64,000 nt of DNA from an uncultured Desulfofustis sp. (GTDB taxonomy: Bacteria; Desulfobacterota; Desulfobulbia; Desulfobulbales; Desulfocapsaceae). The notes beneath the pieces were generated by a model. That model was not told where the DNA came from, searched no databases, and saw only the letters and a list, made by a program, of their open reading frames with translations. The DNA lies in contig CAJQNS010000101.1 of assembly GCA_905479735.1 (NCBI GenBank), positions 1 to 64,000 of the forward strand, given 5' to 3'. The translations under genes and the position numbers were made by a program. Positions 1-64,000 of this stretch are shown here, piece by piece (positions within the stretch are counted from its first letter, which is position 1; every line of letters begins with the position of its first letter).

Positions 1-253
1 CATCTGTGCGGTAGACAACCAGGAACTCTGTCTGATCAAAATCAGCGATAACGGTCCCGGCATAGAGCCAGATGAGGTTCAGAAAATATTTGAACCCTTT
101 TTTACCACAAGAGCCGATGGTACCGGACTGGGGCTGGCCATCGCCAACCAGATGATAGAAGCTCACAACGGATCGATTGCCGTTGAAAAATCAGAAATGG
201 GAGGTGCCTGCTTTACGCTGATACTACCTCAGGAGGCAGAAGTTGTCGATTGA
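1..253 (+). CDS. Sensor histidine kinase, C-terminal end (partial)
   Basis: This is the 3' end of a gene that starts before the window. The 83 visible codons are the ATP-binding half of a HATPase_c domain: a G1 box (DNGPGI), an F box (FEPFFTTR) and a G2 box (GTGLGLAIAN), in the order seen in two-component sensor kinases. The domain binds ATP and phosphorylates a histidine in the missing DHp domain. The sensed signal and the partner regulator cannot be told. The gene converges on murA with a 5-base gap and no visible terminator between them. Confidence 0.9.
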   Translation, partial: ICAVDNQELCLIKISDNGPGIEPDEVQKIFEPFFTTRADGTGLGLAIANQMIEAHNGSIAVEKSEMGGACFTLILPQEAEVVD

Positions 254-258
254 CGCCT

Positions 259-1533
259 CTATTCATTCTCCTTCCAGACCTTTGCCCCGAGGCCGTTAAG
301 CTTGTCAACCAGATTTTCGTAGCCCCGCTCCAGATGATAAATTCTCGATATCTCGGTTCGCCCCGCGGCTGCCAAGGCTGCAATTACCAGTGAGGAACTG
401 GCTCTGAGATCGGTGGCCATGACCCGGGCCCCATTCAGGCCCTCTGGCCCTCTGCCAGTAACCACCGCTGAGTTCCCCTCGGTTTGGATCTGCGCCCCAA
501 GGCGTCTCAGTTCGGCCACATGCATGAACCTGTTTTCGAAAATGGTTTCCTTTATCACACAGATTCCTGAACTGAGCGTCATCAGGGCCATAAACTGGGC
601 CTGCAGGTCGGTGGGATAACCCGGATAAACCATGGTCTTGATATCGACCCCTTTCAGTGCCTGCCGCCGGTTGGATGCCATGCTGACGGAAATCGAATTT
701 TCTGCTGTCTTTACTTCAACCCCCGCTTCCATGAGCTTGTCAAGCAAGGCCGGCAGATGTCCTGGTTCACACCCTGTCAGAGTGGCTTGCCCTCCCGCTG
801 CAGCAATGGCCATCAGATAGGTTCCGGTCTCGATCCTATCAGGGATAATGGCGGTTTTAGCAGCACTTAATTTATCAACACCGTGAATGGTGATCTGATC
901 GGTCCCCTTTCCTTCCACCTCAGCTCCCATGTTATTGAGCATGTCGATCAGATTGCCTATTTCGGGTTCGCGGGCAGCGTTTTTGAGTACCGTGGTGCCT
1001 CTGGCAAGAACAGCGGCCATCAGCAAATTTTCAGTTCCGGTCACCGAGGGAATATCAAAGTGGACGGTACCGCCCTTTAGTTCGCCTTCACGACGGGCGT
1101 CAACGTAGCCTTGTTCGAGGGTACAGTGCACTCCGAGCCGTTCAAATCCTCGGATGTGAAAGTTTATCGGTCTCTCACCAATTGCGCACCCGCCTGGCAA
1201 GGAAACCTTTGCCCGGCCCAGTCGGGCCAGCAGAGGCCCAAGTACGAGCACTGACGCCCGCATGGTCTTGACCAGGTCATAGGAGACCTCCGAATAGGCG
1301 ACATCGCTGCTGTCGATATATAGTGTTGACCCCTGACGACGGCAGGTGCAGCCCAGTTCGCCGATGAGGGCCAAAATAGTGCGGGTATCGCGCAGGTCTG
1401 GCACATTGGTAAGTTCATGGATTCCGGGTGCCAGCAGGGTTGCGGCGATCAGCGGAAGAGCTGCGTTTTTCGCTCCGCTGATCTGAATCGATCCAACCAG
1501 TTCCCGGCCGCCTTCGATGATCAATTTTTCCAT
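259..1533 (-). CDS. murA: UDP-N-acetylglucosamine 1-carboxyvinyltransferase
   Basis: MurA transfers enolpyruvate from PEP to UDP-GlcNAc in the cytoplasm, the first committed step of peptidoglycan synthesis. The 424 residues match the family length and form the usual inside-out alpha/beta barrel of the EPSP synthase fold. Visible landmarks are K22 in the N-terminal SGAKNAALP motif, R92 in the KTMRAS segment, and C116 in LPGGCAIG, the Cys attacked by fosfomycin (some taxa have Asp there). Start is ATG. It lies 22 bp downstream of prmC and probably closes the rpmE-prfA-prmC-murA run. Confidence 0.97.
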
Positions 1534-1555
1534 GACAATAGTATCCGGTGTTAAA

Positions 1556-2443
1556 TTAAATTCGCTTCCTTACATGAACCAGACGATCTCGATCACCATA
1601 ATCCTGGATGATATCGATATACTCATAAATATCCCCAGCGGGTGAATTCTCTAAAAGCTTTTTTATGGCCGGGCCCTGATCAGCTCCGATCTCCATGAAA
1701 AAATCCCCGCCGGCAGCGAGCAACCGAGGCAGCGATGAAAAAATCCGCCTGATAAGGTCGAGACCAGCCGGCCCACCGTCCAGGGCCAGAATGGGTTCGA
1801 ACTCTATCACTTCCGGCTGCATGCCAGCTTCTATCTCGGCCCTGCTCACATAGGGAGGATTAACCGTTATCAGTCCAAATTGCTCATTTTCAAGGAAACA
1901 GGTGGTCAAATCTGCCTGGATCAGCTGCACCTTATTTTCCACACCGTGCCGGACACAATTGCGTCTGCAGATCTCCAGCGCCGGATTCGAGATCTCCACA
2001 GTGATCAGCTCGATTTCTAGTTCCAGGGCCAGCACAATGGCGATAATACCGCTTCCGCTGCATAAATCGAGACATTTGCTCTGTTGATAGAAGTCGTCAT
2101 CTCTTGCCAGCACATGCTCTATCAGGATTTCTGTCTCTGGACGGGGAATAAGAACTGCGGGAGTAACTTCAAATGATTGAGACCAGAATTCACATTCGCC
2201 GGTTATATAGGCAACCGGTTCCCGTCGGCACCTTCTCTCAAATATACCCAGGCAGCTGTGCGCTTGTGCCTCTCCGACGACATCCTCTGCTCTCAGGTAA
2301 AGCTCTGTTCTGGATAGCGACAAACAATGGGCCAGCAACAGTTCAGCATCGGTCCGGGGTGAATCGATACCAGCCCTTTCGAAGAGAAATAGTGCGCGCT
2401 GCAGGAGATCGGCTAACCGCCATACATCCTGCCTGTTGTTCAT
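1556..2443 (-). CDS. prmC: Peptide chain release factor N5-glutamine methyltransferase
   Basis: PrmC (HemK) methylates the Gln of the GGQ motif of release factors using S-adenosylmethionine, which raises their activity. The 295-residue protein has an N-terminal helical domain (about 1-75), a SAM loop DLCSGSG (126-132) and the catalytic NPPY motif (195-198). An upstream TTG at 2527 is open, but it would overlap prfA; the ATG at 2443 lies 19 bp after the prfA stop, follows an AGGACCAGG-like ribosome site and fits family length. It sits directly behind prfA, its substrate gene, the common bacterial pairing. Confidence 0.95.
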
Positions 2444-2462
2444 GATGCCTGGTCCTGAGGGG

Positions 2463-3533
2463 TTACTGAATAGTTTTGAGTTTTTCTTCCTGGTCACAGA
2501 CGGCAAGCGGAACAACAACTTCGTCAAGTTTACCGTCCATAATAGCTTCCAGTTTATAAAGGGTAAGATTTATGCGGTGATCGGTGAGCCGGCCCTGGGG
2601 AAAATTGTAGGTTCTGATCCGCTCGCTTCGATCGCCGCTGCCTACCTGACTTTTTCGATCCTGGGATATCTGATCGTGCTGTTCCTGTTCGAGCTGGTCC
2701 AGCAATCTGGCACGAAGAACGGTCAAGGCTTTGGCTTTGTTTTTGTGTTGGGATTTCTCATCCTGGCAGATGACTACCAGCCCGGTGGGCAAGTGGGTGA
2801 TCCGTACTGCCGAGTCGGTGGTGTTTACGCTCTGCCCGCCAGGACCGGATGAACGATAGACGTCGATTTTAAGCTCATTCATATCGATATCCACCTCTAC
2901 TTCATCGGCTTCAGGTAATATTGCCACTGTCACGGCCGAAGTATGTATCCGTCCCTGGGTCTCGGTTTCAGGAACCCGTTGTACCCGATGGACTCCGCTT
3001 TCGAATTTGAGCTTTGAATAAACCATAGCACCGCTGATCATGGCGATAATTTCCTTGAAGCCGCCAATGCCAAGCGGGCTGGAGGACATTATCTCGACCC
3101 TCCAGTTCATTGACTCCGCGTAACGGCTGTACATCCTGAACAGGTCACCGACAAACAGCGCCGCTTCATCGCCGCCGGTTCCAGCCCTGATCTCCAGGAA
3201 AATATTCTTATCGTCGTTGGGGTCTTTGGGCAGTAGAAAAACCTGGATATCGTTTTCCAGCTCTTTCATTTTAGCGGAGAGCTCTTCGAGTTCAAGCTCA
3301 GCCAGTTCCCTTATCTCTGGATCTTCCTCATCGTCCTGCAGAAGTGTTCGGTTAGCTTCAATCTGCTGTTCGATATCCTTGTATGACCGGATCAGCTCAG
3401 AAAGCCGGGAAAGATGGGAGTGCTCCTTGACAACTTTCTGATATTCCTGCTGATTGTTGATCAAAGAAGGATCTGACAAGCGTCCTTCAAGATCGGCAAG
3501 TTTATCATCTATATCATGAAATCTATCGAGCAT
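2463..3533 (-). CDS. prfA: Peptide chain release factor 1
   Basis: RF1 reads UAA and UAG stop codons and triggers peptide release on the ribosome. The 356 residues carry the anticodon-like P-x-T tripeptide as PET at 188-190, which separates RF1 from RF2 (SPF), and the catalytic GGQ at 232-234 within [10 protein letters not shown]. The N-terminal 100 residues are helical and rich in Glu and Lys. Start is ATG with no strong ribosome site. It stands between rpmE (102 bp upstream) and prmC, which modifies it. Confidence 0.97.
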
Positions 3534-3635
3534 GGGAAGTCACCCGAGGCAGAGCGAATAAAAAGAAAAGTCCACAGCAATGAAACCATTACTGCGGACC
3601 CTTTGCCGACGCCTTCCGGCATCGGTCTGTCGAAC

Positions 3636-3857
3636 CTAAGCTTCTTCTTTAGACTCGTAGTGTTTGGCGTAGCGTCTACGGAATTTCTCGATGCGGCCGG
3701 CGGTGTCTATCAGCTTCTGTTTGCCGGTAAAGAACGGATGGCAGGCGGAGCAAATCTCCACCTTCAACTCGGGCAGTACCGAGCCTATCTCGAAGGTGCT
3801 GCCGCAGGCACATACCGCGGTAATAGTCTTGTATTCAGGATGTATATCTTTTTTCAT
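3636..3857 (-). CDS. rpmE: 50S ribosomal protein L31, zinc-binding type
   Basis: L31 helps bridge the 30S head and the 50S central protuberance. The 73 residues match the long L31 form, with C16-x-C18 near the start and C37-x2-C40 (CSACHPF), the four-Cys zinc set of the C+ type. Start is ATG, preceded by GGAGG 12 bases upstream. The gene order rho-rpmE-prfA-prmC is conserved in many Desulfobacterota and Firmicutes. Confidence 0.96.
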
Positions 3858-3921
3858 GGTACTGGCGATCCTCCAAATGCAGGCTAATCAGATCATTAGT
3901 TAAATTCAAACAAAGACACCT

Positions 3922-3950
3922 AATATATCAATGAACATAGAGTAACGCAA
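3922..3950 (-). promoter_or_regulatory. Candidate sigma70 promoter for rpmE-prfA-prmC-murA
   Basis: On the minus strand TTGCGT (-35, 3945-3950) is followed after 17 bases by TATATT (-10, 3922-3927). The -10 matches consensus at five of six positions and the -35 at three. It lies about 65 bases before the rpmE start, in the 140-bp gap behind rho. This is a pattern match only. Confidence 0.35.
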
Positions 3951-3997
3951 GAAAAATAACAATTGACCACAAATCAACCATTCTCAGTCTCGCGCTC

Positions 3998-5248
3998 CTA
4001 GCCATTCATGGAATCGAGGAAATCCTGGTTGGTTTTCTGTTGCTTGAGTTTATCCACCAGAAAATCCATCCCGTCTGCAGGGTTCATCGAAGCGAGCAGT
4101 TTCCTCAGAATCCAGATCCGGTTAAGCACATCGCCTTTGAGCAGCAGATCTTCCTTGCGAGTACCGGATTTCTTGATATCGATGGCGGGAAAGATTCGTT
4201 TATCGGCCATCTTGCGATCAAGTATGAGCTCCATGTTACCGGTACCTTTAAACTCCTCAAAGATGACTTCATCCATTTTCGAGCCGGTTTCGATAAGCGC
4301 GGTGGCAAGGATGGATAGGCTTCCGCCCTCCTCGATATTTCTCGCTGCTCCAAAGAACCGCTTAGGCCTATGCAAGGCATTGGCCTCCACACCACCGGAA
4401 AGTATTTTTCCGCTGGCCGGAGTTACCGTGTTGTAGGCCCTGGCCAGCCTGGTAATACTATCGAGCAGGATGACCACATCTTTCTTATGTTCGACCAGTC
4501 GCTTGGCTTTTTCAATGACCATTTCGGCCACCTGAATGTGCCGCTGCGGCGGCTCGTCAAAGGTCGAACTGACCACCTCGGCAGCTTTGACGCTGCGCTG
4601 CATTTCAGTGACCTCCTCAGGCCTTTCGTCAATCAGCAGCACGATGAGATAAACTTCTTTGTGATTGCGGACGATCGAATTGGCAATTTTCTGCATCAGC
4701 ACGGTTTTACCGGTCCGGGGCGGGGACACCAGCAGTCCGCGCTGCCCTTTGCCGATAGGCGCGAACATGTCCATTATCCGCATGGAGAAATTGTCAGGTT
4801 GCCATTCAAGATTGAATTTTTCTTCTGGGTGCAGGGGGGTGAGATTGCCGAACAACGTCTTCTGCTTGGCAGCCTCGGGCGGATCAAAGTTGACGCTTTC
4901 GACCTTGAGCAGGGCAAAATAACGTTCACTCTCCTTGGGTGCACGAACCAGTCCGTCGATAACATCGCCTGTACGCAGATTCAATCTCCTGATCTGGGAG
5001 GGAGAAACATAGATATCGTCAGGCCCTGGCAGATAGTTGTAATCGGGAGCCCGGAGGAATCCAAAGCCATCCGGCAGAATTTCAAGAACTCCGCTTCCCC
5101 TCAGTTTGCCTTCCTCGTCGGCCTGGGCCTGAAGAATGGCAAAAATCAACTCCTGCTTGCGCAACGAGCTGTAACCTTCGACCTTGAGGCCTCGGGCAAG
5201 CTTCACCAGTTCATCGATCTTCTTGAGCTTTAGCTCTGCCAGATTCAT
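3998..5248 (-). CDS. rho: Transcription termination factor Rho
   Basis: Rho is a hexameric RNA-dependent ATPase that ends transcription of untranslated RNA. The 416 residues show the N-terminal helical domain (1-45), the cold-shock-like primary RNA site (about 48-125, including DGFGFLR and YVSPSQIRR) and the RecA-like core with Walker A PPRTGKT (176-182) and the [13 protein letters not shown] segment. The P-loop has Arg where E. coli has Lys (PPKAGKT). The ATG at 5248 gives MNLAELK, aligned with E. coli MNLTELK; a GTG three bases earlier (5251) is closer to the AAGGAG and could be used instead. About 350 bp of leader precede it. Confidence 0.96.
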
Positions 5249-5251
5249 CAC

Positions 5252-5598
5252 ACCAATGTTCTCCTTGTTAGATACAAATTATTTTCTGATAGCTGCGTAT
5301 ACAGGCTGATTTCACCTGGTGAAAGTCACCAGTAAGCACTGCGTTGATATGTCGATGGTTTACGACAAACCTGATTACGAAAGTTAAAAGAGCCTTGCGA
5401 TTAAATTATTTTATAAATGGCGGCTGGTAAGATTTTGCGGTTTAAGCCATATTACTAAATCGATTTACCGAAGTGCCTTTAACGTTTGTGAAATTGGAAA
5501 AGTTCAGATATCTGCAATGATCGTCTCAGGCGGGAGTCTATTTTGGACTTGTCTCTCTTATACGTGCTCTTCCAAATGGTGTCAAGTATTTTGCGGAT
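5252..5598. other. Rho leader region, no gene seen
   Basis: This 347-bp gap between coaE and rho has no convincing reading frame. It is AT-rich in the middle and holds the upstream region of rho. I found no clean -35/-10 pair for rho. The one ordered element is the nested inverted repeat at 5310-5332. In E. coli rho is autoregulated in its leader, so a regulatory leader is plausible but not shown. Confidence 0.5.
5310..5332. repeat. Two overlapping inverted repeats upstream of rho
   Basis: TTTCACCTGGTGAAA (5310-5324) is a perfect palindrome around one central base. CTGGTGAAAGTCACCAG (5316-5332) is a second perfect inverted repeat, 7-bp arms with a 3-base centre, sharing the middle GGTGA arm. 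The two cannot both form as RNA hairpins at once, so they could be alternative stems in the rho leader or three alternating half-sites of an operator. They end 62 bases before the rho ATG. Confidence 0.5.
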
Positions 5599-6210
5599 TT
5601 ATTTGGATTTATTCATATCCCTCGGAGTGAGCAGCGCCTCCGCCAATTTCTCCACCTGTTTCTCTGTGTCTTCCATGCTGCCGCTGTTGTCAATATGGTA
5701 ATCGGACAGATCAATTTTAAGGTTCGGATCCATCTGCACGGCAGTAATCTTCTCTACATCGGCCGGCCTGACCGAATCCCTGTCGACAACACGCTGTAGG
5801 GCAAGGTCAGGATCTGCAGTAACGCATACGCTATAGTCGAAATCCCCTTGCCAGCCGCATTCAAACAAGAGCGGTACTTCGGCAATCTGGGCCTTGGCTA
5901 GAGGGCCTTTGGTCTTCGCTTCCAGCAGTTCTTTACGAACCAGTGGATGAAGAATGTCTTCCAGAAGTTTGCGGACAATCGGATCATTAAACACCGCAGA
6001 TCGTAGAACTACCCTGTCGACTTCACCGCTGCCGGTGAGATAACGTTCACCCCAGGTCTCGACCAACTTCTGATACCCCGCCTCTCCTTTATTCAGAAGC
6101 CGCCGACAGATTTCATCACTACTGTGAACCGGAGCCGACAGTTTGTTTGCAAGCAGCCGGGCCACAAGACTTTTGCCGCTGCCGATGCTGCCAGTAATAC
6201 CAATCAACAT
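5599..6210 (-). CDS. coaE: Dephospho-CoA kinase
   Basis: CoaE phosphorylates the 3'-hydroxyl of dephospho-CoA, the last step of coenzyme A synthesis. The 203 residues begin with a P-loop (GSIGSGKS, 7-14) and contain the HPLVRKELLE and PLLFECGW segments typical of the family. The ATG at 6208-6210 overlaps the end of rluD by 7 bases, so translation is probably coupled. The last 20 or so residues are charged and not conserved. Confidence 0.95.
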   Translation of the reverse strand: MLIGITGSIGSGKSLVARLLANKLSAPVHSSDEICRRLLNKGEAGYQKLVETWGERYLTGSGEVDRVVLRSAVFNDPIVRKLLEDILHPLVRKELLEAKTKGPLAKAQIAEVPLLFECGWQGDFDYSVCVTADPDLALQRVVDRDSVRPADVEKITAVQMDPNLKIDLSDYHIDNSGSMEDTEKQVEKLAEALLTPRDMNKSK

Positions 6211-7154
6211 GAAACCTTCTCCAATTCCACCAGGACCGTTGCAAAGTCTTCGGCCAGATCCGCCTCCGCCCTTCGCCTTTGACCTGTGGCAGGATGTTGA
6301 AAGGTGAGCTTCCAGGCATGCAGCATCTGGCGTGGAAAGCCGGTGTTATCTCTGGAGGAACCGTAAAGATGATCTCCAGCCACGGGATAGCCAAGGTGAG
6401 CAAGATGCACCCGAATTTGATGGGTTCTGCCGGTTTCTATATGAACCTCAACAAGAGTATGTCTTGCGAACCTCTTTTTACTTTTCCAATTGCTTACTGC
6501 GTGCCTGCCATTTCGTTCTCGTATCGCCATTTTTTGTCGATGAACCGGATGCCTGCCGATCGGCGCCACGATGCGGCCAGCGTCTTCCGTCATGACGCCG
6601 CTTACCAGAGCAAGGTAGTTTTTTTCAACCTGGCGATTCTTGAACTGGTTTACCAGATGGGAATGGGCGGTTATGGTGCGGGCCACGATCATCACTCCTG
6701 AGGTATCCTTATCGAGCCGGTGGACAATACCGGGACGGTTTTCATCTCCGACCTGGCCGATATTGTGGTATCGGAACAAGAGACCGTTTACCAGGGTATT
6801 GTCAATGTTTCCGCTTCCCGGATGAACCACAAGCCCTGGGGGCTTGGAAATTACCAGATATTCCGGATCTTCTTCGATGACTTCAAATGAGACATCCTGC
6901 GGTTTCAAGGCCAGCGGTTCAGAGACAATTTCGATGGTGCCGCTGATCACATCCCCAGGCTTCAATCGATACCCAGGTTTCACCTTAACTTCATTGACTT
7001 GAATCGTTCCCGATTTGATCGAGTCAGAGAGTTGGGATCTCGAAAATTCTTCGAAGGTCAGGGCCAGATATTGATCCAGGCGCAGGTTGTGAAACCGTTT
7101 CTCGACTTTACATGAAAACGGCTCGTCATCGGATGACAACCAGGGCTTCTTCAT
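6204..7154 (-). CDS. rluD: Ribosomal large subunit pseudouridine synthase, RluD family
   Basis: It converts uridines in 23S rRNA to pseudouridine. The 316 residues have an N-terminal S4 RNA-binding domain (about 25-70) and the RluA-type catalytic domain with HRLDKDTSG, catalytic D148. The order S4 plus RluA fold and the length fit RluD (helix 69 modification) better than RluA or RluC, but the target site is an inference. Start is ATG. It lies between the carD-type gene and coaE, overlapping the latter. Confidence 0.9.
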   Translation of the reverse strand: MKKPWLSSDDEPFSCKVEKRFHNLRLDQYLALTFEEFSRSQLSDSIKSGTIQVNEVKVKPGYRLKPGDVISGTIEIVSEPLALKPQDVSFEVIEEDPEYLVISKPPGLVVHPGSGNIDNTLVNGLLFRYHNIGQVGDENRPGIVHRLDKDTSGVMIVARTITAHSHLVNQFKNRQVEKNYLALVSGVMTEDAGRIVAPIGRHPVHRQKMAIRERNGRHAVSNWKSKKRFARHTLVEVHIETGRTHQIRVHLAHLGYPVAGDHLYGSSRDNTGFPRQMLHAWKLTFQHPATGQRRRAEADLAEDFATVLVELEKVSC

Positions 7155-7199
7155 ACAGCCGGCTATTGGTGAAGCGGTTGAATTGGCGTATGGAGGGAA

Positions 7200-7679
7200 T
7201 CAGGAAAAAATGTTTTCGATCTTTTGGCTAATTTTGTCTTCCTCGACGTCTTGAGCTATGGAAAGCTCTTTGACTAGAAGCCCTTTGGCCGTATCGAGCA
7301 TTTTTCTCTCACCGTATGAGAGATCTTTGTCGACGCTGAGCAGAAAGAGATCCCTCAGCACAGCTGCGACCTCAAATATAGATCCGGTCTTGATCTTCTC
7401 CATGTATTCTCGATAACGTCGATTCCAGGTCTGTGAATCTATTTCGACGGCTCGGTCCCTGAGAATATTCAAGACCTCGAGGGCCTCCTTTTTGTTGACA
7501 ATGGAGCGCAGCCCCACATTCTCACTACTGGAGGTAGGAATCATGATTCTCATAGAATTCCCGAGAATTTCCAGAACGTAAAACTTCTGGTCAATTCCGG
7601 CCACCTGCTGGGTTTCAATTGATTTTATAACGCCGACCCCGTGTGCCGGATATACTGCCATGTCTCCTTCAGTAAACAC
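7200..7679 (-). CDS. CarD/CdnL-family RNA polymerase-binding regulator
   Basis: CarD/CdnL proteins bind the RNA polymerase beta subunit through an N-terminal Tudor-like domain and stabilise open promoter complexes, notably at rRNA promoters. The 159 residues align along their length with Myxococcus CdnL: FTEGDMAVYPAHGVGV at the start, the SMRIMIPT strand and the C-terminal WNRRYREYMEKIKTGS and SYGERKMLDTAK helices. The start is GTG: AGGGAG lies 6 bases before it, and FTEGD aligns with CdnL FKTGD, so the internal ATG at 7661 would be too short. Confidence 0.92.
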   Translation of the reverse strand: MFTEGDMAVYPAHGVGVIKSIETQQVAGIDQKFYVLEILGNSMRIMIPTSSSENVGLRSIVNKKEALEVLNILRDRAVEIDSQTWNRRYREYMEKIKTGSIFEVAAVLRDLFLLSVDKDLSYGERKMLDTAKGLLVKELSIAQDVEEDKISQKIENIFS

Positions 7680-7971
7680 TACATTCTCCCTGATTCATTG
7701 ATAATTCAGCTACAGATGGCTTTCCTGTCATTATTTCTTCAAATTAGAGCACGATGCAACAGACGGTTAAAGCCGGACAGGAGGCATGAAATTGGTGTAC
7801 ATCAATTCTGATTAGCCTGGTTAGTATCGAACAATTGTATACTATAACACAAATCGCACAAAACATCCCGACTTATTACTAAACCTGAATTGAATAAGAC
7901 GATGATCAGACCTAGGAAGGTTATCCGAGTTTAGCCTCTGATCTGGCTGTGCCCCCCTGAATAAGAATTAA
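7680..7971. other. Upstream region of the carD-type gene, no gene seen
   Basis: The 292 bp between the carD-type start and the pth stop hold no supportable reading frame. The part at about 7830-7860 is AT-rich with TATA-like strings on both strands, but no -35/-10 pair with 16-18 bp spacing stood out. It presumably contains the promoter of the carD-rluD-coaE group. Confidence 0.4.
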
Positions 7972-8565
7972 TTACCTAATAGCGTTGAGCCTGGTCATCG
8001 CCTTGGCAACATCTGCTCTGAAGAAAAATTCCAGACCGCCTTCGATTTCTTCGAATCGCTGCCGAATCTCGTTCAATTCCCCTGCCGAGAAATCGGCCAG
8101 TACATATTTATCAACATCCATGTCCGGATGGGTCCCGCCCGCTCCCGGCCTCCCCACCCCTATCTTGAGCCTATAAAAATCATTGGTCCCAAGTTCCTTG
8201 ACAATAGATCGTATTCCGTTATGTCCCCCGGTGCCTCCTCCTTCAACCAGCTTGACGCGACCTGGATGCATATCAATATCGTCATGTATGACGAGCAACT
8301 GTGAAGGGTGTATAGCCAAATAGCGGATGAAGGATGCGACTGAACGCCCGGAGCGGTTCATGAAAGTCTGCGGTTTGAGCAAATTAACTCTGGCATCGCC
8401 TGCTCTTATTCTGGTACTCAGTCCCTGGTGCTTGTCTTTGGAAAATGATCCGCCATGGCTGTCGGCAAGCCAGTCAACGAACATGAACCCGATGTTGTGC
8501 CTGGTCTTTAGATATTTTGAACCGGGATTACCGAGACCGGTAATTGTATAGGAATCGCTGCTCAT
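7972..8565 (-). CDS. pth: Peptidyl-tRNA hydrolase
   Basis: Pth frees tRNA from peptidyl-tRNA that has dropped off the ribosome. The 197 residues carry the family signature GLGNPGSKYLKTRHNIGF with the catalytic His at 23, the N-x-S/G-G region FMNRSGRSV and the HDDIDMHPGRV motif with the catalytic Asp near residue 97. Start is ATG. It follows rplY on the same strand, the usual order, but a hairpin with a T-run lies between them (8583-8613). Confidence 0.96.
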   Translation of the reverse strand: MSSDSYTITGLGNPGSKYLKTRHNIGFMFVDWLADSHGGSFSKDKHQGLSTRIRAGDARVNLLKPQTFMNRSGRSVASFIRYLAIHPSQLLVIHDDIDMHPGRVKLVEGGGTGGHNGIRSIVKELGTNDFYRLKIGVGRPGAGGTHPDMDVDKYVLADFSAGELNEIRQRFEEIEGGLEFFFRADVAKAMTRLNAIR

Positions 8566-8582
8566 GGCGGTACCAAATGAAA

Positions 8583-8613
8583 AATCCGGAAAAGATTGTC
8601 TCCTTTCCGGATT
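8583..8613 (-). terminator. Hairpin with T-run between rplY and pth
   Basis: Read on the minus strand, AATCCGGAAA pairs with TTTCCGGATT (10 perfect bp, 11-base loop) and is followed by TTTTTC. That is the form of a rho-independent terminator for rplY. An AAAGGAG string sits at the left arm and loop, too far from the pth start (8565) to be its ribosome site. Because pth begins 17 bases further on, the hairpin may work as a partial terminator or attenuator. Confidence 0.5.
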
Positions 8614-8659
8614 ACCAGAAACTTGCTGTCGGGATCAGGCCAACCCGACCTAGGAAAAA

Positions 8660-9214
8660 TTAAGGGGCCACCACCGAAAAGCACACCCTCTCGGGGTCGC
8701 TGAGCAGGCTGACACCCTCCGGTAGACTGATATCAGCGGCGGAGATCTTGTCACCAATGGCCAGATCAGAGACGTCGATCCGACAATCATCAGGGATATC
8801 AAGCGGCTTTCCTTCCACCACAAGCTCAGTTTTTGAAATCTGCGAAAGACCGCCAAAATCTTCGCCTTTTGCTTTTCCTGAATAGACGAGTGGCACCACA
8901 AAGCGGGCCGATTTCTGAACATCAATCTCCAGAAAATCTGCGTGAAGTAGGCTGTCCTTGAGCGGGTCAGTCTGGAGTTCTTTGACCAGCACGTTCTTTT
9001 CCGTACCGTTATCGATCTTCAGGGTTATGACGGCATTACGGCCCTGAATGTCCAGCAGCTCCTGGAACAGAACTTTTGTCTCAAACTCGAGTGCAAGGGC
9101 CTCGTTGCCGCCACTGTAGACGACTCCCGGGGTCTTCCCTTCGGCCCGCATTCTCCCGATTGGGCCTTTACCGAAGACTTCCCTTACCGATGTGGTTATT
9201 TCCTTGGTTATCAT
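8660..9214 (-). CDS. rplY: 50S ribosomal protein L25, CTC (general stress) form
   Basis: L25 binds 5S rRNA. The 184-residue length is the long CTC/TL5 form: an N-terminal L25 domain (about 1-90) and a C-terminal beta domain (about 95-184, from FLEIDVQK to GVSLLSDPERVCFSVV). Start is ATG, preceded by GGAGG. It lies 76 bp downstream of prs and before pth, an order common across bacteria. Confidence 0.95.
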   Translation of the reverse strand: MITKEITTSVREVFGKGPIGRMRAEGKTPGVVYSGGNEALALEFETKVLFQELLDIQGRNAVITLKIDNGTEKNVLVKELQTDPLKDSLLHADFLEIDVQKSARFVVPLVYSGKAKGEDFGGLSQISKTELVVEGKPLDIPDDCRIDVSDLAIGDKISAADISLPEGVSLLSDPERVCFSVVAP

Positions 9215-9290
9215 ACTTCCTCCTTCAACCGGTACTTATTTTAAGATTTCTACCGATCTCAATTATCATCAATATATTTACGACTTCTGG

Positions 9291-10229
9291 TCAGACGAAC
9301 AAAGAACTCACCGAATCTTCGTTATGAATTCGTCGAATGGCTTCGGCGAGTAAAGATGAAACGGACAATACTTTAATTTTCCCACACTCCCTGGCATTTT
9401 CACGCAGCGGTATCGTATTGGTGACCACCAGCGATTTGATCGCCGAACTGTTCAGCCTGTCCACCGCCGGCCCCGAAAGCACGCCATGGGAGCAGCAGGC
9501 ATGCACCTCTTTGGCCCCGTTCTCAAGAAGAGTATCGGCTCCGTGGCAGAGGGTCCCGGCAGTATCGACCATGTCATCCATCAGAATGGCGATTTTCCCT
9601 TTAACATCGCCGATGACATGCATCGCCTCGCTGTGATTGGGGCGATCCCTTCTTTTATCTATAATTGCCAGACCACAGTTGAGCCTTTTGGCAAACGCTC
9701 TGGTTCTCTCTACTCCCCCGGCATCCGGTGAGATCATAATGAAATCGTCAAAATTTTCCCTGATGTGATCAATCAGCACGGGGGCAGCATAGAGATGGTC
9801 CACTGGAATGTTGAAAAATCCCTGAATCTGGCCGGCGTGGAGGTCCATACAAAGAACCCTCCTGACGCCTACCGCCATGAGCATCTCGGCGACCACTTTG
9901 GCAGAGATGGGTACCCTCGGAGCCACTTTCCGATCCTGCCTGGCATAGCCGTAATAAGGAAGGACAGCGGTGATTCGTCGAGCTGATGCCCTCCTCATCG
10001 CGTCGGCCATAATCACCAGCTCCATAAGGTGATCATTGACCGGTGTGCAGGTAGGTTGGACAATGAAGGCATCGGTGCCCCGGACGTTTTCCCGGATTTC
10101 AACGAAAATCTCACCATCGCTGAATTTCCTGACATCAGCCCTGGAAACCTCCAAGCCAAGGTGTTCCGCAATCTCTTCCGACATTGCAAAGTTTGCATTG
10201 CCGGAAAATATTTTCATTACGTTGCCCAT
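9291..10229 (-). CDS. prs: Ribose-phosphate pyrophosphokinase
   Basis: Prs makes PRPP from ribose 5-phosphate and ATP, feeding purine, pyrimidine, histidine, tryptophan and NAD synthesis. The 312 residues have the family landmarks: [10 protein letters not shown], the [11 protein letters not shown] segment and the PRPP-binding loop DDMVDTAGT. The start is the ATG at 10229; an alternative ATG four codons later (MKIFSGN) matches some homologues. It is downstream of ispE and tRNA-Gln, 28 bp past the tRNA. Confidence 0.96.
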
Positions 10230-10257
10230 AGTCTCAAGCCTATGTGATTAAAAGATC

Positions 10258-10333
10258 TGGCTGGGGCGGTAGGACTCGAACCTACGAATGCCGGGATCAA
10301 AACCCGGTGCCTTGGCCACTTGGCTACGCCCCA
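10258..10333 (-). tRNA. tRNA-Gln (anticodon UUG), CCA encoded
   Basis: The minus strand folds into a full cloverleaf: acceptor TGGGGCG with CGCCCCA, anticodon stem CCGGG/CCCGG around loop TTTTGAT (anticodon TTG), and T arm GTAGG-TTCGAGT-CCTAC. The discriminator G and a genomic CCA follow (10258-10261). TTG with the U-rich acceptor end identifies glutamine. Its first ten bases are also the last bases of ispE, including its stop codon. Confidence 0.97.
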
Positions 10334-11199
10334 CCGATAGCTTTTGCAGAAATTATTCTGTATCCCGTTTCATTGATGAATTTTCTAGTCAATGAGAGGG
10401 CTGCAGCTTCTGTACTTCTTTCATTTTCAAAAAGACCGAATACTGTCGGTCCGCTTCCTGACATCAGAGCCCCTGCAGCACCCGCTTCCATGAGCAGTTC
10501 CTTGATTTGGGCTATGACCGGATGACGTGTTATGGTTACCGCCTCCAGATCGTTGTGGAGATCCGCTGGGGTAAACACCTGATCATCACTGTTTAGAGAA
10601 CCGGGAAATATAAATTTATCACCTTTTTTTGTCAATCGATAATTATCATATACCCATCTGGTCTCTACCTGAATTCCTGGATTAACCAGCAGGTAATGGT
10701 ACTGATCGACAGTCTTAACGTTGCCCAACTTATCGCCAATTCCGGTGGCCAAGGCTGCTTCGTGAGACGATATGAAGAAAGCGAAATCGGCACCGAGACT
10801 GCAGCCGCAGTCAATGAGTTCCCCTTCTGAAAGAGGAAGCCCACACAGCTCGTTCAACCCCTTGAGAACCGCCGCACCGTCACTGCTGCCCCCCCCCAGA
10901 CCGGCGGCGATTGGAATGCGTTTGCTGAGCTTGATTTTTAAACCGTGTCGACCTTCCCGGTTGCAGGCGAGAAAAAATTTGTGTGCAGCTCTTACAGCCA
11001 GGTTAGATTGGTCAGCGCCAACATCGTCATTATCACAGTCAATCTCTATGACACCGGAATTGTTCAGTTCGAGTTCGATCAGATCGCAGAAGTCAAGCTT
11101 CTGCATCCTCGAGACCAACTCATGATACCCGTCTTCCCTCCTGCCGGTCACATGCAGACTCAAATTCACCTTTGCCGGTGCCGTCAGTTCGGTTTTCAT
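10324..11199 (-). CDS. ispE: 4-diphosphocytidyl-2-C-methyl-D-erythritol kinase
   Basis: IspE phosphorylates CDP-methylerythritol in the MEP pathway to isoprenoids. The 291 residues form a GHMP kinase: N-terminal APAKVNLSLHV, the ATP loop PIAAGLGGGSSDGAA (about 96-110) and the C-terminal GSGPTVFGLF motif. Start is ATG. Its stop codon TAG lies inside tRNA-Gln, sharing 10 bases. ispE-prs adjacency is widespread. Confidence 0.95.
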   Translation of the reverse strand: MKTELTAPAKVNLSLHVTGRREDGYHELVSRMQKLDFCDLIELELNNSGVIEIDCDNDDVGADQSNLAVRAAHKFFLACNREGRHGLKIKLSKRIPIAAGLGGGSSDGAAVLKGLNELCGLPLSEGELIDCGCSLGADFAFFISSHEAALATGIGDKLGNVKTVDQYHYLLVNPGIQVETRWVYDNYRLTKKGDKFIFPGSLNSDDQVFTPADLHNDLEAVTITRHPVIAQIKELLMEAGAAGALMSGSGPTVFGLFENERSTEAAALSLTRKFINETGYRIISAKAIGGA

Positions 11200-11241
11200 T
11201 TCGCTGTTGCTCAGCAGGAACTGAAGAAAGGAACCCAGGAA

Positions 11242-11562
11242 CTATTGTTTGGCGGCATTGACGAATCGGATCTTTACATCATAGAGGATGTTGCGCATCA
11301 ATTCCGACTCTTCTTCCGTCAGGTTGCCTTTTGTCTTCTGCTCGAGAACCACCAGTGTATCGATGGCATGTCTGGCCAGATCAAGGTTGACAAACCTTTC
11401 GCCGCTTTCCGGGTCCGGCAGTTCACCCAAGTGATAGAGTACCGAAGTGTTGAGTGACATTACGAAAGTCGAAAAAGTGACCTCGGGCATCACGCAGCGC
11501 CCTTCTTTGTCCGGTACCTCTCCTTCGCCGCAGACCTTGCTGCTGGTATTTTCTTCAGCCAT
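11242..11562 (-). CDS. DUF1844 domain protein
   Basis: The 106 residues match the DUF1844 family, with the core PEVTFSTFVMSLNTSVLYHLGELPDP pattern (split here into its recognisable parts VTFSTFVMSL and YHLGE), then a helical C-terminal half (TEEESELMRNILYDVKIRFV). Homologues are small cytosolic proteins of unknown function, common in Desulfobacterota and Planctomycetes, often near ispE or serA-like genes. The N-terminal extension here contains two Cys (C11 and C23). Start is ATG. It lies between serA (48 bp upstream) and ispE. Confidence 0.85.
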   Translation of the reverse strand: MAEENTSSKVCGEGEVPDKEGRCVMPEVTFSTFVMSLNTSVLYHLGELPDPESGERFVNLDLARHAIDTLVVLEQKTKGNLTEEESELMRNILYDVKIRFVNAAKQ

Positions 11563-11610
11563 TTTTATTCCTCTGCTGTCCGGGTCTACCCCGGCGATGC
11601 TTAAATTATG

Positions 11611-13194
11611 CTATAGATCGAAACTTTGGGCGCCGTTGATGTTGTCAAGTGCCCGAACCCGTTCCAGCACTTCGGCTGAAATCAACTGATCGGTGCCCAG
11701 AAAGATAATATTCTGTCTGCTCTCTATTTCCCGCCCCACAGTCATCCTGGAAATATTCACAGCGCACTTACCCAACTCGGTGCCCAAGGCTCCGATGACC
11801 CCTGGCACATCGTTGTTATAGACTAATAACATCGGCCCGGAGGGCAAGGCTTCCAGCCTAAAATTATTCAATCTCACCAGGCGGGGCTCATTCTTGCCGA
11901 AAACGGTGCCGACCAAAACGATATCATCGGAGTCTGTGGAGACCCTTATGGAGAGCGTATTGATAAAATCTGAAGTTTTATCGGTTCGTGATTCGACAAT
12001 TTTTATACCCCGGTCCCTGGCAATTATGGGGGCATTCACATAATTTACGGCATCCTTCAAGATAGGGGTGAAAAGCCCTTTGAGAAAAGCCACGGTAATT
12101 GAATTTGTGTCCAGCTCCGCCAGGTTCCCGCCATACTCGATGGCGATTTCCTGGATCCCCCCCTTGGCAAGCTGCATGTGCATAATGCCGAGCATTTCCC
12201 CAAGAGTGATATAAGGGCCAACCTGGGCCAGAACATCGTCACTGACCGAGGGCACGTTGACCGCATTGGTTACCGTTCCTTTTTTCAGATAATCGGCCAC
12301 CTGCTCAGCTATCGCCACTGCCACGTTCTCCTGAGCCTCGCTGGTTGAGGCACCGAGATGGGGAGTGCAGATAAAATTGTCCAGGCCCAGCAGCGGACAA
12401 TTTTCAGGGGTCGTTGGTTCCTGGGCGAACACGTCCAGTGCGGCACCACCGATCTTGCTATCTTTTAAGGCCTCATAGAGAGCGACTTCGTCACAGACGC
12501 CTCCGCGGGCGCAGTCGACGAACATGGCATCAGGCTTCATGTTGTCAAAAAACTCTGTGGATACCAGATTTTTTGTCTCCTTGGTCAACGGTACGTGAAC
12601 GGAGATAACGTCGCTCCTCCTGGCCAGCTCGATCAGATCAACCAGTTCGACTCCCAGTTTTTCAGCCACCTCTTTGGGCATATGTGGGTCAAAAGCGATG
12701 GTTTTCATCTTTAATCCCTGGGCCCGGCTCGCGGCAATGCTGCCTATCCGGCCGATGCCGATGACTCCGAAAGTCTTGCCGGTGAGTTCATGGCCCATAA
12801 ATTTTTTCTTTTCCCAACTGCCGGCTTTCATCGAAGCAGTAGCCTGTGGGATATTGCGGGACAGGGACATCATCATGGAGATGGCAAGCTCGGCGGTGGT
12901 GGTGGCATTACCGTCAGGTGCATTCATGACAATAACGCCTTTCTGGCTGGCAGCAGGGACATCAACATTATCCAGGCCGATCCCGGCCCGGCCCACCACT
13001 TTTAAGCGCCCGGCTGATTCCAACAGGTCTTCGGTCACCTTGGTGGCGCTTCTGATGATCAACCCTTCATACTCTCCGATGGCTGCTTTTATCTCATCAG
13101 GGCTCAGTCCTGGTCTGAAATCGACTTCGATACCACCATTTTCTAGAATTTCTACGCCAATCGGAGCAAGATTATCACTTATTAACACTCTCAT
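11611..13194 (-). CDS. serA: D-3-phosphoglycerate dehydrogenase
   Basis: SerA oxidises 3-phosphoglycerate with NAD, the first step of serine synthesis. The 527 residues give the long form: substrate and nucleotide domains (1-310, with GIGRIG at 146-151, the CARGG Arg and the TPHLGAST His), the allosteric substrate-binding domain (about 320-450) and a C-terminal ACT domain (about 455-527). The ATG at 13194 gives MRVLISDNLAPIG, the family start; the frame stays open to an ATG at 13302, but that 36-residue extension is basic and unlike homologues. Feedback inhibition by serine through ACT is likely. Confidence 0.95.
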   Translation of the reverse strand: MRVLISDNLAPIGVEILENGGIEVDFRPGLSPDEIKAAIGEYEGLIIRSATKVTEDLLESAGRLKVVGRAGIGLDNVDVPAASQKGVIVMNAPDGNATTTAELAISMMMSLSRNIPQATASMKAGSWEKKKFMGHELTGKTFGVIGIGRIGSIAASRAQGLKMKTIAFDPHMPKEVAEKLGVELVDLIELARRSDVISVHVPLTKETKNLVSTEFFDNMKPDAMFVDCARGGVCDEVALYEALKDSKIGGAALDVFAQEPTTPENCPLLGLDNFICTPHLGASTSEAQENVAVAIAEQVADYLKKGTVTNAVNVPSVSDDVLAQVGPYITLGEMLGIMHMQLAKGGIQEIAIEYGGNLAELDTNSITVAFLKGLFTPILKDAVNYVNAPIIARDRGIKIVESRTDKTSDFINTLSIRVSTDSDDIVLVGTVFGKNEPRLVRLNNFRLEALPSGPMLLVYNNDVPGVIGALGTELGKCAVNISRMTVGREIESRQNIIFLGTDQLISAEVLERVRALDNINGAQSFDL

Positions 13195-13373
13195 CTGACT
13201 ACTCTGTACCCTCTCAGTTTTTCCCTGTCTTATCAGGATATTGGTGTGTCTCAGAACCCTGCAAACCAGACGGTCCCTCAGTCGCCGGCAGGCGATTGAC
13301 ATAAAAAACAGCGAAGTATACTTACTAAAGCCGAAGAGGACAAGCGCAAAGCACGACCAAAAGACAAATCTGG

Positions 13374-13402
13374 TTGAATAATCGCTGCCAAAACGATATA
13401 AG
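13374..13402 (+). promoter_or_regulatory. Candidate sigma70 promoter for gltX-glnS
   Basis: TTGAAT (13374-13379), a 17-base spacer and TATAAG (13397-13402) make a good sigma70 pattern (4/6 and 5/6 matches). It lies about 130 bases before the gltX ATG, in the 341-bp gap between the divergent serA and gltX genes. The rest of that gap holds no gene; the serA promoter must also be there but I could not place it. Confidence 0.4.
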
Positions 13403-13535
13403 ACCAGCTTGTCGGTTTTCCAGAGGAAGAGAGGGCCACAAAAACGGAAATAAACCGCCCATCTTTTCTATTTGTGCTTATTTCTTTAAAATCACCGCTT
13501 TCGGCTCAATACAGTCAACCAAGAAAGGCTAAAAT

Positions 13536-15023
13536 ATGCAGCAAACCAGATTACGCTTTCCACCCAGCCCCACCGGCTATCTTCACATTGGCGGCGCCAG
13601 GACGGCTCTTTACAATTGGCTCTTCGTAAAGAAGACCGGAGGGAAACTCATCCTGAGAATTGAAGACACCGATGCAGACCGTTCAACGGAAGAATCCATC
13701 GCCGGTATCGTCGAAGGCCTTGAATGGTTGGGTATCGACTGGGATGAAGGCCCCTATTTTCAAACCGATTTCAGTGGAGACCATCGACGTGCCGCCGAGA
13801 AGCTTCTAGAGGAGCGTAAGGCCTACCATTGTTTCTGCAGCAAAGAAGAACTTGAAAAGAAACGAGAAGCAGCCCTCGCCGCCAAACAAAATTTTGGCTA
13901 CGACGGCACCTGCCGACATCTGACCGATGGTGAGGTGGAGGAGAAACAACAGGCAGGACATCCCTCGGTGATCCGTTTCAAAGTTCCGGAACGTGAGGGC
14001 AGAATTGGATACGACGACGAAGTTCTCGGCCGTATCGAGAGTTCCTACGAAGAGATAGACGATTTTGTCATTGTCAGATCCAACGGCAGTCCGCTCTATC
14101 TGCTCTGTAACGTGGTGGATGATATCAGGGACAGGATCAGCCATGTCATCAGAGGACAGGATCACATGACCAATACTGTCAAACAGCTTCTCTTGTACGA
14201 GGCCCTGGAAGCATCGATTCCGGTTTTCGCCCATATCCCCCTGACCCTGGACACCAAGAAAGCCAAGATATCAAAGAGAAGTCATGGTGAGATCGTTGCC
14301 GTGCAATTTTATAAGGAGCACGGTTTTCTCCCCTGGGCTTTCAACAATTTTCTTGTACTGCTGGGCTGGTCTCCGGGTGACGACCGCGAGATCTTTTCCA
14401 GAGAGGAACTGATCGAAGCGTTCAGCCTCGATCGCATAAACAAATCGGCCTCGATTTTCAATTACCGCAAGGGTGATCCAAAATTTTTCACCGACCCCAA
14501 AGCGATCGCCATCAATGAGCATTATCTGCGGACGATCCCAGTCGAAGAACTTGCTCCTCTGGTAAAGGATGTGCTCATCGATTACAACCTCTGGCAGGAC
14601 GACTATGATCATGATCGACACCAATGGTTTCTCGACACCATCGATTTGATAAGAAGCAGGTTTCATGTGCTTACCGATTTCGCCACCCTGGGCAAAGCCT
14701 ATTTTTCAGATCAATATGAAATAGAAGCGAAACCGTTAAACAAGAACCTGCTCAAGCATCCCGGCCTCAAGCAGTGGCTGCCGGAGTTGGCCGATGAATA
14801 TGAAAATCTGACAGATTTTTCTCTGGAACAAACAGAGAGGCTGGCCAGAGCCTGTGCCGAACGAGCTGAAGTAAAACCGGGGGTGATCATCAACGGTATG
14901 CGTACCGTGGTCACCGGTCAACTGGCCGGTCCTTCGATGTTCGATATTCTGGTTACAATAGGTCAGGACAAGGTCGTCTCCCGGCTTAGAAACACCCCGC
15001 AACTCTTTCCCGAAGGCAGCTAA
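13536..15023 (+). CDS. gltX: Glutamyl-tRNA synthetase
   Basis: GltX charges tRNA-Glu. The 495-residue class I enzyme has the HIGH-type motif LHIGGART near the N terminus, a zinc-type Cys set (CFC about 100 residues in, then CRH about 25 residues later) and the KMSKS-type motif KISKRSHG near residue 246, followed by the helical anticodon-binding domain. Start is ATG behind AAGAAAGG. Full length, and glnS follows after one base, so the cell has a dedicated GlnRS and GltX is probably the discriminating form. Confidence 0.95.
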
Positions 15024-15024
15024 A

Positions 15025-16722
15025 ATGAGCACCACATCCGGCAGCACCAGCGCTGACAAACCGCTTGATTTTATTCGGCAGATCGTTGACCAGGATCAGA
15101 AGAGCGGCAAGCATCCGACTCCGGTAACCCGCTTTCCGCCTGAGCCCAATGGGTTCCTGCACATCGGCCATGCCAAGTCTATCTGCCTCAATTTCGGTAT
15201 CAGCAATGAATTCGGCGGTAGATGTCATCTCCGCTTCGATGACACCAATCCCAGCAAAGAAGAAATTGAATATGTTGAGTCCATCAAACAAGATGTAAAA
15301 TGGCTGGGATTTGATTGGCAGGACAATCTTTTCTTTGCCTCTGACTATTTCGATAAGCTCTACGAATTTGCCGAGCAGCTAATCAAACGAGGTAAAGCCT
15401 ATGTTTGTGACCTGTCGGCTGAAGAGATCCGCCGCTACCGCGGTACTCTGACAGAGCCGGGAACAGACAGCCCCTATCGAAACCGCTCTGAGGAGGAAAA
15501 CCTTGAGCTGTTCAGAAAGATGAAGGATGGCGTCTTTGCGGACGGCAGTCGGGTCCTTAGAGCCAAAATCGATATGAGTTCGACGGCTATCGTCATGCGC
15601 GATCCAGTACTCTACAGAATCTTGAAAACTTCCCATCATCGAACTGGAGATAAGTGGTGCATCTACCCGATGTACGATTTTACTCACTGCCTCTCCGATA
15701 TGCTGGAACAGATCAGCCACTCACTTTGCACCCTCGAGTTCCAGGATAACCGGCTGCTTTATGACTGGGTTCTTGATTCCTTAGAAACCCCTTGTCACCC
15801 GCGTCAAATTGAGTTTGCCCGACTCAATTTAACCTACACGGTGATGAGTAAACGTAAATTGCTTCAGCTCGTTGAAGAAAACCATGTTGAGAGCTGGGAC
15901 GATCCAAGGATGCTGACCATCTCAGGGCTCAGGCGGAGAGGCTACACACCGAGGTCGATCAGAAACTTTTGCAACCTCATCGGCATTGGTAAAAAGCAGA
16001 GCTGGATCGACATGGGTGTGTTGGAAAACGCGGTGCGGGATGACTTGAATGAAACAGCCCCCAGAGTCATGGGAGTTATCGAGCCGCTTAAGGTTGTCAT
16101 CGACAATTACCCCGAAGATCAGACCGAGGAGATAAGCGCTCAAAATCACCCACAGAAGCCGGAACTTGGCAGCCGCAGTCTGCCATTCAGCCGGGAGCTC
16201 TATATAGAGAAAAATGACTTTATGGAAGACCCGCCCAGGAAATTTTTTCGGCTGGGCCCGGGTAGAGAAGTTCGGTTGCGCTATGGCTACTACATCACTT
16301 GTGTGTCGTACGAAAAAGACGCAGACGGAAAGGTGACCCTGCTGCACTGCACCTATGATCCGGAGACCAGAGGCGGCAGTTCACCCGACGGCAGAAAAGT
16401 GAAAGGAACTATCCACTGGGTATCGGCGAAACATGCGGTCGATGGTGATATCCACCTCTATGACAGGCTTTTTAACGTCGAACATCCCGATGCAGACAAA
16501 GAGGTTGACTTCAAGTCGCATCTCAATCCCCATTCCAGAGACATCGTCACGGGCTGCAAACTTGAACCTTCTCTGGGCAGCATCGACGCGGGGGTGCAGG
16601 TACAGTTTGAGCGGCAGGGATATTTCTGCCTCGACTCGGTTCTCAGTGGCCCTGGGAAACCGGTATTCAACAGGGTGGTGACGTTGCGGGATTCCTGGGC
16701 ACGGATGAACAAGCAGACCTAG
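15025..16722 (+). CDS. glnS: Glutaminyl-tRNA synthetase
   Basis: GlnS charges tRNA-Gln directly. The 565 residues have [14 protein letters not shown] (HIGH), the class I core, the MSKRKL motif (KMSKS) near residue 275 and the two beta-barrel anticodon domains in the C-terminal third, including the [13 protein letters not shown] segment. The ATG is one base after the gltX stop, so the two form an operon. Its TAG stop is shared in a CTAG palindrome with the stop of the opposing small gene. A GlnRS implies the cell need not use GatCAB for Gln-tRNA. Confidence 0.96.
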
Positions 16723-16988
16723 TAAAAGAGCTTCACGACAAGGTAGATCAACAGCAGCGCTCCAATACCGGCAGTTGCTGAAACCAGGCGAATCATAGCG
16801 GTTGAGAAGCGCGGCTGCATGGATTGATCAGTGCTCAGGTTCAAGGCCGCCAGTTTCTCAAGATTTTCTTCTATGGACTCGTTTCGATTCTTTTCCTGGG
16901 CCTTTGTGATCCGACCCCTCGTGGAGTCTACGGATTTTTTAACGTCCATCACCTGTTCATCGATTTCAGGATCCATGTCGGTCACCAT
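16719..16988 (-). CDS. Small tail-anchored membrane protein, unknown
   Basis: I do not recognise this family. The 89 residues are charged and helical up to about residue 60 (coiled-coil-like, many Glu, Lys and Ser) and end in one hydrophobic helix, about 62-88, with only a Tyr after it, the layout of a tail-anchored protein. Start is ATG at 16988 or the ATG four codons later, which has GAGAAG at better distance. It converges on glnS with a 4-base overlap of the stops and lies 51 bp downstream of the ggt stop's strand neighbour region. A real gene is likely but not certain. Confidence 0.55.
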
Positions 16989-17039
16989 CTTCTCATGTGC
17001 ATAATTGATGTTGCTGTTTTCTGGTCAGGCCACAGGAAT

Positions 17040-18566
17040 TCAAACTTCTTCGACGCACCCGCCACGTCTTGAATCGCCGGCCCCGCACTTTCCTGGAATG
17101 ACGGCATGAACGCCGCCGAAATACACGTCTTTTTTTTCCCAGAGATTGATTTTCACCTGGCGCTTGAGCTCTTTCAAAGCCACCTCGGAAAAACCAGGTT
17201 CAACCTGCAGTATCTCACCATCCCAATATAGGCGTGGTGCTTCAACTGCCGTCTTGAGAGGACGTTTGAAGTCGACTACCTGGCTCATCACTTGACTTAC
17301 GGCTGTTCGTATCCGCTTCGAGCCGCCGCTGCCGATGACCAGCCGGATCTCATCATCTTTAACCAGCAGGGAGGGCGACATCATCGAACCGACCCGCAGA
17401 CCGGAGGGGCTTGAATAGAAACCATCCGGGTGGAGATCATCCTCCCCCATCATGTTGTTCATCATGATACCGGTTCCCGGAGCAAAGTAGCCTGAGCCCT
17501 CGCCATTGGAGAAGGTCATCGCCGCACAGTTCCCGAATTTGTCGGCAATACTGATATGGGTGGTTCCCCTGCTGAACATGCGGATCTTTTCAACAGAGCC
17601 GGTCGACACTTCCTCATTTCCCATGAAGGCCTGAAGTTGAGCAGGAGTAGTAACTCCCAGAGCTCGTATCTTCTCGACCTCACGCATCAGGGTAACGGTT
17701 CGGAGCACTTGTCCAGCATCCCCCCACTCTCCGGAATAAGGTCCAGCTTTCTGAAGCAGGCCAATGGACAGACCGATAAGCGTGCCGCCGACCGAAGGCT
17801 CCGGAGAGGTGAGCAATTCACACCCCCGATAAGGTATTTTCAATGGCGCCCGCTCATGCACCTGATAATTTGCCAGGTCTTCTCTGGTCAGCCAGCCCCC
17901 GCCTTCTCTCATCTCACGGTCTATGGCGGCGGCTACCTCACCATGGTAAAAACTCTCACCCTGGTCATTGGCGACGAGGTCGAGGAACTCGGCGCAGTAT
18001 GAATTTTTCAGGGCATCGCCCTGCTGCTTATACTTCCCCCCAGGTTCATAAAGCTCACGCCCTAGGGCCTTCAAGGTCATGATGGGATAGAGAAGTTTAA
18101 GAAAAACTCCCTGCTGCTCGTTGATCGGGTGACTCACGGCAAATTTTCTGGCAGGCTGAAGCACCTCACCAAGACTCATCCGTCCCAGGCGCTTTTGTAT
18201 GTGAATCAAACCTTTCAAAGTTCCCGGTACGGCAACTGCCCCGAGACCGATATTGAAATCCTGGTCAGATCCCAAGAAGTTTACCGTGATAGGAAAAAAA
18301 TCGGTGTCTTCCAGACTGATCTCCCGCCCCAGACCTGGAGTATCAACAAAAAAATCGAAAAACAGATTCTGCCCTGATGACTCGCTGTGACCAATCAGAA
18401 AACCTCCGCCGCCCAGACTGGTAAGAGCAGACTCGACAACCGCCGAGGTAAACCCGGCAGCAACCATGGCATCGAAGGCATTACCACCTTCCTTTAAGAT
18501 TTCCGCCGCCGTCTGGCTCACCAGCTTATGTCCCGAGGCGACGATCGACTTTTCATATTTGCTCAT
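17040..18566 (-). CDS. ggt: Gamma-glutamyltransferase family protein, no signal peptide
   Basis: Family members split or transfer gamma-glutamyl groups. The 508-residue precursor has the N-terminal nucleophile site GTTHISIAD near residue 334, where self-cleavage gives the two subunits, and the C-terminal GSGGSKRIRT loop. Unlike E. coli Ggt there is no signal peptide, so it should act in the cytoplasm. The ATG at 18566 has AAGGAG 8 bases before it; a TTG two codons earlier is less likely. It overlaps the GCS2-type ligase gene by 4 bases (ATGA), tying gamma-glutamyl transfer to a gamma-glutamyl ligase. The substrate is unknown. Confidence 0.88.
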   Translation of the reverse strand: MSKYEKSIVASGHKLVSQTAAEILKEGGNAFDAMVAAGFTSAVVESALTSLGGGGFLIGHSESSGQNLFFDFFVDTPGLGREISLEDTDFFPITVNFLGSDQDFNIGLGAVAVPGTLKGLIHIQKRLGRMSLGEVLQPARKFAVSHPINEQQGVFLKLLYPIMTLKALGRELYEPGGKYKQQGDALKNSYCAEFLDLVANDQGESFYHGEVAAAIDREMREGGGWLTREDLANYQVHERAPLKIPYRGCELLTSPEPSVGGTLIGLSIGLLQKAGPYSGEWGDAGQVLRTVTLMREVEKIRALGVTTPAQLQAFMGNEEVSTGSVEKIRMFSRGTTHISIADKFGNCAAMTFSNGEGSGYFAPGTGIMMNNMMGEDDLHPDGFYSSPSGLRVGSMMSPSLLVKDDEIRLVIGSGGSKRIRTAVSQVMSQVVDFKRPLKTAVEAPRLYWDGEILQVEPGFSEVALKELKRQVKINLWEKKDVYFGGVHAVIPGKCGAGDSRRGGCVEEV

Positions 18567-19669
18567 TGCCAAAACTCCTTCTGGACATCCCGGACAACCT
18601 GATGGAAATCGTTGCTATTATCATAAATTCGACGCATTTGATCGGCTCCGGTTCCTCCTGAAATTATTGAATCGAGATTATCCAGGTAGGATTCACCTCC
18701 ACGTTTGGAGGCGTAAGAGGCCGTTTTGCTTTTCAGTATCATTGCCGCCAACCTGAATTTCATTGGCTGGTCTCCGAGAAGACCTGTGGGATCAACAAAT
18801 CTCCCTTCAAGGCCGTACCGCGCTGCCTGCCACTTATTGGCCTTCAACAGATATGGATTCAAGGGATTCGACGTTTTCGCTTCCTCGATAAGCCAGACCA
18901 CACTACTCTGAATCAGAGCCACCAAGGCCAGGATCGAGGTGAATTTGACAGGTAGATCGCAGACACGAACTTCAATGGTGCCGAGTTCAGGGTTTGGCCT
19001 TGTGTCCCACCACAAATCACGAAATCCCTGAATCACACCATATTTTTTCAACCTTTCAATCTCTTCAATGAAGTGCTGCCAATCTTTCATGTACTCGTAA
19101 ATGCCTGCCAGGGGCAGTACCTCGAAAAGTTTCGTACGATACGACATTAGACCGGTATCCTTTCCCTGGTAAAAAGGAGAGGAGCAGGACAGGGTAAGAA
19201 ACAGTGGAAGGAAGGCCTGAATGAGGTTACAGACCCTGATCGCCGTCTCGCCGTCCGGCATGCCGATATGGACGTGCAGGCCCTGTGATATAAACCTCCG
19301 ACCGATGATCTGCAATTCCTGCATGATCTTTTCATAGCGCTCATTTTGACTCAGCTCCTGGTCGGCAGCCCGGGCGAAAGGATGCAGACTGGCAGCATAA
19401 AGGAGAAAATCGTTGTCAATGGCCAGTTCCTCGGCCAGAGCGCAAGTCTGCAGGAGGTCATTCTCAACATCGCGGAGATTACTACAAATGCCGGTCTGTA
19501 TTTCCAGAATCGATTTAATAAATTCCAGAGACAGCCGTGGGCGCAAAATCTTTGGCGCCTGGTCGAGCAGCAAGGGGGCGAAGGGGACGAGATTAAGGTC
19601 CTTATTGTCAAGAATCTGAAATTCTATCTCGACCCCAAGGGTGTAGGAACTGCTCGATATAAACTCCAT
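18563..19669 (-). CDS. GCS2-family (YbdK-type) glutamate-cysteine ligase-like protein
   Basis: The family joins an amino compound to the gamma-carboxyl of glutamate using ATP. The 368 residues begin LGVEIEFQILD, the metal-binding E-x-E strand, then show HPFAR, GLHVHIGMPD (a GCS2 hallmark) and a WDTRPNPELGTIEVRVCD segment. E. coli YbdK has weak glutamate-cysteine ligase activity, so the amine substrate here is open. ATG start, 7 bp after the M20 gene; its stop overlaps ggt by 4 bases. These tight links suggest one transcript. Confidence 0.9.
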   Translation of the reverse strand: MEFISSSSYTLGVEIEFQILDNKDLNLVPFAPLLLDQAPKILRPRLSLEFIKSILEIQTGICSNLRDVENDLLQTCALAEELAIDNDFLLYAASLHPFARAADQELSQNERYEKIMQELQIIGRRFISQGLHVHIGMPDGETAIRVCNLIQAFLPLFLTLSCSSPFYQGKDTGLMSYRTKLFEVLPLAGIYEYMKDWQHFIEEIERLKKYGVIQGFRDLWWDTRPNPELGTIEVRVCDLPVKFTSILALVALIQSSVVWLIEEAKTSNPLNPYLLKANKWQAARYGLEGRFVDPTGLLGDQPMKFRLAAMILKSKTASYASKRGGESYLDNLDSIISGGTGADQMRRIYDNSNDFHQVVRDVQKEFWQ

Positions 19670-19676
19670 TGTAAAT

Positions 19677-20912
19677 TCAACTCTGGATTATTCTGCTCTC
19701 AGAAACCACCGGTCTGCCATTGGTATTCAGCCAGCGCCAGCCGGCAGCGGCCAGCCAGGCGGCTCCGTATTTTAGACAATTCTCATCGAAATCGAAGGTC
19801 GGGCTGTGAGCCGGGCCTGAAGGCCCGGTCAACTTTGCCCCGAATCTTACCAGACACCCCTCAACATAATGTTGGTAAAAGGCGAAATCCTCACCTCCAA
19901 GGCTTGGATAACCCTGAGAGATGACCTTGTCCACACTGGTCGTATCCCAGGCGGCCGCCCGGGCAATCTCGGCTGCTCTGGTAGAGTTGATCACCGCCGG
20001 TAAGCCCTGCTCGAAAACAATGCCCGCATGTACGTCGTACATGGTTTCTATTGACTGTACAATCCGCTTCAGGCCGCAGATGGTCTTTTCCCGATACACC
20101 TCATCGGTCGATCTGACTGTGCCCTTGAGTATCGCTTCACAGGCAATCACGTTGTGTACCGTGCCGGCCTGGAAACTGCCGATGGTGATAACTTGCGATT
20201 TGTTGGGATCAACCTCGCGGGAGACCAGCGTCTGAATGATCATCACCAGACTGGCGGCAGCTACCACGGCATCAGAACCTTCATGGGGACGAGCGGCATG
20301 TCCTCCCCTGCCTTTGATGGTAATCTGAAAGGGATCGGCATAGGCGCAGATTAGTCCCTCATCAACGGTAATCTCACCGGTCTTGAAATGGGTGTCGATA
20401 TGGCCACCAAACACCGCCTGAACACCGTCAAGCACCCCCTCTCTGACTAACTGGGCAGCTCCATTACCGTGTTCCTCGGCCGGCTGGAAAATCAGCTTGA
20501 CCCTACCGGGACCGCTGAAACTCTTTTTCAGAATTGCCGCTGCTCCCAACAACATCGCCACGTGCCCGTCGTGGCCGCAGGCATGCATAACGCCCTCATG
20601 CACTGAACTGAAACCCAAGCCCGTCTGCTCTCTGATAGGAAGGGCATCCATGTCGGCCCGCAAAGCGACGCAGCCCTCTCCGGAAGCGCCATTTCCCAGA
20701 TAGGCCGTCACCCCCGTACCGCCCTGGCCGCCGGTTGATTCAATACCCAATTCACTGAGTTTTTCCTTTATAAATTCAGCACTTTGAAACTCGTCGTAAG
20801 ATGTTTCTGGATACTTGTGAAGATGTCTGCGGATCGAGATCATCCATCTCTCGAGTGGTTGATCAACGCTAAAATCTGGTGGATTTTTATGTATGTAAGT
20901 TGAACTACTCAA
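19677..20912 (-). CDS. M20-family amidohydrolase
   Basis: A metal-dependent amidohydrolase of the IAA-amino acid hydrolase/hippuricase group (M20D) that splits N-acyl or peptide bonds. The 411 residues carry ALRADMDALPI and HACGHDGH, which place the metal Cys and His residues, then a lid domain and the GGEDFAFY motif near the C terminus. The start appears to be TTG at 20912, overlapping the preceding gene by 8 bases with GGAG 9 bases before; the next ATG (residue 24) has a weak ribosome site. Context suggests cleavage of a gamma-glutamyl or acyl conjugate. Confidence 0.88.
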   Translation of the reverse strand: MSSSTYIHKNPPDFSVDQPLERWMISIRRHLHKYPETSYDEFQSAEFIKEKLSELGIESTGGQGGTGVTAYLGNGASGEGCVALRADMDALPIREQTGLGFSSVHEGVMHACGHDGHVAMLLGAAAILKKSFSGPGRVKLIFQPAEEHGNGAAQLVREGVLDGVQAVFGGHIDTHFKTGEITVDEGLICAYADPFQITIKGRGGHAARPHEGSDAVVAAASLVMIIQTLVSREVDPNKSQVITIGSFQAGTVHNVIACEAILKGTVRSTDEVYREKTICGLKRIVQSIETMYDVHAGIVFEQGLPAVINSTRAAEIARAAAWDTTSVDKVISQGYPSLGGEDFAFYQHYVEGCLVRFGAKLTGPSGPAHSPTFDFDENCLKYGAAWLAAAGWRWLNTNGRPVVSESRIIQS

Positions 20913-21528
20913 TTCTTATTGCTCCAATTCCTTTGTCACTGCCATTCTCTTGCTGTTCATCACCAGCTTCCTGATTTTCGTGCTCTTCCTGCGCTTCTTC
21001 AATAAAATTATCAGTGGCGTCCTCACTCAAAGAAGTTTCGTAACCCCTGTCTTGCCGGTCAACAAATTCTTCCTCTTCCCGGTGGCTGTATTCTTGTTCA
21101 TAGGTTTCTAATTCGGCTAATGCAGTATCTTCAGCCTCATAAATTCCATCGTCATAAACGTCATCCACCTCCAGGGTATCCTCGCTAGCATAAGGATCGT
21201 CGATTTCATCTACCTCATCTGTCTGATATCCGTCATCAGCGCCCTGGTCTTCACTGGCTTGATATACGTAGCCAACCTTCTGGATTTCATCGCTCTCAGA
21301 GCCAATATCTCCCTGCGCCACTGAAGAAAGGCCAAGATCCAGCGACTGCTTGAAAAAGGCTATAATGCCGTCCTGGACTTCGATAACCGAGATCAACTCC
21401 CAACCTGAATGGCCAAAGTCGTTAAGCCGCTCTTCAATTTCAGCTTCATCGAGGAAGCTGCCGCCGAGCAAGCCTTCTCTTTTTAATTCAAAATGAACTG
21501 TCTTGTAGCTCCATTTCACCTTGCTCAT
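20905..21528 (-). CDS. DUF4177-like protein with long acidic tail
   Basis: Residues 1-62 resemble DUF4177 (WSYKTVHFEL start, GHSGWELISVIEV, ending FFKQS). The remaining 145 residues are low complexity and very acidic, rich in Glu, Asp, Tyr and Gln, with no predicted fold. Function is unknown for both parts. ATG start with AAAGGAA 5-6 bases upstream. It heads the M20-GCS2-ggt run and its stop overlaps the M20 start. An acidic tail like this could be a protein or cation-binding tether, but nothing shows that. Confidence 0.75.
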   Translation of the reverse strand: MSKVKWSYKTVHFELKREGLLGGSFLDEAEIEERLNDFGHSGWELISVIEVQDGIIAFFKQSLDLGLSSVAQGDIGSESDEIQKVGYVYQASEDQGADDGYQTDEVDEIDDPYASEDTLEVDDVYDDGIYEAEDTALAELETYEQEYSHREEEEFVDRQDRGYETSLSEDATDNFIEEAQEEHENQEAGDEQQENGSDKGIGAIRIE

Positions 21529-21576
21529 TATGTTTCCTTTGACAGTTCTCGAATCCGGAATAGTGTCGGACAGTGC

Positions 21577-23430
21577 TTATTCACTCTGCAGGGAGTCATT
21601 TACAAACTTACCCTTGTATTGTGTACCGTCCGGTTTGGTCAGCTTACCATAGCCATTTCTTCTTCCATTGGCGAATTCCCCCTCATAAACCGTACCATCA
21701 GCGGAGGTCAATACGCCTTGGCCGTCCGGCAGATCATCCTTGAATGCGCCTTCGTAGATCGAATTGTCGGCATAATTCAAGGTTCCCTTGCCATTGAAGC
21801 TACCGTACCTGAACGATCCCCGGTAGATGCTGCCGTCAGCGAATCGATACTCTCCGATCCCATCAAAGTAATCGTCTTTGAATTCTCCGACATAGCTAGT
21901 GCCGTCAGGGTAGGAAAAGGTGCCTTCACCGTCTCGTTTTCCAAGCAGATACCAGCCGGTATACTGACGGCCATCATTAAAGCTGAATGTCCCCTTGCCG
22001 TTGTACTGGTCGAGTTCGAACTCTCCGGAATAGCTGTCTCCACTGGCATAATCTATTGTCCCCCGGCCGTGTTTCAAGCCATCTTTCAAAGATCCTCGGT
22101 ACCTGGAGTTATCGGGGTAGACGAAATCGATTTCACCGTTCATCGGCACGCTGCCATCACTCCCTGTCCAGATCTTGCCCTCGGCGAAAACGGGGTTTTC
22201 ATTGCCTGGCGCAGCAGATTCCGGCACCCCCACTTCTGTCTCAGAGGCGGTCTGATATTCTTGCTCTTGATCACTATCAGCATTGTCTTTGTCGACCAAT
22301 TCCGTTTCCCGGAACGCTTCATCATCCGTGGACTGCCCGGCAGCCTGAACTACGGCTCCGCCAGCTGCTGCAGTTGCCGGAGCTGTCACCGGGCTTGCCA
22401 GTTTCTGTTCACTGGCTGTTTCTCCGGGGGGAAGCACCGGGCTGCCATCGATGAACTCGCCTTCGAAGACTCGCCCATCGCTATATACCATCTTACCCTT
22501 GCCGTGCAGCTTACCGTCTGTAAACGCCCCCGAATAGACTGATCCGTCATTATATTGATATCTTCCTTTGCCGTGCATCTGGCCGGCAATGAACTGGCCT
22601 TCATAAACGCTGCCATCCTGAAAGCTCAAAGTTCCAGGGCCCTCCGCCAGCCCGCCTATGTACTCTCCGGTATAAACAGAACCATTGGCGTAGTGCATCT
22701 CTCCACTGCCATAAAACAGGCCATTCTTGAAGCCGCCGGAATAGTAACTGCCGTCTTGGTACTTCAAGGTTCCGGTTCCGGAGTAAAGATTTTTTTTAAA
22801 CTCGCCCTCATAAATATCGCCGGAAGTCAGCTCCAGTATACCAAAACCGTTTCTGGCCTCGCCTTCAAACTCACCTCTGTAAAGTGAACCGTCGGGATAA
22901 GACCGGGTGCCTTTACCATGAGGCTGACCATTGCTGAACATCCCCTCATACCAGCTGCCGTCAACATAGACGAGACGCCCCTGCCCATCGATCATGTTGT
23001 TATGAAACTCACCTTTATACTCCCTGCCGTCAGGATAGAAGAGGACACCTTTACCGTGATATCTGCCGAGTTGGAAGTCGCCACGGTACTTCATACCTTC
23101 CGGGGTAATAAGGTATCCCTGGCCATCAATGATGCCATCCTTGAATTCTCCCTCGTAGCGGCGGCCGTCCCTGCCTTTGAGTTCCCCCGTGCCGGTCATC
23201 TTGCCATTCTGGAAAGCACCTTTATAGACCGTGCCATCAGGGTAAGTCAGGGTTCCGGTACCATGGGCTTTACCGCTGACAAACGGGCCTTCATACCTTT
23301 TCCCGTCCTTGGCCACATAAACACCTGTGCCCTGCCTGCAGTCACCTTCAATACACGAAGGCCAGACCGTCTGCGGAAAGAGCAGGCATACTGCAAAAAG
23401 CAGAACTCCTGATTTGATCATGTTGCACAT
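21577..23430 (-). CDS. Secreted MORN-repeat protein (about 21 repeats)
   Basis: An exported repeat protein with no known activity. Residues 1-25 are a signal peptide, cut near WPS-C. Then follow about 13 MORN units of 23 residues (Y-x-G-x-F-x2-G-x2-H-G-x-G-x-L-x-Y-x-D-G) to about residue 330, a 110-residue Ala, Glu and Gln-rich linker, and about 8 more units to the end, 617 residues in all. MORN repeats form elongated beta-hairpin rods that mediate protein or lipid contacts. ATG start, with AGGAGAATTT just upstream. It is 48 bp before the DUF4177 gene on the same strand. Confidence 0.9.
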   Translation of the reverse strand: MCNMIKSGVLLFAVCLLFPQTVWPSCIEGDCRQGTGVYVAKDGKRYEGPFVSGKAHGTGTLTYPDGTVYKGAFQNGKMTGTGELKGRDGRRYEGEFKDGIIDGQGYLITPEGMKYRGDFQLGRYHGKGVLFYPDGREYKGEFHNNMIDGQGRLVYVDGSWYEGMFSNGQPHGKGTRSYPDGSLYRGEFEGEARNGFGILELTSGDIYEGEFKKNLYSGTGTLKYQDGSYYSGGFKNGLFYGSGEMHYANGSVYTGEYIGGLAEGPGTLSFQDGSVYEGQFIAGQMHGKGRYQYNDGSVYSGAFTDGKLHGKGKMVYSDGRVFEGEFIDGSPVLPPGETASEQKLASPVTAPATAAAGGAVVQAAGQSTDDEAFRETELVDKDNADSDQEQEYQTASETEVGVPESAAPGNENPVFAEGKIWTGSDGSVPMNGEIDFVYPDNSRYRGSLKDGLKHGRGTIDYASGDSYSGEFELDQYNGKGTFSFNDGRQYTGWYLLGKRDGEGTFSYPDGTSYVGEFKDDYFDGIGEYRFADGSIYRGSFRYGSFNGKGTLNYADNSIYEGAFKDDLPDGQGVLTSADGTVYEGEFANGRRNGYGKLTKPDGTQYKGKFVNDSLQSE

Positions 23431-23463
23431 AAATTCTCCTGAACTTTCATATGCTGATTGTTG

Positions 23464-24723
23464 CTATGATTTTTCCTGGTATATGTTTTTCAGCACTCGT
23501 CCAATTATTGCAATACCTTTTCGTACTGTCTCATCATCCTGAGAATAGGTCAACCTGACACATTCGCTGCTATGTTTCCAGTCCTCTTTGAGGCCTGGAA
23601 AAAAATACTGCCCAGACACCACCAGAACTCCCTGCGATTTCAGAAGCCGGTAGAGTTCGCCGCTTGAGATCGGCAGATCCTCAAACCAGAGCCAGAGGAA
23701 CATGGAGCCCTCCGGTTTGTGAACACGGTAAGGAACTCCCTCGAGCTCTTTGTGGACCCAGTTTAAGGCTTTCTTACATTTTTCCAGATAAAAAGGTCTG
23801 ATCATCTTGGTACCGATATCAAGAATTTCTCCACTGCTCACAAGTTTTTCCATGAGAACCGGCCCGAAGCTGCCTGGCGCCAACGATATAACTGCGTTCA
23901 CGGCCGCAATGGCCCTGATTATATCCTCACGGGCAATGACGATTCCAGTTCGTACCGCGGGCAGCCCAAGTTTTGACAAACTGAGACACTTGATCACATT
24001 GTCATCCCACATGGGGGTTGCCTCGGTATAGATTATCGAGGGAAAAGGAACCCCATAGGCATTATCCAGAATCAGCGGTACCTTATGCTGGCGGGAGAGT
24101 TCCAAAAGCCCCCTCACCTCCTGGTCGGTTACCACGTTTCCGGTCGGGTTGGTGGGCCTGGACACACAGATGGCACCAGTCTCGGCACCGATGTCAAGGC
24201 TGTCGAAGTCAACCCGGTATTTGAACGTACGCTCCTCAAGTAAATCGATCCGGGGCCGGGATGAAATGAACAGGTCAGATTCCAGTCCCAGATCGCTGTA
24301 ACCTATGTATTCGGGGGTAAGCGGCAACCTGATACATTTTCTGCTGCCATCCTCAAAGGTACCGCCGAACATATTGAAGAGAATGAAAAAGCCGCTCTGA
24401 CTGCCGTTTGTCAGACAGATGTTTTCAGGCCCTACATCCCAGCCATATTCATTTTTCAACAGGGCCGCGCAATGCTTTATAAATCCCATGTTCCCCTGAG
24501 GAGGGTCATATATCCCGGCCAGGTCTCTCAGGCTAGGATCGCAGTCCGCAATTTCTTTGAGCCTCTGTTTGAGCAGTTTTTGAAATTCAGGCAGGTGGCC
24601 GGGGTTGCCTCCACCCATCATGATGATTTCATCATCACCCCCTAGCGCTCTTCCGAGATCATCCATCAGTGAAATGATGCCCGCGCCGGAGGTGAATTTC
24701 TGCCCGAATTTACTTAATTCCAT
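23464..24723 (-). CDS. avtA: Valine-pyruvate aminotransferase
   Basis: AvtA moves the amino group between valine (or alanine) and pyruvate. The 419 residues fit E. coli AvtA (417): the N-terminal LSKFGQKFTSGAGI and GGGNPGHLPEFQ match it closely, SRPTNPTGNVV is the fold-type I signature and the PLP lysine is in LSLSKLGLPAVRTG near residue 254. ATG start. It is 15 bp after the gate-domain gene and 33 bp before the MORN gene. It may act as a general alanine-forming enzyme. Confidence 0.9.
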   Translation of the reverse strand: MELSKFGQKFTSGAGIISLMDDLGRALGGDDEIIMMGGGNPGHLPEFQKLLKQRLKEIADCDPSLRDLAGIYDPPQGNMGFIKHCAALLKNEYGWDVGPENICLTNGSQSGFFILFNMFGGTFEDGSRKCIRLPLTPEYIGYSDLGLESDLFISSRPRIDLLEERTFKYRVDFDSLDIGAETGAICVSRPTNPTGNVVTDQEVRGLLELSRQHKVPLILDNAYGVPFPSIIYTEATPMWDDNVIKCLSLSKLGLPAVRTGIVIAREDIIRAIAAVNAVISLAPGSFGPVLMEKLVSSGEILDIGTKMIRPFYLEKCKKALNWVHKELEGVPYRVHKPEGSMFLWLWFEDLPISSGELYRLLKSQGVLVVSGQYFFPGLKEDWKHSSECVRLTYSQDDETVRKGIAIIGRVLKNIYQEKS

Positions 24724-24738
24724 GCTGTTGTTCCAAGA

Positions 24739-25719
24739 TCATTGAGATTGGACCCGATTTCGAGTTCCTAAATAGTCAACCGTTTTAACCAGTACGTACA
24801 TTAACGCCAGGGAAAATAACAAACGCCCCCAGAGAATACCCCCTAGCTTTCCCCCGAGTGCCATCATTACCAGGGTGTCCTCAATGAGGCCGTGACTGAG
24901 CGACATCAGCGCCAGTGAATTAAACACTTCTCGGGAATCCATTTTTCCGGCGGTTGTCTCTTTGATAATCAGTGCACCACCATAGGCAATGCCCAGAATC
25001 ATCCCGACCACCGTCACAGGAGCTGCCCGGTGGGTCATGCCAAACAAGGGCAGCAGAGGTTTGAGCAGCATCTCAATCAGCTTGATGAGACCGATGGCTT
25101 GCAGCAGACGCATGGCAAGCAGGACGAAGAATATGACCACACAGATAAGCACCACATTGGCAGCTTGCCCAATACCCCATTGCAGAAGTGACATCTCCTC
25201 CGGAGTCGCCTGGAAGAGCATGATGGCCGGCTCCTGCCAGATATCCAGCCTGGTACATATTTGATTGAGTAAAATTCCGTATACCAGGGCACCCAGCAGA
25301 CGCAGCAATCCCATGGGGAGAATACCGGCCCCGGCCTTTTTAGTGATACTCAGTTCAACAGGAAGGCTGTGGGCAATCAACATTACCGAGCATAGAACGG
25401 TCAGGTCAGCTGCACTCAGACTCAGCGACGGACCCAGGGCGGCGTATACGCCTATAGCTCCATAGGGCGTTGTCAAAATCGCGGTTGCCCAGACCAGCCC
25501 CAGTTCTCCGGGAAGCCCCATGAGACCCATCAGAGGGTCAAGTGCTTTACCGATATGGACAATCAGACCGAGTTCCTCGAGAATTTTGGTGATGATGATA
25601 GCGGGAACGGTGACCTTCAGAAGCTCGAAACTGGTGTTCAGGCTATCCTTGCCAAGATCCCTGAGAAACCCAAGAACTCGGGCGGTTTTGGGAGACATTT
25701 TCATTTCAAAAGAAGACAT
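24739..25719 (-). CDS. Nucleoside-recognition (Gate) domain membrane protein
   Basis: An integral membrane protein of 326 residues with about eight hydrophobic segments in two halves, each resembling the Gate domain (PF07670) found in SpmA/SpmB and nucleoside transporters. The first half has WATAILTTPYGAIGVYAA and the second VVGMILGIAYGGALIIKE, two related helical hairpins. The solute, if any, is unknown. ATG start without a strong ribosome site; later in-frame ATG codons (residues 6 and 8) are possible. It lies 14 bp past the sixA stop. Confidence 0.85.
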   Translation of the reverse strand: MSSFEMKMSPKTARVLGFLRDLGKDSLNTSFELLKVTVPAIIITKILEELGLIVHIGKALDPLMGLMGLPGELGLVWATAILTTPYGAIGVYAALGPSLSLSAADLTVLCSVMLIAHSLPVELSITKKAGAGILPMGLLRLLGALVYGILLNQICTRLDIWQEPAIMLFQATPEEMSLLQWGIGQAANVVLICVVIFFVLLAMRLLQAIGLIKLIEMLLKPLLPLFGMTHRAAPVTVVGMILGIAYGGALIIKETTAGKMDSREVFNSLALMSLSHGLIEDTLVMMALGGKLGGILWGRLLFSLALMYVLVKTVDYLGTRNRVQSQ

Positions 25720-25733
25720 CGGGGCGGCAGGAT

Positions 25734-26240
25734 TCAGTCATCGGTGTTGAGCCGCTTGGGATAGTCAAGCAGGAGCATCTTGCCAGCTCCTTCAGCAACC
25801 ATATCCCAGGAATGCACGTTGAAGGAGATAAGGACAATACCACAGGTGGGCACATTTACGAGTGACTCCCCGCTGAACATTTCGGCACATTCGGTCAATC
25901 CGTGATTGTGGCCAACAACTGCCAGGACCTCAACCGACGCAGGGGTCTTCTTGACGACCTCAAGCAGACCTTGAGATGAAAAGCTGTATAAATCATCGTC
26001 TAAAATGATCTCTTTTTTTCCAAAACCAAGTGCAGCACCAATGCCGCGGGCGGTTCTTCTAGCCCGTTTTGCTGGACTGGAGATGATCATATCCGGCTGT
26101 TGATCTAAGGCCGCCATCCGCTTTCCCATTAGTGGAATGTCTCGCTTTCCGCGCTTGTTCAAGGGGCGGGAAAAATCACTCAGACTTGGATCGGACCAGC
26201 TCGATTTGGCATGCCTGATCAGGTAGAGATGTTTCATCAT
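25734..26240 (-). CDS. sixA: Phosphohistidine phosphatase SixA family
   Basis: SixA removes phosphate from phosphohistidine on phosphotransfer domains or PTS proteins. The 168 residues open with LYLIRHAKSSW, the RHG motif of the histidine phosphatase superfamily, then RPLNKRGKRD, SSPAKRARRTA and the distal VVGHNHGL His. Start is ATG (a second ATG follows at once) overlapping the parA stop by 4 bases, so translation is coupled. A role toward a histidine kinase or another phosphorylated partner of the neighbours is not shown. Confidence 0.9.
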   Translation of the reverse strand: MMKHLYLIRHAKSSWSDPSLSDFSRPLNKRGKRDIPLMGKRMAALDQQPDMIISSPAKRARRTARGIGAALGFGKKEIILDDDLYSFSSQGLLEVVKKTPASVEVLAVVGHNHGLTECAEMFSGESLVNVPTCGIVLISFNVHSWDMVAEGAGKMLLLDYPKRLNTDD

Positions 26241-26980
26241 GAAAGTCTTCTTTCTCTGATTTCCTGCCAGAGCAGTTCATATGCCTGAGAGGCCACCGAT
26301 TTCCGAGGAGACGAGCCCACCGGCCTTCGATACATCCCCATTTTCTCGATTTCAGCCATGAAGGGGACATAGCTTTGCATAAAAATCGGGTAGGAACGAT
26401 ATTTTTTCATAATCGAGGTATGCATCAGTTTTCTGCGCTCAACCATCGAGAAAAAGGCAAGTATCTTTTTCTTTTTGCAGCCTACTTTCTTGCACAGTTT
26501 CAACAATTGCTCCAGGGCCAGCAGCGACAGTGTTGTCGGGACAACCGGCACCACTACACAGTCTGCTGCGGTAATGATATTTTCCGAGAGGACAGTCACA
26601 TTGGGCGGGCAGTCAAGAATTACATAGTCGTATTGGTCGGCCAGTGGCACCAACAACGAAGCGAGCACCTGCCGCTTCTCTTCTTTTCTTTCGTCGTTGA
26701 TGGCAATATCAAGATTACGGAAAGAGAAATGAGCCGGCAACAAATCTAGCAAAGGAAAATCGGTCCCCCGGATAAAATCATAGAACTCACCATTGAGCAA
26801 CCTTGAACGATTGAACTTTTTTTTTGGTTTGATTCGGTAATAATAGGATGCTGCACCCTGCGAATCCATATCACAGAGCAGCACACGATAACCGTCCCTG
26901 GATGCGGTAAAGGCAAGATTTACCGTGGTTGCGGTTTTACCTACCCCACCTTTGCTGCTGTACACCGCTATTGTTTTCAT
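26237..26980 (-). CDS. ParA/Soj-family ATPase
   Basis: A deviant Walker A ATPase that could position cargo on the nucleoid. The 247 residues show SSKGGVGKTATTVNLAF (deviant Walker A with two Lys), DMDSQGAAS and DYVILDCPPN, the usual ParA marks. There is no parB beside it and no replication gene in the window, so it is an orphan. The ATG at 26980 follows an AGGGTGA site; a GTG one codon earlier is less likely. It lies between a CHAD protein and sixA, and these three appear to be one operon. Confidence 0.88.
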   Translation of the reverse strand: MKTIAVYSSKGGVGKTATTVNLAFTASRDGYRVLLCDMDSQGAASYYYRIKPKKKFNRSRLLNGEFYDFIRGTDFPLLDLLPAHFSFRNLDIAINDERKEEKRQVLASLLVPLADQYDYVILDCPPNVTVLSENIITAADCVVVPVVPTTLSLLALEQLLKLCKKVGCKKKKILAFFSMVERRKLMHTSIMKKYRSYPIFMQSYVPFMAEIEKMGMYRRPVGSSPRKSVASQAYELLWQEIRERRLS

Positions 26981-27001
26981 CACTTCACCCTGTTTCGTTC
27001 T

Positions 27002-28543
27002 TTACAATGAACCGTTAACCATTACCCTCAAGAGCTTTTTTATCTCGGGCCCGGTGAAGTCGGCATAGGTAGATTCGAATTCATTCCTCACTGCTCGGTG
27101 TCTATCTGAGAGTACCGCAATAAGTCCTCCGAGGGCAGCAGCAAAACGGATGGTCTGCAAATTTTTGGCTTTCAATCCACCAAGTTCTGCCCCAAGCATT
27201 GTTTGCTGTACTGACAAATCATTGAAATCACCAAGGTTATCTTGAAGCTTCTTCATATATTTCAAAAATGAGGACATCTGTTTTTCGTCATAAAAACTTT
27301 TAAAAAACTCCAGCAGATATCTAAATTTTTTGCCTTTGATTCTCAATTTGTGCAGCTCTTCGTCAGCACTGGCGTCGGAAATCCGGTCACCATCGCGGAT
27401 GAATGATTTAAAACGTTTGACGATCATCTGGTCAACATAATCACGGCAGTTTTGTGCTCTGCTGCCCTTGAAAATTTCAGAATCGGGATCGGTCAGAAAA
27501 CCCTTCCAATCAGTGATCAATTTACCGAAACGCTCTGAGCCAAGATGGGACTGCAGTTCTCTCAATTCTCCATTTCGCCTGACTTCAAGCTGCTCAAAAA
27601 AGGAGCTCATGCCATCTTGAAGCTCGGCCGGAAGCATATTCAGATATTTGTCTTTTTCGAGCAGATATACATCAATGTCTCTTAAGGGGCCGGTAACAGT
27701 GCCGAGCCAGCGGAACTCTTCCTGAAAATATCGGCACTGCGCCTCCGGCAGAATCTTTTTCAGCAGACTCAAAAGAGAACGGGTGCGGCGCACTGCAATT
27801 CGAAAATCGTGCAGGAATTCGGAATCGATGTCGGCGATCACTCCGGCATGATTCTTCTGCATGTCCTCAACCAGGCGCAGGCAGAGTCTGGACACCGCAC
27901 CACCAATGCTAATATCCCGATCCAGATCGACCCTGAACTTGGCACCATAGTCGCGCGGAGTAAGGTCTGAGTTGCTCAGCAATCTGTCAAACAACCTCTT
28001 ATTTTTCACCTCACTGCAGCGCCTTTTCAGACAATGTTCAACGATTCCGTCAAACTCGCGCTCATAGCCACGAATTTCGTGGACAATTATCAATTCAGGC
28101 AGCTCCGAAGTCTGTTCACCTAGACGATCATTGCGTACCGCGAGCCTGGCGACAGTCTTGCGATCCTTGTTCATGATTCGGAATTGGGTGGCTTCGGTCG
28201 ACAACTCAATTATTGGGCAAAGCGCCCGCATTTCAATATTCTCCTTCAACCGTTCAACGAGCTCTCCTTCTTCGATGTCCCACCAGAAAAATTTTGACCT
28301 TCTACGTCCTGCTGCCACAGCCAGCCCTTGACCATTGAACTGTTCCAGGTGCAGTGCTCCACCACTTGAGAAAAAAACTTGATTGGCGCGATGCAGTCGC
28401 CAATCGAAAGTATCGTAATAGACTCGGTGGGTTACTTCATGGCTGAAGTCTTCGATAATAAACTTCTTTGATAGCCGTCGCAGAAGCGATTCAAATCCAT
28501 CGCCGTGGGGAAAACTGAACATATTTTTACGCAATTGTTTCAT
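27002..28543 (-). CDS. CYTH-like/CHAD domain protein
   Basis: CHAD domains bind inorganic polyphosphate and often ride with CYTH triphosphatase domains. Residues about 20-185 look like a degraded CYTH domain (VYYDTFDWRLHRANQVFF), lacking the E-x-E-x-K catalytic motif. Residues about 215-510 are CHAD, with FLHDFRIAVRRTRSLLSLL and the second-half ELHKLRIKGKKFRYLLEFF, both rich in conserved His, Arg and Lys. The ATG at 28543 follows the argJ stop by one base; an ATG at 28576 would overlap argJ by 32 bases. A polyP-binding, non-enzymatic role is the likeliest. Confidence 0.85.
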   Translation of the reverse strand: MKQLRKNMFSFPHGDGFESLLRRLSKKFIIEDFSHEVTHRVYYDTFDWRLHRANQVFFSSGGALHLEQFNGQGLAVAAGRRRSKFFWWDIEEGELVERLKENIEMRALCPIIELSTEATQFRIMNKDRKTVARLAVRNDRLGEQTSELPELIIVHEIRGYEREFDGIVEHCLKRRCSEVKNKRLFDRLLSNSDLTPRDYGAKFRVDLDRDISIGGAVSRLCLRLVEDMQKNHAGVIADIDSEFLHDFRIAVRRTRSLLSLLKKILPEAQCRYFQEEFRWLGTVTGPLRDIDVYLLEKDKYLNMLPAELQDGMSSFFEQLEVRRNGELRELQSHLGSERFGKLITDWKGFLTDPDSEIFKGSRAQNCRDYVDQMIVKRFKSFIRDGDRISDASADEELHKLRIKGKKFRYLLEFFKSFYDEKQMSSFLKYMKKLQDNLGDFNDLSVQQTMLGAELGGLKAKNLQTIRFAAALGGLIAVLSDRHRAVRNEFESTYADFTGPEIKKLLRVMVNGSL

Positions 28544-28544
28544 C

Positions 28545-29729
28545 TCAAGACCGGTAATCCGCATTGATTTTGACATAGTCTATTGACAGGTCACAGGTGT
28601 AAACCTCTTCACAACCGGTACCGTCCTGGAGATCGATACAGACAGTGAAATGTTTGTTTTTGAGCACTCGTGCAGCCCTCTCTTCTGCTTCACTGCCCTG
28701 GGCAATGCCGGCTTTGACTATCAGCGCATCGCCAAAAGCGATATCGACCTTATCGGGATTGAATCTGATGCCCGATCTGCCCATCGCCCCGAGAATCCGT
28801 CCCCAATTGGCATCTTCACCGAAAAATGCCGTTTTCACCAGATTCGAATTGGCCACGGTTCTGGCTATCTGTTCAGCATCGGAGTCTTCTTTGGCTCCGC
28901 AGACGCGTATGGATATGCGCTTGGTCGCTCCTTCTCCATCTTCGACAATTTTCAAAGCAAGCTCTTTGCAAATTTCTTCCAGACAATCTTTGAACAACTC
29001 ATAATCAGGACTCTGATCATCCTCGATCCATGGATTCTCGGCAGAACCGTTGGCCATGACCAGAACCATGTCGTTGGTGCTGGTGTCACCATCGACGGTG
29101 ATACGGTTGAAGGTTCTCTCAACCGAAGCTTTGAGGGCTCGGTTTAGTTCGGGGAAACTTATCTGGGCATCGGTCAAAATGAAGGCCAGCATGGTTGCCA
29201 TGTTCGGCATGATCATCCCTGATCCCTTGGCCATGCCAAGGAACCTGACTTCCCGGTCGCCGATAACCACTGATTTGGCAACAGTTTTTGCTACCGTATC
29301 TGTGGTCATAATCGCCTCTGCAACCTGCTCGAAATTTTCCTCGGAAAGACTGGAGACCAGGGGGGCCATATTATTTTCGAAGGCTTGCACATTGAGCGGC
29401 AATCCGATTACACCGGTGGAGGAGACCAGCACCATATCCTCAGGGATCCCAAGGGCCTCGGCTGCCAGCCTGCTGGTTTCTAGAGCTGCCTCCATCCCCT
29501 CCCGCCCGGTGCAGGCATTGGCGTTACCGCTGTTCACCAGGAGCGCCTGACAGCGTCCCTGCTTCAATCTGTCAATACTCAGCAGTACCGGTGCGGCTTT
29601 TACCTGATTTGTGGTAAAAACACCCGCTGCAACCGCCGGAGTGCGGCTGTAGATCAAGCCCAGGTCGAGTCGATCTCGATATTTGATGCCGGCAGGGACG
29701 GCCGCCAAAGAAAAATCTTTTATTATCAT
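28545..29729 (-). CDS. argJ: Bifunctional glutamate N-acetyltransferase/ornithine acetyltransferase
   Basis: ArgJ moves acetyl from N-acetylornithine to glutamate, recycling acetyl in arginine synthesis, and many forms also use acetyl-CoA. The 394 residues have the self-cleavage site PNMATMLAF, whose Thr becomes the nucleophile of the beta chain, plus the VNSGNANACTG and GNADY-like C-terminal segments. ATG start. A separate argA-type gene at 37824-38291 suggests this ArgJ may be monofunctional here, but that cannot be read from sequence. CHAD follows directly. Confidence 0.95.
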   Translation of the reverse strand: MIIKDFSLAAVPAGIKYRDRLDLGLIYSRTPAVAAGVFTTNQVKAAPVLLSIDRLKQGRCQALLVNSGNANACTGREGMEAALETSRLAAEALGIPEDMVLVSSTGVIGLPLNVQAFENNMAPLVSSLSEENFEQVAEAIMTTDTVAKTVAKSVVIGDREVRFLGMAKGSGMIMPNMATMLAFILTDAQISFPELNRALKASVERTFNRITVDGDTSTNDMVLVMANGSAENPWIEDDQSPDYELFKDCLEEICKELALKIVEDGEGATKRISIRVCGAKEDSDAEQIARTVANSNLVKTAFFGEDANWGRILGAMGRSGIRFNPDKVDIAFGDALIVKAGIAQGSEAEERAARVLKNKHFTVCIDLQDGTGCEEVYTCDLSIDYVKINADYRS

Positions 29730-29925
29730 GGTGAAATCCAGTATAGTTTCAATATGTCCAGCTACTTGCGTTTATCAATAAGGGCTGTTTGATAGAGCAT
29801 CTGCACCATCGGACTCCACTTTTCCGACGCTGAAAGACATACAGCCTACTATAGGTAACAACCCGATGTTTAACAACATTGAAAACAAAGATCTAGTCAT
29901 CATCCAGCCGATTTCATGAGAGTTT

Positions 29926-31431
29926 ATGACTGAAGAACAAGTACACTGGTTTTTTAATATTTATCCAACCATTGTACTGCTCACCGACCTGACTATCAGA
30001 TTCGGTCTGTCTTTTCGGGTAATAATGCGTAAAAGACCTCATGGCGTTACCTTCGCCTGGCTGATTATCATCCTGCTCATACCATTTCTCGGTGCTATCG
30101 CCTATCTTTTCGTGGGAGAAAACCGCATTTCAGACAAACGTATTGCCCGCTCTCGACAAAGCCAGGATTATTATCAATACTGGCTTAACACCTTGAAAAA
30201 CAGGTCACCTGTCAACTGGGACGATATGGTTGATACCTGCCTGCCTCTGCACAACCAGGCTGAGCAACTCATAGGTATTCCTGCTCTGGCAGGCAACCAG
30301 CTTGAACTGATCGAGACACCTGACGATATTCTTGACGCCATCGTCGATGATATAAAGCAGGCCCGTTCCAGCTGTCATCTGCAATTTTATATCTGGCAGG
30401 AAGGAGGCAAAGTCACCGAAATTGAAAACGCGCTATGTGAAGCTGCAGCAAGAGGAGTCACCTGCCGAATACTGGTTGATTCCATTGGCAGTCAGGATTT
30501 CCTCAAGAGTGAACGGAAAAAAGCTTTGCTGGAAGTCGGAATCAAGATCCGGGAAGCGTTGCCTGCCGGACTGATCAGAGCGCTTTTCGCCCGCATAGAT
30601 ATACGCAACCACCGTAAAATCGTGGTCATTGATGGGGAAATAGCCTATACCGGCAGCCAGAATATGGTTGACCCCCGCTACTTCAAACAGGATTCGGGCG
30701 TCGGCCAGTGGATCGACGTAATGGTCAGGGTAACCGGGCCTGTGGTCGAAAGCCTGGCCGGGACTTTCACCAGCGACTGGTATCTGGATTCTGATGAGCA
30801 ATTTATCCAAAGCCTCGAAGGCGAGGATACCTTTGAAAGTATCCGTCAGACTTTTGATGTGCACATTCTTGAAAAGGCCGGTGAGACCCCGGTTCAACTC
30901 GTTCCGTCTGGTCCCGGATTGGTTCCCGAGGCCATTCATTCACTGCTGCTGACGACCATTTATTCAGCCCGGGACGAACTGGTATTGACCACCCCCTATT
31001 TCGTCCCTGACGAACCCCTGTTGACCGCCCTTAAGTCGGCGGCCCAGCGAGGCGTGAATGTGACCCTGATTGTTCCGCAGAAAAACGATTCGAAACTTGT
31101 CCACCACGCCAGTCGCGCCCACTACTACGAACTGGTGAAATCCGGTGTCAGGGTCATGCTCTTCAACGGTGGTCTGCTTCATTCAAAAACCATTACCGTA
31201 GATCGCGAATTTTCGCTCTTTGGTTCGGTCAATCTCGATATGCGCAGCTTCTGGCTAAACTTCGAGGCTACCCTGTTCATCTACGACCGTGATTTTGCCA
31301 ACCGGGTCCGTACCATTCAGGCCCATTACGAGGATCAAGCCGTAGATGCTGAAATTTCTGAAATAGAGAGCAGAGCGGTGATCAACCGATTCAAGGAAAA
31401 TATCGCGCTGTTGATAGGGCCATTGCTCTGA
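29926..31431 (+). CDS. cls: Cardiolipin synthase
   Basis: Cls joins two phosphatidylglycerols, or PG and another donor, into cardiolipin in the inner membrane. The 501 residues begin with two hydrophobic segments (about 10-28 and 38-60) and carry two phospholipase D HKD motifs: HRKIVVID with His at 229 and HSKTITVD with His at 419, each followed by a GS-N segment. Length and motifs fit the ClsA type. ATG start behind GAGAG. Divergent from argJ over a 196-bp gap that has no clear promoter pattern. Confidence 0.93.
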   Translation: MTEEQVHWFFNIYPTIVLLTDLTIRFGLSFRVIMRKRPHGVTFAWLIIILLIPFLGAIAYLFVGENRISDKRIARSRQSQDYYQYWLNTLKNRSPVNWDDMVDTCLPLHNQAEQLIGIPALAGNQLELIETPDDILDAIVDDIKQARSSCHLQFYIWQEGGKVTEIENALCEAAARGVTCRILVDSIGSQDFLKSERKKALLEVGIKIREALPAGLIRALFARIDIRNHRKIVVIDGEIAYTGSQNMVDPRYFKQDSGVGQWIDVMVRVTGPVVESLAGTFTSDWYLDSDEQFIQSLEGEDTFESIRQTFDVHILEKAGETPVQLVPSGPGLVPEAIHSLLLTTIYSARDELVLTTPYFVPDEPLLTALKSAAQRGVNVTLIVPQKNDSKLVHHASRAHYYELVKSGVRVMLFNGGLLHSKTITVDREFSLFGSVNLDMRSFWLNFEATLFIYDRDFANRVRTIQAHYEDQAVDAEISEIESRAVINRFKENIALLIGPLL

Positions 31432-31462
31432 TCAATAGAGATGGCTAATCAAGTCCGAGACC

Positions 31463-32203
31463 ATGCGCATCCTACTCATTTCCGATATTCATGCTAATTT
31501 CGTGGCGCTTGAGGCGGTAGCCAGACGCTTCGACCCGAAAAGTTTCGATCTGATCCTCAACGGTGGTGACACGCTGGTCTACGGTCCTTTTCCAAACCAG
31601 ACCATAGACTGGCTTAGAAATTACAAGGTTCTTTCGATTCTGGGTAATACCGATCGCCACGTAATCACCCTCCTCCAGGGGAATACTTTCAAGAAACCCC
31701 GCAAAGCCGAAAAGCGGATCATGTATGGCTGGACCACTGCTGAACTCAGCAACGACAATCGCCTCTGGCTGCTTGAACAACCGTTATCAAGGACCATCGA
31801 GATACCCTTCGCCCAGGAGAAAAGAAATCGACAGTCGAATCTGGCCATGTATCACGGCAGCCCAGCCGATCCGGATGAGTTTCTTTTTCCGGCTACTCCA
31901 ATTTGTCGACTTCTTGAGTTGTCGAAACTGGTGGCTTCTCCCCTGGTTACCATCGGCCACAGCCACCAGCAGTTTAATATTCAGGCTGGTGGAGTTAATT
32001 TCATTAATCCCGGCAGCACTGGCAGGATGTTCGACGGTAAAATCAGCGGGGGCTGTGCGGTGATTACGGTGGCAAAGAACAAGCTCAACATAGAGCTTCA
32101 TCGCATCAGCTTTTCCGCCTCAGCCGTTGCTGCTGAAATCAAAAAGCACCGATTACCTCCCCTCTATGCAGAGATGTATCTTCGGGGCCGAAAACTCAAT
32201 TAA
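31463..32203 (+). CDS. YfcE-like metallophosphoesterase
   Basis: A calcineurin-like phosphodiesterase with two-metal motifs: DIHAN, GGDTLVYGP, GNTD and GHSHQQF. The 246 residues are longer than E. coli YfcE (184), with inserted segments before the HSH motif. The substrate is not evident. ATG start 31 bp after cls, so co-transcription is plausible. No signal peptide. Confidence 0.85.
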   Translation: MRILLISDIHANFVALEAVARRFDPKSFDLILNGGDTLVYGPFPNQTIDWLRNYKVLSILGNTDRHVITLLQGNTFKKPRKAEKRIMYGWTTAELSNDNRLWLLEQPLSRTIEIPFAQEKRNRQSNLAMYHGSPADPDEFLFPATPICRLLELSKLVASPLVTIGHSHQQFNIQAGGVNFINPGSTGRMFDGKISGGCAVITVAKNKLNIELHRISFSASAVAAEIKKHRLPPLYAEMYLRGRKLN

Positions 32204-32314
32204 TAGTAATTATCATTTGCCTTGATTGACTGACCTCTGTTAGATTCTAGTTAATTTCTATTGCGGATTCCAATTGAACGATTGACCCTTTCCCCTCTAC
32301 TATGGAGCCAAACC

Positions 32315-33226
32315 ATGGGTGACAGCGGCAAAAAAGAGAAAAAATCGAGAAGCGTAAAGAGTGACACAAAGCTCCAGGAACTGACCGCTCTGCGCAATAT
32401 CGATGCCAAGGATAGCAAGGATCGAACGGCCATCTGGATCAAGAATTGGCACCTGGCCTACGAATACGAACTGAGGCGGCTTCAGGTCGAGCTGATGAAA
32501 CTCCAGCAGACAATGAAAGACCAGGGTGCGAGGCTGCTGCTGATTTTCGAGGGACGTGACGCGGCCGGCAAGGGCGGCACCATCAAAAGATTTATCGCCC
32601 ACCTCAACCCACGGTATACCAGAGTTACGGCATTGATTAAGCCCAACGAGACGGAAGGAACCCAGTGGTATTTTCAACGCTACATCAGCCATCTTCCCGC
32701 CGACGGCGAGATGGTGTTCTTCGACCGAAGCTGGTACAACAGAGCCATGGTTGAACCAGTCATGGGATTCTGTACAGATGAGCAGAACAAACGCTTTCTC
32801 AAGGATGTACCGCTGCTTGAGGAGCTCATCGTCAAAGATGGCATCAAACTATTCAAATTCTACTTCTCTGTTTCCAAGGAAGTTCAAAAAGAGCGGTTCG
32901 AATCAAGGCGTGAAGATCCTCTAAAGCAATACAAACTCTCTCCTGTTGACAACCTGGCTCAGAAATACTGGGATCAATACTCGTTGAGAAAATTTCAGAT
33001 GTTGCAGGAAACCAACAGGACAATGGCTCCCTGGACCATTATCAGATCCGACAACAAGAAACTGGCCCGGATCAACTGCATCCGATACGTTCTGACTCAA
33101 CTGGATTATGAAGGAAAGCTGCCGGCCAAAGAGCTCAAGCCAGACCCGGAAATTGTCGTATCGGGCATCGATGAGTTGAGACACATGGAAGAGCATTTGA
33201 TGAACCCGGATAAGCTCTACGGCTAA
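32315..33226 (+). CDS. ppk2: Polyphosphate kinase 2
   Basis: PPK2 uses polyphosphate to phosphorylate nucleoside diphosphates (or monophosphates, by class). The 303 residues have a charged N terminus, Walker A FEGRDAAGKGG, the lid Arg region and Walker B FFDRSWYNRA, with the EVQKERFESRREDPLK segment typical of class I. The ATG at 32315 has GGAG 7 bases before it; an earlier TTG at 32261 is open but unlikely. The neighbouring polyphosphate-binding CHAD gene is 4 kb away on the other strand. Confidence 0.93.
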   Translation: MGDSGKKEKKSRSVKSDTKLQELTALRNIDAKDSKDRTAIWIKNWHLAYEYELRRLQVELMKLQQTMKDQGARLLLIFEGRDAAGKGGTIKRFIAHLNPRYTRVTALIKPNETEGTQWYFQRYISHLPADGEMVFFDRSWYNRAMVEPVMGFCTDEQNKRFLKDVPLLEELIVKDGIKLFKFYFSVSKEVQKERFESRREDPLKQYKLSPVDNLAQKYWDQYSLRKFQMLQETNRTMAPWTIIRSDNKKLARINCIRYVLTQLDYEGKLPAKELKPDPEIVVSGIDELRHMEEHLMNPDKLYG

Positions 33227-33262
33227 CGGCACCGTCTACTGCTTCTAGCTTGCCATTGCCAT

Positions 33263-33598
33263 TCAGGTATCACCGGAACTCATCGCGTTGAGCTGGCTCT
33301 CGAGCCCGATCACCTCATCCACCGGCAAAACAAAGGCTATTCCTGTGCCGGGTTTATGGAACTCACCGGCTATTCGAATTGCTTCAAGTACCGGTTTCAC
33401 CAGGTGACTTCCCAACAGAAACATGACGATGTCGGTCTGCGACTCAAGCGTCAGACCGAAAAAGGTCTTTGCTTCACGTATGCCGGTGCCACGGGCGGGA
33501 ATTATCGTTGCCCCGGTCGCACCGGCAGCTTTTCCCGCATCCACAATCCTGTCGGTATAGTCCGGTTTAACGCTGGCTAGGATCACCTTAAAATTCAT
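33263..33598 (-). CDS. PII-like regulator of the DUF1538 operon
   Basis: A 111-residue protein of the PII/GlnB-like superfamily, with the NFKVILASVKPDYTDRIVDAG strand-helix (given here within 21 residues of its start) and the ARGTGIREAKTF loop in T-loop position. It lacks the GlnB uridylylation Tyr motif. PII-like proteins sense nucleotides and bind transporters or enzymes. The ATG at 33598 follows AAAGGAG 7 bases earlier and overlaps the DUF1538 gene by 11 bases. It probably senses for the two DUF1538 proteins. Confidence 0.82.
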   Translation of the reverse strand: MNFKVILASVKPDYTDRIVDAGKAAGATGATIIPARGTGIREAKTFFGLTLESQTDIVMFLLGSHLVKPVLEAIRIAGEFHKPGTGIAFVLPVDEVIGLESQLNAMSSGDT

Positions 33599-34388
33599 TT
33601 TCTTTCTCCTTTTCTTTACTGCGGGGCTGAAACTTTGCATACCAGGCGGTGAACTGACCGTAAGCCATAACTGCAATAATCGGAAACAGGCTGGCAAAAG
33701 CGATGAGGCCGAAGCCGTCCAGGGCCGGATCTCTGCCCGGAACAGTCTTGGCGAGTCCCAGTCCCAGGGCTGCCACAATGGGGACGGTCACGGTTGAGGT
33801 GGTCACTCCACCAGAATCATAGGCAAGTGCAATGATCTGTTTCGGTGCTAAAAAAGTTTGCACCACCACCACCGCATATCCTGCCAAAATGTAGAGATAA
33901 AGCGGCGTCCCTGTGACAATCCTAAAACACCCCAGTCCGATCCCGAGAGCCACACCGACGGCCACAACCAAACGCAGCCCCCACTTATTTATCGTGCCAG
34001 CAGATACCTCGTTGGCCTTATAGGCAACTGCCATGAGGGACGGTTCGGCAATGGTCGTGGCAAAACCGATAGCCGCTCCGAAAAGATATACCCAGCCATA
34101 TTCTTTCCAGTCGGCCGTCAGATACTCAACACCGATTCCGACAATGAAATCCGGGTCTGAAAGTTGCCTGGCCATCGCTTCACCCACTGGAAAGAGTGCT
34201 TTTTCAAGGCCGATAAGAAACAGAGTGAGCCCGAGGATCACATGGGCGACACCAATTAAGACGCTTCTCAAACGGGGAATCGATCTTCTCAGAACTACAA
34301 TTTGAAAAAAAACGATCAGGCAGACGATCGGCGCCACGTCGCCGAGTGTGGTCAGAAATACCTGAAGAAACTCGTAGAAGAATTTCAC
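33588..34388 (-). CDS. DUF1538 membrane protein, second copy
   Basis: An integral membrane protein of 266 residues with about seven hydrophobic segments, of the DUF1538 family, whose role is unknown. It keeps the repeated signature [31 protein letters not shown] and [14 protein letters not shown]. The start is GTG at 34388, 7 bp after the other copy stops. It is a paralogue of 34396-35163, the two in tandem as is usual. The GGVTTST stretch suggests an ion- or substrate-binding re-entrant loop, an inference. Confidence 0.85.
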   Translation of the reverse strand: MKFFYEFLQVFLTTLGDVAPIVCLIVFFQIVVLRRSIPRLRSVLIGVAHVILGLTLFLIGLEKALFPVGEAMARQLSDPDFIVGIGVEYLTADWKEYGWVYLFGAAIGFATTIAEPSLMAVAYKANEVSAGTINKWGLRLVVAVGVALGIGLGCFRIVTGTPLYLYILAGYAVVVVQTFLAPKQIIALAYDSGGVTTSTVTVPIVAALGLGLAKTVPGRDPALDGFGLIAFASLFPIIAVMAYGQFTAWYAKFQPRSKEKEKENEF

Positions 34389-34395
34389 ATTCGTC

Positions 34396-35159
34396 TCAGT
34401 GGTAGATGATGATGCCGTAGGCCATCACAAAAATCATCGGAAAAAGACTGGCAAAGGCGATCAGGCCAAAGCCATCGATAAGGGGATTACGTCCCCTGAT
34501 AATGGTGGCCAAACCAACACCCAAAGCCGTCACCAAAGGCACTGTTACCGTTGAGGTGGTGACGCCCCCTGCATCATAGGCGATGCCGATGATCTCCCTG
34601 GGGGCAAATGGGGTTATAGCCATGACACAGCAGTAGCCGCCAATTATCAGGTAGTGGAGAGGTATTCCTTTCAATATCCTGAAGACGCCGACAACAACGG
34701 CCAGGCCGACGGAGACGGCAACGGAGATCCTCAGTCCGTTGCTGTAGGAGTCAAGCGAATCTTGGGCGGGATCGATCAGATTGGAGGCTGCAGCGATGGC
34801 AGCAGATTTGTCGGCGACGGCGATAAGAGACGGCTCAGCAATGGTGGTGGTAAAACCGAGTCCGAAAGAAAAGAGCAGCAGCCAGATAATTGAGCCCTTT
34901 CGGGCCAGGGCATCGGCTAGAGTCTCGCCTATGGGAAACAGGCCGGTCTCCAGGCCCTGGATGAAAAAACTCAGACCGACCACCACAAGCGCAAAACCAA
35001 AAAGGATGTCCGCAATCGCCGGAAGTGGCTGTTTGATGACCGCCACCTGGAAAAAGACAATAACCACGACAATCGGGAGCAGATCCATGACTGCGCCTCG
35101 AAGCCTTTGGGCGGCGGCGCTCAGCAGTTGGAATGTTGCCCTGGATGTCGTGCTCCTGT

Positions 35160-35163
<4 letters not shown>
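34396..35163 (-). CDS. DUF1538 membrane protein, first copy
   Basis: This 255-residue copy shares the family core with its neighbour: [30 protein letters not shown] and [15 protein letters not shown]. The start appears to be TTG at 35163, which overlaps the secA stop as TTGA; it restores an N-terminal helix matching that of the paralogue. The ATG at 35088 with GAGG 7 bases upstream is the alternative but would cut that helix. About seven hydrophobic segments. The close link to secA may be only positional. Confidence 0.8.
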
Positions 35164-37709
<2,546 letters not shown>

Positions 37710-37823
37710 CGTAACCGGATAGTTGAGTATTGAAAAAAAGGGCAATGACGACCGGCATAGTAAACACGATCCATCATTTTCGCAATGATCACTGGCAGAT
37801 CAGGAGCCAGAGAACAGTGGCTC

Positions 37824-38291
37824 CTAGACGGCGGATTGTGGAACTTGAAACATTAATGCTTCTTCGTCACAGTCAGGAAACATTGCACAATGGATACAGT
37901 CAGACCAGATTTTGTGAGGCAGTTCACGTTTGTCGATATCCTCGAACCCCAGCTTCCTGAAAAATCCGGGCTGATAAGTCAGGGTGAATACCCTGGAAAT
38001 GCCATATTCCGCCGCCTCAGTGAGACAGGTCTTGACGAGGCTGGAGCCGACACCCCGGCCCTGGCCACCTTCCAGCACCGCCAGTGAACGTACCTCGGCA
38101 AGATTATCCCAGCAGATATGCAGAGAACAGACTCCAGCTATGGTTTTACCGTCCTCATCCCAGACCGAAAAATCCCGTAAATGGTCATAAAGAGAACTGA
38201 TCGAGCGCCCCAAGAGCAATTTCTTATCAGCGTATTCCTGCAATAGGCCGTGGATCTGCCGCACATCATCCATTCGAGCTTTTCGTATCAT
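37824..38291 (-). CDS. argA: Short N-acetylglutamate synthase (ArgA-type GNAT)
   Basis: A 155-residue acetyltransferase that matches the short NAGS type known from Mycobacterium Rv2747, acetylating glutamate to start arginine synthesis. It has ARMDDVRQIHGLL, EVRSLAVLEGGQGRGVGSSLV (acetyl-CoA loop) and a Cys-rich tail ending CAMFPDCDEEALMF, which recurs in this group. ATG at 38291; a longer frame starts at 38324. Close to argS and alr but 35 bp from the small gene after argS. Regulation by arginine cannot be read. Confidence 0.8.
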   Translation of the reverse strand: MIRKARMDDVRQIHGLLQEYADKKLLLGRSISSLYDHLRDFSVWDEDGKTIAGVCSLHICWDNLAEVRSLAVLEGGQGRGVGSSLVKTCLTEAAEYGISRVFTLTYQPGFFRKLGFEDIDKRELPHKIWSDCIHCAMFPDCDEEALMFQVPQSAV

Positions 38292-38326
38292 CGTTGCCCA
38301 ATATTCTATTGACCGCCCGAGCAAAC

Positions 38327-38566
38327 CTAAGGCTTTATCTTTTTTTTCTCTTCCAGATGAATCACGGGTTGTTCCTGCTGAACAGACCCGGCTTTAAACC
38401 CGGTGACTACAGGATCAGAAGGTTTCAACAGGCTTTGACCAGCCCACACCCCAAAGATGAACATCCACAGAAATATACAAAAGCAGACAATTCCAATCGA
38501 CCCGATACCGCTGCGGGACAGTTCGAATTTTACCTTGGTTTTCTGCCTTTTCTTCCGGGTTGCCAT
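38327..38566 (-). CDS. Small single-pass membrane protein, unknown
   Basis: The 79 residues begin with a basic stretch (MATRKKRQKTKVKFEL), then one strong hydrophobic segment at about 22-44, then a polar tail ending in Lys-rich sequence. I do not recognise the family. It sits 1 bp after argS, so it is likely translated from the same transcript. The layout, basic head plus one helix plus short periplasmic tail, resembles the membrane anchor of SPOR-domain proteins that are often near argS, but no SPOR domain is present. Confidence 0.6.
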   Translation of the reverse strand: MATRKKRQKTKVKFELSRSGIGSIGIVCFCIFLWMFIFGVWAGQSLLKPSDPVVTGFKAGSVQQEQPVIHLEEKKKIKP

Positions 38567-38567
38567 T

Positions 38568-40226
38568 TCACATCTTTTCGGGTGCGCTCAGCCCCACTAA
38601 TTTCAATCCGTTTCCAAACACGGTTCGCAAGCCACTTATCAGGCACAGTCGGCTTCTGCTGAGCGCACTATCGTCTGAAATAACTTTGTGCTTGTTATAA
38701 TAGCTGTGGAACAGGCCGGCAAGTTCCATTAAATAAAATATCACTCGGTAGGGCTCGAGATCCATGGCACAGCTTTCAATCAGGGTCGGAAACGATCCCA
38801 TCTGTTTGAGCAACCCGACTTCTTCGGGTTCCACTAAAAGAGACAGATCGGCATCTGCTGTTGTCGGCAACGCAACTCCTTTTTCGACAGCTTGGCGCAC
38901 AATTGAACAAACCCGGGCATGAGCGTACTGCACATAATAGACCGGGTTTTCCTGACTTTCCTTGGTGGCCAGGTCCAGATCGAATTCGAGCTGGCTGTCT
39001 GGTTTGCGCATCATGAAAAAGAACCGGGCCGCATCGACGCCCACTTCGTCAAGCAATTCATCTACGGTTATGAAGTTGGCTTTTCGGGTGGACATTTTCA
39101 CCTGCTTGCCGTCCCGCATCAGGGTCACGAACTGGTGCAGTACTACGGTGATTTTCGATGAATCATAACCCAGCGCTTCCACTCCGGCCCTCACGTCGGG
39201 CACGGTAGCGATATGATCTGAGCCGAAAATATCCACCAGCCAGTCGAAGTTGCGTCTAAATTTCTCTCGGTGATAGGCTATGTCCGGCAGCCGATAGGTC
39301 GGTTCACCGCTGCTCTTGATAATTACCCTGTCTTTTTCCTGACCGAGTTCGGTGGTCTTGAACCAGGTGGCTCCATCCTTTTCGTACACCAGTCCCTTAT
39401 CAGTAAGCTCTTTGATCACCGAATCCACATGTCCGTTCTCGTAAAGCGACTGTTCGTTATAGTAGTTGTCGAAGGTGATACCCATCCGCTTCAGGGTGGT
39501 GGAGATGTCTTCGAAAATTGTCCGTTCGGCCGCCTGCTTGAAGGGATCAACAGATTCACAGTCAGCCAGAGATTGATCTTCTGTTTCGACCAGTTTCCTA
39601 GCGATATCGTAGATGTACTCTCCCTGATATCCGTCTTCGGGAAACTCATGATCGCGGCCGATTAACTCCAGGTAGCGCGCTCGGACAGATTCGCCAAGCA
39701 CCCGCATCTGCCTGCCGGCATCATTGTAATAATACTCCCTATACACATCGTGGCCCGTTGCTTCGAGCAGCCGGGCGATGCCATCACCCAGGATCGCCTG
39801 GCGGCCATGGCCGATCGACAGTGGTCCGGTCGGATTGGCGCTGACAAATTCGACCATGACCCGCCTGTTTCCACCGAAATCTGACCTTCCATACGATTCC
39901 TGCTGGTCGTCGATCTCTTTGAGCAGTTGCTGCCAGACCGATTCTTTTATGGTCACATTGACAAAGCCGGGTCCGGCTATCTCGACTCTTTCGATAAGCT
40001 CCTGCACATTTTTGAGTCGTTCTACAACCTGGGCGGCAATTTCACGGGGATTTTTCTTTTCGATGCCAGCCAGAACCAAGGCCATGTTGGTGGAGAAATC
40101 ACCCTGGTTCTCATGCTTGGGAACCTCTACCGTATATTTATCTGCAGCAGCATCCGACCATTGGTTTTCACGCACTCCGGCGCGAAAGCAGTCGTCTACG
40201 ATCTCTTTTAACCGAGTACGAATCAT
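38568..40226 (-). CDS. argS: Arginyl-tRNA synthetase
   Basis: ArgS charges tRNA-Arg. The 552-residue class I enzyme has the N-terminal Add-1 domain (about 1-110), the HIGH-like motif PTGPLSIGHGR, the catalytic core, the KMSTRKANF motif (KMSKS) and the DALR anticodon-binding domain at the C terminus with AHARVCSIVR. ATG start, overlapping the alr stop by 4 bases. Complete. Confidence 0.96.
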   Translation of the reverse strand: MIRTRLKEIVDDCFRAGVRENQWSDAAADKYTVEVPKHENQGDFSTNMALVLAGIEKKNPREIAAQVVERLKNVQELIERVEIAGPGFVNVTIKESVWQQLLKEIDDQQESYGRSDFGGNRRVMVEFVSANPTGPLSIGHGRQAILGDGIARLLEATGHDVYREYYYNDAGRQMRVLGESVRARYLELIGRDHEFPEDGYQGEYIYDIARKLVETEDQSLADCESVDPFKQAAERTIFEDISTTLKRMGITFDNYYNEQSLYENGHVDSVIKELTDKGLVYEKDGATWFKTTELGQEKDRVIIKSSGEPTYRLPDIAYHREKFRRNFDWLVDIFGSDHIATVPDVRAGVEALGYDSSKITVVLHQFVTLMRDGKQVKMSTRKANFITVDELLDEVGVDAARFFFMMRKPDSQLEFDLDLATKESQENPVYYVQYAHARVCSIVRQAVEKGVALPTTADADLSLLVEPEEVGLLKQMGSFPTLIESCAMDLEPYRVIFYLMELAGLFHSYYNKHKVISDDSALSRSRLCLISGLRTVFGNGLKLVGLSAPEKM

Positions 40227-41341
40227 ATTAAAAAATCTCTATGGTTATTGTTGCCGAGAGCACACAGTACTTCGTAACTGATGGTATCACTCCAACTGCC
40301 AATCTCGTCGGCATCTATGGTCTCATTTCCCTGGCTGCCCAGCAGTACAACCTCGTCACCTACCGCAACGTTTTCAATGGTGCTGATATCAGCCATGCAC
40401 ATGTTCATGCAGATCCTACCTCTGATCGGTGCCCGTCGCCCCTGAATCAGAACTTCAGCTTTATTTGACATGGTCCTGAAATAGCCGTCGCTGTAACCAA
40501 TGGGCAGCACGGCCAGCCTCGTTTCCCGCTCTGTTACGTAGCTGTGGCCATAGCTGATACCGGTGCCGGCGCCAACCGTTCTGATCTGGATAATGCGGGT
40601 TATGCATTTCATGACCGGCCGCAATCCCTGGTCGAAAACATCCTCACGCCCCTCACGGCCGTCAGGATAATAGCCATAGAGGGAGATACCAATCCTTACC
40701 ATATCGCCATGGGAACCGGGCTGATATAACAGACCGCCCGAATTACAGATAGATCTGACCAGCGGCTGGTTAGAAGAAGAATGGCTACCTATGTTGTAGA
40801 ATGTATCCGCCACCAGTTCAGAATTACCAGATTGGCGATCGTCACTGCAGGGAAAATGGCTCATGACTCCACAGGGCCTTATGGCAAGGGTCCTGCATCT
40901 CTCGAAAACCTCACCACCATCCGCAGGTGAAAAACCGAGCCGGCTCATTCCACAGTCAAATTTGAGGTACACATTGAGATCGGAGTTTCTCTTCCTTTGT
41001 GTTTCCGAAATACGCTCAAGATCTTCAACAGTAAAGACGACCGGGGTCAGGTTGTGGGTAAATAAATAGTCGACATCAAAGTGATCGAACCCCAAAAAAA
41101 TGAAAATTTCTCCGCTGCATCCAGCTTCACGAAGCGCCACCCCCTCAGACACTTCAGCCACACCAAAGAGAGTGCAACCGCTGGTGCCTAAAATGTTGGC
41201 AACCCGAGTCATGGAGTGACCGTAAGCGTCACTTTTGACCATCGCCATCAACCTTACCCCGGGCGCTGTTTTGCTAAGCAGGTAGCGGTAATTATGGGCC
41301 AGGGCAGCGGGATCTACTATTACCTTATTAAAAGAAGTCAT
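40223..41341 (-). CDS. alr: Alanine racemase
   Basis: Alr makes D-alanine for peptidoglycan. The 372 residues have the PLP lysine in MVKSDAYGHS near the start (about residue 35) and the catalytic Tyr in ISYGHSYV near residue 264, plus the C-terminal RGRICMNMCMADIS metal/dimer segment. ATG start. It overlaps argS by 4 bases and follows the small membrane gene 41352-41783 by 10 bp. Confidence 0.95.
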   Translation of the reverse strand: MTSFNKVIVDPAALAHNYRYLLSKTAPGVRLMAMVKSDAYGHSMTRVANILGTSGCTLFGVAEVSEGVALREAGCSGEIFIFLGFDHFDVDYLFTHNLTPVVFTVEDLERISETQRKRNSDLNVYLKFDCGMSRLGFSPADGGEVFERCRTLAIRPCGVMSHFPCSDDRQSGNSELVADTFYNIGSHSSSNQPLVRSICNSGGLLYQPGSHGDMVRIGISLYGYYPDGREGREDVFDQGLRPVMKCITRIIQIRTVGAGTGISYGHSYVTERETRLAVLPIGYSDGYFRTMSNKAEVLIQGRRAPIRGRICMNMCMADISTIENVAVGDEVVLLGSQGNETIDADEIGSWSDTISYEVLCALGNNNHRDFLI

Positions 41342-41351
41342 GGCAGTACCC

Positions 41352-41783
41352 TTATCTGTTCCAATAAACCCATTGCCGCCATCCGTAACGACTCGAATAG
41401 AGCAGGGACCAGCCTATCGCTATACAGACCGTGCCGATCAGTGCGGCCGGTACCGGACTCATCCGGATAATGATACCAAGCAGCATCATGGCCAGCACCA
41501 GTAACCAGGTCCTCCAGGAGTAAACTGCACCAATACAGGTATTGTCGCCAAAGCGCTTGATCCTCTCCACCCCTTTCGTGGCCGACTTATTCAATATTAG
41601 ATAAGATTTCAAACTGCCGAGAATAATACCTACGATCGTAAGAGGCAAGAGTTTGTCCTGGGCGAGATAGCCAATTCCCCGGTAGAGGAGCAAAAGGCCG
41701 ATGACCGTCCACAGGACCGAGGCACAGAATAGATGCGTCCGTGGTGAGACTCCCGGTTTAAATCTGCTTAACCAGTGGGACAT
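41352..41783 (-). CDS. Integral membrane protein, unknown
   Basis: I do not recognise the family. The 143 residues have four hydrophobic helices (about 18-36, 46-62, 92-108 and 112-130) with short loops and basic residues at both ends. No motif is visible. ATG start. It lies 10 bp before alr on the same strand and just downstream of the terminator at 41801-41841, so it may be the first gene of the alr-argS group. Confidence 0.7.
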   Translation of the reverse strand: MSHWLSRFKPGVSPRTHLFCASVLWTVIGLLLLYRGIGYLAQDKLLPLTIVGIILGSLKSYLILNKSATKGVERIKRFGDNTCIGAVYSWRTWLLVLAMMLLGIIIRMSPVPAALIGTVCIAIGWSLLYSSRYGWRQWVYWNR

Positions 41784-41800
41784 TTGCTTGCCCGCAGCTT

Positions 41801-41841
41801 AAAAAAGTTAAGCCCATCACCCAGAGAGGGTGATGGGCTTA
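41801..41841 (-). terminator. Rho-independent terminator of the ferredoxin gene
   Basis: TAAGCCCATCACCC and GGGTGATGGGCTTA form a perfect 14-bp stem with a 5-base loop (41809-41841). On the minus strand it is followed by six T's. It lies 25 bp after the ferredoxin stop. The plus side ends in AGGAAAAAAA, so it could only work strongly for the minus strand. Confidence 0.88.
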
Positions 41842-41866
41842 GGAAAAAAATCGTCTTGAGATAAGC

Positions 41867-42052
41867 TTACATCTCAGTAACGGTGATTGCACCTTCAGGA
41901 CAAACTTCAACGCAGGTTTCACAGCCGAGACACTCGTCAGCTTCAACCGGATCAGCTTTTCCGTCTACCATTTCAAATACCTGAGCAGGACATGCTGCTA
42001 CACATTCTTCATCACCAGTACACTTGTCTTTGTCTACAACAACTTCAAACAT
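41867..42052 (-). CDS. Ferredoxin with Asp14 in place of a cluster Cys
   Basis: A 61-residue two-cluster ferredoxin. Cluster I has C11-x2-D14-x2-C17-x3-C21, with Asp where Cys is usual; cluster II is the full [12 protein letters not shown]. This matches the D. africanus Fd III arrangement, where Asp14 gives a [3Fe-4S]/[4Fe-4S] protein that can take up other metals. It carries electrons for low-potential reactions. ATG start with GGAGG 7 bases before it. A strong terminator follows. Partner enzymes are not in the immediate neighbourhood. Confidence 0.93.
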
Positions 42053-42402
42053 TACACACCTCCATAAAGGAATTAAATAAACTAAACATTACAAATGCTT
42101 AGCGTGACTCAAATAGAAACCTTAAAGACCTCTGTTTTGTGTAAATATCCAATTAATGTACGACCATATTTTTGTCAAGAAAAATCACCATACCACAGCG
42201 TGTCATTTTAAAACAATTTTATTTGGCTACCAACAGACCGGGAAGTAGTTTTAAAAGATACATATTTCCAGGTGCATAGATTAACTTGCTCAAGGGTGCA
42301 AGCAGAAGCGGTCTCGGCTGCCTGCTATTGCGCATCCGCTAAATATTATTACCTTCTAGATCCAAATGACACTTATCAGGCAATTCTTCCCACGGGGGTC
42401 AG
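42053..42402. other. Ferredoxin/42403 upstream region
   Basis: The 350 bp between the two divergent genes carry no convincing reading frame. The part near 42060-42240 is AT-rich and holds the candidate ferredoxin promoter (42150-42178). Upstream of the plus gene I saw only a weak TTGCGC string and no good pair. No palindrome of operator quality stood out. Confidence 0.5.
42150..42178 (-). promoter_or_regulatory. Candidate promoter of the ferredoxin gene
   Basis: On the minus strand a perfect -35 TTGACA (42173-42178) is followed after 17 bases by TAATTG (42150-42155), a weak -10. It lies about 100 bases before the ferredoxin ATG in an AT-rich region. The perfect -35 is the only strong part. 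Confidence 0.35.
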
Positions 42403-42762
42403 ATGGCAAAGAAGAAAGAAAAGAAGAAGAACAAGCTGGATCCGGAACTTGAAATGCGCGAACGTGCCATGGTCGAAGGCATTCTGGAAGGCAGTCCGGA
42501 CGGTGTGGGCGTGGTTGTCATCAGACTCGACTGCGGCTGCAGGAAGATGGCCGCAGTTACCAAAGATGGCGAACCGGCATCAAAAGTCATCATGTACCGT
42601 GATCATGCCGAATCAGTCTGTGACAAGTGCAAAGATGACCAGGGAGCCTTCATCCGGGTTGTCACGCAGTTTATCCATTGGCAGGATCCGGCGCCTGATC
42701 CGGGTCAACAGAAGAAAATATCGCTGAAAGTTCTCGGAACAACGGAGACAACCACCCATTAG
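42403..42762 (+). CDS. Small Cys-containing protein, unknown
   Basis: I do not recognise the family. The 119 residues start with a Lys-rich stretch (about 1-14), then a folded-looking core with CGC at about residues 46-48 and CDKC at about 74-77, a spacing that would suit one zinc or iron site. The C-terminal 25 residues look disordered. ATG start with GGGGG 4-5 bases before. It is alone on its strand, converging on the cobyrinate synthase with a 4-base overlap of stop codons. Confidence 0.65.
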   Translation: MAKKKEKKKNKLDPELEMRERAMVEGILEGSPDGVGVVVIRLDCGCRKMAAVTKDGEPASKVIMYRDHAESVCDKCKDDQGAFIRVVTQFIHWQDPAPDPGQQKKISLKVLGTTETTTH

Positions 42763-44162
42763 CTGCCAAGGCGGCGATCGTTTTTATACTGAATAGATTT
42801 TCGGGTAAAATGTTGGGCCCACTCGGGAGTGCCTTCGGCGTGCAGATGCGTGTAGAGGGCAAAAACGTTGCCGGAAACCAAGCCGTCATAACCATGCAGG
42901 AATCCTGTCCCCCTCTGCATTTTCAAGGCCAGATCTTGCCGCTGCCCATGCCACTCCACGATAGTGGAGTACCTGAATTCATGTCCTTTGGCGGTGAATC
43001 CCTTGGGGTAAAACGGATTATCGCGCTCCGCTGTGAATATTGAGTAGCCGTGGGCCTGTGGTTTTTTGGACATACCGAAAACCACATCAAAAATGCCAAC
43101 CAGTGGGTAGCGGCGGTCGTCAATGATGATTTCCCGGCCAAGATATATTAACCCGCCACATTCTGCATAAATTGGCAGCCCGGCAGCGGCGGCAGCTTTT
43201 ACCGACTGCCGGAAACTGCTGTTTTCTGCCAACCTTGCGGCACTGGTTTCTGGGAACCCTCCACCTATGTAGAGTCCATCAAGCTCCGGCAGCCTTTCGT
43301 CCTCAAGGGCATTGATCGAGACCAGTTCGGCCCCGTGTCGTTGAAGAGCCTCCAGGTTTTCTGGATAATAAAACTGAAAGGCTGTGTCCTGGATAACCCC
43401 TATCTTTATTGGCGTAGCCAGCTGCTCACCTCTCTTCACTGGTTCATTCGAAGCTGGGGCAGCCTGCACCATACCCATAACCGACTCGACACCATCCATA
43501 TCGATATGTTCCCTCGCCAGCCCGGCCAGGATCTCGAGAGCCTCACCGGTACCGTCATATTCCTGATAAGGGACCATTCCCAGATGACGCATGGGAAAGA
43601 TATCTGTTTTCATCCGTGGCACCGCCCCAAGCACCTTTGTATCTGTATAGTGCTGGACCGCCTCGGTAATGATTTTCTCTTGTCTGGGGGTAGCCACCTG
43701 GTTGAGGATGACCCCTGCCAGCTTTAGTTTTGGTTCAAAAGTGATGCAGCCCTGAACCAGGGCGGCCACGGTCCTGGTCATTTTGGTGCAGTTGACCACC
43801 AGCAGCACCGGCAGGTCGAGTTGCAGGGCCAGTTCTGCCGTAGAGTAGCCTCCTCGGGCGGTAACACCATCAAACAGACCCCGGTTGCCTTCGACAATCG
43901 CCAGATCCGCTCCGGCTGACCGGTTGCAAAACGATGCCGTTACAGCTTCCACTGAAAAGAGAAAAGGATCGAGGTTATAACAGGGACGGCCGGCAGCACT
44001 CTGCAGCCAGCCGGCATCGATATAGTCAGGTCCTTTTTTGAACGGTGCCACCTTACGGCCGGCTCTGACCCAGGCTGCGGTCAAGCCCACCGATATGATA
44101 CTCTTGCCAGACCCTCCGGAAAGGCCGGCAACAACGATCGCTCTAGCCGTTGACTCACTCAT
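42759..44162 (-). CDS. cobB: Cobyrinate a,c-diamide synthase
   Basis: CobB/CbiA amidates two side chains of (hydrogeno)cobyrinate with glutamine and ATP in cobalamin synthesis. The 467 residues have a DTB-synthetase-like ATP domain with Walker A AGLSGGSGKS (12-21) and a C-terminal type I glutamine amidotransferase domain with YAECGGLIYLG, its catalytic Cys. The anaerobic lifestyle suggests the CbiA reaction. ATG at 44162 fits better than an earlier frame start at 44213, which would overlap the acyltransferase. No cobalamin riboswitch is near. It overlaps the acyltransferase by 8 bases. Confidence 0.9.
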   Translation of the reverse strand: MSESTARAIVVAGLSGGSGKSIISVGLTAAWVRAGRKVAPFKKGPDYIDAGWLQSAAGRPCYNLDPFLFSVEAVTASFCNRSAGADLAIVEGNRGLFDGVTARGGYSTAELALQLDLPVLLVVNCTKMTRTVAALVQGCITFEPKLKLAGVILNQVATPRQEKIITEAVQHYTDTKVLGAVPRMKTDIFPMRHLGMVPYQEYDGTGEALEILAGLAREHIDMDGVESVMGMVQAAPASNEPVKRGEQLATPIKIGVIQDTAFQFYYPENLEALQRHGAELVSINALEDERLPELDGLYIGGGFPETSAARLAENSSFRQSVKAAAAAGLPIYAECGGLIYLGREIIIDDRRYPLVGIFDVVFGMSKKPQAHGYSIFTAERDNPFYPKGFTAKGHEFRYSTIVEWHGQRQDLALKMQRGTGFLHGYDGLVSGNVFALYTHLHAEGTPEWAQHFTRKSIQYKNDRRLGS

Positions 44163-44832
44163 CGTAATGGTTTTCTTTTCCGTAGTGGGCCCAGGCGCTT
44201 CTATACAGATCATTCAATTCATCCTCTAACCTGGCCCGGTAATGTTCAATTTGATGGCGATCAATTCCCGCTGGAATTGACACCGGTTTCCCATAGAAGA
44301 AATCTATGCGTGAAAATGGCTTTGGTAGGCAGGTTCGATCCCAGGAGTTGAAGGTAAATGATTTTGAAGCTGACCAGGCGACTGGTAAAATTGGCGCACC
44401 TGACCTCGAGGCCAACAGAATCGAACCGGCCTGCAGCACGAGAGCCGGCCCCTGAGAACCATCGGCAACCATGCCGACATTACCGCCTTTGTCCAGATAG
44501 GCAAGCAGCTCTTTCAAGGCCAGCAGTCCCCTTCTGTTGCTTGATCCTCGCACCGTATCAAAGTTGAGGCAGCGTGCCAGCCTGGCAATGTACTCCCCGT
44601 CTTCGCTGGCGCTGACCAGCACCGCCGCCCGGTCCTTCCTGAGGTGATAAAACACATATACTAGAGAGTAATGCCAGAATAATGCCATTACACTGTTGCC
44701 TTTAACAACCTGCTGCCGGTTCTCAAGACCGTGTTCTTTTATCCTGCAGGTCGCGAACCAGAGCCGCAACAGCACTGATATGAGAAAAGGCAGAACTATA
44801 ACCGATGCCTTATAGATAAGATTTCTCTTCAC
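44155..44832 (-). CDS. Lysophospholipid acyltransferase-like DUF374 protein
   Basis: A membrane-anchored acyltransferase-like protein. It has one N-terminal hydrophobic helix (about 10-28), the [10 protein letters not shown] segment, [16 protein letters not shown], the [15 protein letters not shown] block and VADGSQGP, all typical of DUF374 (PF04028), which is thought to acylate lipid A-like or other lipids. The 225 residues match family length. The start is GTG, overlapping the uvrB stop (GTGA). It probably sits in the inner membrane. Confidence 0.87.
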
Positions 44833-46856
44833 CCGATTTCAATTTCCAGCTTTCTCAACGCCTTGATCTTGTCTCTTAAAACGGCGGCTTCCTCGAAGGC
44901 TAACTCAGACGCGGCTCTGTTCATATCTGTCTCCAGTTTTCCTATCTCTTTTTCCAACTCGGAGATTGACCCGTAAAATACTTGCTCTTCGGTACTGGAT
45001 AGAGATGCTTTGTCCGGATCGTCAAATTCATATCCGGCCTCTTTAAGATACTGATGGATTGTATCTTTTACCGGAGAAATTATCGTTGTCGGCGTAATAT
45101 CATGCTCTTGATTGTAGTGATGCTGAATCGACCGTCTTCGGTTAGTCTCGTCAATAGTGCGCTGCATGGACCGGGTGATGTCATCAGCGTACATTATCAC
45201 CATCCCTGCCACATTGCGAGCCGCCCTGCCGCAGGTTTGTATCAGGGACCTCTCAGATCTTAAAAATCCTTCTTTGTCGGCGTCCAGCACGGCAACCAGG
45301 GAGACTTCGGGAATATCTAGTCCCTCTCTGAGCAGGTTGATACCGATCAGCACGTTATATTCCCCGTTTCTTAAATCCCGCACCAGTTCCACCCGCTCAA
45401 GTGTTTTTATATCGGAGTGCAGATAGCGAACCTTGACGCCAAGCTTTTCGTAATAATCGGTTAGATCCTCGGCCATCCTCTTGGTCAGTGTGGTCACGAG
45501 AACTGCTTCATGGCGCTCTGTTCTCAGTCTTATTTCATGAAGCAGATCATCCACCTGACTGGCCGCCGGTCTCACTTCAATTATGGGATCCACCAGACCG
45601 GTGGGACGAATTACCTGCTCAACGATTTCACCCCCGGCCTGTTCGATTTCGTAGGGTCCTGGGGTGGCCGACACATAGACGATCTGATTGATCCTTTTCT
45701 CGAACTCCTCGAATCGAAGCGGACGATTGTCCAGAGCCGACGGTAGCCGGAAGCCAAATTCGACAAGGGTCTGCTTACGTGAGCGGTCGCCGTTGTACAT
45801 GCCGTTGAGTTGGGGGACACCGATATGGCTCTCATCGATGAACAGCAGATAATCCTGGGGAAAATAATCCAGCAGGTTGGGCGGCGGCATCCCCTGAGGT
45901 TTACCGGTCAGGTGTCTGGAATAGTTCTCTATGCCGTTGCAGTATCCGAGTTCCTGCATCATTTCCAGATCAAACATGGTCCGCTGCTCCAGCCGCTGCC
46001 TCTCTACCAGTCTGTTTTCCTGTTCCAGCAGGTCAAGACGCGCGCTCAACTCTTCCTTGATGGTACGCAGGGCAATTTGCATCCGTTCTTTGGAAGTAAC
46101 AAAATGCGATCCGGGAAAAACTGTGTATTCTTCAAGCTCTGCAATCACCACTCCTCTGAGTGAATCAATCAGGGTTATTGATTCGATGGTATCACCGAAG
46201 TATTCAACCCTGACTGCCCGCTCCTCCTCGTGGGCGGGAAAGATATCTATCACATCGCCTCTGACCCGGAAAGTTGAGCGATGAAAGGAGAAGTCGTTGC
46301 GCTCATACTGCATGAATACCAGACGGCGCTGAACCTCTTCAGGCGCTACCTCTTCGCCGCATTTGAGAAACAGATGCATGTTGCTGTATTCCTCTGGGGA
46401 GCCGAGACCATAGATGCAGGAGACGGAGGCCACGATCAACACATCCCGCCGAGTGAGCAACGACCTGGTAGCGGAGTGACGCATCTTATCTATGGCGTCA
46501 TTGATCGAGGAATCCTTCTCTATGTAGGTATCAGATTGAGGAATATAAGCTTCCGGCTGGTAATAATCATAGTAGGATACGAAATATTCAACTGCATTGC
46601 TGGGAAACAGTTCCTTGAATTCGGAAAAAAGCTGGGCGGCTAGAATCTTGTTGGGGGCGATGACCAGCGTTGGCCGCTGAACCCGGTCGACGATGCCTGC
46701 CATGGTAAAGGTCTTGCCTGAACCGGTAACCCCGAGAAGAATCTGATCCCGGTGCCCCTGATCCAAACCTTCAACAAGTCTGTCAATGGCTTCCGGCTGG
46801 TCGCCGGCCGGGCTGAACGGACTCTCAAGCTGAAAAGGAGTGTGAACTATCTGCAT
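44829..46856 (-). CDS. uvrB: UvrABC excision nuclease subunit B
   Basis: UvrB is the damage-verifying helicase-like subunit of nucleotide excision repair. The 675 residues have Walker A GVTGSGKT (42-49), the YYQPEAYIP beta-hairpin region, the [14 protein letters not shown] segment, helicase motifs V and VI ([21 protein letters not shown]) and a C-terminal UVR motif ([15 protein letters not shown]) for UvrC. ATG start, overlapping the rnhA end by 10 bases. Complete. Confidence 0.97.
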
Positions 46857-47776
46857 GAGAATTCCTGCTCGAATTCACGAGCCAGCTCTTTCGACTCCTG
46901 GAGGAAGCAGTGAGGGTTTTCTTTATTCTCAAGGTAAAAAGAAACCTGGTAGCGGCTCAGCAGTTTATCTACTTCCTGCCAGAGCTGTTTATTTGAAACC
47001 TCGCCACCTTCTCTGGTCCGCCAGTTTCGATTCTTCCAGTTCTTCAGCCACTGGGTTGCTCCATCGTAGAGATAACCGGAATGGGTATGAACATCGACCG
47101 GCAACTCTTTCTTCAAACTATTCAGACCGTTTATCAAGGCGACAAGATATAGCTGGTTAGCTGACATCCCGGTGGCACCGGCACCGAGTATCCGCACATG
47201 CTGGCGCCAGTTCAGAATAACGGACCAGCCACCGACCCCGGTCGCGTGTTTACAGGTTACCCCGGTGAACAGATGAATGTTGTCGGGATGCAGCTGCACC
47301 GGTGTGGTCGTTGCACCCTCCGGATTGCTTACTTTTCTGGCCTCCACTGCCAGTTCATCAGCCCTGATGTTGAACGGGTCGGTTGAATGCCCCTTGACCC
47401 AGTGCCAGCTCACTTGGTGGTGCTCGACCTGGACCAGCAGCTGGCGCCAGAGGTCGCTATTCTTCACCTCCTTACGGTCGGCAGTTCGCCAGTTATTAAG
47501 CTGCCACTTATTGATCCAATCGGTGATGCCGTTTTTGAGGTAGATGGAGTCTGTATAGAGTTTGATCCTGCATGGATCCTTGACTGAGTTCAGCGCCTCG
47601 ACTGCCCCGGTCAGTTCCATACGGTTGTTGGTAGAATGTTCCGCGAAACCTGACAGCTCAGAGACGATGGTACCGTTTCTTATGATAACCGCCCCCCAGC
47701 CCCCAGGCCCGGGATTAGGGCTGCAGGCGCCGTCGGTGTAGATCACTAGTACAGAATTTGGCTGATTGTCAGACAT
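46847..47776 (-). CDS. rnhA: Ribonuclease HI with a second, degenerate RNase H domain
   Basis: The N-terminal domain (1-155) is a complete RNase HI that cuts RNA in RNA-DNA hybrids: D15, E54, D76 and D140 form the DEDD set with H130. The C-terminal part (about 160-300) repeats the fold ([20 protein letters not shown] echoes the first domain's [10 protein letters not shown]), but D15 is replaced by G, E54 by L or Y and D76 by H, so it looks catalytically dead. It may bind hybrids or help oligomerise. ATG at 47776 is preferred to a GTG one codon earlier. It overlaps uvrB by 10 bases. Confidence 0.9.
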
Positions 47777-47840
47777 CACTTTGAATGGAACGGTTATAGT
47801 CTGGAAACAATGGCGTTGGTGCCGTCGACAGCAGTTAGAG

Positions 47841-47877
47841 AAAAAATTGTATTTATACCAGCTCAGGATACAATTTT
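47841..47877 (-). terminator. Possible terminator after the DUF3047 gene
   Basis: On the minus strand AAAATTGTAT (47868-47877) pairs with ATACAATTTT (47843-47852) around a 15-base loop and is followed by TTTTTTCTC. The stem is AT-rich, so stability is modest. It lies about 35 bases after the DUF3047 stop and before rnhA. Confidence 0.4.
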
Positions 47878-47910
47878 CACCTAATCTCGGACTAGATCAG
47901 AGAAACTCTT

Positions 47911-48696
47911 TTATCTCTCTATTTCGGTTGATGGAATAGGATCACTCACACTACTCAGCCAGACAGGCCCGTACCAGGCGCGCGTTTCGGATCGGGTATT
48001 GTCGCTGTCGGTCATCAGGGCCACTCCGGTAATCCTGCCGGGTTTCGCAGAAAAAGACCGTATATAGTCATCGACAATGTTTCTTGACAGCTCCAGCCAG
48101 GTTCCACTGTGGGTGTCGCCGCTGGCAGCAACCACAGTCATGATGTGATTGTGTATGGGGTTGACCGCAATGGAGTCGATCGACTCCTCTGAGGCCCAGA
48201 CATAGCAAAGGATATTACCCCGTGAACCTTTCAGAACAGCATCATTGGTTGCAAAGGAAATCATCACCCTGACCGGAAAATCATCTCCGCTTTTACTTAC
48301 CAGGGAACTGCCTGGCAAAGTGTTTTCTATCTTCCAGCTCCAGTTCAAGACCTGGTATTTCTCAGGGTCCACCGAAATCGATCGGACAATTCCCCCTGCT
48401 CCCGAGGACGATTCAGCTAATATCACTGGACCGTAGACAGTGTCGTCCACGATTTCGTAGCTGGTTGCGGCAGCAATGGAGGGAAATGTCAGCGGCTGCC
48501 AGTGCTCAGGCAACTTGTTATTTTCAACCGCGGCCAATCCGCTGATATCTATTTTTTCAACCGCCAGGGCAACGATCGGTGACAGCAAGGCAGAGATTAA
48601 AACCAGCCCACAGCAGAAAATTTGGATCAGGGATGTTCCCCTTCCAGTTCGCAGACTGCCTGGGTCAATTGGTCGAGCCATTGAGGGACCAGTCAT
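47911..48696 (-). CDS. Exported DUF3047 protein
   Basis: A 261-residue protein of the DUF3047 family (PF11249). Residues about 20-45 are a hydrophobic signal or anchor segment ending in VALAVEK. The mature part has the family's NWSWKIENTLPGSS, DDFPVRVMISF and WLELSRNIVDDY stretches, a lectin-like beta fold by family annotation. Function is unknown. ATG at 48696 overlaps the DUF547 gene by 32 bases; the ATG at 48681 overlaps it by 17. It pairs with the DUF547 gene upstream. Confidence 0.85.
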   Translation of the reverse strand: MTGPSMARPIDPGSLRTGRGTSLIQIFCCGLVLISALLSPIVALAVEKIDISGLAAVENNKLPEHWQPLTFPSIAAATSYEIVDDTVYGPVILAESSSGAGGIVRSISVDPEKYQVLNWSWKIENTLPGSSLVSKSGDDFPVRVMISFATNDAVLKGSRGNILCYVWASEESIDSIAVNPIHNHIMTVVAASGDTHSGTWLELSRNIVDDYIRSFSAKPGRITGVALMTDSDNTRSETRAWYGPVWLSSVSDPIPSTEIER

Positions 48697-49438
48697 AATC
48701 CAGATATTTGATACGGATTTGCTCCGCTTTGTTTCTTAGGGATTGCTGATATGCCGGGCTGGTATGGGCCAGGAAAAAAGAGAGGGGACCATCGTTGAAG
48801 TCTTCCTTGTACCATTTGAAAATAGCGCTGACGTGGAGGGCTTCGCCATCCAGATAGTTGTGAGCGGGATTCTCGAGAAACTCTCTGGTACTCTTTTCAA
48901 GCTGAGCATCAATTGTTGCCCCTTCGTAGGCTTCTGATATCAGGATAGGGCAACTCTTTGAGGCGCAATTGACGGCAAAATGGATACGGGGTTCGCTGAA
49001 GCGCACCCTGATGATATCGTGCTCTATATTGTCAAGACTGTAGGTTTTCCCATCGAGGACGGCAAAGGATATCTTCCAGGGATTGGAAAACAGCCCACCG
49101 ATCCGGCGGATCGAGGAAGGTGGTTTTCCGTCTTTGAAATTATCGAGAATCAATTTTACGGTGTAGCTGTTGTAGCCATTTATATAGTACGCGAGTTGAT
49201 CTGCCTCAGACAGCTGTTCCGGATCGGTGATGGCCAGTAAATCGAGGTAGCGCTGGAGTTGTTCTTCATTATCTTTGAAAGCCCTGTAATCCACAACCCC
49301 GTCTTTGACATGATTGCTGAGCAGTTCCGTCCAGCTACTATGCAGAGATGCAGCGCTGGCCGAGGTGCTGGTGATGACCAGCACGGCCCACACCAGGTTA
49401 GCAATATGAACCAATTTTCTTGCCCACTCAGTGACCAC
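48665..49438 (-). CDS. Exported DUF547 protein
   Basis: A 257-residue protein of the DUF547 family (PF04784). It has a signal peptide (about 1-30, ending SASAASLH), then WTELLSNHVKDGVVDYRAF, YYINGYNSYTVKLIL and the conserved NCASKSCPIL segment with two Cys. The core is a papain-like fold by family annotation, but activity is unproven. The start is GTG 2 bp after the oxidoreductase stop. Probably periplasmic. Confidence 0.87.
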   Translation of the reverse strand: MVTEWARKLVHIANLVWAVLVITSTSASAASLHSSWTELLSNHVKDGVVDYRAFKDNEEQLQRYLDLLAITDPEQLSEADQLAYYINGYNSYTVKLILDNFKDGKPPSSIRRIGGLFSNPWKISFAVLDGKTYSLDNIEHDIIRVRFSEPRIHFAVNCASKSCPILISEAYEGATIDAQLEKSTREFLENPAHNYLDGEALHVSAIFKWYKEDFNDGPLSFFLAHTSPAYQQSLRNKAEQIRIKYLDYDWSLNGSTN

Positions 49439-49440
49439 GA

Positions 49441-50877
49441 TCAGCCCCGGTAATTGTGGATAAACTTCAGGATTTTACGCACCCTGTCAGAGAATATTTT
49501 CTTCGAAAAGTATGAGCCGATCACCCGTTTATTAATTTCAGCAATTGTAGGATAGGGAAGAACGCTGCCGGCTGCCACCGACATTTTGACGCCGCCATTG
49601 AGCAGCCCCACCCATTGAGCCAACAGATCACCGGCATGATAGCCGAGTAGTCTGACACCCAGTACCTTGCCTTTGGGATTTAGCAAGACTTTGATTTTAC
49701 CCGAGGTTTCCCCTTCCGCCTGGGCTCTATCGTTGTCGCTGAACTTCTCTTCATAGACGTCGTAGTCAAGACCTTGCTCCCGGGCCTGTTTCTCGTTCAA
49801 CCCCATACCGCCCAGTTCCGGATCACAATAAGTACAGTGCGGCATCCACCGGTAATTGACTTTTCTCGGCAAGCCCATCACCGCATTGGTTACCACGATT
49901 CCACCTTCGTAACCGGCGACATGGGTGAACTGGTAACCGCCTACCACGTCACCCGCTGCAAAGATGTTTTTCGTACTCGTTCTGAGCCGTCGATCAACCA
50001 CTATTCCTTTGCGGTCGAAATCGATGCCACCATTTTCTAAGGCAAGTCCCTCCACGTTTACCCGGCGACCGGCAGCAACCAAAATATCTGATCCACAGAC
50101 TTTTATTTCCTGGCCGTCGCCATTGCGTATCGCCACCGTTTTTTCTGCACCTTCTTCAGCGGCAGATAGCATCGTACAGCCGAGATGGAACTCAATGCCT
50201 TCATTCTCCAAGATCTTCTTTAAGTCATCGGCAAGATCGGCGTCTTCACTGGAGAGAATCTGAGGACTTCGCTGCAGAACTGTTACTTTAGAGCCCAACC
50301 TGCTGAAAGCCTGAGCCATCTCTATGCCGATGGGGCCGGCTCCTATGATGATCAAGGATTCGGGGAGGTAGTCGAGGTGGAAGATCTCCCTGTTGGTCAG
50401 TGTGGCAATGTCGGCAAGCCCGGGTAAAGGAAGCGCAGCTGGCGAAGAGCCGGTGGCGACCACCCATTTCCTGGCGGTAATTTTTTCTGTACCGGTATCA
50501 ACCAAATGGTTATCGCGAAACGATGCCGCCCCGAATTTTACCGCAACCCCCAGTCCGTTAAAACGCTCGACCGAATCGTGATGCTGAATGGTAGAGACCA
50601 CCTGTTGAACCCTGTCCCTGACCGCTTTGAAATCGACGGGCTGAGGGGTTACCGGCGGTAACCCGAATATTTCCTGACGGCCCAGTTGATGATAGACAGA
50701 AGCACTCTTGATCAGGGTTTTGCTGGGTACACATCCGAAATGCAAACAGTCGCCACCCAATAGCTCTTCCTGCTCGACAAGAACCGTTTTGGCACCCAGC
50801 TGAGCAGAGCCTGAGGCCACCGTCAAACCGGCGGCGCCGCCGCCAATCACACCTATGTCGAAGTCAAATGCAGCCAT
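49441..50877 (-). CDS. FAD-dependent disulfide reductase, MerA/Lpd-like
   Basis: A 478-residue flavoprotein of the pyridine nucleotide-disulfide family with FAD motif GVIGGGAAGL at the start, redox pair C44 and C49 in GGDCLHFGCVPSK, NAD(P) motif IIGAGPIGIEMAQAF and the dimer domain. The lipoamide dehydrogenase His-Glu pair is replaced (YPTIAEI instead of HPTxxE), and the MerA C-terminal Cys pair is missing, so it is neither lipoamide dehydrogenase nor a standard mercuric reductase. Electron acceptor unknown. ATG start. Next to a TVP38 protein, a common pairing. Confidence 0.88.
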   Translation of the reverse strand: MAAFDFDIGVIGGGAAGLTVASGSAQLGAKTVLVEQEELLGGDCLHFGCVPSKTLIKSASVYHQLGRQEIFGLPPVTPQPVDFKAVRDRVQQVVSTIQHHDSVERFNGLGVAVKFGAASFRDNHLVDTGTEKITARKWVVATGSSPAALPLPGLADIATLTNREIFHLDYLPESLIIIGAGPIGIEMAQAFSRLGSKVTVLQRSPQILSSEDADLADDLKKILENEGIEFHLGCTMLSAAEEGAEKTVAIRNGDGQEIKVCGSDILVAAGRRVNVEGLALENGGIDFDRKGIVVDRRLRTSTKNIFAAGDVVGGYQFTHVAGYEGGIVVTNAVMGLPRKVNYRWMPHCTYCDPELGGMGLNEKQAREQGLDYDVYEEKFSDNDRAQAEGETSGKIKVLLNPKGKVLGVRLLGYHAGDLLAQWVGLLNGGVKMSVAAGSVLPYPTIAEINKRVIGSYFSKKIFSDRVRKILKFIHNYRG

Positions 50878-50889
50878 GTCAGTCAGTTA

Positions 50890-51594
50890 TCAATCGCTCA
50901 TTCGAGAACGCCGATATCTCTCCATCAGTTTTTTTACAGTAATGGGAAAGAGACCCAGCACTGCAAAAGAACCAATCAGGCTTGGCGAGACTATGCCACC
51001 GAGTGAATCTATCTTGGCCAGTTCATTGCCGGCATTCACATAGACGATGGTTGCCGGCAACATGCCGAGTTGCGATACCCAGAAATAGGTGCGCACCGGC
51101 ATCGTCGTTAGGCCCATGAGAAGGTTGATAATGAAAAACGGAAAGACCGGTATCAACCTCAGAGAAAACAGATAAAAGGCACCCTCTTTTTCTATACCCT
51201 CGTTTATGGTGTGCAGTTTTTCACCAAACTTACCCTGCACCCAGTCACGGAGAAAAAACCTGGATACCAGGCAGGCGCAGGTGGCCCCTATGGTGGAAGC
51301 AAAGGAAACCGCAATGGTACCGGTGACCAGTCCGAACAATCCGCCGCCGGCGAGGGTCATGACGGCGGCTCCAGGCAGAGACAGGGCAGTAACGACAACG
51401 TAGATCAGCATGTAGGCGCCGAGCACCGCAATATGATGCTGCTGGTAGAGTTGTTGGAAACGGACCTGCGATTCTTTGAGGTAGTCGAGGCTTAGAAATC
51501 GGCTCAAATCGAAATAAAAGAACAGTCCGACAAAGATGACCAGCACTCCAAGAAGGATAACTTTTTTTAGGGTGGAACTATTCATCTTCGCCAT
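50890..51594 (-). CDS. TVP38/TMEM64 family (DedA-like) membrane protein
   Basis: A 234-residue integral membrane protein of the SNARE-associated/DedA superfamily, with five or so hydrophobic segments, the GAAVMTLAGGGLFGL and GATCACLVSRFFLRDWV region and RLIPVFPFFIINLLMG, the family's signature. Relatives take part in lipid scrambling or transport. Start is ATG at 51594 (a second ATG follows three codons later). It is followed at 12 bp by the FAD disulfide reductase, a conserved partner. Confidence 0.88.
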   Translation of the reverse strand: MAKMNSSTLKKVILLGVLVIFVGLFFYFDLSRFLSLDYLKESQVRFQQLYQQHHIAVLGAYMLIYVVVTALSLPGAAVMTLAGGGLFGLVTGTIAVSFASTIGATCACLVSRFFLRDWVQGKFGEKLHTINEGIEKEGAFYLFSLRLIPVFPFFIINLLMGLTTMPVRTYFWVSQLGMLPATIVYVNAGNELAKIDSLGGIVSPSLIGSFAVLGLFPITVKKLMERYRRSRMSD

Positions 51595-51607
51595 CAGGCC
51601 AGCCAGC

Positions 51608-51811
51608 CTATTCCTCTTCCCAGTAAATGCAGTTTTCAGGGCAAAATTTCATAGCTTCTTCGACTTTATCCGCATCGTAGTAGTCTAGATCACATACCTC
51701 CAGATAGCCAACGCTTTCAGAGAACCTGAAAATCTCTGGAGCAACTTCGATACATCCTCCACATTTTGAACAACTGCTTAGGTCAACGGTCGGCCTCTTG
51801 GGGGTTGTCAT
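51608..51811 (-). CDS. Single-cluster 4Fe-4S ferredoxin
   Basis: A 67-residue ferredoxin with CSKCGGC near residues 14-20 and the fourth Cys in MKFCPENC near residue 57, the layout of one [4Fe-4S] cluster bound as C-x2-C-x2-C...C-P. Partner unknown; it lies 13 bp before the TVP38-oxidoreductase pair and may supply electrons to the flavoprotein. Start is ATG. Confidence 0.9.
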   Translation of the reverse strand: MTTPKRPTVDLSSCSKCGGCIEVAPEIFRFSESVGYLEVCDLDYYDADKVEEAMKFCPENCIYWEEE

Positions 51812-51969
51812 GATATAAATGTTAGCCTTGCGTCCGTTACAAAATAGCTTTGAATATTCGGCAAATTGCAGTAAAAAGTGCCGAACCTACCTGCAAAGGA
51901 TAATTATTCTCAATTATAAATCAATTTGTGGGTGGCCAGGGTAACCGCCCTACTAATCGTTAGGAGCCG

Positions 51970-51997
51970 TTGAAAAGTCGCTAGAATATGCTATATT
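51970..51997 (+). promoter_or_regulatory. Candidate promoter of the flavodiiron gene cluster
   Basis: TTGAAA (51970-51975), a 16-base spacer and TATATT (51992-51997) form a good sigma70 match (5/6 and 5/6). It lies about 100 bases before the flavodiiron ATG. A second, weaker TTGACG at 52005-52010 is also present. The 286-bp gap to the divergent ferredoxin holds no other gene. Confidence 0.45.
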
Positions 51998-52097
51998 TGG
52001 TTGTTTGACGTTTTGATGACTTTTTTTAAAGATATTCACCCTGTACAACTACTACTTTGTAATAATCGATCAACTACTATCAGCAGACGGAGAAGAA

Positions 52098-53306
52098 ATG
52101 AGCAACAAGGAACTGGCAAAAGGCATTCACTGGGTAGGTGCCATCGACTGGGATGTGAGAGATTTTCACGGATATTCAACTCTTGCAGGAACCACCTATA
52201 ACGCATTTCTGATCATCGATGAAAAAATAACTCTAATCGATACGGTAAAACGTTCCCACTATCAGGATATGATGCACCAGATCAGGGAGATCATCGATCC
52301 AGAAAAAATCGATTATCTGATCATAAATCACGTGGAGCTCGATCATGCAGGGGCGCTGGCAGAAGTCATGGAGGCGGTAAAACCTGAGAAACTGATCTGC
52401 TCTCCCATGGGTGAAAAAGCCATTCTCGAACATTTCCACCGGCCGGACTGGCCTTTCGAGGTGGTAAAAACAGGCGAGCAGCTCAGTATCGGCCAACGTA
52501 CCTTCTATTTCCTCGAAACCAGGATGCTGCACTGGCCTGATTCGATGTTCACTTTTGCAATGGAAGACGGCATCCTCTTTGCATCCGATGCCTTTGGACA
52601 GCATCTTGCCACCAGCGAACGATTCGACGATCAGGTACCGCTTTCCGTAGTTATGGATCAAGCTGCTAAGTATTACGCCAATATTTTGTATCTCTATAAC
52701 CCTCTGGTCAGAAAGCTATTGGCCAAAGTAGCCGAGTTGAACCTCGACATAAAGATGATTGCACCGGATCACGGCGTCATTTTCAGGAAACATATCAGTG
52801 AGATTCTCACCGCTTATGGCGAGTGGAGCAAAAACATGTTTGACGAGAAGGCGCTGATCATTTACGACACCATGTGGCACTCGACCGAAAAGATGGCCAA
52901 AGCCATCTCCAGGGGTATTGAGCAGGAAGGCGTCTTCGCTGAGATGATCAACCTCAAGGTTCACCATCGCAGCGATGTAATGACCAAAGTACTCGATGCC
53001 GGAGCACTGGTCCTTGGCAGCCCCACTCTCAACAATGGGCTGCTGCCCCGGATGGCTGGCTTTCTGATGTATATGAGAGGCCTCAAGCCCCAGAACAAGA
53101 TCGCTGCCTCATTCGGCTCCTACGGCTGGAGCGGCGAGTGTGTAAAGCTGCTCAACGAGTCCCTTGAAGATATGAGGCTCGAACTGGTCCATGAAGGTAT
53201 TCGCTTCAAATACGTTCCCACCGACGATGACCTTGAGGAGTGCGTTGCCATGGGACGAATCATCGGCAAAGCAGTCAGAGAGAGGAAGCTTCAGCAGGAA
53301 AGCTGA
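52098..53306 (+). CDS. fprA: Flavodiiron protein (FprA-type oxygen/NO reductase)
   Basis: A 402-residue flavodiiron protein that reduces O2 to water or NO to N2O. Residues 1-250 are a metallo-beta-lactamase-like di-iron domain with the H78-x-E80-x-D82-H83 ligand motif; 250-402 is a flavodoxin domain (IIYDTMWHSTEKMAKAI). There is no rubredoxin domain, so an external rubredoxin or flavin reductase must feed it. ATG start with GGAGAAG 4-5 bases upstream. It leads a group of sulfur and stress proteins on the same strand. Confidence 0.93.
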   Translation: MSNKELAKGIHWVGAIDWDVRDFHGYSTLAGTTYNAFLIIDEKITLIDTVKRSHYQDMMHQIREIIDPEKIDYLIINHVELDHAGALAEVMEAVKPEKLICSPMGEKAILEHFHRPDWPFEVVKTGEQLSIGQRTFYFLETRMLHWPDSMFTFAMEDGILFASDAFGQHLATSERFDDQVPLSVVMDQAAKYYANILYLYNPLVRKLLAKVAELNLDIKMIAPDHGVIFRKHISEILTAYGEWSKNMFDEKALIIYDTMWHSTEKMAKAISRGIEQEGVFAEMINLKVHHRSDVMTKVLDAGALVLGSPTLNNGLLPRMAGFLMYMRGLKPQNKIAASFGSYGWSGECVKLLNESLEDMRLELVHEGIRFKYVPTDDDLEECVAMGRIIGKAVRERKLQQES

Positions 53307-53329
53307 TCGTCGCCTCTGCTCTTTACCCT

Positions 53330-53809
53330 ATGGAACTGCTAGCCAGACACATGGTCCTCAGCGAGGGCGAAAGCCCTGAGACTTGCAGGACTCAAGTGGT
53401 CAATTATTTTGAGAGTACCTCGCTGGTCCACTACGACAATATTGTCATTGACGAGGACATACTTTGTGGAAGTGACCCCAAATTTGGACAAGAACTCGAT
53501 CTGGGGCTAAAAAGAAACCGACAGACCCTGCACAAGTTCATCGAAGAGCTGGGTGCCACCGGCTTTGAGAAGCGGGACGATCTGATAGGATTAAACCAAG
53601 GCTACCAGAGCAAGATTTTACATATTATCGCCCACTTTGTGGACGGCTTCATCGGTATCGACTCGGTATTTTATAACCTGGTTGACGACAGCCACTGGCT
53701 TTCCGCCGCAACGAAAAAGCAGATCGACCGCGAACCGGAACGATTTAAGCTACTGTTTTTAAAATGCTATTCACTGACCCCCAAAGAGGCCTCGCTCCTG
53801 CATATGTGA
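53330..53809 (+). CDS. Unknown protein after the flavodiiron gene
   Basis: I do not recognise this family. The 159 residues are mixed alpha/beta with hydrophobic helices around KILHIIAHFVDGFIGIDSVFYNLV and Trp, Cys and His scattered (C57-type pair absent). The ATG at 53330 is chosen as the first one after the fprA stop (23 bp); no ribosome site is clear, and an in-frame GTG at 53240 would overlap fprA by 67 bases. It sits between fprA and the rhodanese-ferritin gene with small gaps, which suggests a link to oxidative or sulfur stress. Confidence 0.72.
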   Translation: MELLARHMVLSEGESPETCRTQVVNYFESTSLVHYDNIVIDEDILCGSDPKFGQELDLGLKRNRQTLHKFIEELGATGFEKRDDLIGLNQGYQSKILHIIAHFVDGFIGIDSVFYNLVDDSHWLSAATKKQIDREPERFKLLFLKCYSLTPKEASLLHM

Positions 53810-53850
53810 GCAGATGAGTGAGAGGTTCATAAACAATCAGGTTTAAAGAT

Positions 53851-54663
53851 ATGACTGCTGTCCTAAATTATAGTCTTTTTCGAGATAAGATCGATTCCAT
53901 CAGCAGTGCGCAGACCAGAAAGATTGTTTCCTCCCGAGACTTTGACCAGTACCAGCTGATCGATGTCAGGCAACCCGGAGAATACGCCAAAGGACACCTT
54001 CCCGGCGCACTGCTCATTCCCCTGGGTGATCTGGCGGCCCGGGCAGCCGAACTTGATGACGACAAACAGACCATTGTCTACTGCCGCAGCGGGGTACGCA
54101 GCAAGACCGCCTGCCAGATTCTGACCAGACTCGGATTCGACCAAGTGCTCAACCTGAAAGGCGGCATCACCTCCTATAATGGTGAGCAGGTAGAAGGGGG
54201 TGTTGATGCTGGGCTAGAGTTCTTTATTGATCACGATTTCGATTCGGCTTACGAAATGGCCTTTACCATGGAAGCCGGACTAAAAAACTTCTATCTGGTC
54301 CTCGCCGACGAAGTAGAGACAGATGAAGAGCGGCAAACTCTGATTAAGCTTTCTCAATTCGAAGACGGCCACATGACACTTCTACGCAAGAAATTCGGCG
54401 AGGTCTATTTTGACTCCGAATCGACGATCATTGAAGGCGGCATCGATGTCGAAGAGATGCTCTCCTATTTCGGCGATCAACTTTTCAGCCGACAGAGAAT
54501 CTTCCAACTGGCGATGAAATTGGAGGCCCAGGCCTTTGACCTTTACAGCAGACTGGCCAGGAAACACCAGGGGGAAGATACCGAATCCTTCTACCAGGCC
54601 ATGGCGGCTGATGAGCACAAGCACCTAGTTAGAATATCAAAAAAACTGGATAATCTACTGTAA
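53851..54663 (+). CDS. Rhodanese-ferritin-like fusion
   Basis: A 270-residue two-domain protein. Residues 1-115 are a rhodanese with the active Cys at C78 in the CRSGVRS loop, which carries sulfane sulfur. Residues about 130-270 are a ferritin/rubrerythrin-like helical bundle with Glu and His in the right spacing for a di-iron site (TMEAGLKNFY, FEDGHMTLL, KLEAQAFDLY, DEHKHLV). Such fusions couple persulfide handling to peroxide reduction, an inference. ATG start, 41 bp after the preceding gene. Confidence 0.88.
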   Translation: MTAVLNYSLFRDKIDSISSAQTRKIVSSRDFDQYQLIDVRQPGEYAKGHLPGALLIPLGDLAARAAELDDDKQTIVYCRSGVRSKTACQILTRLGFDQVLNLKGGITSYNGEQVEGGVDAGLEFFIDHDFDSAYEMAFTMEAGLKNFYLVLADEVETDEERQTLIKLSQFEDGHMTLLRKKFGEVYFDSESTIIEGGIDVEEMLSYFGDQLFSRQRIFQLAMKLEAQAFDLYSRLARKHQGEDTESFYQAMAADEHKHLVRISKKLDNLL

Positions 54664-54717
54664 AACTTATATAACGCTTTTAACAAGAGGCTCAAACAAG
54701 ACCAAGGAGAATTAACC

Positions 54718-55875
54718 ATGGCAATCTTTCCGTATAGTGCCGGCGAACTCTACCAGTGGATCGTCAACAAAGACAAGTTCGTACTCCTGGATGTGCGCAA
54801 TAAAAAAGATTTTGGCAGATTCAAAGTCGAAGGTCCCTATCCCATTGAGATGCTCAACGTATCCTATTTCGATTTCATGGAGATAGAAGATGAGTGCATC
54901 GAGCAGATGCCGGAAAAAACGACCAGCATCCGCATCGTCTGTGCCAAGGAAGGTTCAGCCAAATTCGTCGCCGAGATCCTCGAAAAACATGGGTTTACCG
55001 ATGTTGGCTATCTGAGCGGCGGAATCAAATCATGGGGCAACCTGCTGGTTCCAAAACTTCTCAGCCCCGCTGCCGGTTACGAGCTCTACCAGTTCATCCG
55101 TCCCGGTAAAGGTTCGTGCAGCTACGGACTGATCTACAACAAGGAAATCATCTTGTTCGACGCCACGAGAAATATCGATTTCTACCTGGATTTTGCAGCC
55201 CAAAAGGGTTGTACGATCAGCAAAACCGTCGAAACCCACCTGCAAGCAGACTATATAGCTGGAAGCAGGCAGATCTCAGAAAAAACAGGGGCGAGCATTT
55301 ATGCAAATGGTGAAGATTTCAATGGAGCCAAGCTCGATTATGTGAAGCTCAAGGACGGAGATCAACTTGGCTTCAGTCCTGAAGGGCCATCGGTACAAAT
55401 ACTGTTTTCCCCAGGGCATACACCAGGCAGCACGATGTTTGTCATAGACCGGCGCTATGTGATATCGGGCGACATCATCTTCATCAAATCCATTGGCAGG
55501 CCGGATCTGGGTGGCAAGATTGACGAATGGTCCAGAGTACTTTTCAAGACTATTGGCAACATTAAATCATTGGATGAAGCGATCACTGTGCTTCCGGGCC
55601 ACTATATCAACTGGGATGAGGCCAATAGTGAACTCAACTTTGCCCGGCCGCTCAAGGAAATCAAGAAGATTAACGAGTCCATCTACTCGATAGACCAGGA
55701 AGAGAATTTCGTCGAGTTCATCAAATCGAATATGCGGGACCAGCCGCCCGAATATGCGACCATCCGGCTGGTTAACGCCAATCTGGAAGTCGTCGATGAT
55801 GAAACGGCAGAAGTTCTTGATCTTGGCAAAAATGAATGTGCCGCCTCGGCCTATGCCGCCGCTCAAGCACAGTAA
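54718..55875 (+). CDS. Rhodanese-metallo-beta-lactamase fusion with altered metal motif
   Basis: A 385-residue fusion. Residues 1-110 are rhodanese-like with C75 in a CAKEGS loop. Residues 120-385 match the ETHE1-type persulfide dioxygenase fold: SPGHTPGS, ISGDIIFIKS and LPGHY supply later ligands. The first motif, normally H-x-H-x-D-H, reads H174-L-Q176-A-D178-Y179, so two of the His are lost and iron binding there is doubtful. ATG start behind AAGGAG 8 bases upstream. It may be an inactive regulator or a sulfur carrier. Confidence 0.88.
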   Translation: MAIFPYSAGELYQWIVNKDKFVLLDVRNKKDFGRFKVEGPYPIEMLNVSYFDFMEIEDECIEQMPEKTTSIRIVCAKEGSAKFVAEILEKHGFTDVGYLSGGIKSWGNLLVPKLLSPAAGYELYQFIRPGKGSCSYGLIYNKEIILFDATRNIDFYLDFAAQKGCTISKTVETHLQADYIAGSRQISEKTGASIYANGEDFNGAKLDYVKLKDGDQLGFSPEGPSVQILFSPGHTPGSTMFVIDRRYVISGDIIFIKSIGRPDLGGKIDEWSRVLFKTIGNIKSLDEAITVLPGHYINWDEANSELNFARPLKEIKKINESIYSIDQEENFVEFIKSNMRDQPPEYATIRLVNANLEVVDDETAEVLDLGKNECAASAYAAAQAQ

Positions 55876-55957
55876 AAAAAGGACTCAGAAGTAAGGTAAG
55901 CCTCCGCAAAATTCTGCTCTCCAACAAAGAGCTGAGTATTACGGAGATTTGAATTTT

Positions 55958-56236
55958 ATGGTTACGATTGCTACCCATCGGTTTATTTGTCGCTGCAGAG
56001 AAAACACTATTACCCTGTCATTCAGTGACGGTATACCCAGAGAGGTTGTCGGTGAGGTCTATTGTCCGCATTGTGAAGAAAATGGGCACCCTCCTCAAAA
56101 AGGCTGGCCTGTTCCCGGAGACTGGTTTGTCCATTTCGATCTCGATGTTGCCAGGATGTTCACCGCTGCCAAGCTTGAGATCGATCCAGCTCTGGTCAAT
56201 CCGGGATTCATCATGGATAGGGGGTTTGTTCACTAA
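55958..56236 (+). CDS. Small Cys-rich protein, unknown
   Basis: I do not recognise the family. The 92 residues hold a CRC pair near residue 11 and CPHC near residue 36, a likely zinc-ribbon spacing, then a folded-looking tail (GDWFVHFDLDVARMF). The ATG at 55958 has GGAG 11 bases before it; a TTG at 55949 is closer but unlikely. It lies 82 bp after the rhodanese-MBL gene on the same strand. Confidence 0.7.
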   Translation: MVTIATHRFICRCRENTITLSFSDGIPREVVGEVYCPHCEENGHPPQKGWPVPGDWFVHFDLDVARMFTAAKLEIDPALVNPGFIMDRGFVH

Positions 56237-56316
56237 ACTCAGATACGATCTTTCGCCTCAATCTAGCAATGGTTGTCCGGCTGCCAGCCCATTCCAGTTA
56301 TTCTCTCAATTGAATA

Positions 56317-57123
56317 ATGTATCCGGCTGAACCCACGGGCTACGAAGACGAACCCCGGGAACAATTTCATCCGCTGCCTTCCGATCTTCATCATCTCTTT
56401 TATCATTACGAGCGTCTCAGTCACGAGCTCTACACAGAGCAGTGCTATTATAGGACCAGACTGCGGGGCCGCTGCAGCCGCCTACTCGAACTTGGGTGCG
56501 GTGCCGGCCTGCTTGCCAACGATCTGCAGCTTCAGGGATTCAAAGTTACCGGCATCGACATAGACCTGAAGGCATTGTCATTATCACAAGCCTCTTCAGG
56601 GTGCTGTCTGGTGCAGATGGATATGTGTGAACTAGGTTTTAAGCCTTGTTTTGAAGCAGCTTTGATTGGTCAAAATACCCTCAATCTCCTGGTCGATCTG
56701 GAAAAGATACTCCGCTGCCTCAATGAGATTAGAAGAGTGCTGGTTCCTTCGGGGCTGCTGCTGGTCCATCTCTTTTGCGCAGATGATGATCAATTGACAG
56801 AACCGGGAGAACGTGTACTGCAGTTCTGCCTGTTCGATAATCCCGAAGGGGGAAAAATCATCAAGGAAACGATCAGATCATTCGATCCTGATCAGCAGGT
56901 GCTGCTGCTGGAAGAGCGATACAAAATTCGGCATTTCAACCCCGAGCTGACCGACATGAACTATCGACATCATCTCCGGCTGGCCGCCATTTCCAGGTCC
57001 GGTTGGTTCAAGCTATTCAATTCCGCAGGGTTTACCGTCGAATCCTGCACCTCAGGATTTTCAGAATCCAGTCCTTCGTCTGCTTCAACTCTTCATCTGG
57101 TTGCCCACTCTGCGAGACGCTGA
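56317..57123 (+). CDS. SAM-dependent methyltransferase, unknown substrate
   Basis: A 268-residue class I methyltransferase with motif I LLELGCGAGLLANDL and acidic residue in TGIDIDLKAL, then LNEIRRVLVPSGLLLVHLF, the usual Rossmann-fold order. No domain shows the substrate. Start is ATG, 80 bp after the previous gene with no ribosome site. A hairpin at 57251-57286 follows. Its function in the stress cluster is not evident. Confidence 0.8.
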   Translation: MYPAEPTGYEDEPREQFHPLPSDLHHLFYHYERLSHELYTEQCYYRTRLRGRCSRLLELGCGAGLLANDLQLQGFKVTGIDIDLKALSLSQASSGCCLVQMDMCELGFKPCFEAALIGQNTLNLLVDLEKILRCLNEIRRVLVPSGLLLVHLFCADDDQLTEPGERVLQFCLFDNPEGGKIIKETIRSFDPDQQVLLLEERYKIRHFNPELTDMNYRHHLRLAAISRSGWFKLFNSAGFTVESCTSGFSESSPSSASTLHLVAHSARR

Positions 57124-57439
57124 ACCCGACAAACACTGGAATATTCCATCTGACTGACCGAAACTGTTTTTTTGTCAAAATTTAACGGCATCGCTCAATC
57201 ACCTCGTTGACCTCCTGTTTTCAATGCTCATTGTAATGGAATGCACCCCGGCCACTGACTCTTTGGGAGAGGGTCTCAACAGTGGCACTATTCGGAATGA
57301 TTGCCGCTTTTTTCATCTTTTTAAATGGTCTTGACCTAGGTCAAAGAAAATACTGCTGCTCCGGTTATGTTGGTCTCAACAATCAGGGTTGCAGTCAAAC
57401 CCGGCTTTAAAATCAGAAACTCTTAAAGGAGGATTCTCC
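57124..57439. other. Upstream region of hcp
   Basis: The 316 bp contain no gene. A weak hairpin, GCCACTG with CAGTGGC (57251-57286, 22-base loop), may end the methyltransferase transcript. The rest holds the HcpR-type operator (57331-57344), its -10 box and the hcp ribosome site. Confidence 0.6.
57331..57344 (+). promoter_or_regulatory. HcpR-type operator before hcp
   Basis: TTGACCTAGGTCAA is a perfect 14-bp palindrome that fits the published HcpR consensus for Desulfovibrio, TTGAC-N4-GTCAA. It is 21 bp before TATGTT (57366-57371), a fair -10 box, putting its centre near -41.5, the class II activator position. HcpR is a CRP/FNR-family regulator that responds to NO. A second copy with the same spacing precedes the Fe-S gene at 59909. 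No hcpR gene lies in the window. Confidence 0.85.
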
Positions 57440-59074
57440 ATGTTTTGCAATCAATGTGAACAAACCGCAAAAGGTACCGGCTGTGATAAGATCGGTGTCT
57501 GTGGCAAGAGCGAAGACGTGGCAGTATTGCAGGATCTGCTCACCCACGCAACCCAAGGGCTGGCAATTGTCGCCGTTGAAGGAAGGAAGCAGGGTATCGT
57601 CGACAACGGTGTTGACCGATTTATCTGTGAGGCAACCTTTGCCTGTTTAACCAACGTCGATTTCGATCCGGCCCGATTTGATGCCTGGATCAGAAAGACC
57701 GTTCAGCTGCGCAATGATTTAAAGGCAAGAGTTGAAGCAGCCGGTGGCAGAGTTACCAGTGATGCAGCCGCCCTGAGCTTTATACCGGCACCTGACCTTG
57801 CTGGCCTCGAGGCCCAGGGAGCAGAACTTGATTTCATCAACAACCTTGATGACAACGAAGATCTCAGATCTCTGAAGCAGATTGCCCTCTATGGAATCAG
57901 AGGACTGGCTGCCTATACCGACCATGCAGCCATTCTAGGTCAGTCTGACGACGAGGTGTTTGCAGCTGTTAACGAATTACTTGCTGTGCTGACCCGAAAG
58001 GATCTAGGTGTCGATGATCTGGTCGCAGCTGCGATGAAGATTGGAGAAGTCAACATCCGGGCCATGCAGTTGCTCGATGCCGGCAACACTGGAACCTACG
58101 GCCATCCTGTTCCCACCCCTGTGCCCCTTGGCGCCAAAGCGGGTAAGGCAATTCTGGTTACCGGGCACGATCTCAAAGATCTGGGGTTGCTACTTGAGCA
58201 GACTCAGGGCAAAGGTATTAACATCTATACCCACGGCGAGATGTTGCCCTGCCACGCCTATCCAGAATTGAAAAAATACGATCATTTTCACGGTCACTAC
58301 GGAACTGCCTGGCAGAACCAGCAGAAAGAGATGGATGCGTTTCCTGGTTCCATTCTGTTCACCACCAACTGTATCCAGAAACCGCGCGACACTTATAAAG
58401 ACAACGTCTTCACCACCGGTCTCGTAGGCTGGCCTGATGTCAGCCACATCGGTGACGACAAAGATTTCACACCGGTGATCGAACGTGCCCTGGCTCTTCC
58501 CGGTTTTGCGGCTGATGAAGACAAGGGTGAAGTACTCACCGGATTTGGCCGCAATACGGTCATGGGTGTTGCCGACAAGGTAATCGAGGGGGTAAAAGCA
58601 GGTGCCATCAAGCACTTCTTCCTGGTCGGCGGCTGCGATGGTGCCAAACCCGGGCGCAACTACTACACCGACTTCGTTGAACAGGCTCCGGCCGATACGG
58701 TCATCCTGACCCTGGCCTGCGGCAAATTCCGGTTTTTCGACAAGAAAATCGGCGACATCGGCGGCATCCCTAGATTACTCGATGTAGGACAATGCAACGA
58801 CGCCTACAGTGCCATCCAGATTGCCTCTGCTCTGGCCGAAGCATTTGATTGCGGTGTCAATGACCTGCCCTTGTCAATGATTCTGTCATGGTATGAACAG
58901 AAGGCCTGTGTCATTCTGCTGAGTCTCTTCAGCCTCGGTATCCAGGACATCCGCCTCGGACCGTCCCTACCCGCTTTCATAACTCCTAACGTGCTCAACG
59001 TACTGGTTGAAAACTTCGCAATTAAACCGATTGCCGAAACTGCCCAGGAGGACCTGCAGACCATTCTTGCTTAG
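57440..59074 (+). CDS. hcp: Hybrid cluster protein (hydroxylamine reductase)
   Basis: Hcp reduces hydroxylamine or NO and protects against nitrosative stress; in some bacteria it also S-nitrosylates proteins. The 544 residues have the N-terminal C3-x2-C6-x8-C15-x5-C21 set for the [4Fe-4S] cluster and the hybrid-cluster ligands in the C-terminal domain (GGCDGAKPGRNYYTDF, LACGKFRFF, DVGQCNDAYS). The ATG at 57440 has AAAGGAGG 7 bases before; an earlier start at 57389 is not needed. It is preceded by an HcpR-type site and followed by the siroheme reductase-like gene. Confidence 0.96.
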   Translation: MFCNQCEQTAKGTGCDKIGVCGKSEDVAVLQDLLTHATQGLAIVAVEGRKQGIVDNGVDRFICEATFACLTNVDFDPARFDAWIRKTVQLRNDLKARVEAAGGRVTSDAAALSFIPAPDLAGLEAQGAELDFINNLDDNEDLRSLKQIALYGIRGLAAYTDHAAILGQSDDEVFAAVNELLAVLTRKDLGVDDLVAAAMKIGEVNIRAMQLLDAGNTGTYGHPVPTPVPLGAKAGKAILVTGHDLKDLGLLLEQTQGKGINIYTHGEMLPCHAYPELKKYDHFHGHYGTAWQNQQKEMDAFPGSILFTTNCIQKPRDTYKDNVFTTGLVGWPDVSHIGDDKDFTPVIERALALPGFAADEDKGEVLTGFGRNTVMGVADKVIEGVKAGAIKHFFLVGGCDGAKPGRNYYTDFVEQAPADTVILTLACGKFRFFDKKIGDIGGIPRLLDVGQCNDAYSAIQIASALAEAFDCGVNDLPLSMILSWYEQKACVILLSLFSLGIQDIRLGPSLPAFITPNVLNVLVENFAIKPIAETAQEDLQTILA

Positions 59075-59112
59075 CAGTTGAATGATTGCGCAGAAGTAAT
59101 TAACGACCAACC

Positions 59113-59144
59113 GGCCGCTGCAGCCTCTTCAGGATGCGGCGGCC
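59113..59144 (+). terminator. GC-rich hairpin after hcp
   Basis: GGCCGCTGC (59113-59121) pairs with GCGGCGGCC (59136-59144) with one G-U pair, making a strong 9-bp stem. It has no T-run, so it is a weak terminator at best. It ends 12 bases before the next ATG, so it could block ribosome entry or stabilise the hcp mRNA. Confidence 0.35.
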
Positions 59145-59156
59145 TCATCTGCTTTG

Positions 59157-59828
59157 ATGTCCCCTACTTCACTCCCAAAATTTATAACCATTAATGGTTA
59201 TCGGTTTGATTCGCTATCCAGTGATGATCTTAAAATCCTCTGGTCAGCTGTCGATAAATTCAAAATCGACAGGGTTCGTTTTACCCCGGGATCACAGATC
59301 GCGGTAACGGGACTGGCCGATACCCAATATGCTGCTTTCGTAAGCTACCTGCAGCCCCTTCTCAAACCGCAACCCAATAACGGTATCAGCTCGATACTCA
59401 ACTGCAACGATTGCGGTGAATGCAAAAACGGCTGCATCAAAACCGGTGAACTGGTCGACAGACTGGGCTCACTAAATTTGCCTCAGCCCATGCCGGGCAG
59501 AATAAAAGTTGCCGTTTCCGGATGTCCCCGCTGCTGCACCATGCCGCGGCTACGAGACATAGGCTTTATTCCAGCCTCAGCCACAACCCAAACCTGGAAT
59601 GTTTTTTTTGGTGGAAACGGCGGTCGAAAACCCCGAATTGCCGACCAGATTGGGGCCAATCTGACTCTTTTTGAAAGTCTCGATCTTGTTCGACGAGCCC
59701 TGACTGTCTATCAGAGAGAAGCCGAAGACAGAATGAGGACCGCGGATTATCTCAGAAGCGTGGTTTTAGAAAATTTTTTGAAAAAAATAGAGAAAGATGC
59801 GTCTATTGACTCAGGTCAAAGGATTTGA
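59157..59828 (+). CDS. Small siroheme sulfite/nitrite reductase-like protein
   Basis: A 223-residue protein with the coupled siroheme-[4Fe-4S] motif: C83-x5-C89 and C123-x3-C127 (SGCPRCC). Its length and motifs match the small assimilatory-type, low-spin sulfite reductase described in Desulfovibrio vulgaris (about 218 residues). It may reduce sulfite or nitrite, or another small nitrogen or sulfur oxide. The ATG at 59157 is preceded by a TTG one codon earlier and no strong ribosome site. It lies 82 bp after hcp; the second HcpR site lies in its last codons. Confidence 0.85.
   Translation: MSPTSLPKFITINGYRFDSLSSDDLKILWSAVDKFKIDRVRFTPGSQIAVTGLADTQYAAFVSYLQPLLKPQPNNGISSILNCNDCGECKNGCIKTGELVDRLGSLNLPQPMPGRIKVAVSGCPRCCTMPRLRDIGFIPASATTQTWNVFFGGNGGRKPRIADQIGANLTLFESLDLVRRALTVYQREAEDRMRTADYLRSVVLENFLKKIEKDASIDSGQRI
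59806..59819 (+). promoter_or_regulatory. HcpR-type operator before the Fe-S gene
   Basis: TTGACTCAGGTCAA has perfect TTGAC/GTCAA arms around four bases, overlapping the last codons of the siroheme reductase-like gene. The -10 box TACGAT (59841-59846) is 21 bp downstream, the same distance as at hcp. The Fe-S gene therefore probably has its own HcpR-driven promoter in addition to read-through from hcp. Confidence 0.78.
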
Positions 59829-59908
59829 TCCTGGTTCTGGTACGATGTGTATGAAACAACGGAAAATCAGTTTTCCAGATAAACAATCATTCCAGCAGCG
59901 AGGTTATC

Positions 59909-60667
59909 ATGAAACAGTTAAGAAAAATTATCAAAATAGACGAAGAACTCTGTGACGGTTGCGGCCAGTGCGTTCCCGACTGTGCCGAAGGATCCCTCGA
60001 AATCATCGACGGTAAAGCCAAACTGGTGGCCGACAAGCTCTGCGACGGACTTGGCGCCTGCCTGGGAGCGTGCCCTACCGGTGCACTGACGATTATAGAG
60101 CGAGAAGCGGACGAATTCGACGAAGAGGCAGTAGAGCAGTTCCTTGCTGAAAAGCAAAAGGCTGAGTCAGCCCCGCAACCCCAAATGGACTGCGGTTGTG
60201 CCTCGACCCATATCAAGACCTTCGAACCAGCAACCCCGTATGCCAGTGCCAACAAGCCGACCCCCATGCCGATCGGTAAAGCCACCGATTCACTTCTGAC
60301 CCACTGGCCGATCCAGATCAGACTGATTCCCCCCCAGGCGCCGTTTCTGCAGGGAGCAGACATACTTGTAGCAGCCGACTGCACCGCTGTCTCAGTACCG
60401 GGATTTCAAGAAAAATATCTGGGAGGCAAGGTGGTGATGATGGGCTGCCCAAAATTCGATGACGCCCAGTCTTACATCGACCGATTCGCCGAAGTCATCG
60501 ATACCTGCAACCTAAAGTCAATCTCCATCCTGATCATGGAGGTGCCATGCTGTTCAGCCATGAATGTGATCATCAAGCGGGCTCTGGAAAAAGCAACAAA
60601 AACGGTACCGGTCGAACAGATTACCATCTCGACCAGAGGTCAGGAACTCGAACGGATCAGCTGGTAA
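59909..60667 (+). CDS. HcpR-regulon 4Fe-4S protein
   Basis: A 252-residue iron-sulfur protein. The N-terminal part has C15-x2-C18-x2-C21-x3-C25 and, for the second cluster, C45-x5-C51-x3-C55 (one Cys short, usual for this group). The C-terminal half (about 140-252) has conserved CGC, GADILVAADC, MMGCPKFDD and EVPCCSAM segments. This resembles the ferredoxin-like gene (frdX) that goes with hcp in HcpR regulons, and it may pass electrons to Hcp. ATG start with GAGG 6-7 bases upstream; a strong terminator follows. Confidence 0.86.
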   Translation: MKQLRKIIKIDEELCDGCGQCVPDCAEGSLEIIDGKAKLVADKLCDGLGACLGACPTGALTIIEREADEFDEEAVEQFLAEKQKAESAPQPQMDCGCASTHIKTFEPATPYASANKPTPMPIGKATDSLLTHWPIQIRLIPPQAPFLQGADILVAADCTAVSVPGFQEKYLGGKVVMMGCPKFDDAQSYIDRFAEVIDTCNLKSISILIMEVPCCSAMNVIIKRALEKATKTVPVEQITISTRGQELERISW

Positions 60668-60746
60668 AAAACGATTCGTAAATTTTGAAGGCGGGGGTTG
60701 CCATCCTATGGGATGCTGATCCCCTTCTGTTCTCGGGACAACCTTT

Positions 60747-60789
60747 TATCGGGGACACAATATATTTTGTGTCCCCGATACTCTTTTTT
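60747..60789 (+). terminator. Rho-independent terminator of the hcp region
   Basis: TATCGGGGACACAA (60747-60760) and TTGTGTCCCCGATA (60767-60780) form a perfect 14-bp stem with a 6-base loop, followed by CTCTTTTTT. It ends the plus-strand stress region and lies right at the stop of the opposing YkgJ-like gene. Confidence 0.92.
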
Positions 60790-61444
60790 ACTCTTTGGAA
60801 GGCCAGTTGACAAGCAGCCGCCCCTCGGACTCTCGAACGCGGGCACCCACCGATATCAGCAGGTGAAAGAGCGGTCTCCCGAAATAGAACAGCTCCTCAC
60901 CCAGCGACAGATCATGTCTGCTCACCAGCTCGGTCCTAAACGCAACCTCGCGGTTGGCGGCATCCTCCAATTCTATACTCTGATCAGTGACTCCCTGTTT
61001 GAGAATAGCTTCCAGATCAGGGCACGGAAAGCTTGCTTCATGTTCTATTACATACTGCCTGAGCGGGTCATTATCTTTGATGAGATCGGCTCTGCTGAGT
61101 AGATCCTTTTCTATAATCTGTTCCACAGCCTCAGTATCCCAGCACTCAAGAGCCTGGCAGGCCATGGGTCTATGGTCATAGATGGTGCAGCCTTTCTGAT
61201 CTGGATCGAAATAAAAACAGCTCCACTCTTTTCCCACCCCGCTGATCTTGATCAGCTCGTTTTTTACCTTTTGAAACCGGTTGGTTACCGGGTTATGAAC
61301 CATCTCTCTTTTTCTGATGGTAATCAGGTGGGAGACAGGGATGGCTCCCCCCTCAATGAGCTGCTTGTCTTGAACATGCAAGGCCGGGCCGCCGTTGGCG
61401 CAGCAGGTTCCGCACCGGGAACATTCTGTCTGGGTTGTTTCCAT
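60788..61444 (-). CDS. YkgJ-family cysteine cluster protein
   Basis: A 218-residue protein of the YkgJ/CxxCxxCC family, which binds Zn or Fe. The N terminus has CSRCGTCC near residue 8, then CTIYDHRPMACQALECW, the second Cys pair of the domain. The C-terminal half (about 130-218) is helical and not recognised. Function unproven. ATG start, 36 bp after the acetyl-CoA hydrolase gene on the same strand. Confidence 0.87.
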   Translation of the reverse strand: METTQTECSRCGTCCANGGPALHVQDKQLIEGGAIPVSHLITIRKREMVHNPVTNRFQKVKNELIKISGVGKEWSCFYFDPDQKGCTIYDHRPMACQALECWDTEAVEQIIEKDLLSRADLIKDNDPLRQYVIEHEASFPCPDLEAILKQGVTDQSIELEDAANREVAFRTELVSRHDLSLGEELFYFGRPLFHLLISVGARVRESEGRLLVNWPSKE

Positions 61445-61480
61445 ACTTCTACCTTGGAAATTGCAGTAAGATTATGCGCT

Positions 61481-63361
61481 TCAAAAATCCATTACAAAAC
61501 TATATACACCTTCTTCGATCGCGCTCGTCACATTGAGTCCGGAGTGATTGAAGATAGCCTGCATGCGATTGTTGTTTCTCAGAACTTCGGCGGTAAACCC
61601 TGTTATTCCGTTGGCTTTAGCTATATTCACCAGGTGCTTGAAGACAAAAGATCCCAAACCCTTGTTCTGCCATTCGTCGCGCACCACAAAGGCGACCTCG
61701 GCCCGGTTGGTGCGCTCGTCGAGATAATATCTGCCCACCGCGATGATCTCATCGCCATATACTTCGGGCAAAATGCCTACTATGGCAACGTCCTGACGGT
61801 GATCAATGTAGACGAAATTCTGGATCTGCCGCTGGCCGAAACGCTCCTGGTGACTCATGAATCGGTAATAGATGGTCTCCTGGGAGAGGTCGTAGAGCAG
61901 ATCTCTCATCCTCGGTTCATCGGTTGGGTGAATGGGCCGGAAGGTGATCTCCGTACCATCCTTGAGCAGGTGCGTGGCATTCATGTGGCTCTGGGAGGCT
62001 ACCACGAACTTACCTTCGACATCGGCAAACTCCTCTCGAATGTATTTCGCTTCTATGGCCTCTTTGAGAAGTTGCGGACGGTGCTGAGGATGAGCGATAG
62101 AGATCAGGGCAAGGGTTCTATCCTGGACAGATTTGCCGTGCAGATAGGCACTGCCGTATTCGGTGACCACATAGTGAACGGTACCCCGGGAAATCACTAC
62201 TCCGGAACCGGGACTTAACCGCGCCAGAATCCTTGACTGTCCAGACGTCGTCACCGACGGCATGACTATGATCGGTCGTCCACCGCTTGACCTCGCAGCT
62301 CCCCGATTGAAATCTACCTGGCCCCCAATTCCCGAGTAGAAGCTGCCGCCTTCGCTATCAGAGCATACCTGGCCGGTGAGATCGATCTCCAGAGCCATAT
62401 TGATGGTAATCATATTGTTGTGCTTACCAATCACGTTGGCATCGTTGACGTAATCAGTGGGTCGGAATGAAAACGAGGGATTATCATCAATGTAATCATA
62501 GAGTTTCCGGGTACCCATACAGAAACTGCCGATCACCTTACACCGATCCACCACCTTGTATTTGCCGGTGATAACCCCTGCTTCGACCAGTTCCATGATT
62601 TCATCTGAGATCAATTCGGTGTGCACGCCAAGATCGCGTTTGTTTTTGAGATGGGCGGCCACCGCCATGGGAATCCTCCCATATCCGGGAACAATTCCCA
62701 GTCCAAGTTGAATGGTCGAACCGTCGGGTACGAGAGCGGCAACAAGCTGAGCAATTTTTTTTGTTATCTCAGGAGGTTCTTCAATGACTCTCTCGATCAG
62801 GTCGGCTTCGGCAGGAACCAGGATGTCAAGATCGTACACATCGACCAGAGAATCCCCTCTGGTCCAGGGCATCTTCGGATTAACCTGGGCGATCACCAGA
62901 GAGGCGTTCTCGGCCGCACTTTTGACGATGTCAACCGACACTCCGAGGCTCATTTTCCCCCGCTTGTCGGGTGGGGTTACCTGGATAAGAGCAACGTCTA
63001 GCGGCAGTCTTCCGGATCTAAGCAGGGAAGGGATGTCAAACATCAGGACTGGGGTGTAGTCGCCCCTCCCCTCTTGATAAAGCTCGCGAACGTTATGTCC
63101 GATAAAAAATGAATTTACCTTGAAGGTTTCGGCATATTTTCGGTCGCCATATGGCGCATCCCCCTTAGTCAACAATTCGACGATTTCGACATCGGCCAGT
63201 TTATTTGCTTTTTTGACCAGCGCATCGACCAAAACAATCGGTTCTCCACAGCCGGTTCCCAAAAACACTCTATTACCGGACTTTACTTCTGACAGCGCCT
63301 TGTTAGGCGACATGATCATATCGCGATATGTTTCCTGCCAGTTTTTGTCGTACTCAACCAT
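61481..63361 (-). CDS. Acetyl-CoA hydrolase/transferase fused to a GNAT domain
   Basis: A 626-residue fusion. Residues 1-440 are an acetyl-CoA hydrolase/CoA-transferase of the 4-hydroxybutyrate CoA-transferase type, with a catalytic Glu in NMALEIDLTGQV and the GGQVDFNRGAA loop. Residues about 455-626 are a GNAT acetyltransferase (TFRPIHPTDEPRMRDL, AEVAFVVRDEWQNKGLGSFV). CoA transfer and protein acetylation from one chain suggests self-regulation by acetylation. ATG start. It lies 13 bp after the ATP-grasp synthetase. Confidence 0.9.
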   Translation of the reverse strand: MVEYDKNWQETYRDMIMSPNKALSEVKSGNRVFLGTGCGEPIVLVDALVKKANKLADVEIVELLTKGDAPYGDRKYAETFKVNSFFIGHNVRELYQEGRGDYTPVLMFDIPSLLRSGRLPLDVALIQVTPPDKRGKMSLGVSVDIVKSAAENASLVIAQVNPKMPWTRGDSLVDVYDLDILVPAEADLIERVIEEPPEITKKIAQLVAALVPDGSTIQLGLGIVPGYGRIPMAVAAHLKNKRDLGVHTELISDEIMELVEAGVITGKYKVVDRCKVIGSFCMGTRKLYDYIDDNPSFSFRPTDYVNDANVIGKHNNMITINMALEIDLTGQVCSDSEGGSFYSGIGGQVDFNRGAARSSGGRPIIVMPSVTTSGQSRILARLSPGSGVVISRGTVHYVVTEYGSAYLHGKSVQDRTLALISIAHPQHRPQLLKEAIEAKYIREEFADVEGKFVVASQSHMNATHLLKDGTEITFRPIHPTDEPRMRDLLYDLSQETIYYRFMSHQERFGQRQIQNFVYIDHRQDVAIVGILPEVYGDEIIAVGRYYLDERTNRAEVAFVVRDEWQNKGLGSFVFKHLVNIAKANGITGFTAEVLRNNNRMQAIFNHSGLNVTSAIEEGVYSFVMDF

Positions 63362-63374
63362 TGCTCTTCTTAGG

Positions 63375-64000
63375 TTAAATTCTGGCCAACGTCAAATGCA
63401 CGTCGGCAACGACCGGCTCGCTGCCCACGTCGCCGACGATGAATGGATTTATGTCAATTTCGGTGATCTGGGGAAAATCGGTGGCCAATTGACTGATGCG
63501 TTGCAATCCCGAGGCGATGGCGTTGATGTCGACGCCATGCTTGTCCCTTCGGTTCTCAAGCATCGAGTAGGATCTTGTCGATTTCAGCATCTGAATTGCC
63601 TCGGCTTCAGTAATCGGGGCAAGATGAAAGGCCACATCTTTCAAAACCTCAATAAAAATGCCGCCCAGACCAAACATCAGCATCGGTCCGAATTGCGGAT
63701 CGCGGTTCATTCCCAGTATTACTTCCAACCCCCGGGGTATCATCTGTTCGACATAGATGCCGTCGATCTGGGCTTCCGGCGCCCTTTTACTGATTTTCAG
63801 CATCATCAGGTCGTAGGCATCCTCGACGGCTTCGCTATTGGCAAGATTGAGTTGAATTCCGCCCATATCACTCTTGCGAATGATGTTCGGAGAGGCGATT
63901 TTCAGAGCCACCGGATAGCCGATGCGTTCAGCAATTTCAACAGCTTCTTCCTGGTTAATCGCCAGACTTCCGGTGGGTATTTTGAATCCGTAGGCGCTGA
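63375..64000 (-). CDS. ADP-forming acyl-CoA synthetase, ATP-grasp end (partial)
   Basis: The visible 208 codons are the C-terminal part of a gene that runs past the window. They match ATP-grasp_5 of ADP-forming acetyl-CoA synthetase or a Pat-type acetyltransferase: GYPVALKI, DMGGIQLNLAN, QMIPRGLEVILGMNRDPQFGPMLMFGLGG (recognisable in parts) and EIDINPFIVG at the end. An internal GTG at 63911 is not a true start, since the open frame continues to the edge. With the hydrolase it forms an acyl-CoA/acetate unit. Confidence 0.9.
   Translation of the reverse strand, partial: SAYGFKIPTGSLAINQEEAVEIAERIGYPVALKIASPNIIRKSDMGGIQLNLANSEAVEDAYDLMMLKISKRAPEAQIDGIYVEQMIPRGLEVILGMNRDPQFGPMLMFGLGGIFIEVLKDVAFHLAPITEAEAIQMLKSTRSYSMLENRRDKHGVDINAIASGLQRISQLATDFPQITEIDINPFIVGDVGSEPVVADVHLTLARI

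Follow-up and report, generated by a model that had tools for sequence, protein, structure and literature searches.

The window analyzed here, a stretch of 64,000 nucleotides from contig C101 of an uncultured Desulfofustis sp., belongs to a 4.0-Mb genome whose assembly is about 91% complete and whose nearest named relatives are Desulfobulbales-type bacteria. Its minus strand carries a tightly packed unit comprising argJ, a CHAD gene, parA and a SixA-like gene, with the following features in and around it:

28545..29729, minus strand: argJ (NCBI ArgJ equivalog), apparently the first gene of the unit, overlapping the CHAD gene
27002..28576, minus strand: CHAD protein (Pfam CHAD, E 8.5e-58), the candidate adaptor; likely start at 28564 or 28576
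26237..26983, minus strand: ParA-type Walker ATPase without ParB (AAA_31/ParA, E 3e-38); likely start at 26980
25734..26240, minus strand: SixA-like histidine phosphatase (His_Phos_1, E 4e-11), accessory
24739..25719, minus strand: Gate-domain (nucleoside recognition) membrane protein, downstream; linked in near relatives only
32261..33226, plus strand: PPK2 (NCBI PPK2 equivalog), on the far side of argJ from the unit
31463..32203, plus strand: metallophosphoesterase between PPK2 and the unit (domain match; order kept in L034-L036)

The first 32 bases of the CHAD gene (20 if it starts at the second ATG) lie within the 3' end of argJ, and the transcription unit therefore probably begins at argJ. 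An earlier note on this DNA had described a CHAD gene 21 bp upstream of parA, a 4-bp overlap between parA and sixA, and a ppk2 gene nearby. The 21-base gap is correct if parA starts at ATG 26980, which we favor because relatives begin with MK-I-A-, and shrinks to 18 bases from GTG 26983; the overlap (ATGA) and the PPK2 gene were both found as described, and the genome also encodes PPK1, on contig C187. A scan of the unit for promoters and terminators gave the same counts as shuffled sequence, so that the end of the operon could not be placed. Downstream of the SixA-like gene, the Gate-domain gene is followed by a valine-pyruvate transaminase gene. Behind the latter, at 21577-23430 on the minus strand, lies a gene for a 617-residue protein with apparently MORN-like repeats; MORN-like proteins occur in matching order in two further genomes, G026 and G010 (L132, L133).

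To place the unit among its relatives, 84,980 genomes were scanned with a ParA profile, which gave 472 relatives among the candidates, and the best 80 were kept. In 68 of these 80, a CHAD gene immediately preceded parA on its strand, the distance between both genes ranging from -40 to +60 bases in 60 of the 67 cases measured and being exactly -4 in 30. The 68 loci come from Thermodesulfobacteriota, alpha-, beta- and gammaproteobacteria, Chlorobiota, Verrucomicrobiota and Kiritimatiellota, and the pair was also present in metagenome bins labeled Chloroflexota, KSB1, Latescibacterota, Gemmatimonadota and others, labels that may be wrong. Cultured carriers include Desulfopila aestuarii, Methylomonas lenta, Methylotuvimicrobium buryatense 5G, Nitrosomonas marina, Cerasicoccus frondis, Pontiella sulfatireligans and Ruegeria. 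Such conservation across phyla excludes chance adjacency, and the pairing of CHAD with ParA is well supported. The possibility, raised in the earlier note, that the two are rarely neighbors elsewhere is thus dispelled: most relatives have them side by side, and the two genes also occur together where they are not linked. Regarding the remaining 12 loci, 11 of the genomes carry this type of CHAD gene elsewhere, one of them as a contig-end fragment only, and in six of these cases the CHAD gene, though away from parA, has a SixA-like neighbor.

The distribution of both genes among 58 related genomes was in agreement with their adjacency. This kind of CHAD was found in 33 genomes and ParA in 34; 32 had both, 3 had one alone and 23 had neither (Fisher 8e-13, a value that ignores kinship). 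In G026, parA comes immediately after argJ and the CHAD gene lies 2.7 Mb away, which indicates that both are retained even when apart. Three genomes with two CHAD copies also have two ParA copies each, pair with pair. Distances between CHAD sequences correlated with those between ParA sequences (r 0.72, with 0 of 2000 permutations as high), a result that shared ancestry could also give. Close relatives of the window share the order argJ-CHAD-parA-sixA, which at L034-L036 extends to PPK2-metallophosphoesterase-argJ-CHAD-parA-sixA, whereas more distant ones keep CHAD-parA only, four of these distant loci having a divergent PPK1 gene one to two kilobases off. For its part, argJ was present at 10 of the 68 wide loci and constant only in Desulfobulbales-type relatives; ArgJ was therefore rejected as a functional partner and is regarded as a neighbor outside the system.

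The partner of ParA is one particular type of CHAD protein. Among 148 genomes of the phylum, 15 encoded any CHAD protein, 7 of the long type (an open frame above 500 residues) and 8 of the short type. Module-type ParA, that is, the ParA of the CHAD-ParA pair, accompanied 6 of the 7 long CYTH-CHAD proteins, adjacent in each case, and none of the 8 short ones (Fisher 0.0014), which argues against a link with CHAD domains or polyphosphate metabolism generally. An AlphaFold2 model of the window protein (pLDDT 94.6) contained two domains, and its best Foldseek match was 6qva, a complex of CHAD with polyphosphate, followed by YgiF and triphosphate-tunnel enzymes. The C-terminal part matched this CtCHAD-polyphosphate structure with a target-normalized TM score of 0.95. 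The N-terminal part resembled triphosphate-tunnel enzymes and also the nonenzymatic Mediator head subunits Med18 and Med20. According to the model, the protein is thus a triphosphate-tunnel (CYTH) fold without ExExK followed by a long CHAD domain. ExExK was absent from the first strand in all 83 sequences compared, the four regex matches falling past strand 1, and hydrolysis by this domain is therefore unlikely.

Mutation of H253, R256, R260, R296 or R418/Y419 in CtCHAD lowers polyphosphate binding (PMC6537752). The equivalent window residues are H256, R259, R263, R299, R419 and Y420, and all six are invariant in 83/83 CHAD sequences. CtCHAD itself is 64% identical to the CHAD protein of a Chlorobiaceae genome (L080) whose next gene encodes a module-type ParA. 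Together with the crystal structure and mutants available for the family, these invariant residues make polyphosphate binding by the window protein a well-supported prediction. The CHAD domain was proposed at the outset to bind polyphosphate, and its place in the clade of the solved complex bears this out and supports polyphosphate as the cargo. At the other end of these proteins, a C-terminal LFxxLF-like motif in its strict form was found in only 15 of the 83 and was absent in the nearest kin of the window, so that as a docking peptide it is no more than a lead. A C-terminal F-[KR]-x-L-F-like stretch, a possible docking or dimerization motif, recurs outside the window's family in numerous CHAD partners (for example, L066, L081 and L087).

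The window ATPase is a member of the ParA/MinD family. All Walker motifs are kept (K10-G-G-V-G-K15-T16, D37, D39 and D123), DCPP is also conserved, and the closest folds were ATP-bound ParA (8ray) and Soj (TM 0.85 to 0.88), with McdA, BcsQ, MinD and FleN next. In the ParA tree, the module sequences and a small sister group formed one clade apart from Soj (support 100/100), and the module ParA profile gave 359 bits for the window protein versus 145 for the Soj of the same genome. No parB lies beside parA at the window locus, in line with the earlier note; the only convincing ParB_N of the genome is on contig C124, where it is paired with that Soj. The pI of the window ParA is 9.6 (clade mean, 9.2), versus 7.0 for Soj paralogues, a basic character that would fit nucleoid binding and, equally, direct binding of polyphosphate. 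A plasmid ParA of Marinobacter nauticus (pMAQU02, L158:5001-5747), 42% identical and related to the module clade, adjoins pyruvate kinase and phbB genes, with neither ParB nor CHAD adjacent.

The fourth gene of the unit proved less constant. The earlier note had identified its product as SixA, and the His_Phos_1 domain with RHA and GHN motifs (present in 23/23 relatives) agrees with this, but its score of 41.7 bits is below the 74.5-bit cutoff of the NCBIfam sixA equivalog TIGR00249, so that SixA-like is the safer name. The gene was found at 23 of 28 near ParA loci and at 21 of the 68 wide CHAD-ParA loci; it is absent at most loci outside the relatives of the window and optional even within the same family. 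Of the parA-sixA-CHAD order that the earlier note proposed to search for, CHAD and parA are conserved together, and SixA is an optional accessory. A role in tuning a phosphohistidine, also put forward at that time, has gene order as its sole support and is a guess. In biomining archaea, SixA is likewise a neighbor of CHAD and PPX (PMC10892726), so that its link is probably with polyphosphate metabolism rather than with ParA.

In flanks of 6 kb at most, 39 of the 68 CHAD-ParA loci carried a gene for a SixA, PPK1, PPK2, PPX, CYTH or Nudix protein, and 19 carried PPK1, PPK2 or PPX. On a Paracoccus plasmid, the NCBI annotation gives CHAD, ATPase, CYTH, NUDIX and CYTH consecutively. A Pfam search for Ppx-GppA gave no match in the window genome, about 91% complete, despite its PPK1 and PPK2. 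At four Methylobacter loci (L045, L046, L050 and L061), a module ParA gene (about 5750-6760) without adjoining CHAD lies between sensor-kinase genes and glycogen phosphorylase, and glycogen phosphorylase is also close to CHAD-ParA at L042, L048, L103 and L105; granule positioning may be tied to glycogen.

The conserved pairing across phyla suggests an unrecognized system that positions polyphosphate granules and distributes them. That the unit works as a ParA cargo-positioning system, with the polyphosphate granule as cargo and the CHAD protein as adaptor, is the reading we favor, with reasonable though limited confidence. The CHAD protein would coat granules, or dock on them, through its CHAD domain; ParA, dimerized by ATP, would bind the nucleoid nonspecifically; and the CHAD protein would recruit ParA and stimulate its ATPase. 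Granules would thereby be set at intervals along the nucleoid and divided between daughter cells, as carboxysomes are by McdAB. The dead CYTH-fold domain would probably serve as a docking or scaffold surface rather than as an enzyme, and the SixA, PPK1/PPK2, PPX, CYTH and Nudix neighbors would be accessories that make, trim or regulate polyphosphate. For the complete picture, an ATP-driven positioning and inheritance system in several phyla built of a nucleoid ParA and a granule-bound CHAD protein with a dead triphosphate-tunnel domain, we put the chances just above even.

The contact between ParA and the CHAD protein is the weakest step of the model. Known ParA/MinD partners usually touch the ATPase by a basic, disordered N terminus (PMC10241942, PMC12204374), which is mostly missing in this CHAD family: the tail before the first strand has a median of 6 residues and a mean net charge of 0, although that of the window protein has 18 residues and a charge of +4. 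A basic N-terminal ParA-binding peptide was therefore rejected as not conserved across the family, and the contact would have to lie elsewhere, the pseudo-tunnel domain being the natural candidate surface. Also against positioning, ParA occurs without this CHAD in G010, G041 and G089, and this CHAD without ParA in G047. Two of those ParA proteins (at L134:1453-7109 in G041 and L135:5073-5822 in G089) belong to the sister clade without CHAD, which sits by GAK-system genes instead; at L134 these encode ATP-grasp, HprK-related kinase B and CofD-like proteins, together with amphi-Trp proteins, and may point to another ParA-cargo pair. Finally, PPK1 was more frequent in module genomes (23 of 32 versus 4 of 26 genomes without the module), which speaks for the model, but the 9 module genomes in which none was found count against it.

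The main rival is a ParA that moves nothing. BcsQ, of the same ATPase family, supports cellulose synthesis, and the window ParA, held on granules by CHAD, could likewise regulate how polyphosphate is made or degraded in a nucleotide-dependent manner. The recurrence of PPK1, PPK2, PPX, CYTH and Nudix genes by the pair and the BcsQ structures among the fold matches would fit such a role; however, in fold and sequence the protein is closer to DNA-segregating ParA/Soj than to BcsQ, and CHAD is a constant partner where the PPK genes are not. We consider this regulator rather unlikely. Less probable still is a ParA that links PPK or CHAD, bound to polyphosphate, with the nucleoid and so controls the chromosome (its replication, compaction or segregation in starvation), with polyphosphate as the signal. 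The strongly basic ParA and its chromosomal fold would suit this, but the chromosome of the window genome already has its own Soj/ParB pair, and parB-like genes do not recur at the module. That a plasmid or element partition ParA was stranded beside CHAD by chance, as the nearest NCBIfam models (plasmid ParA families) and the naming of the Acidithiobacillus gene as plasmid ParA (PMC10892726) might suggest, is highly improbable and was rejected, given the pairing across phyla, the missing ParB, the clade separate from Soj and the CHAD neighbor of all six Paracoccus matches in plasmid records.

Few bacterial bodies are as widespread as polyphosphate granules. If positioning is correct, this would be the first known case of an ATPase-driven system acting on them; a conserved ParA partner hands CHAD a concrete, testable role, and the granule becomes an added cargo for the ParA family, in which many ATPases remain orphans. 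Methylotuvimicrobium buryatense 5G (L053) and Ruegeria (L079) are hosts with named genomes in which the pair can be tested. CHAD proteins bind granules, but according to PMC6537752, which cites earlier work in Ralstonia and E. coli, no apparent phenotype followed their deletion in the species tested. Of seven Halothiobacillus ATPases of the ParA/MinD family studied in 2023, five were assigned to cargos, none of them polyphosphate (PMC10241942), and a 2025 review names AlgP as the only granule-spacing factor and the use of energy for spacing as unknown (PMC13052382). The open-access literature searched, preprints being outside its scope, contained no proposal of a positioning role for ParA-CHAD, and this includes the two papers that report a folD-ppk-parA-CHAD cluster as highly conserved in Acidithiobacillus (PMC10892726, PMC6416229). 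That cluster resembles the module in its gene neighborhood, with parA beside CHAD and PPK1, but its ParA was assigned to a plasmid or the chromosome, in work on copper or cAMP, and the pair was not recognized as one shared across phyla.

Comparison with the remaining known systems places the pair apart from each. Soj/ParA of ParABS shares the ATPase fold and Walker motifs, but the window ParA falls in a separate clade and has no ParB neighbor. CtCHAD of Chlorobaculum tepidum (3E0S, 6QV7, 6QVA; PMC6537752) belongs to the same adaptor clade, with the six polyphosphate residues conserved; the crystallized construct, however, is without the N-terminal CYTH-fold part, and the ParA linkage is known from Chlorobiaceae relatives. 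AlgP of Pseudomonas aeruginosa (PMC9239181) connects granules to the nucleoid and influences their spacing, but is a histone H1-like protein with no known ATPase and no CHAD or ParA component. The window protein, without ExExK, with a CHAD domain of the long type and with ParA as partner, differs from YgiF although both have the order CYTH then CHAD. YgiF is the CYTH-CHAD short-chain polyphosphatase of E. coli. A parallel in layout is McdAB, the carboxysome positioning system, in which a ParA-type ATPase gene likewise lies beside the gene for a binder of a cytoplasmic body, without ParB, and McdA structures are among the fold matches of the window ParA. The link of ParA to a cargo-binding adaptor gene is found here too (CHAD adjacent in 68/80, polyphosphate residues invariant); the adaptor, however, is not McdB but a CYTH-fold/CHAD protein with a polyphosphate-binding domain, in which a basic, disordered N-terminal tail is not conserved.
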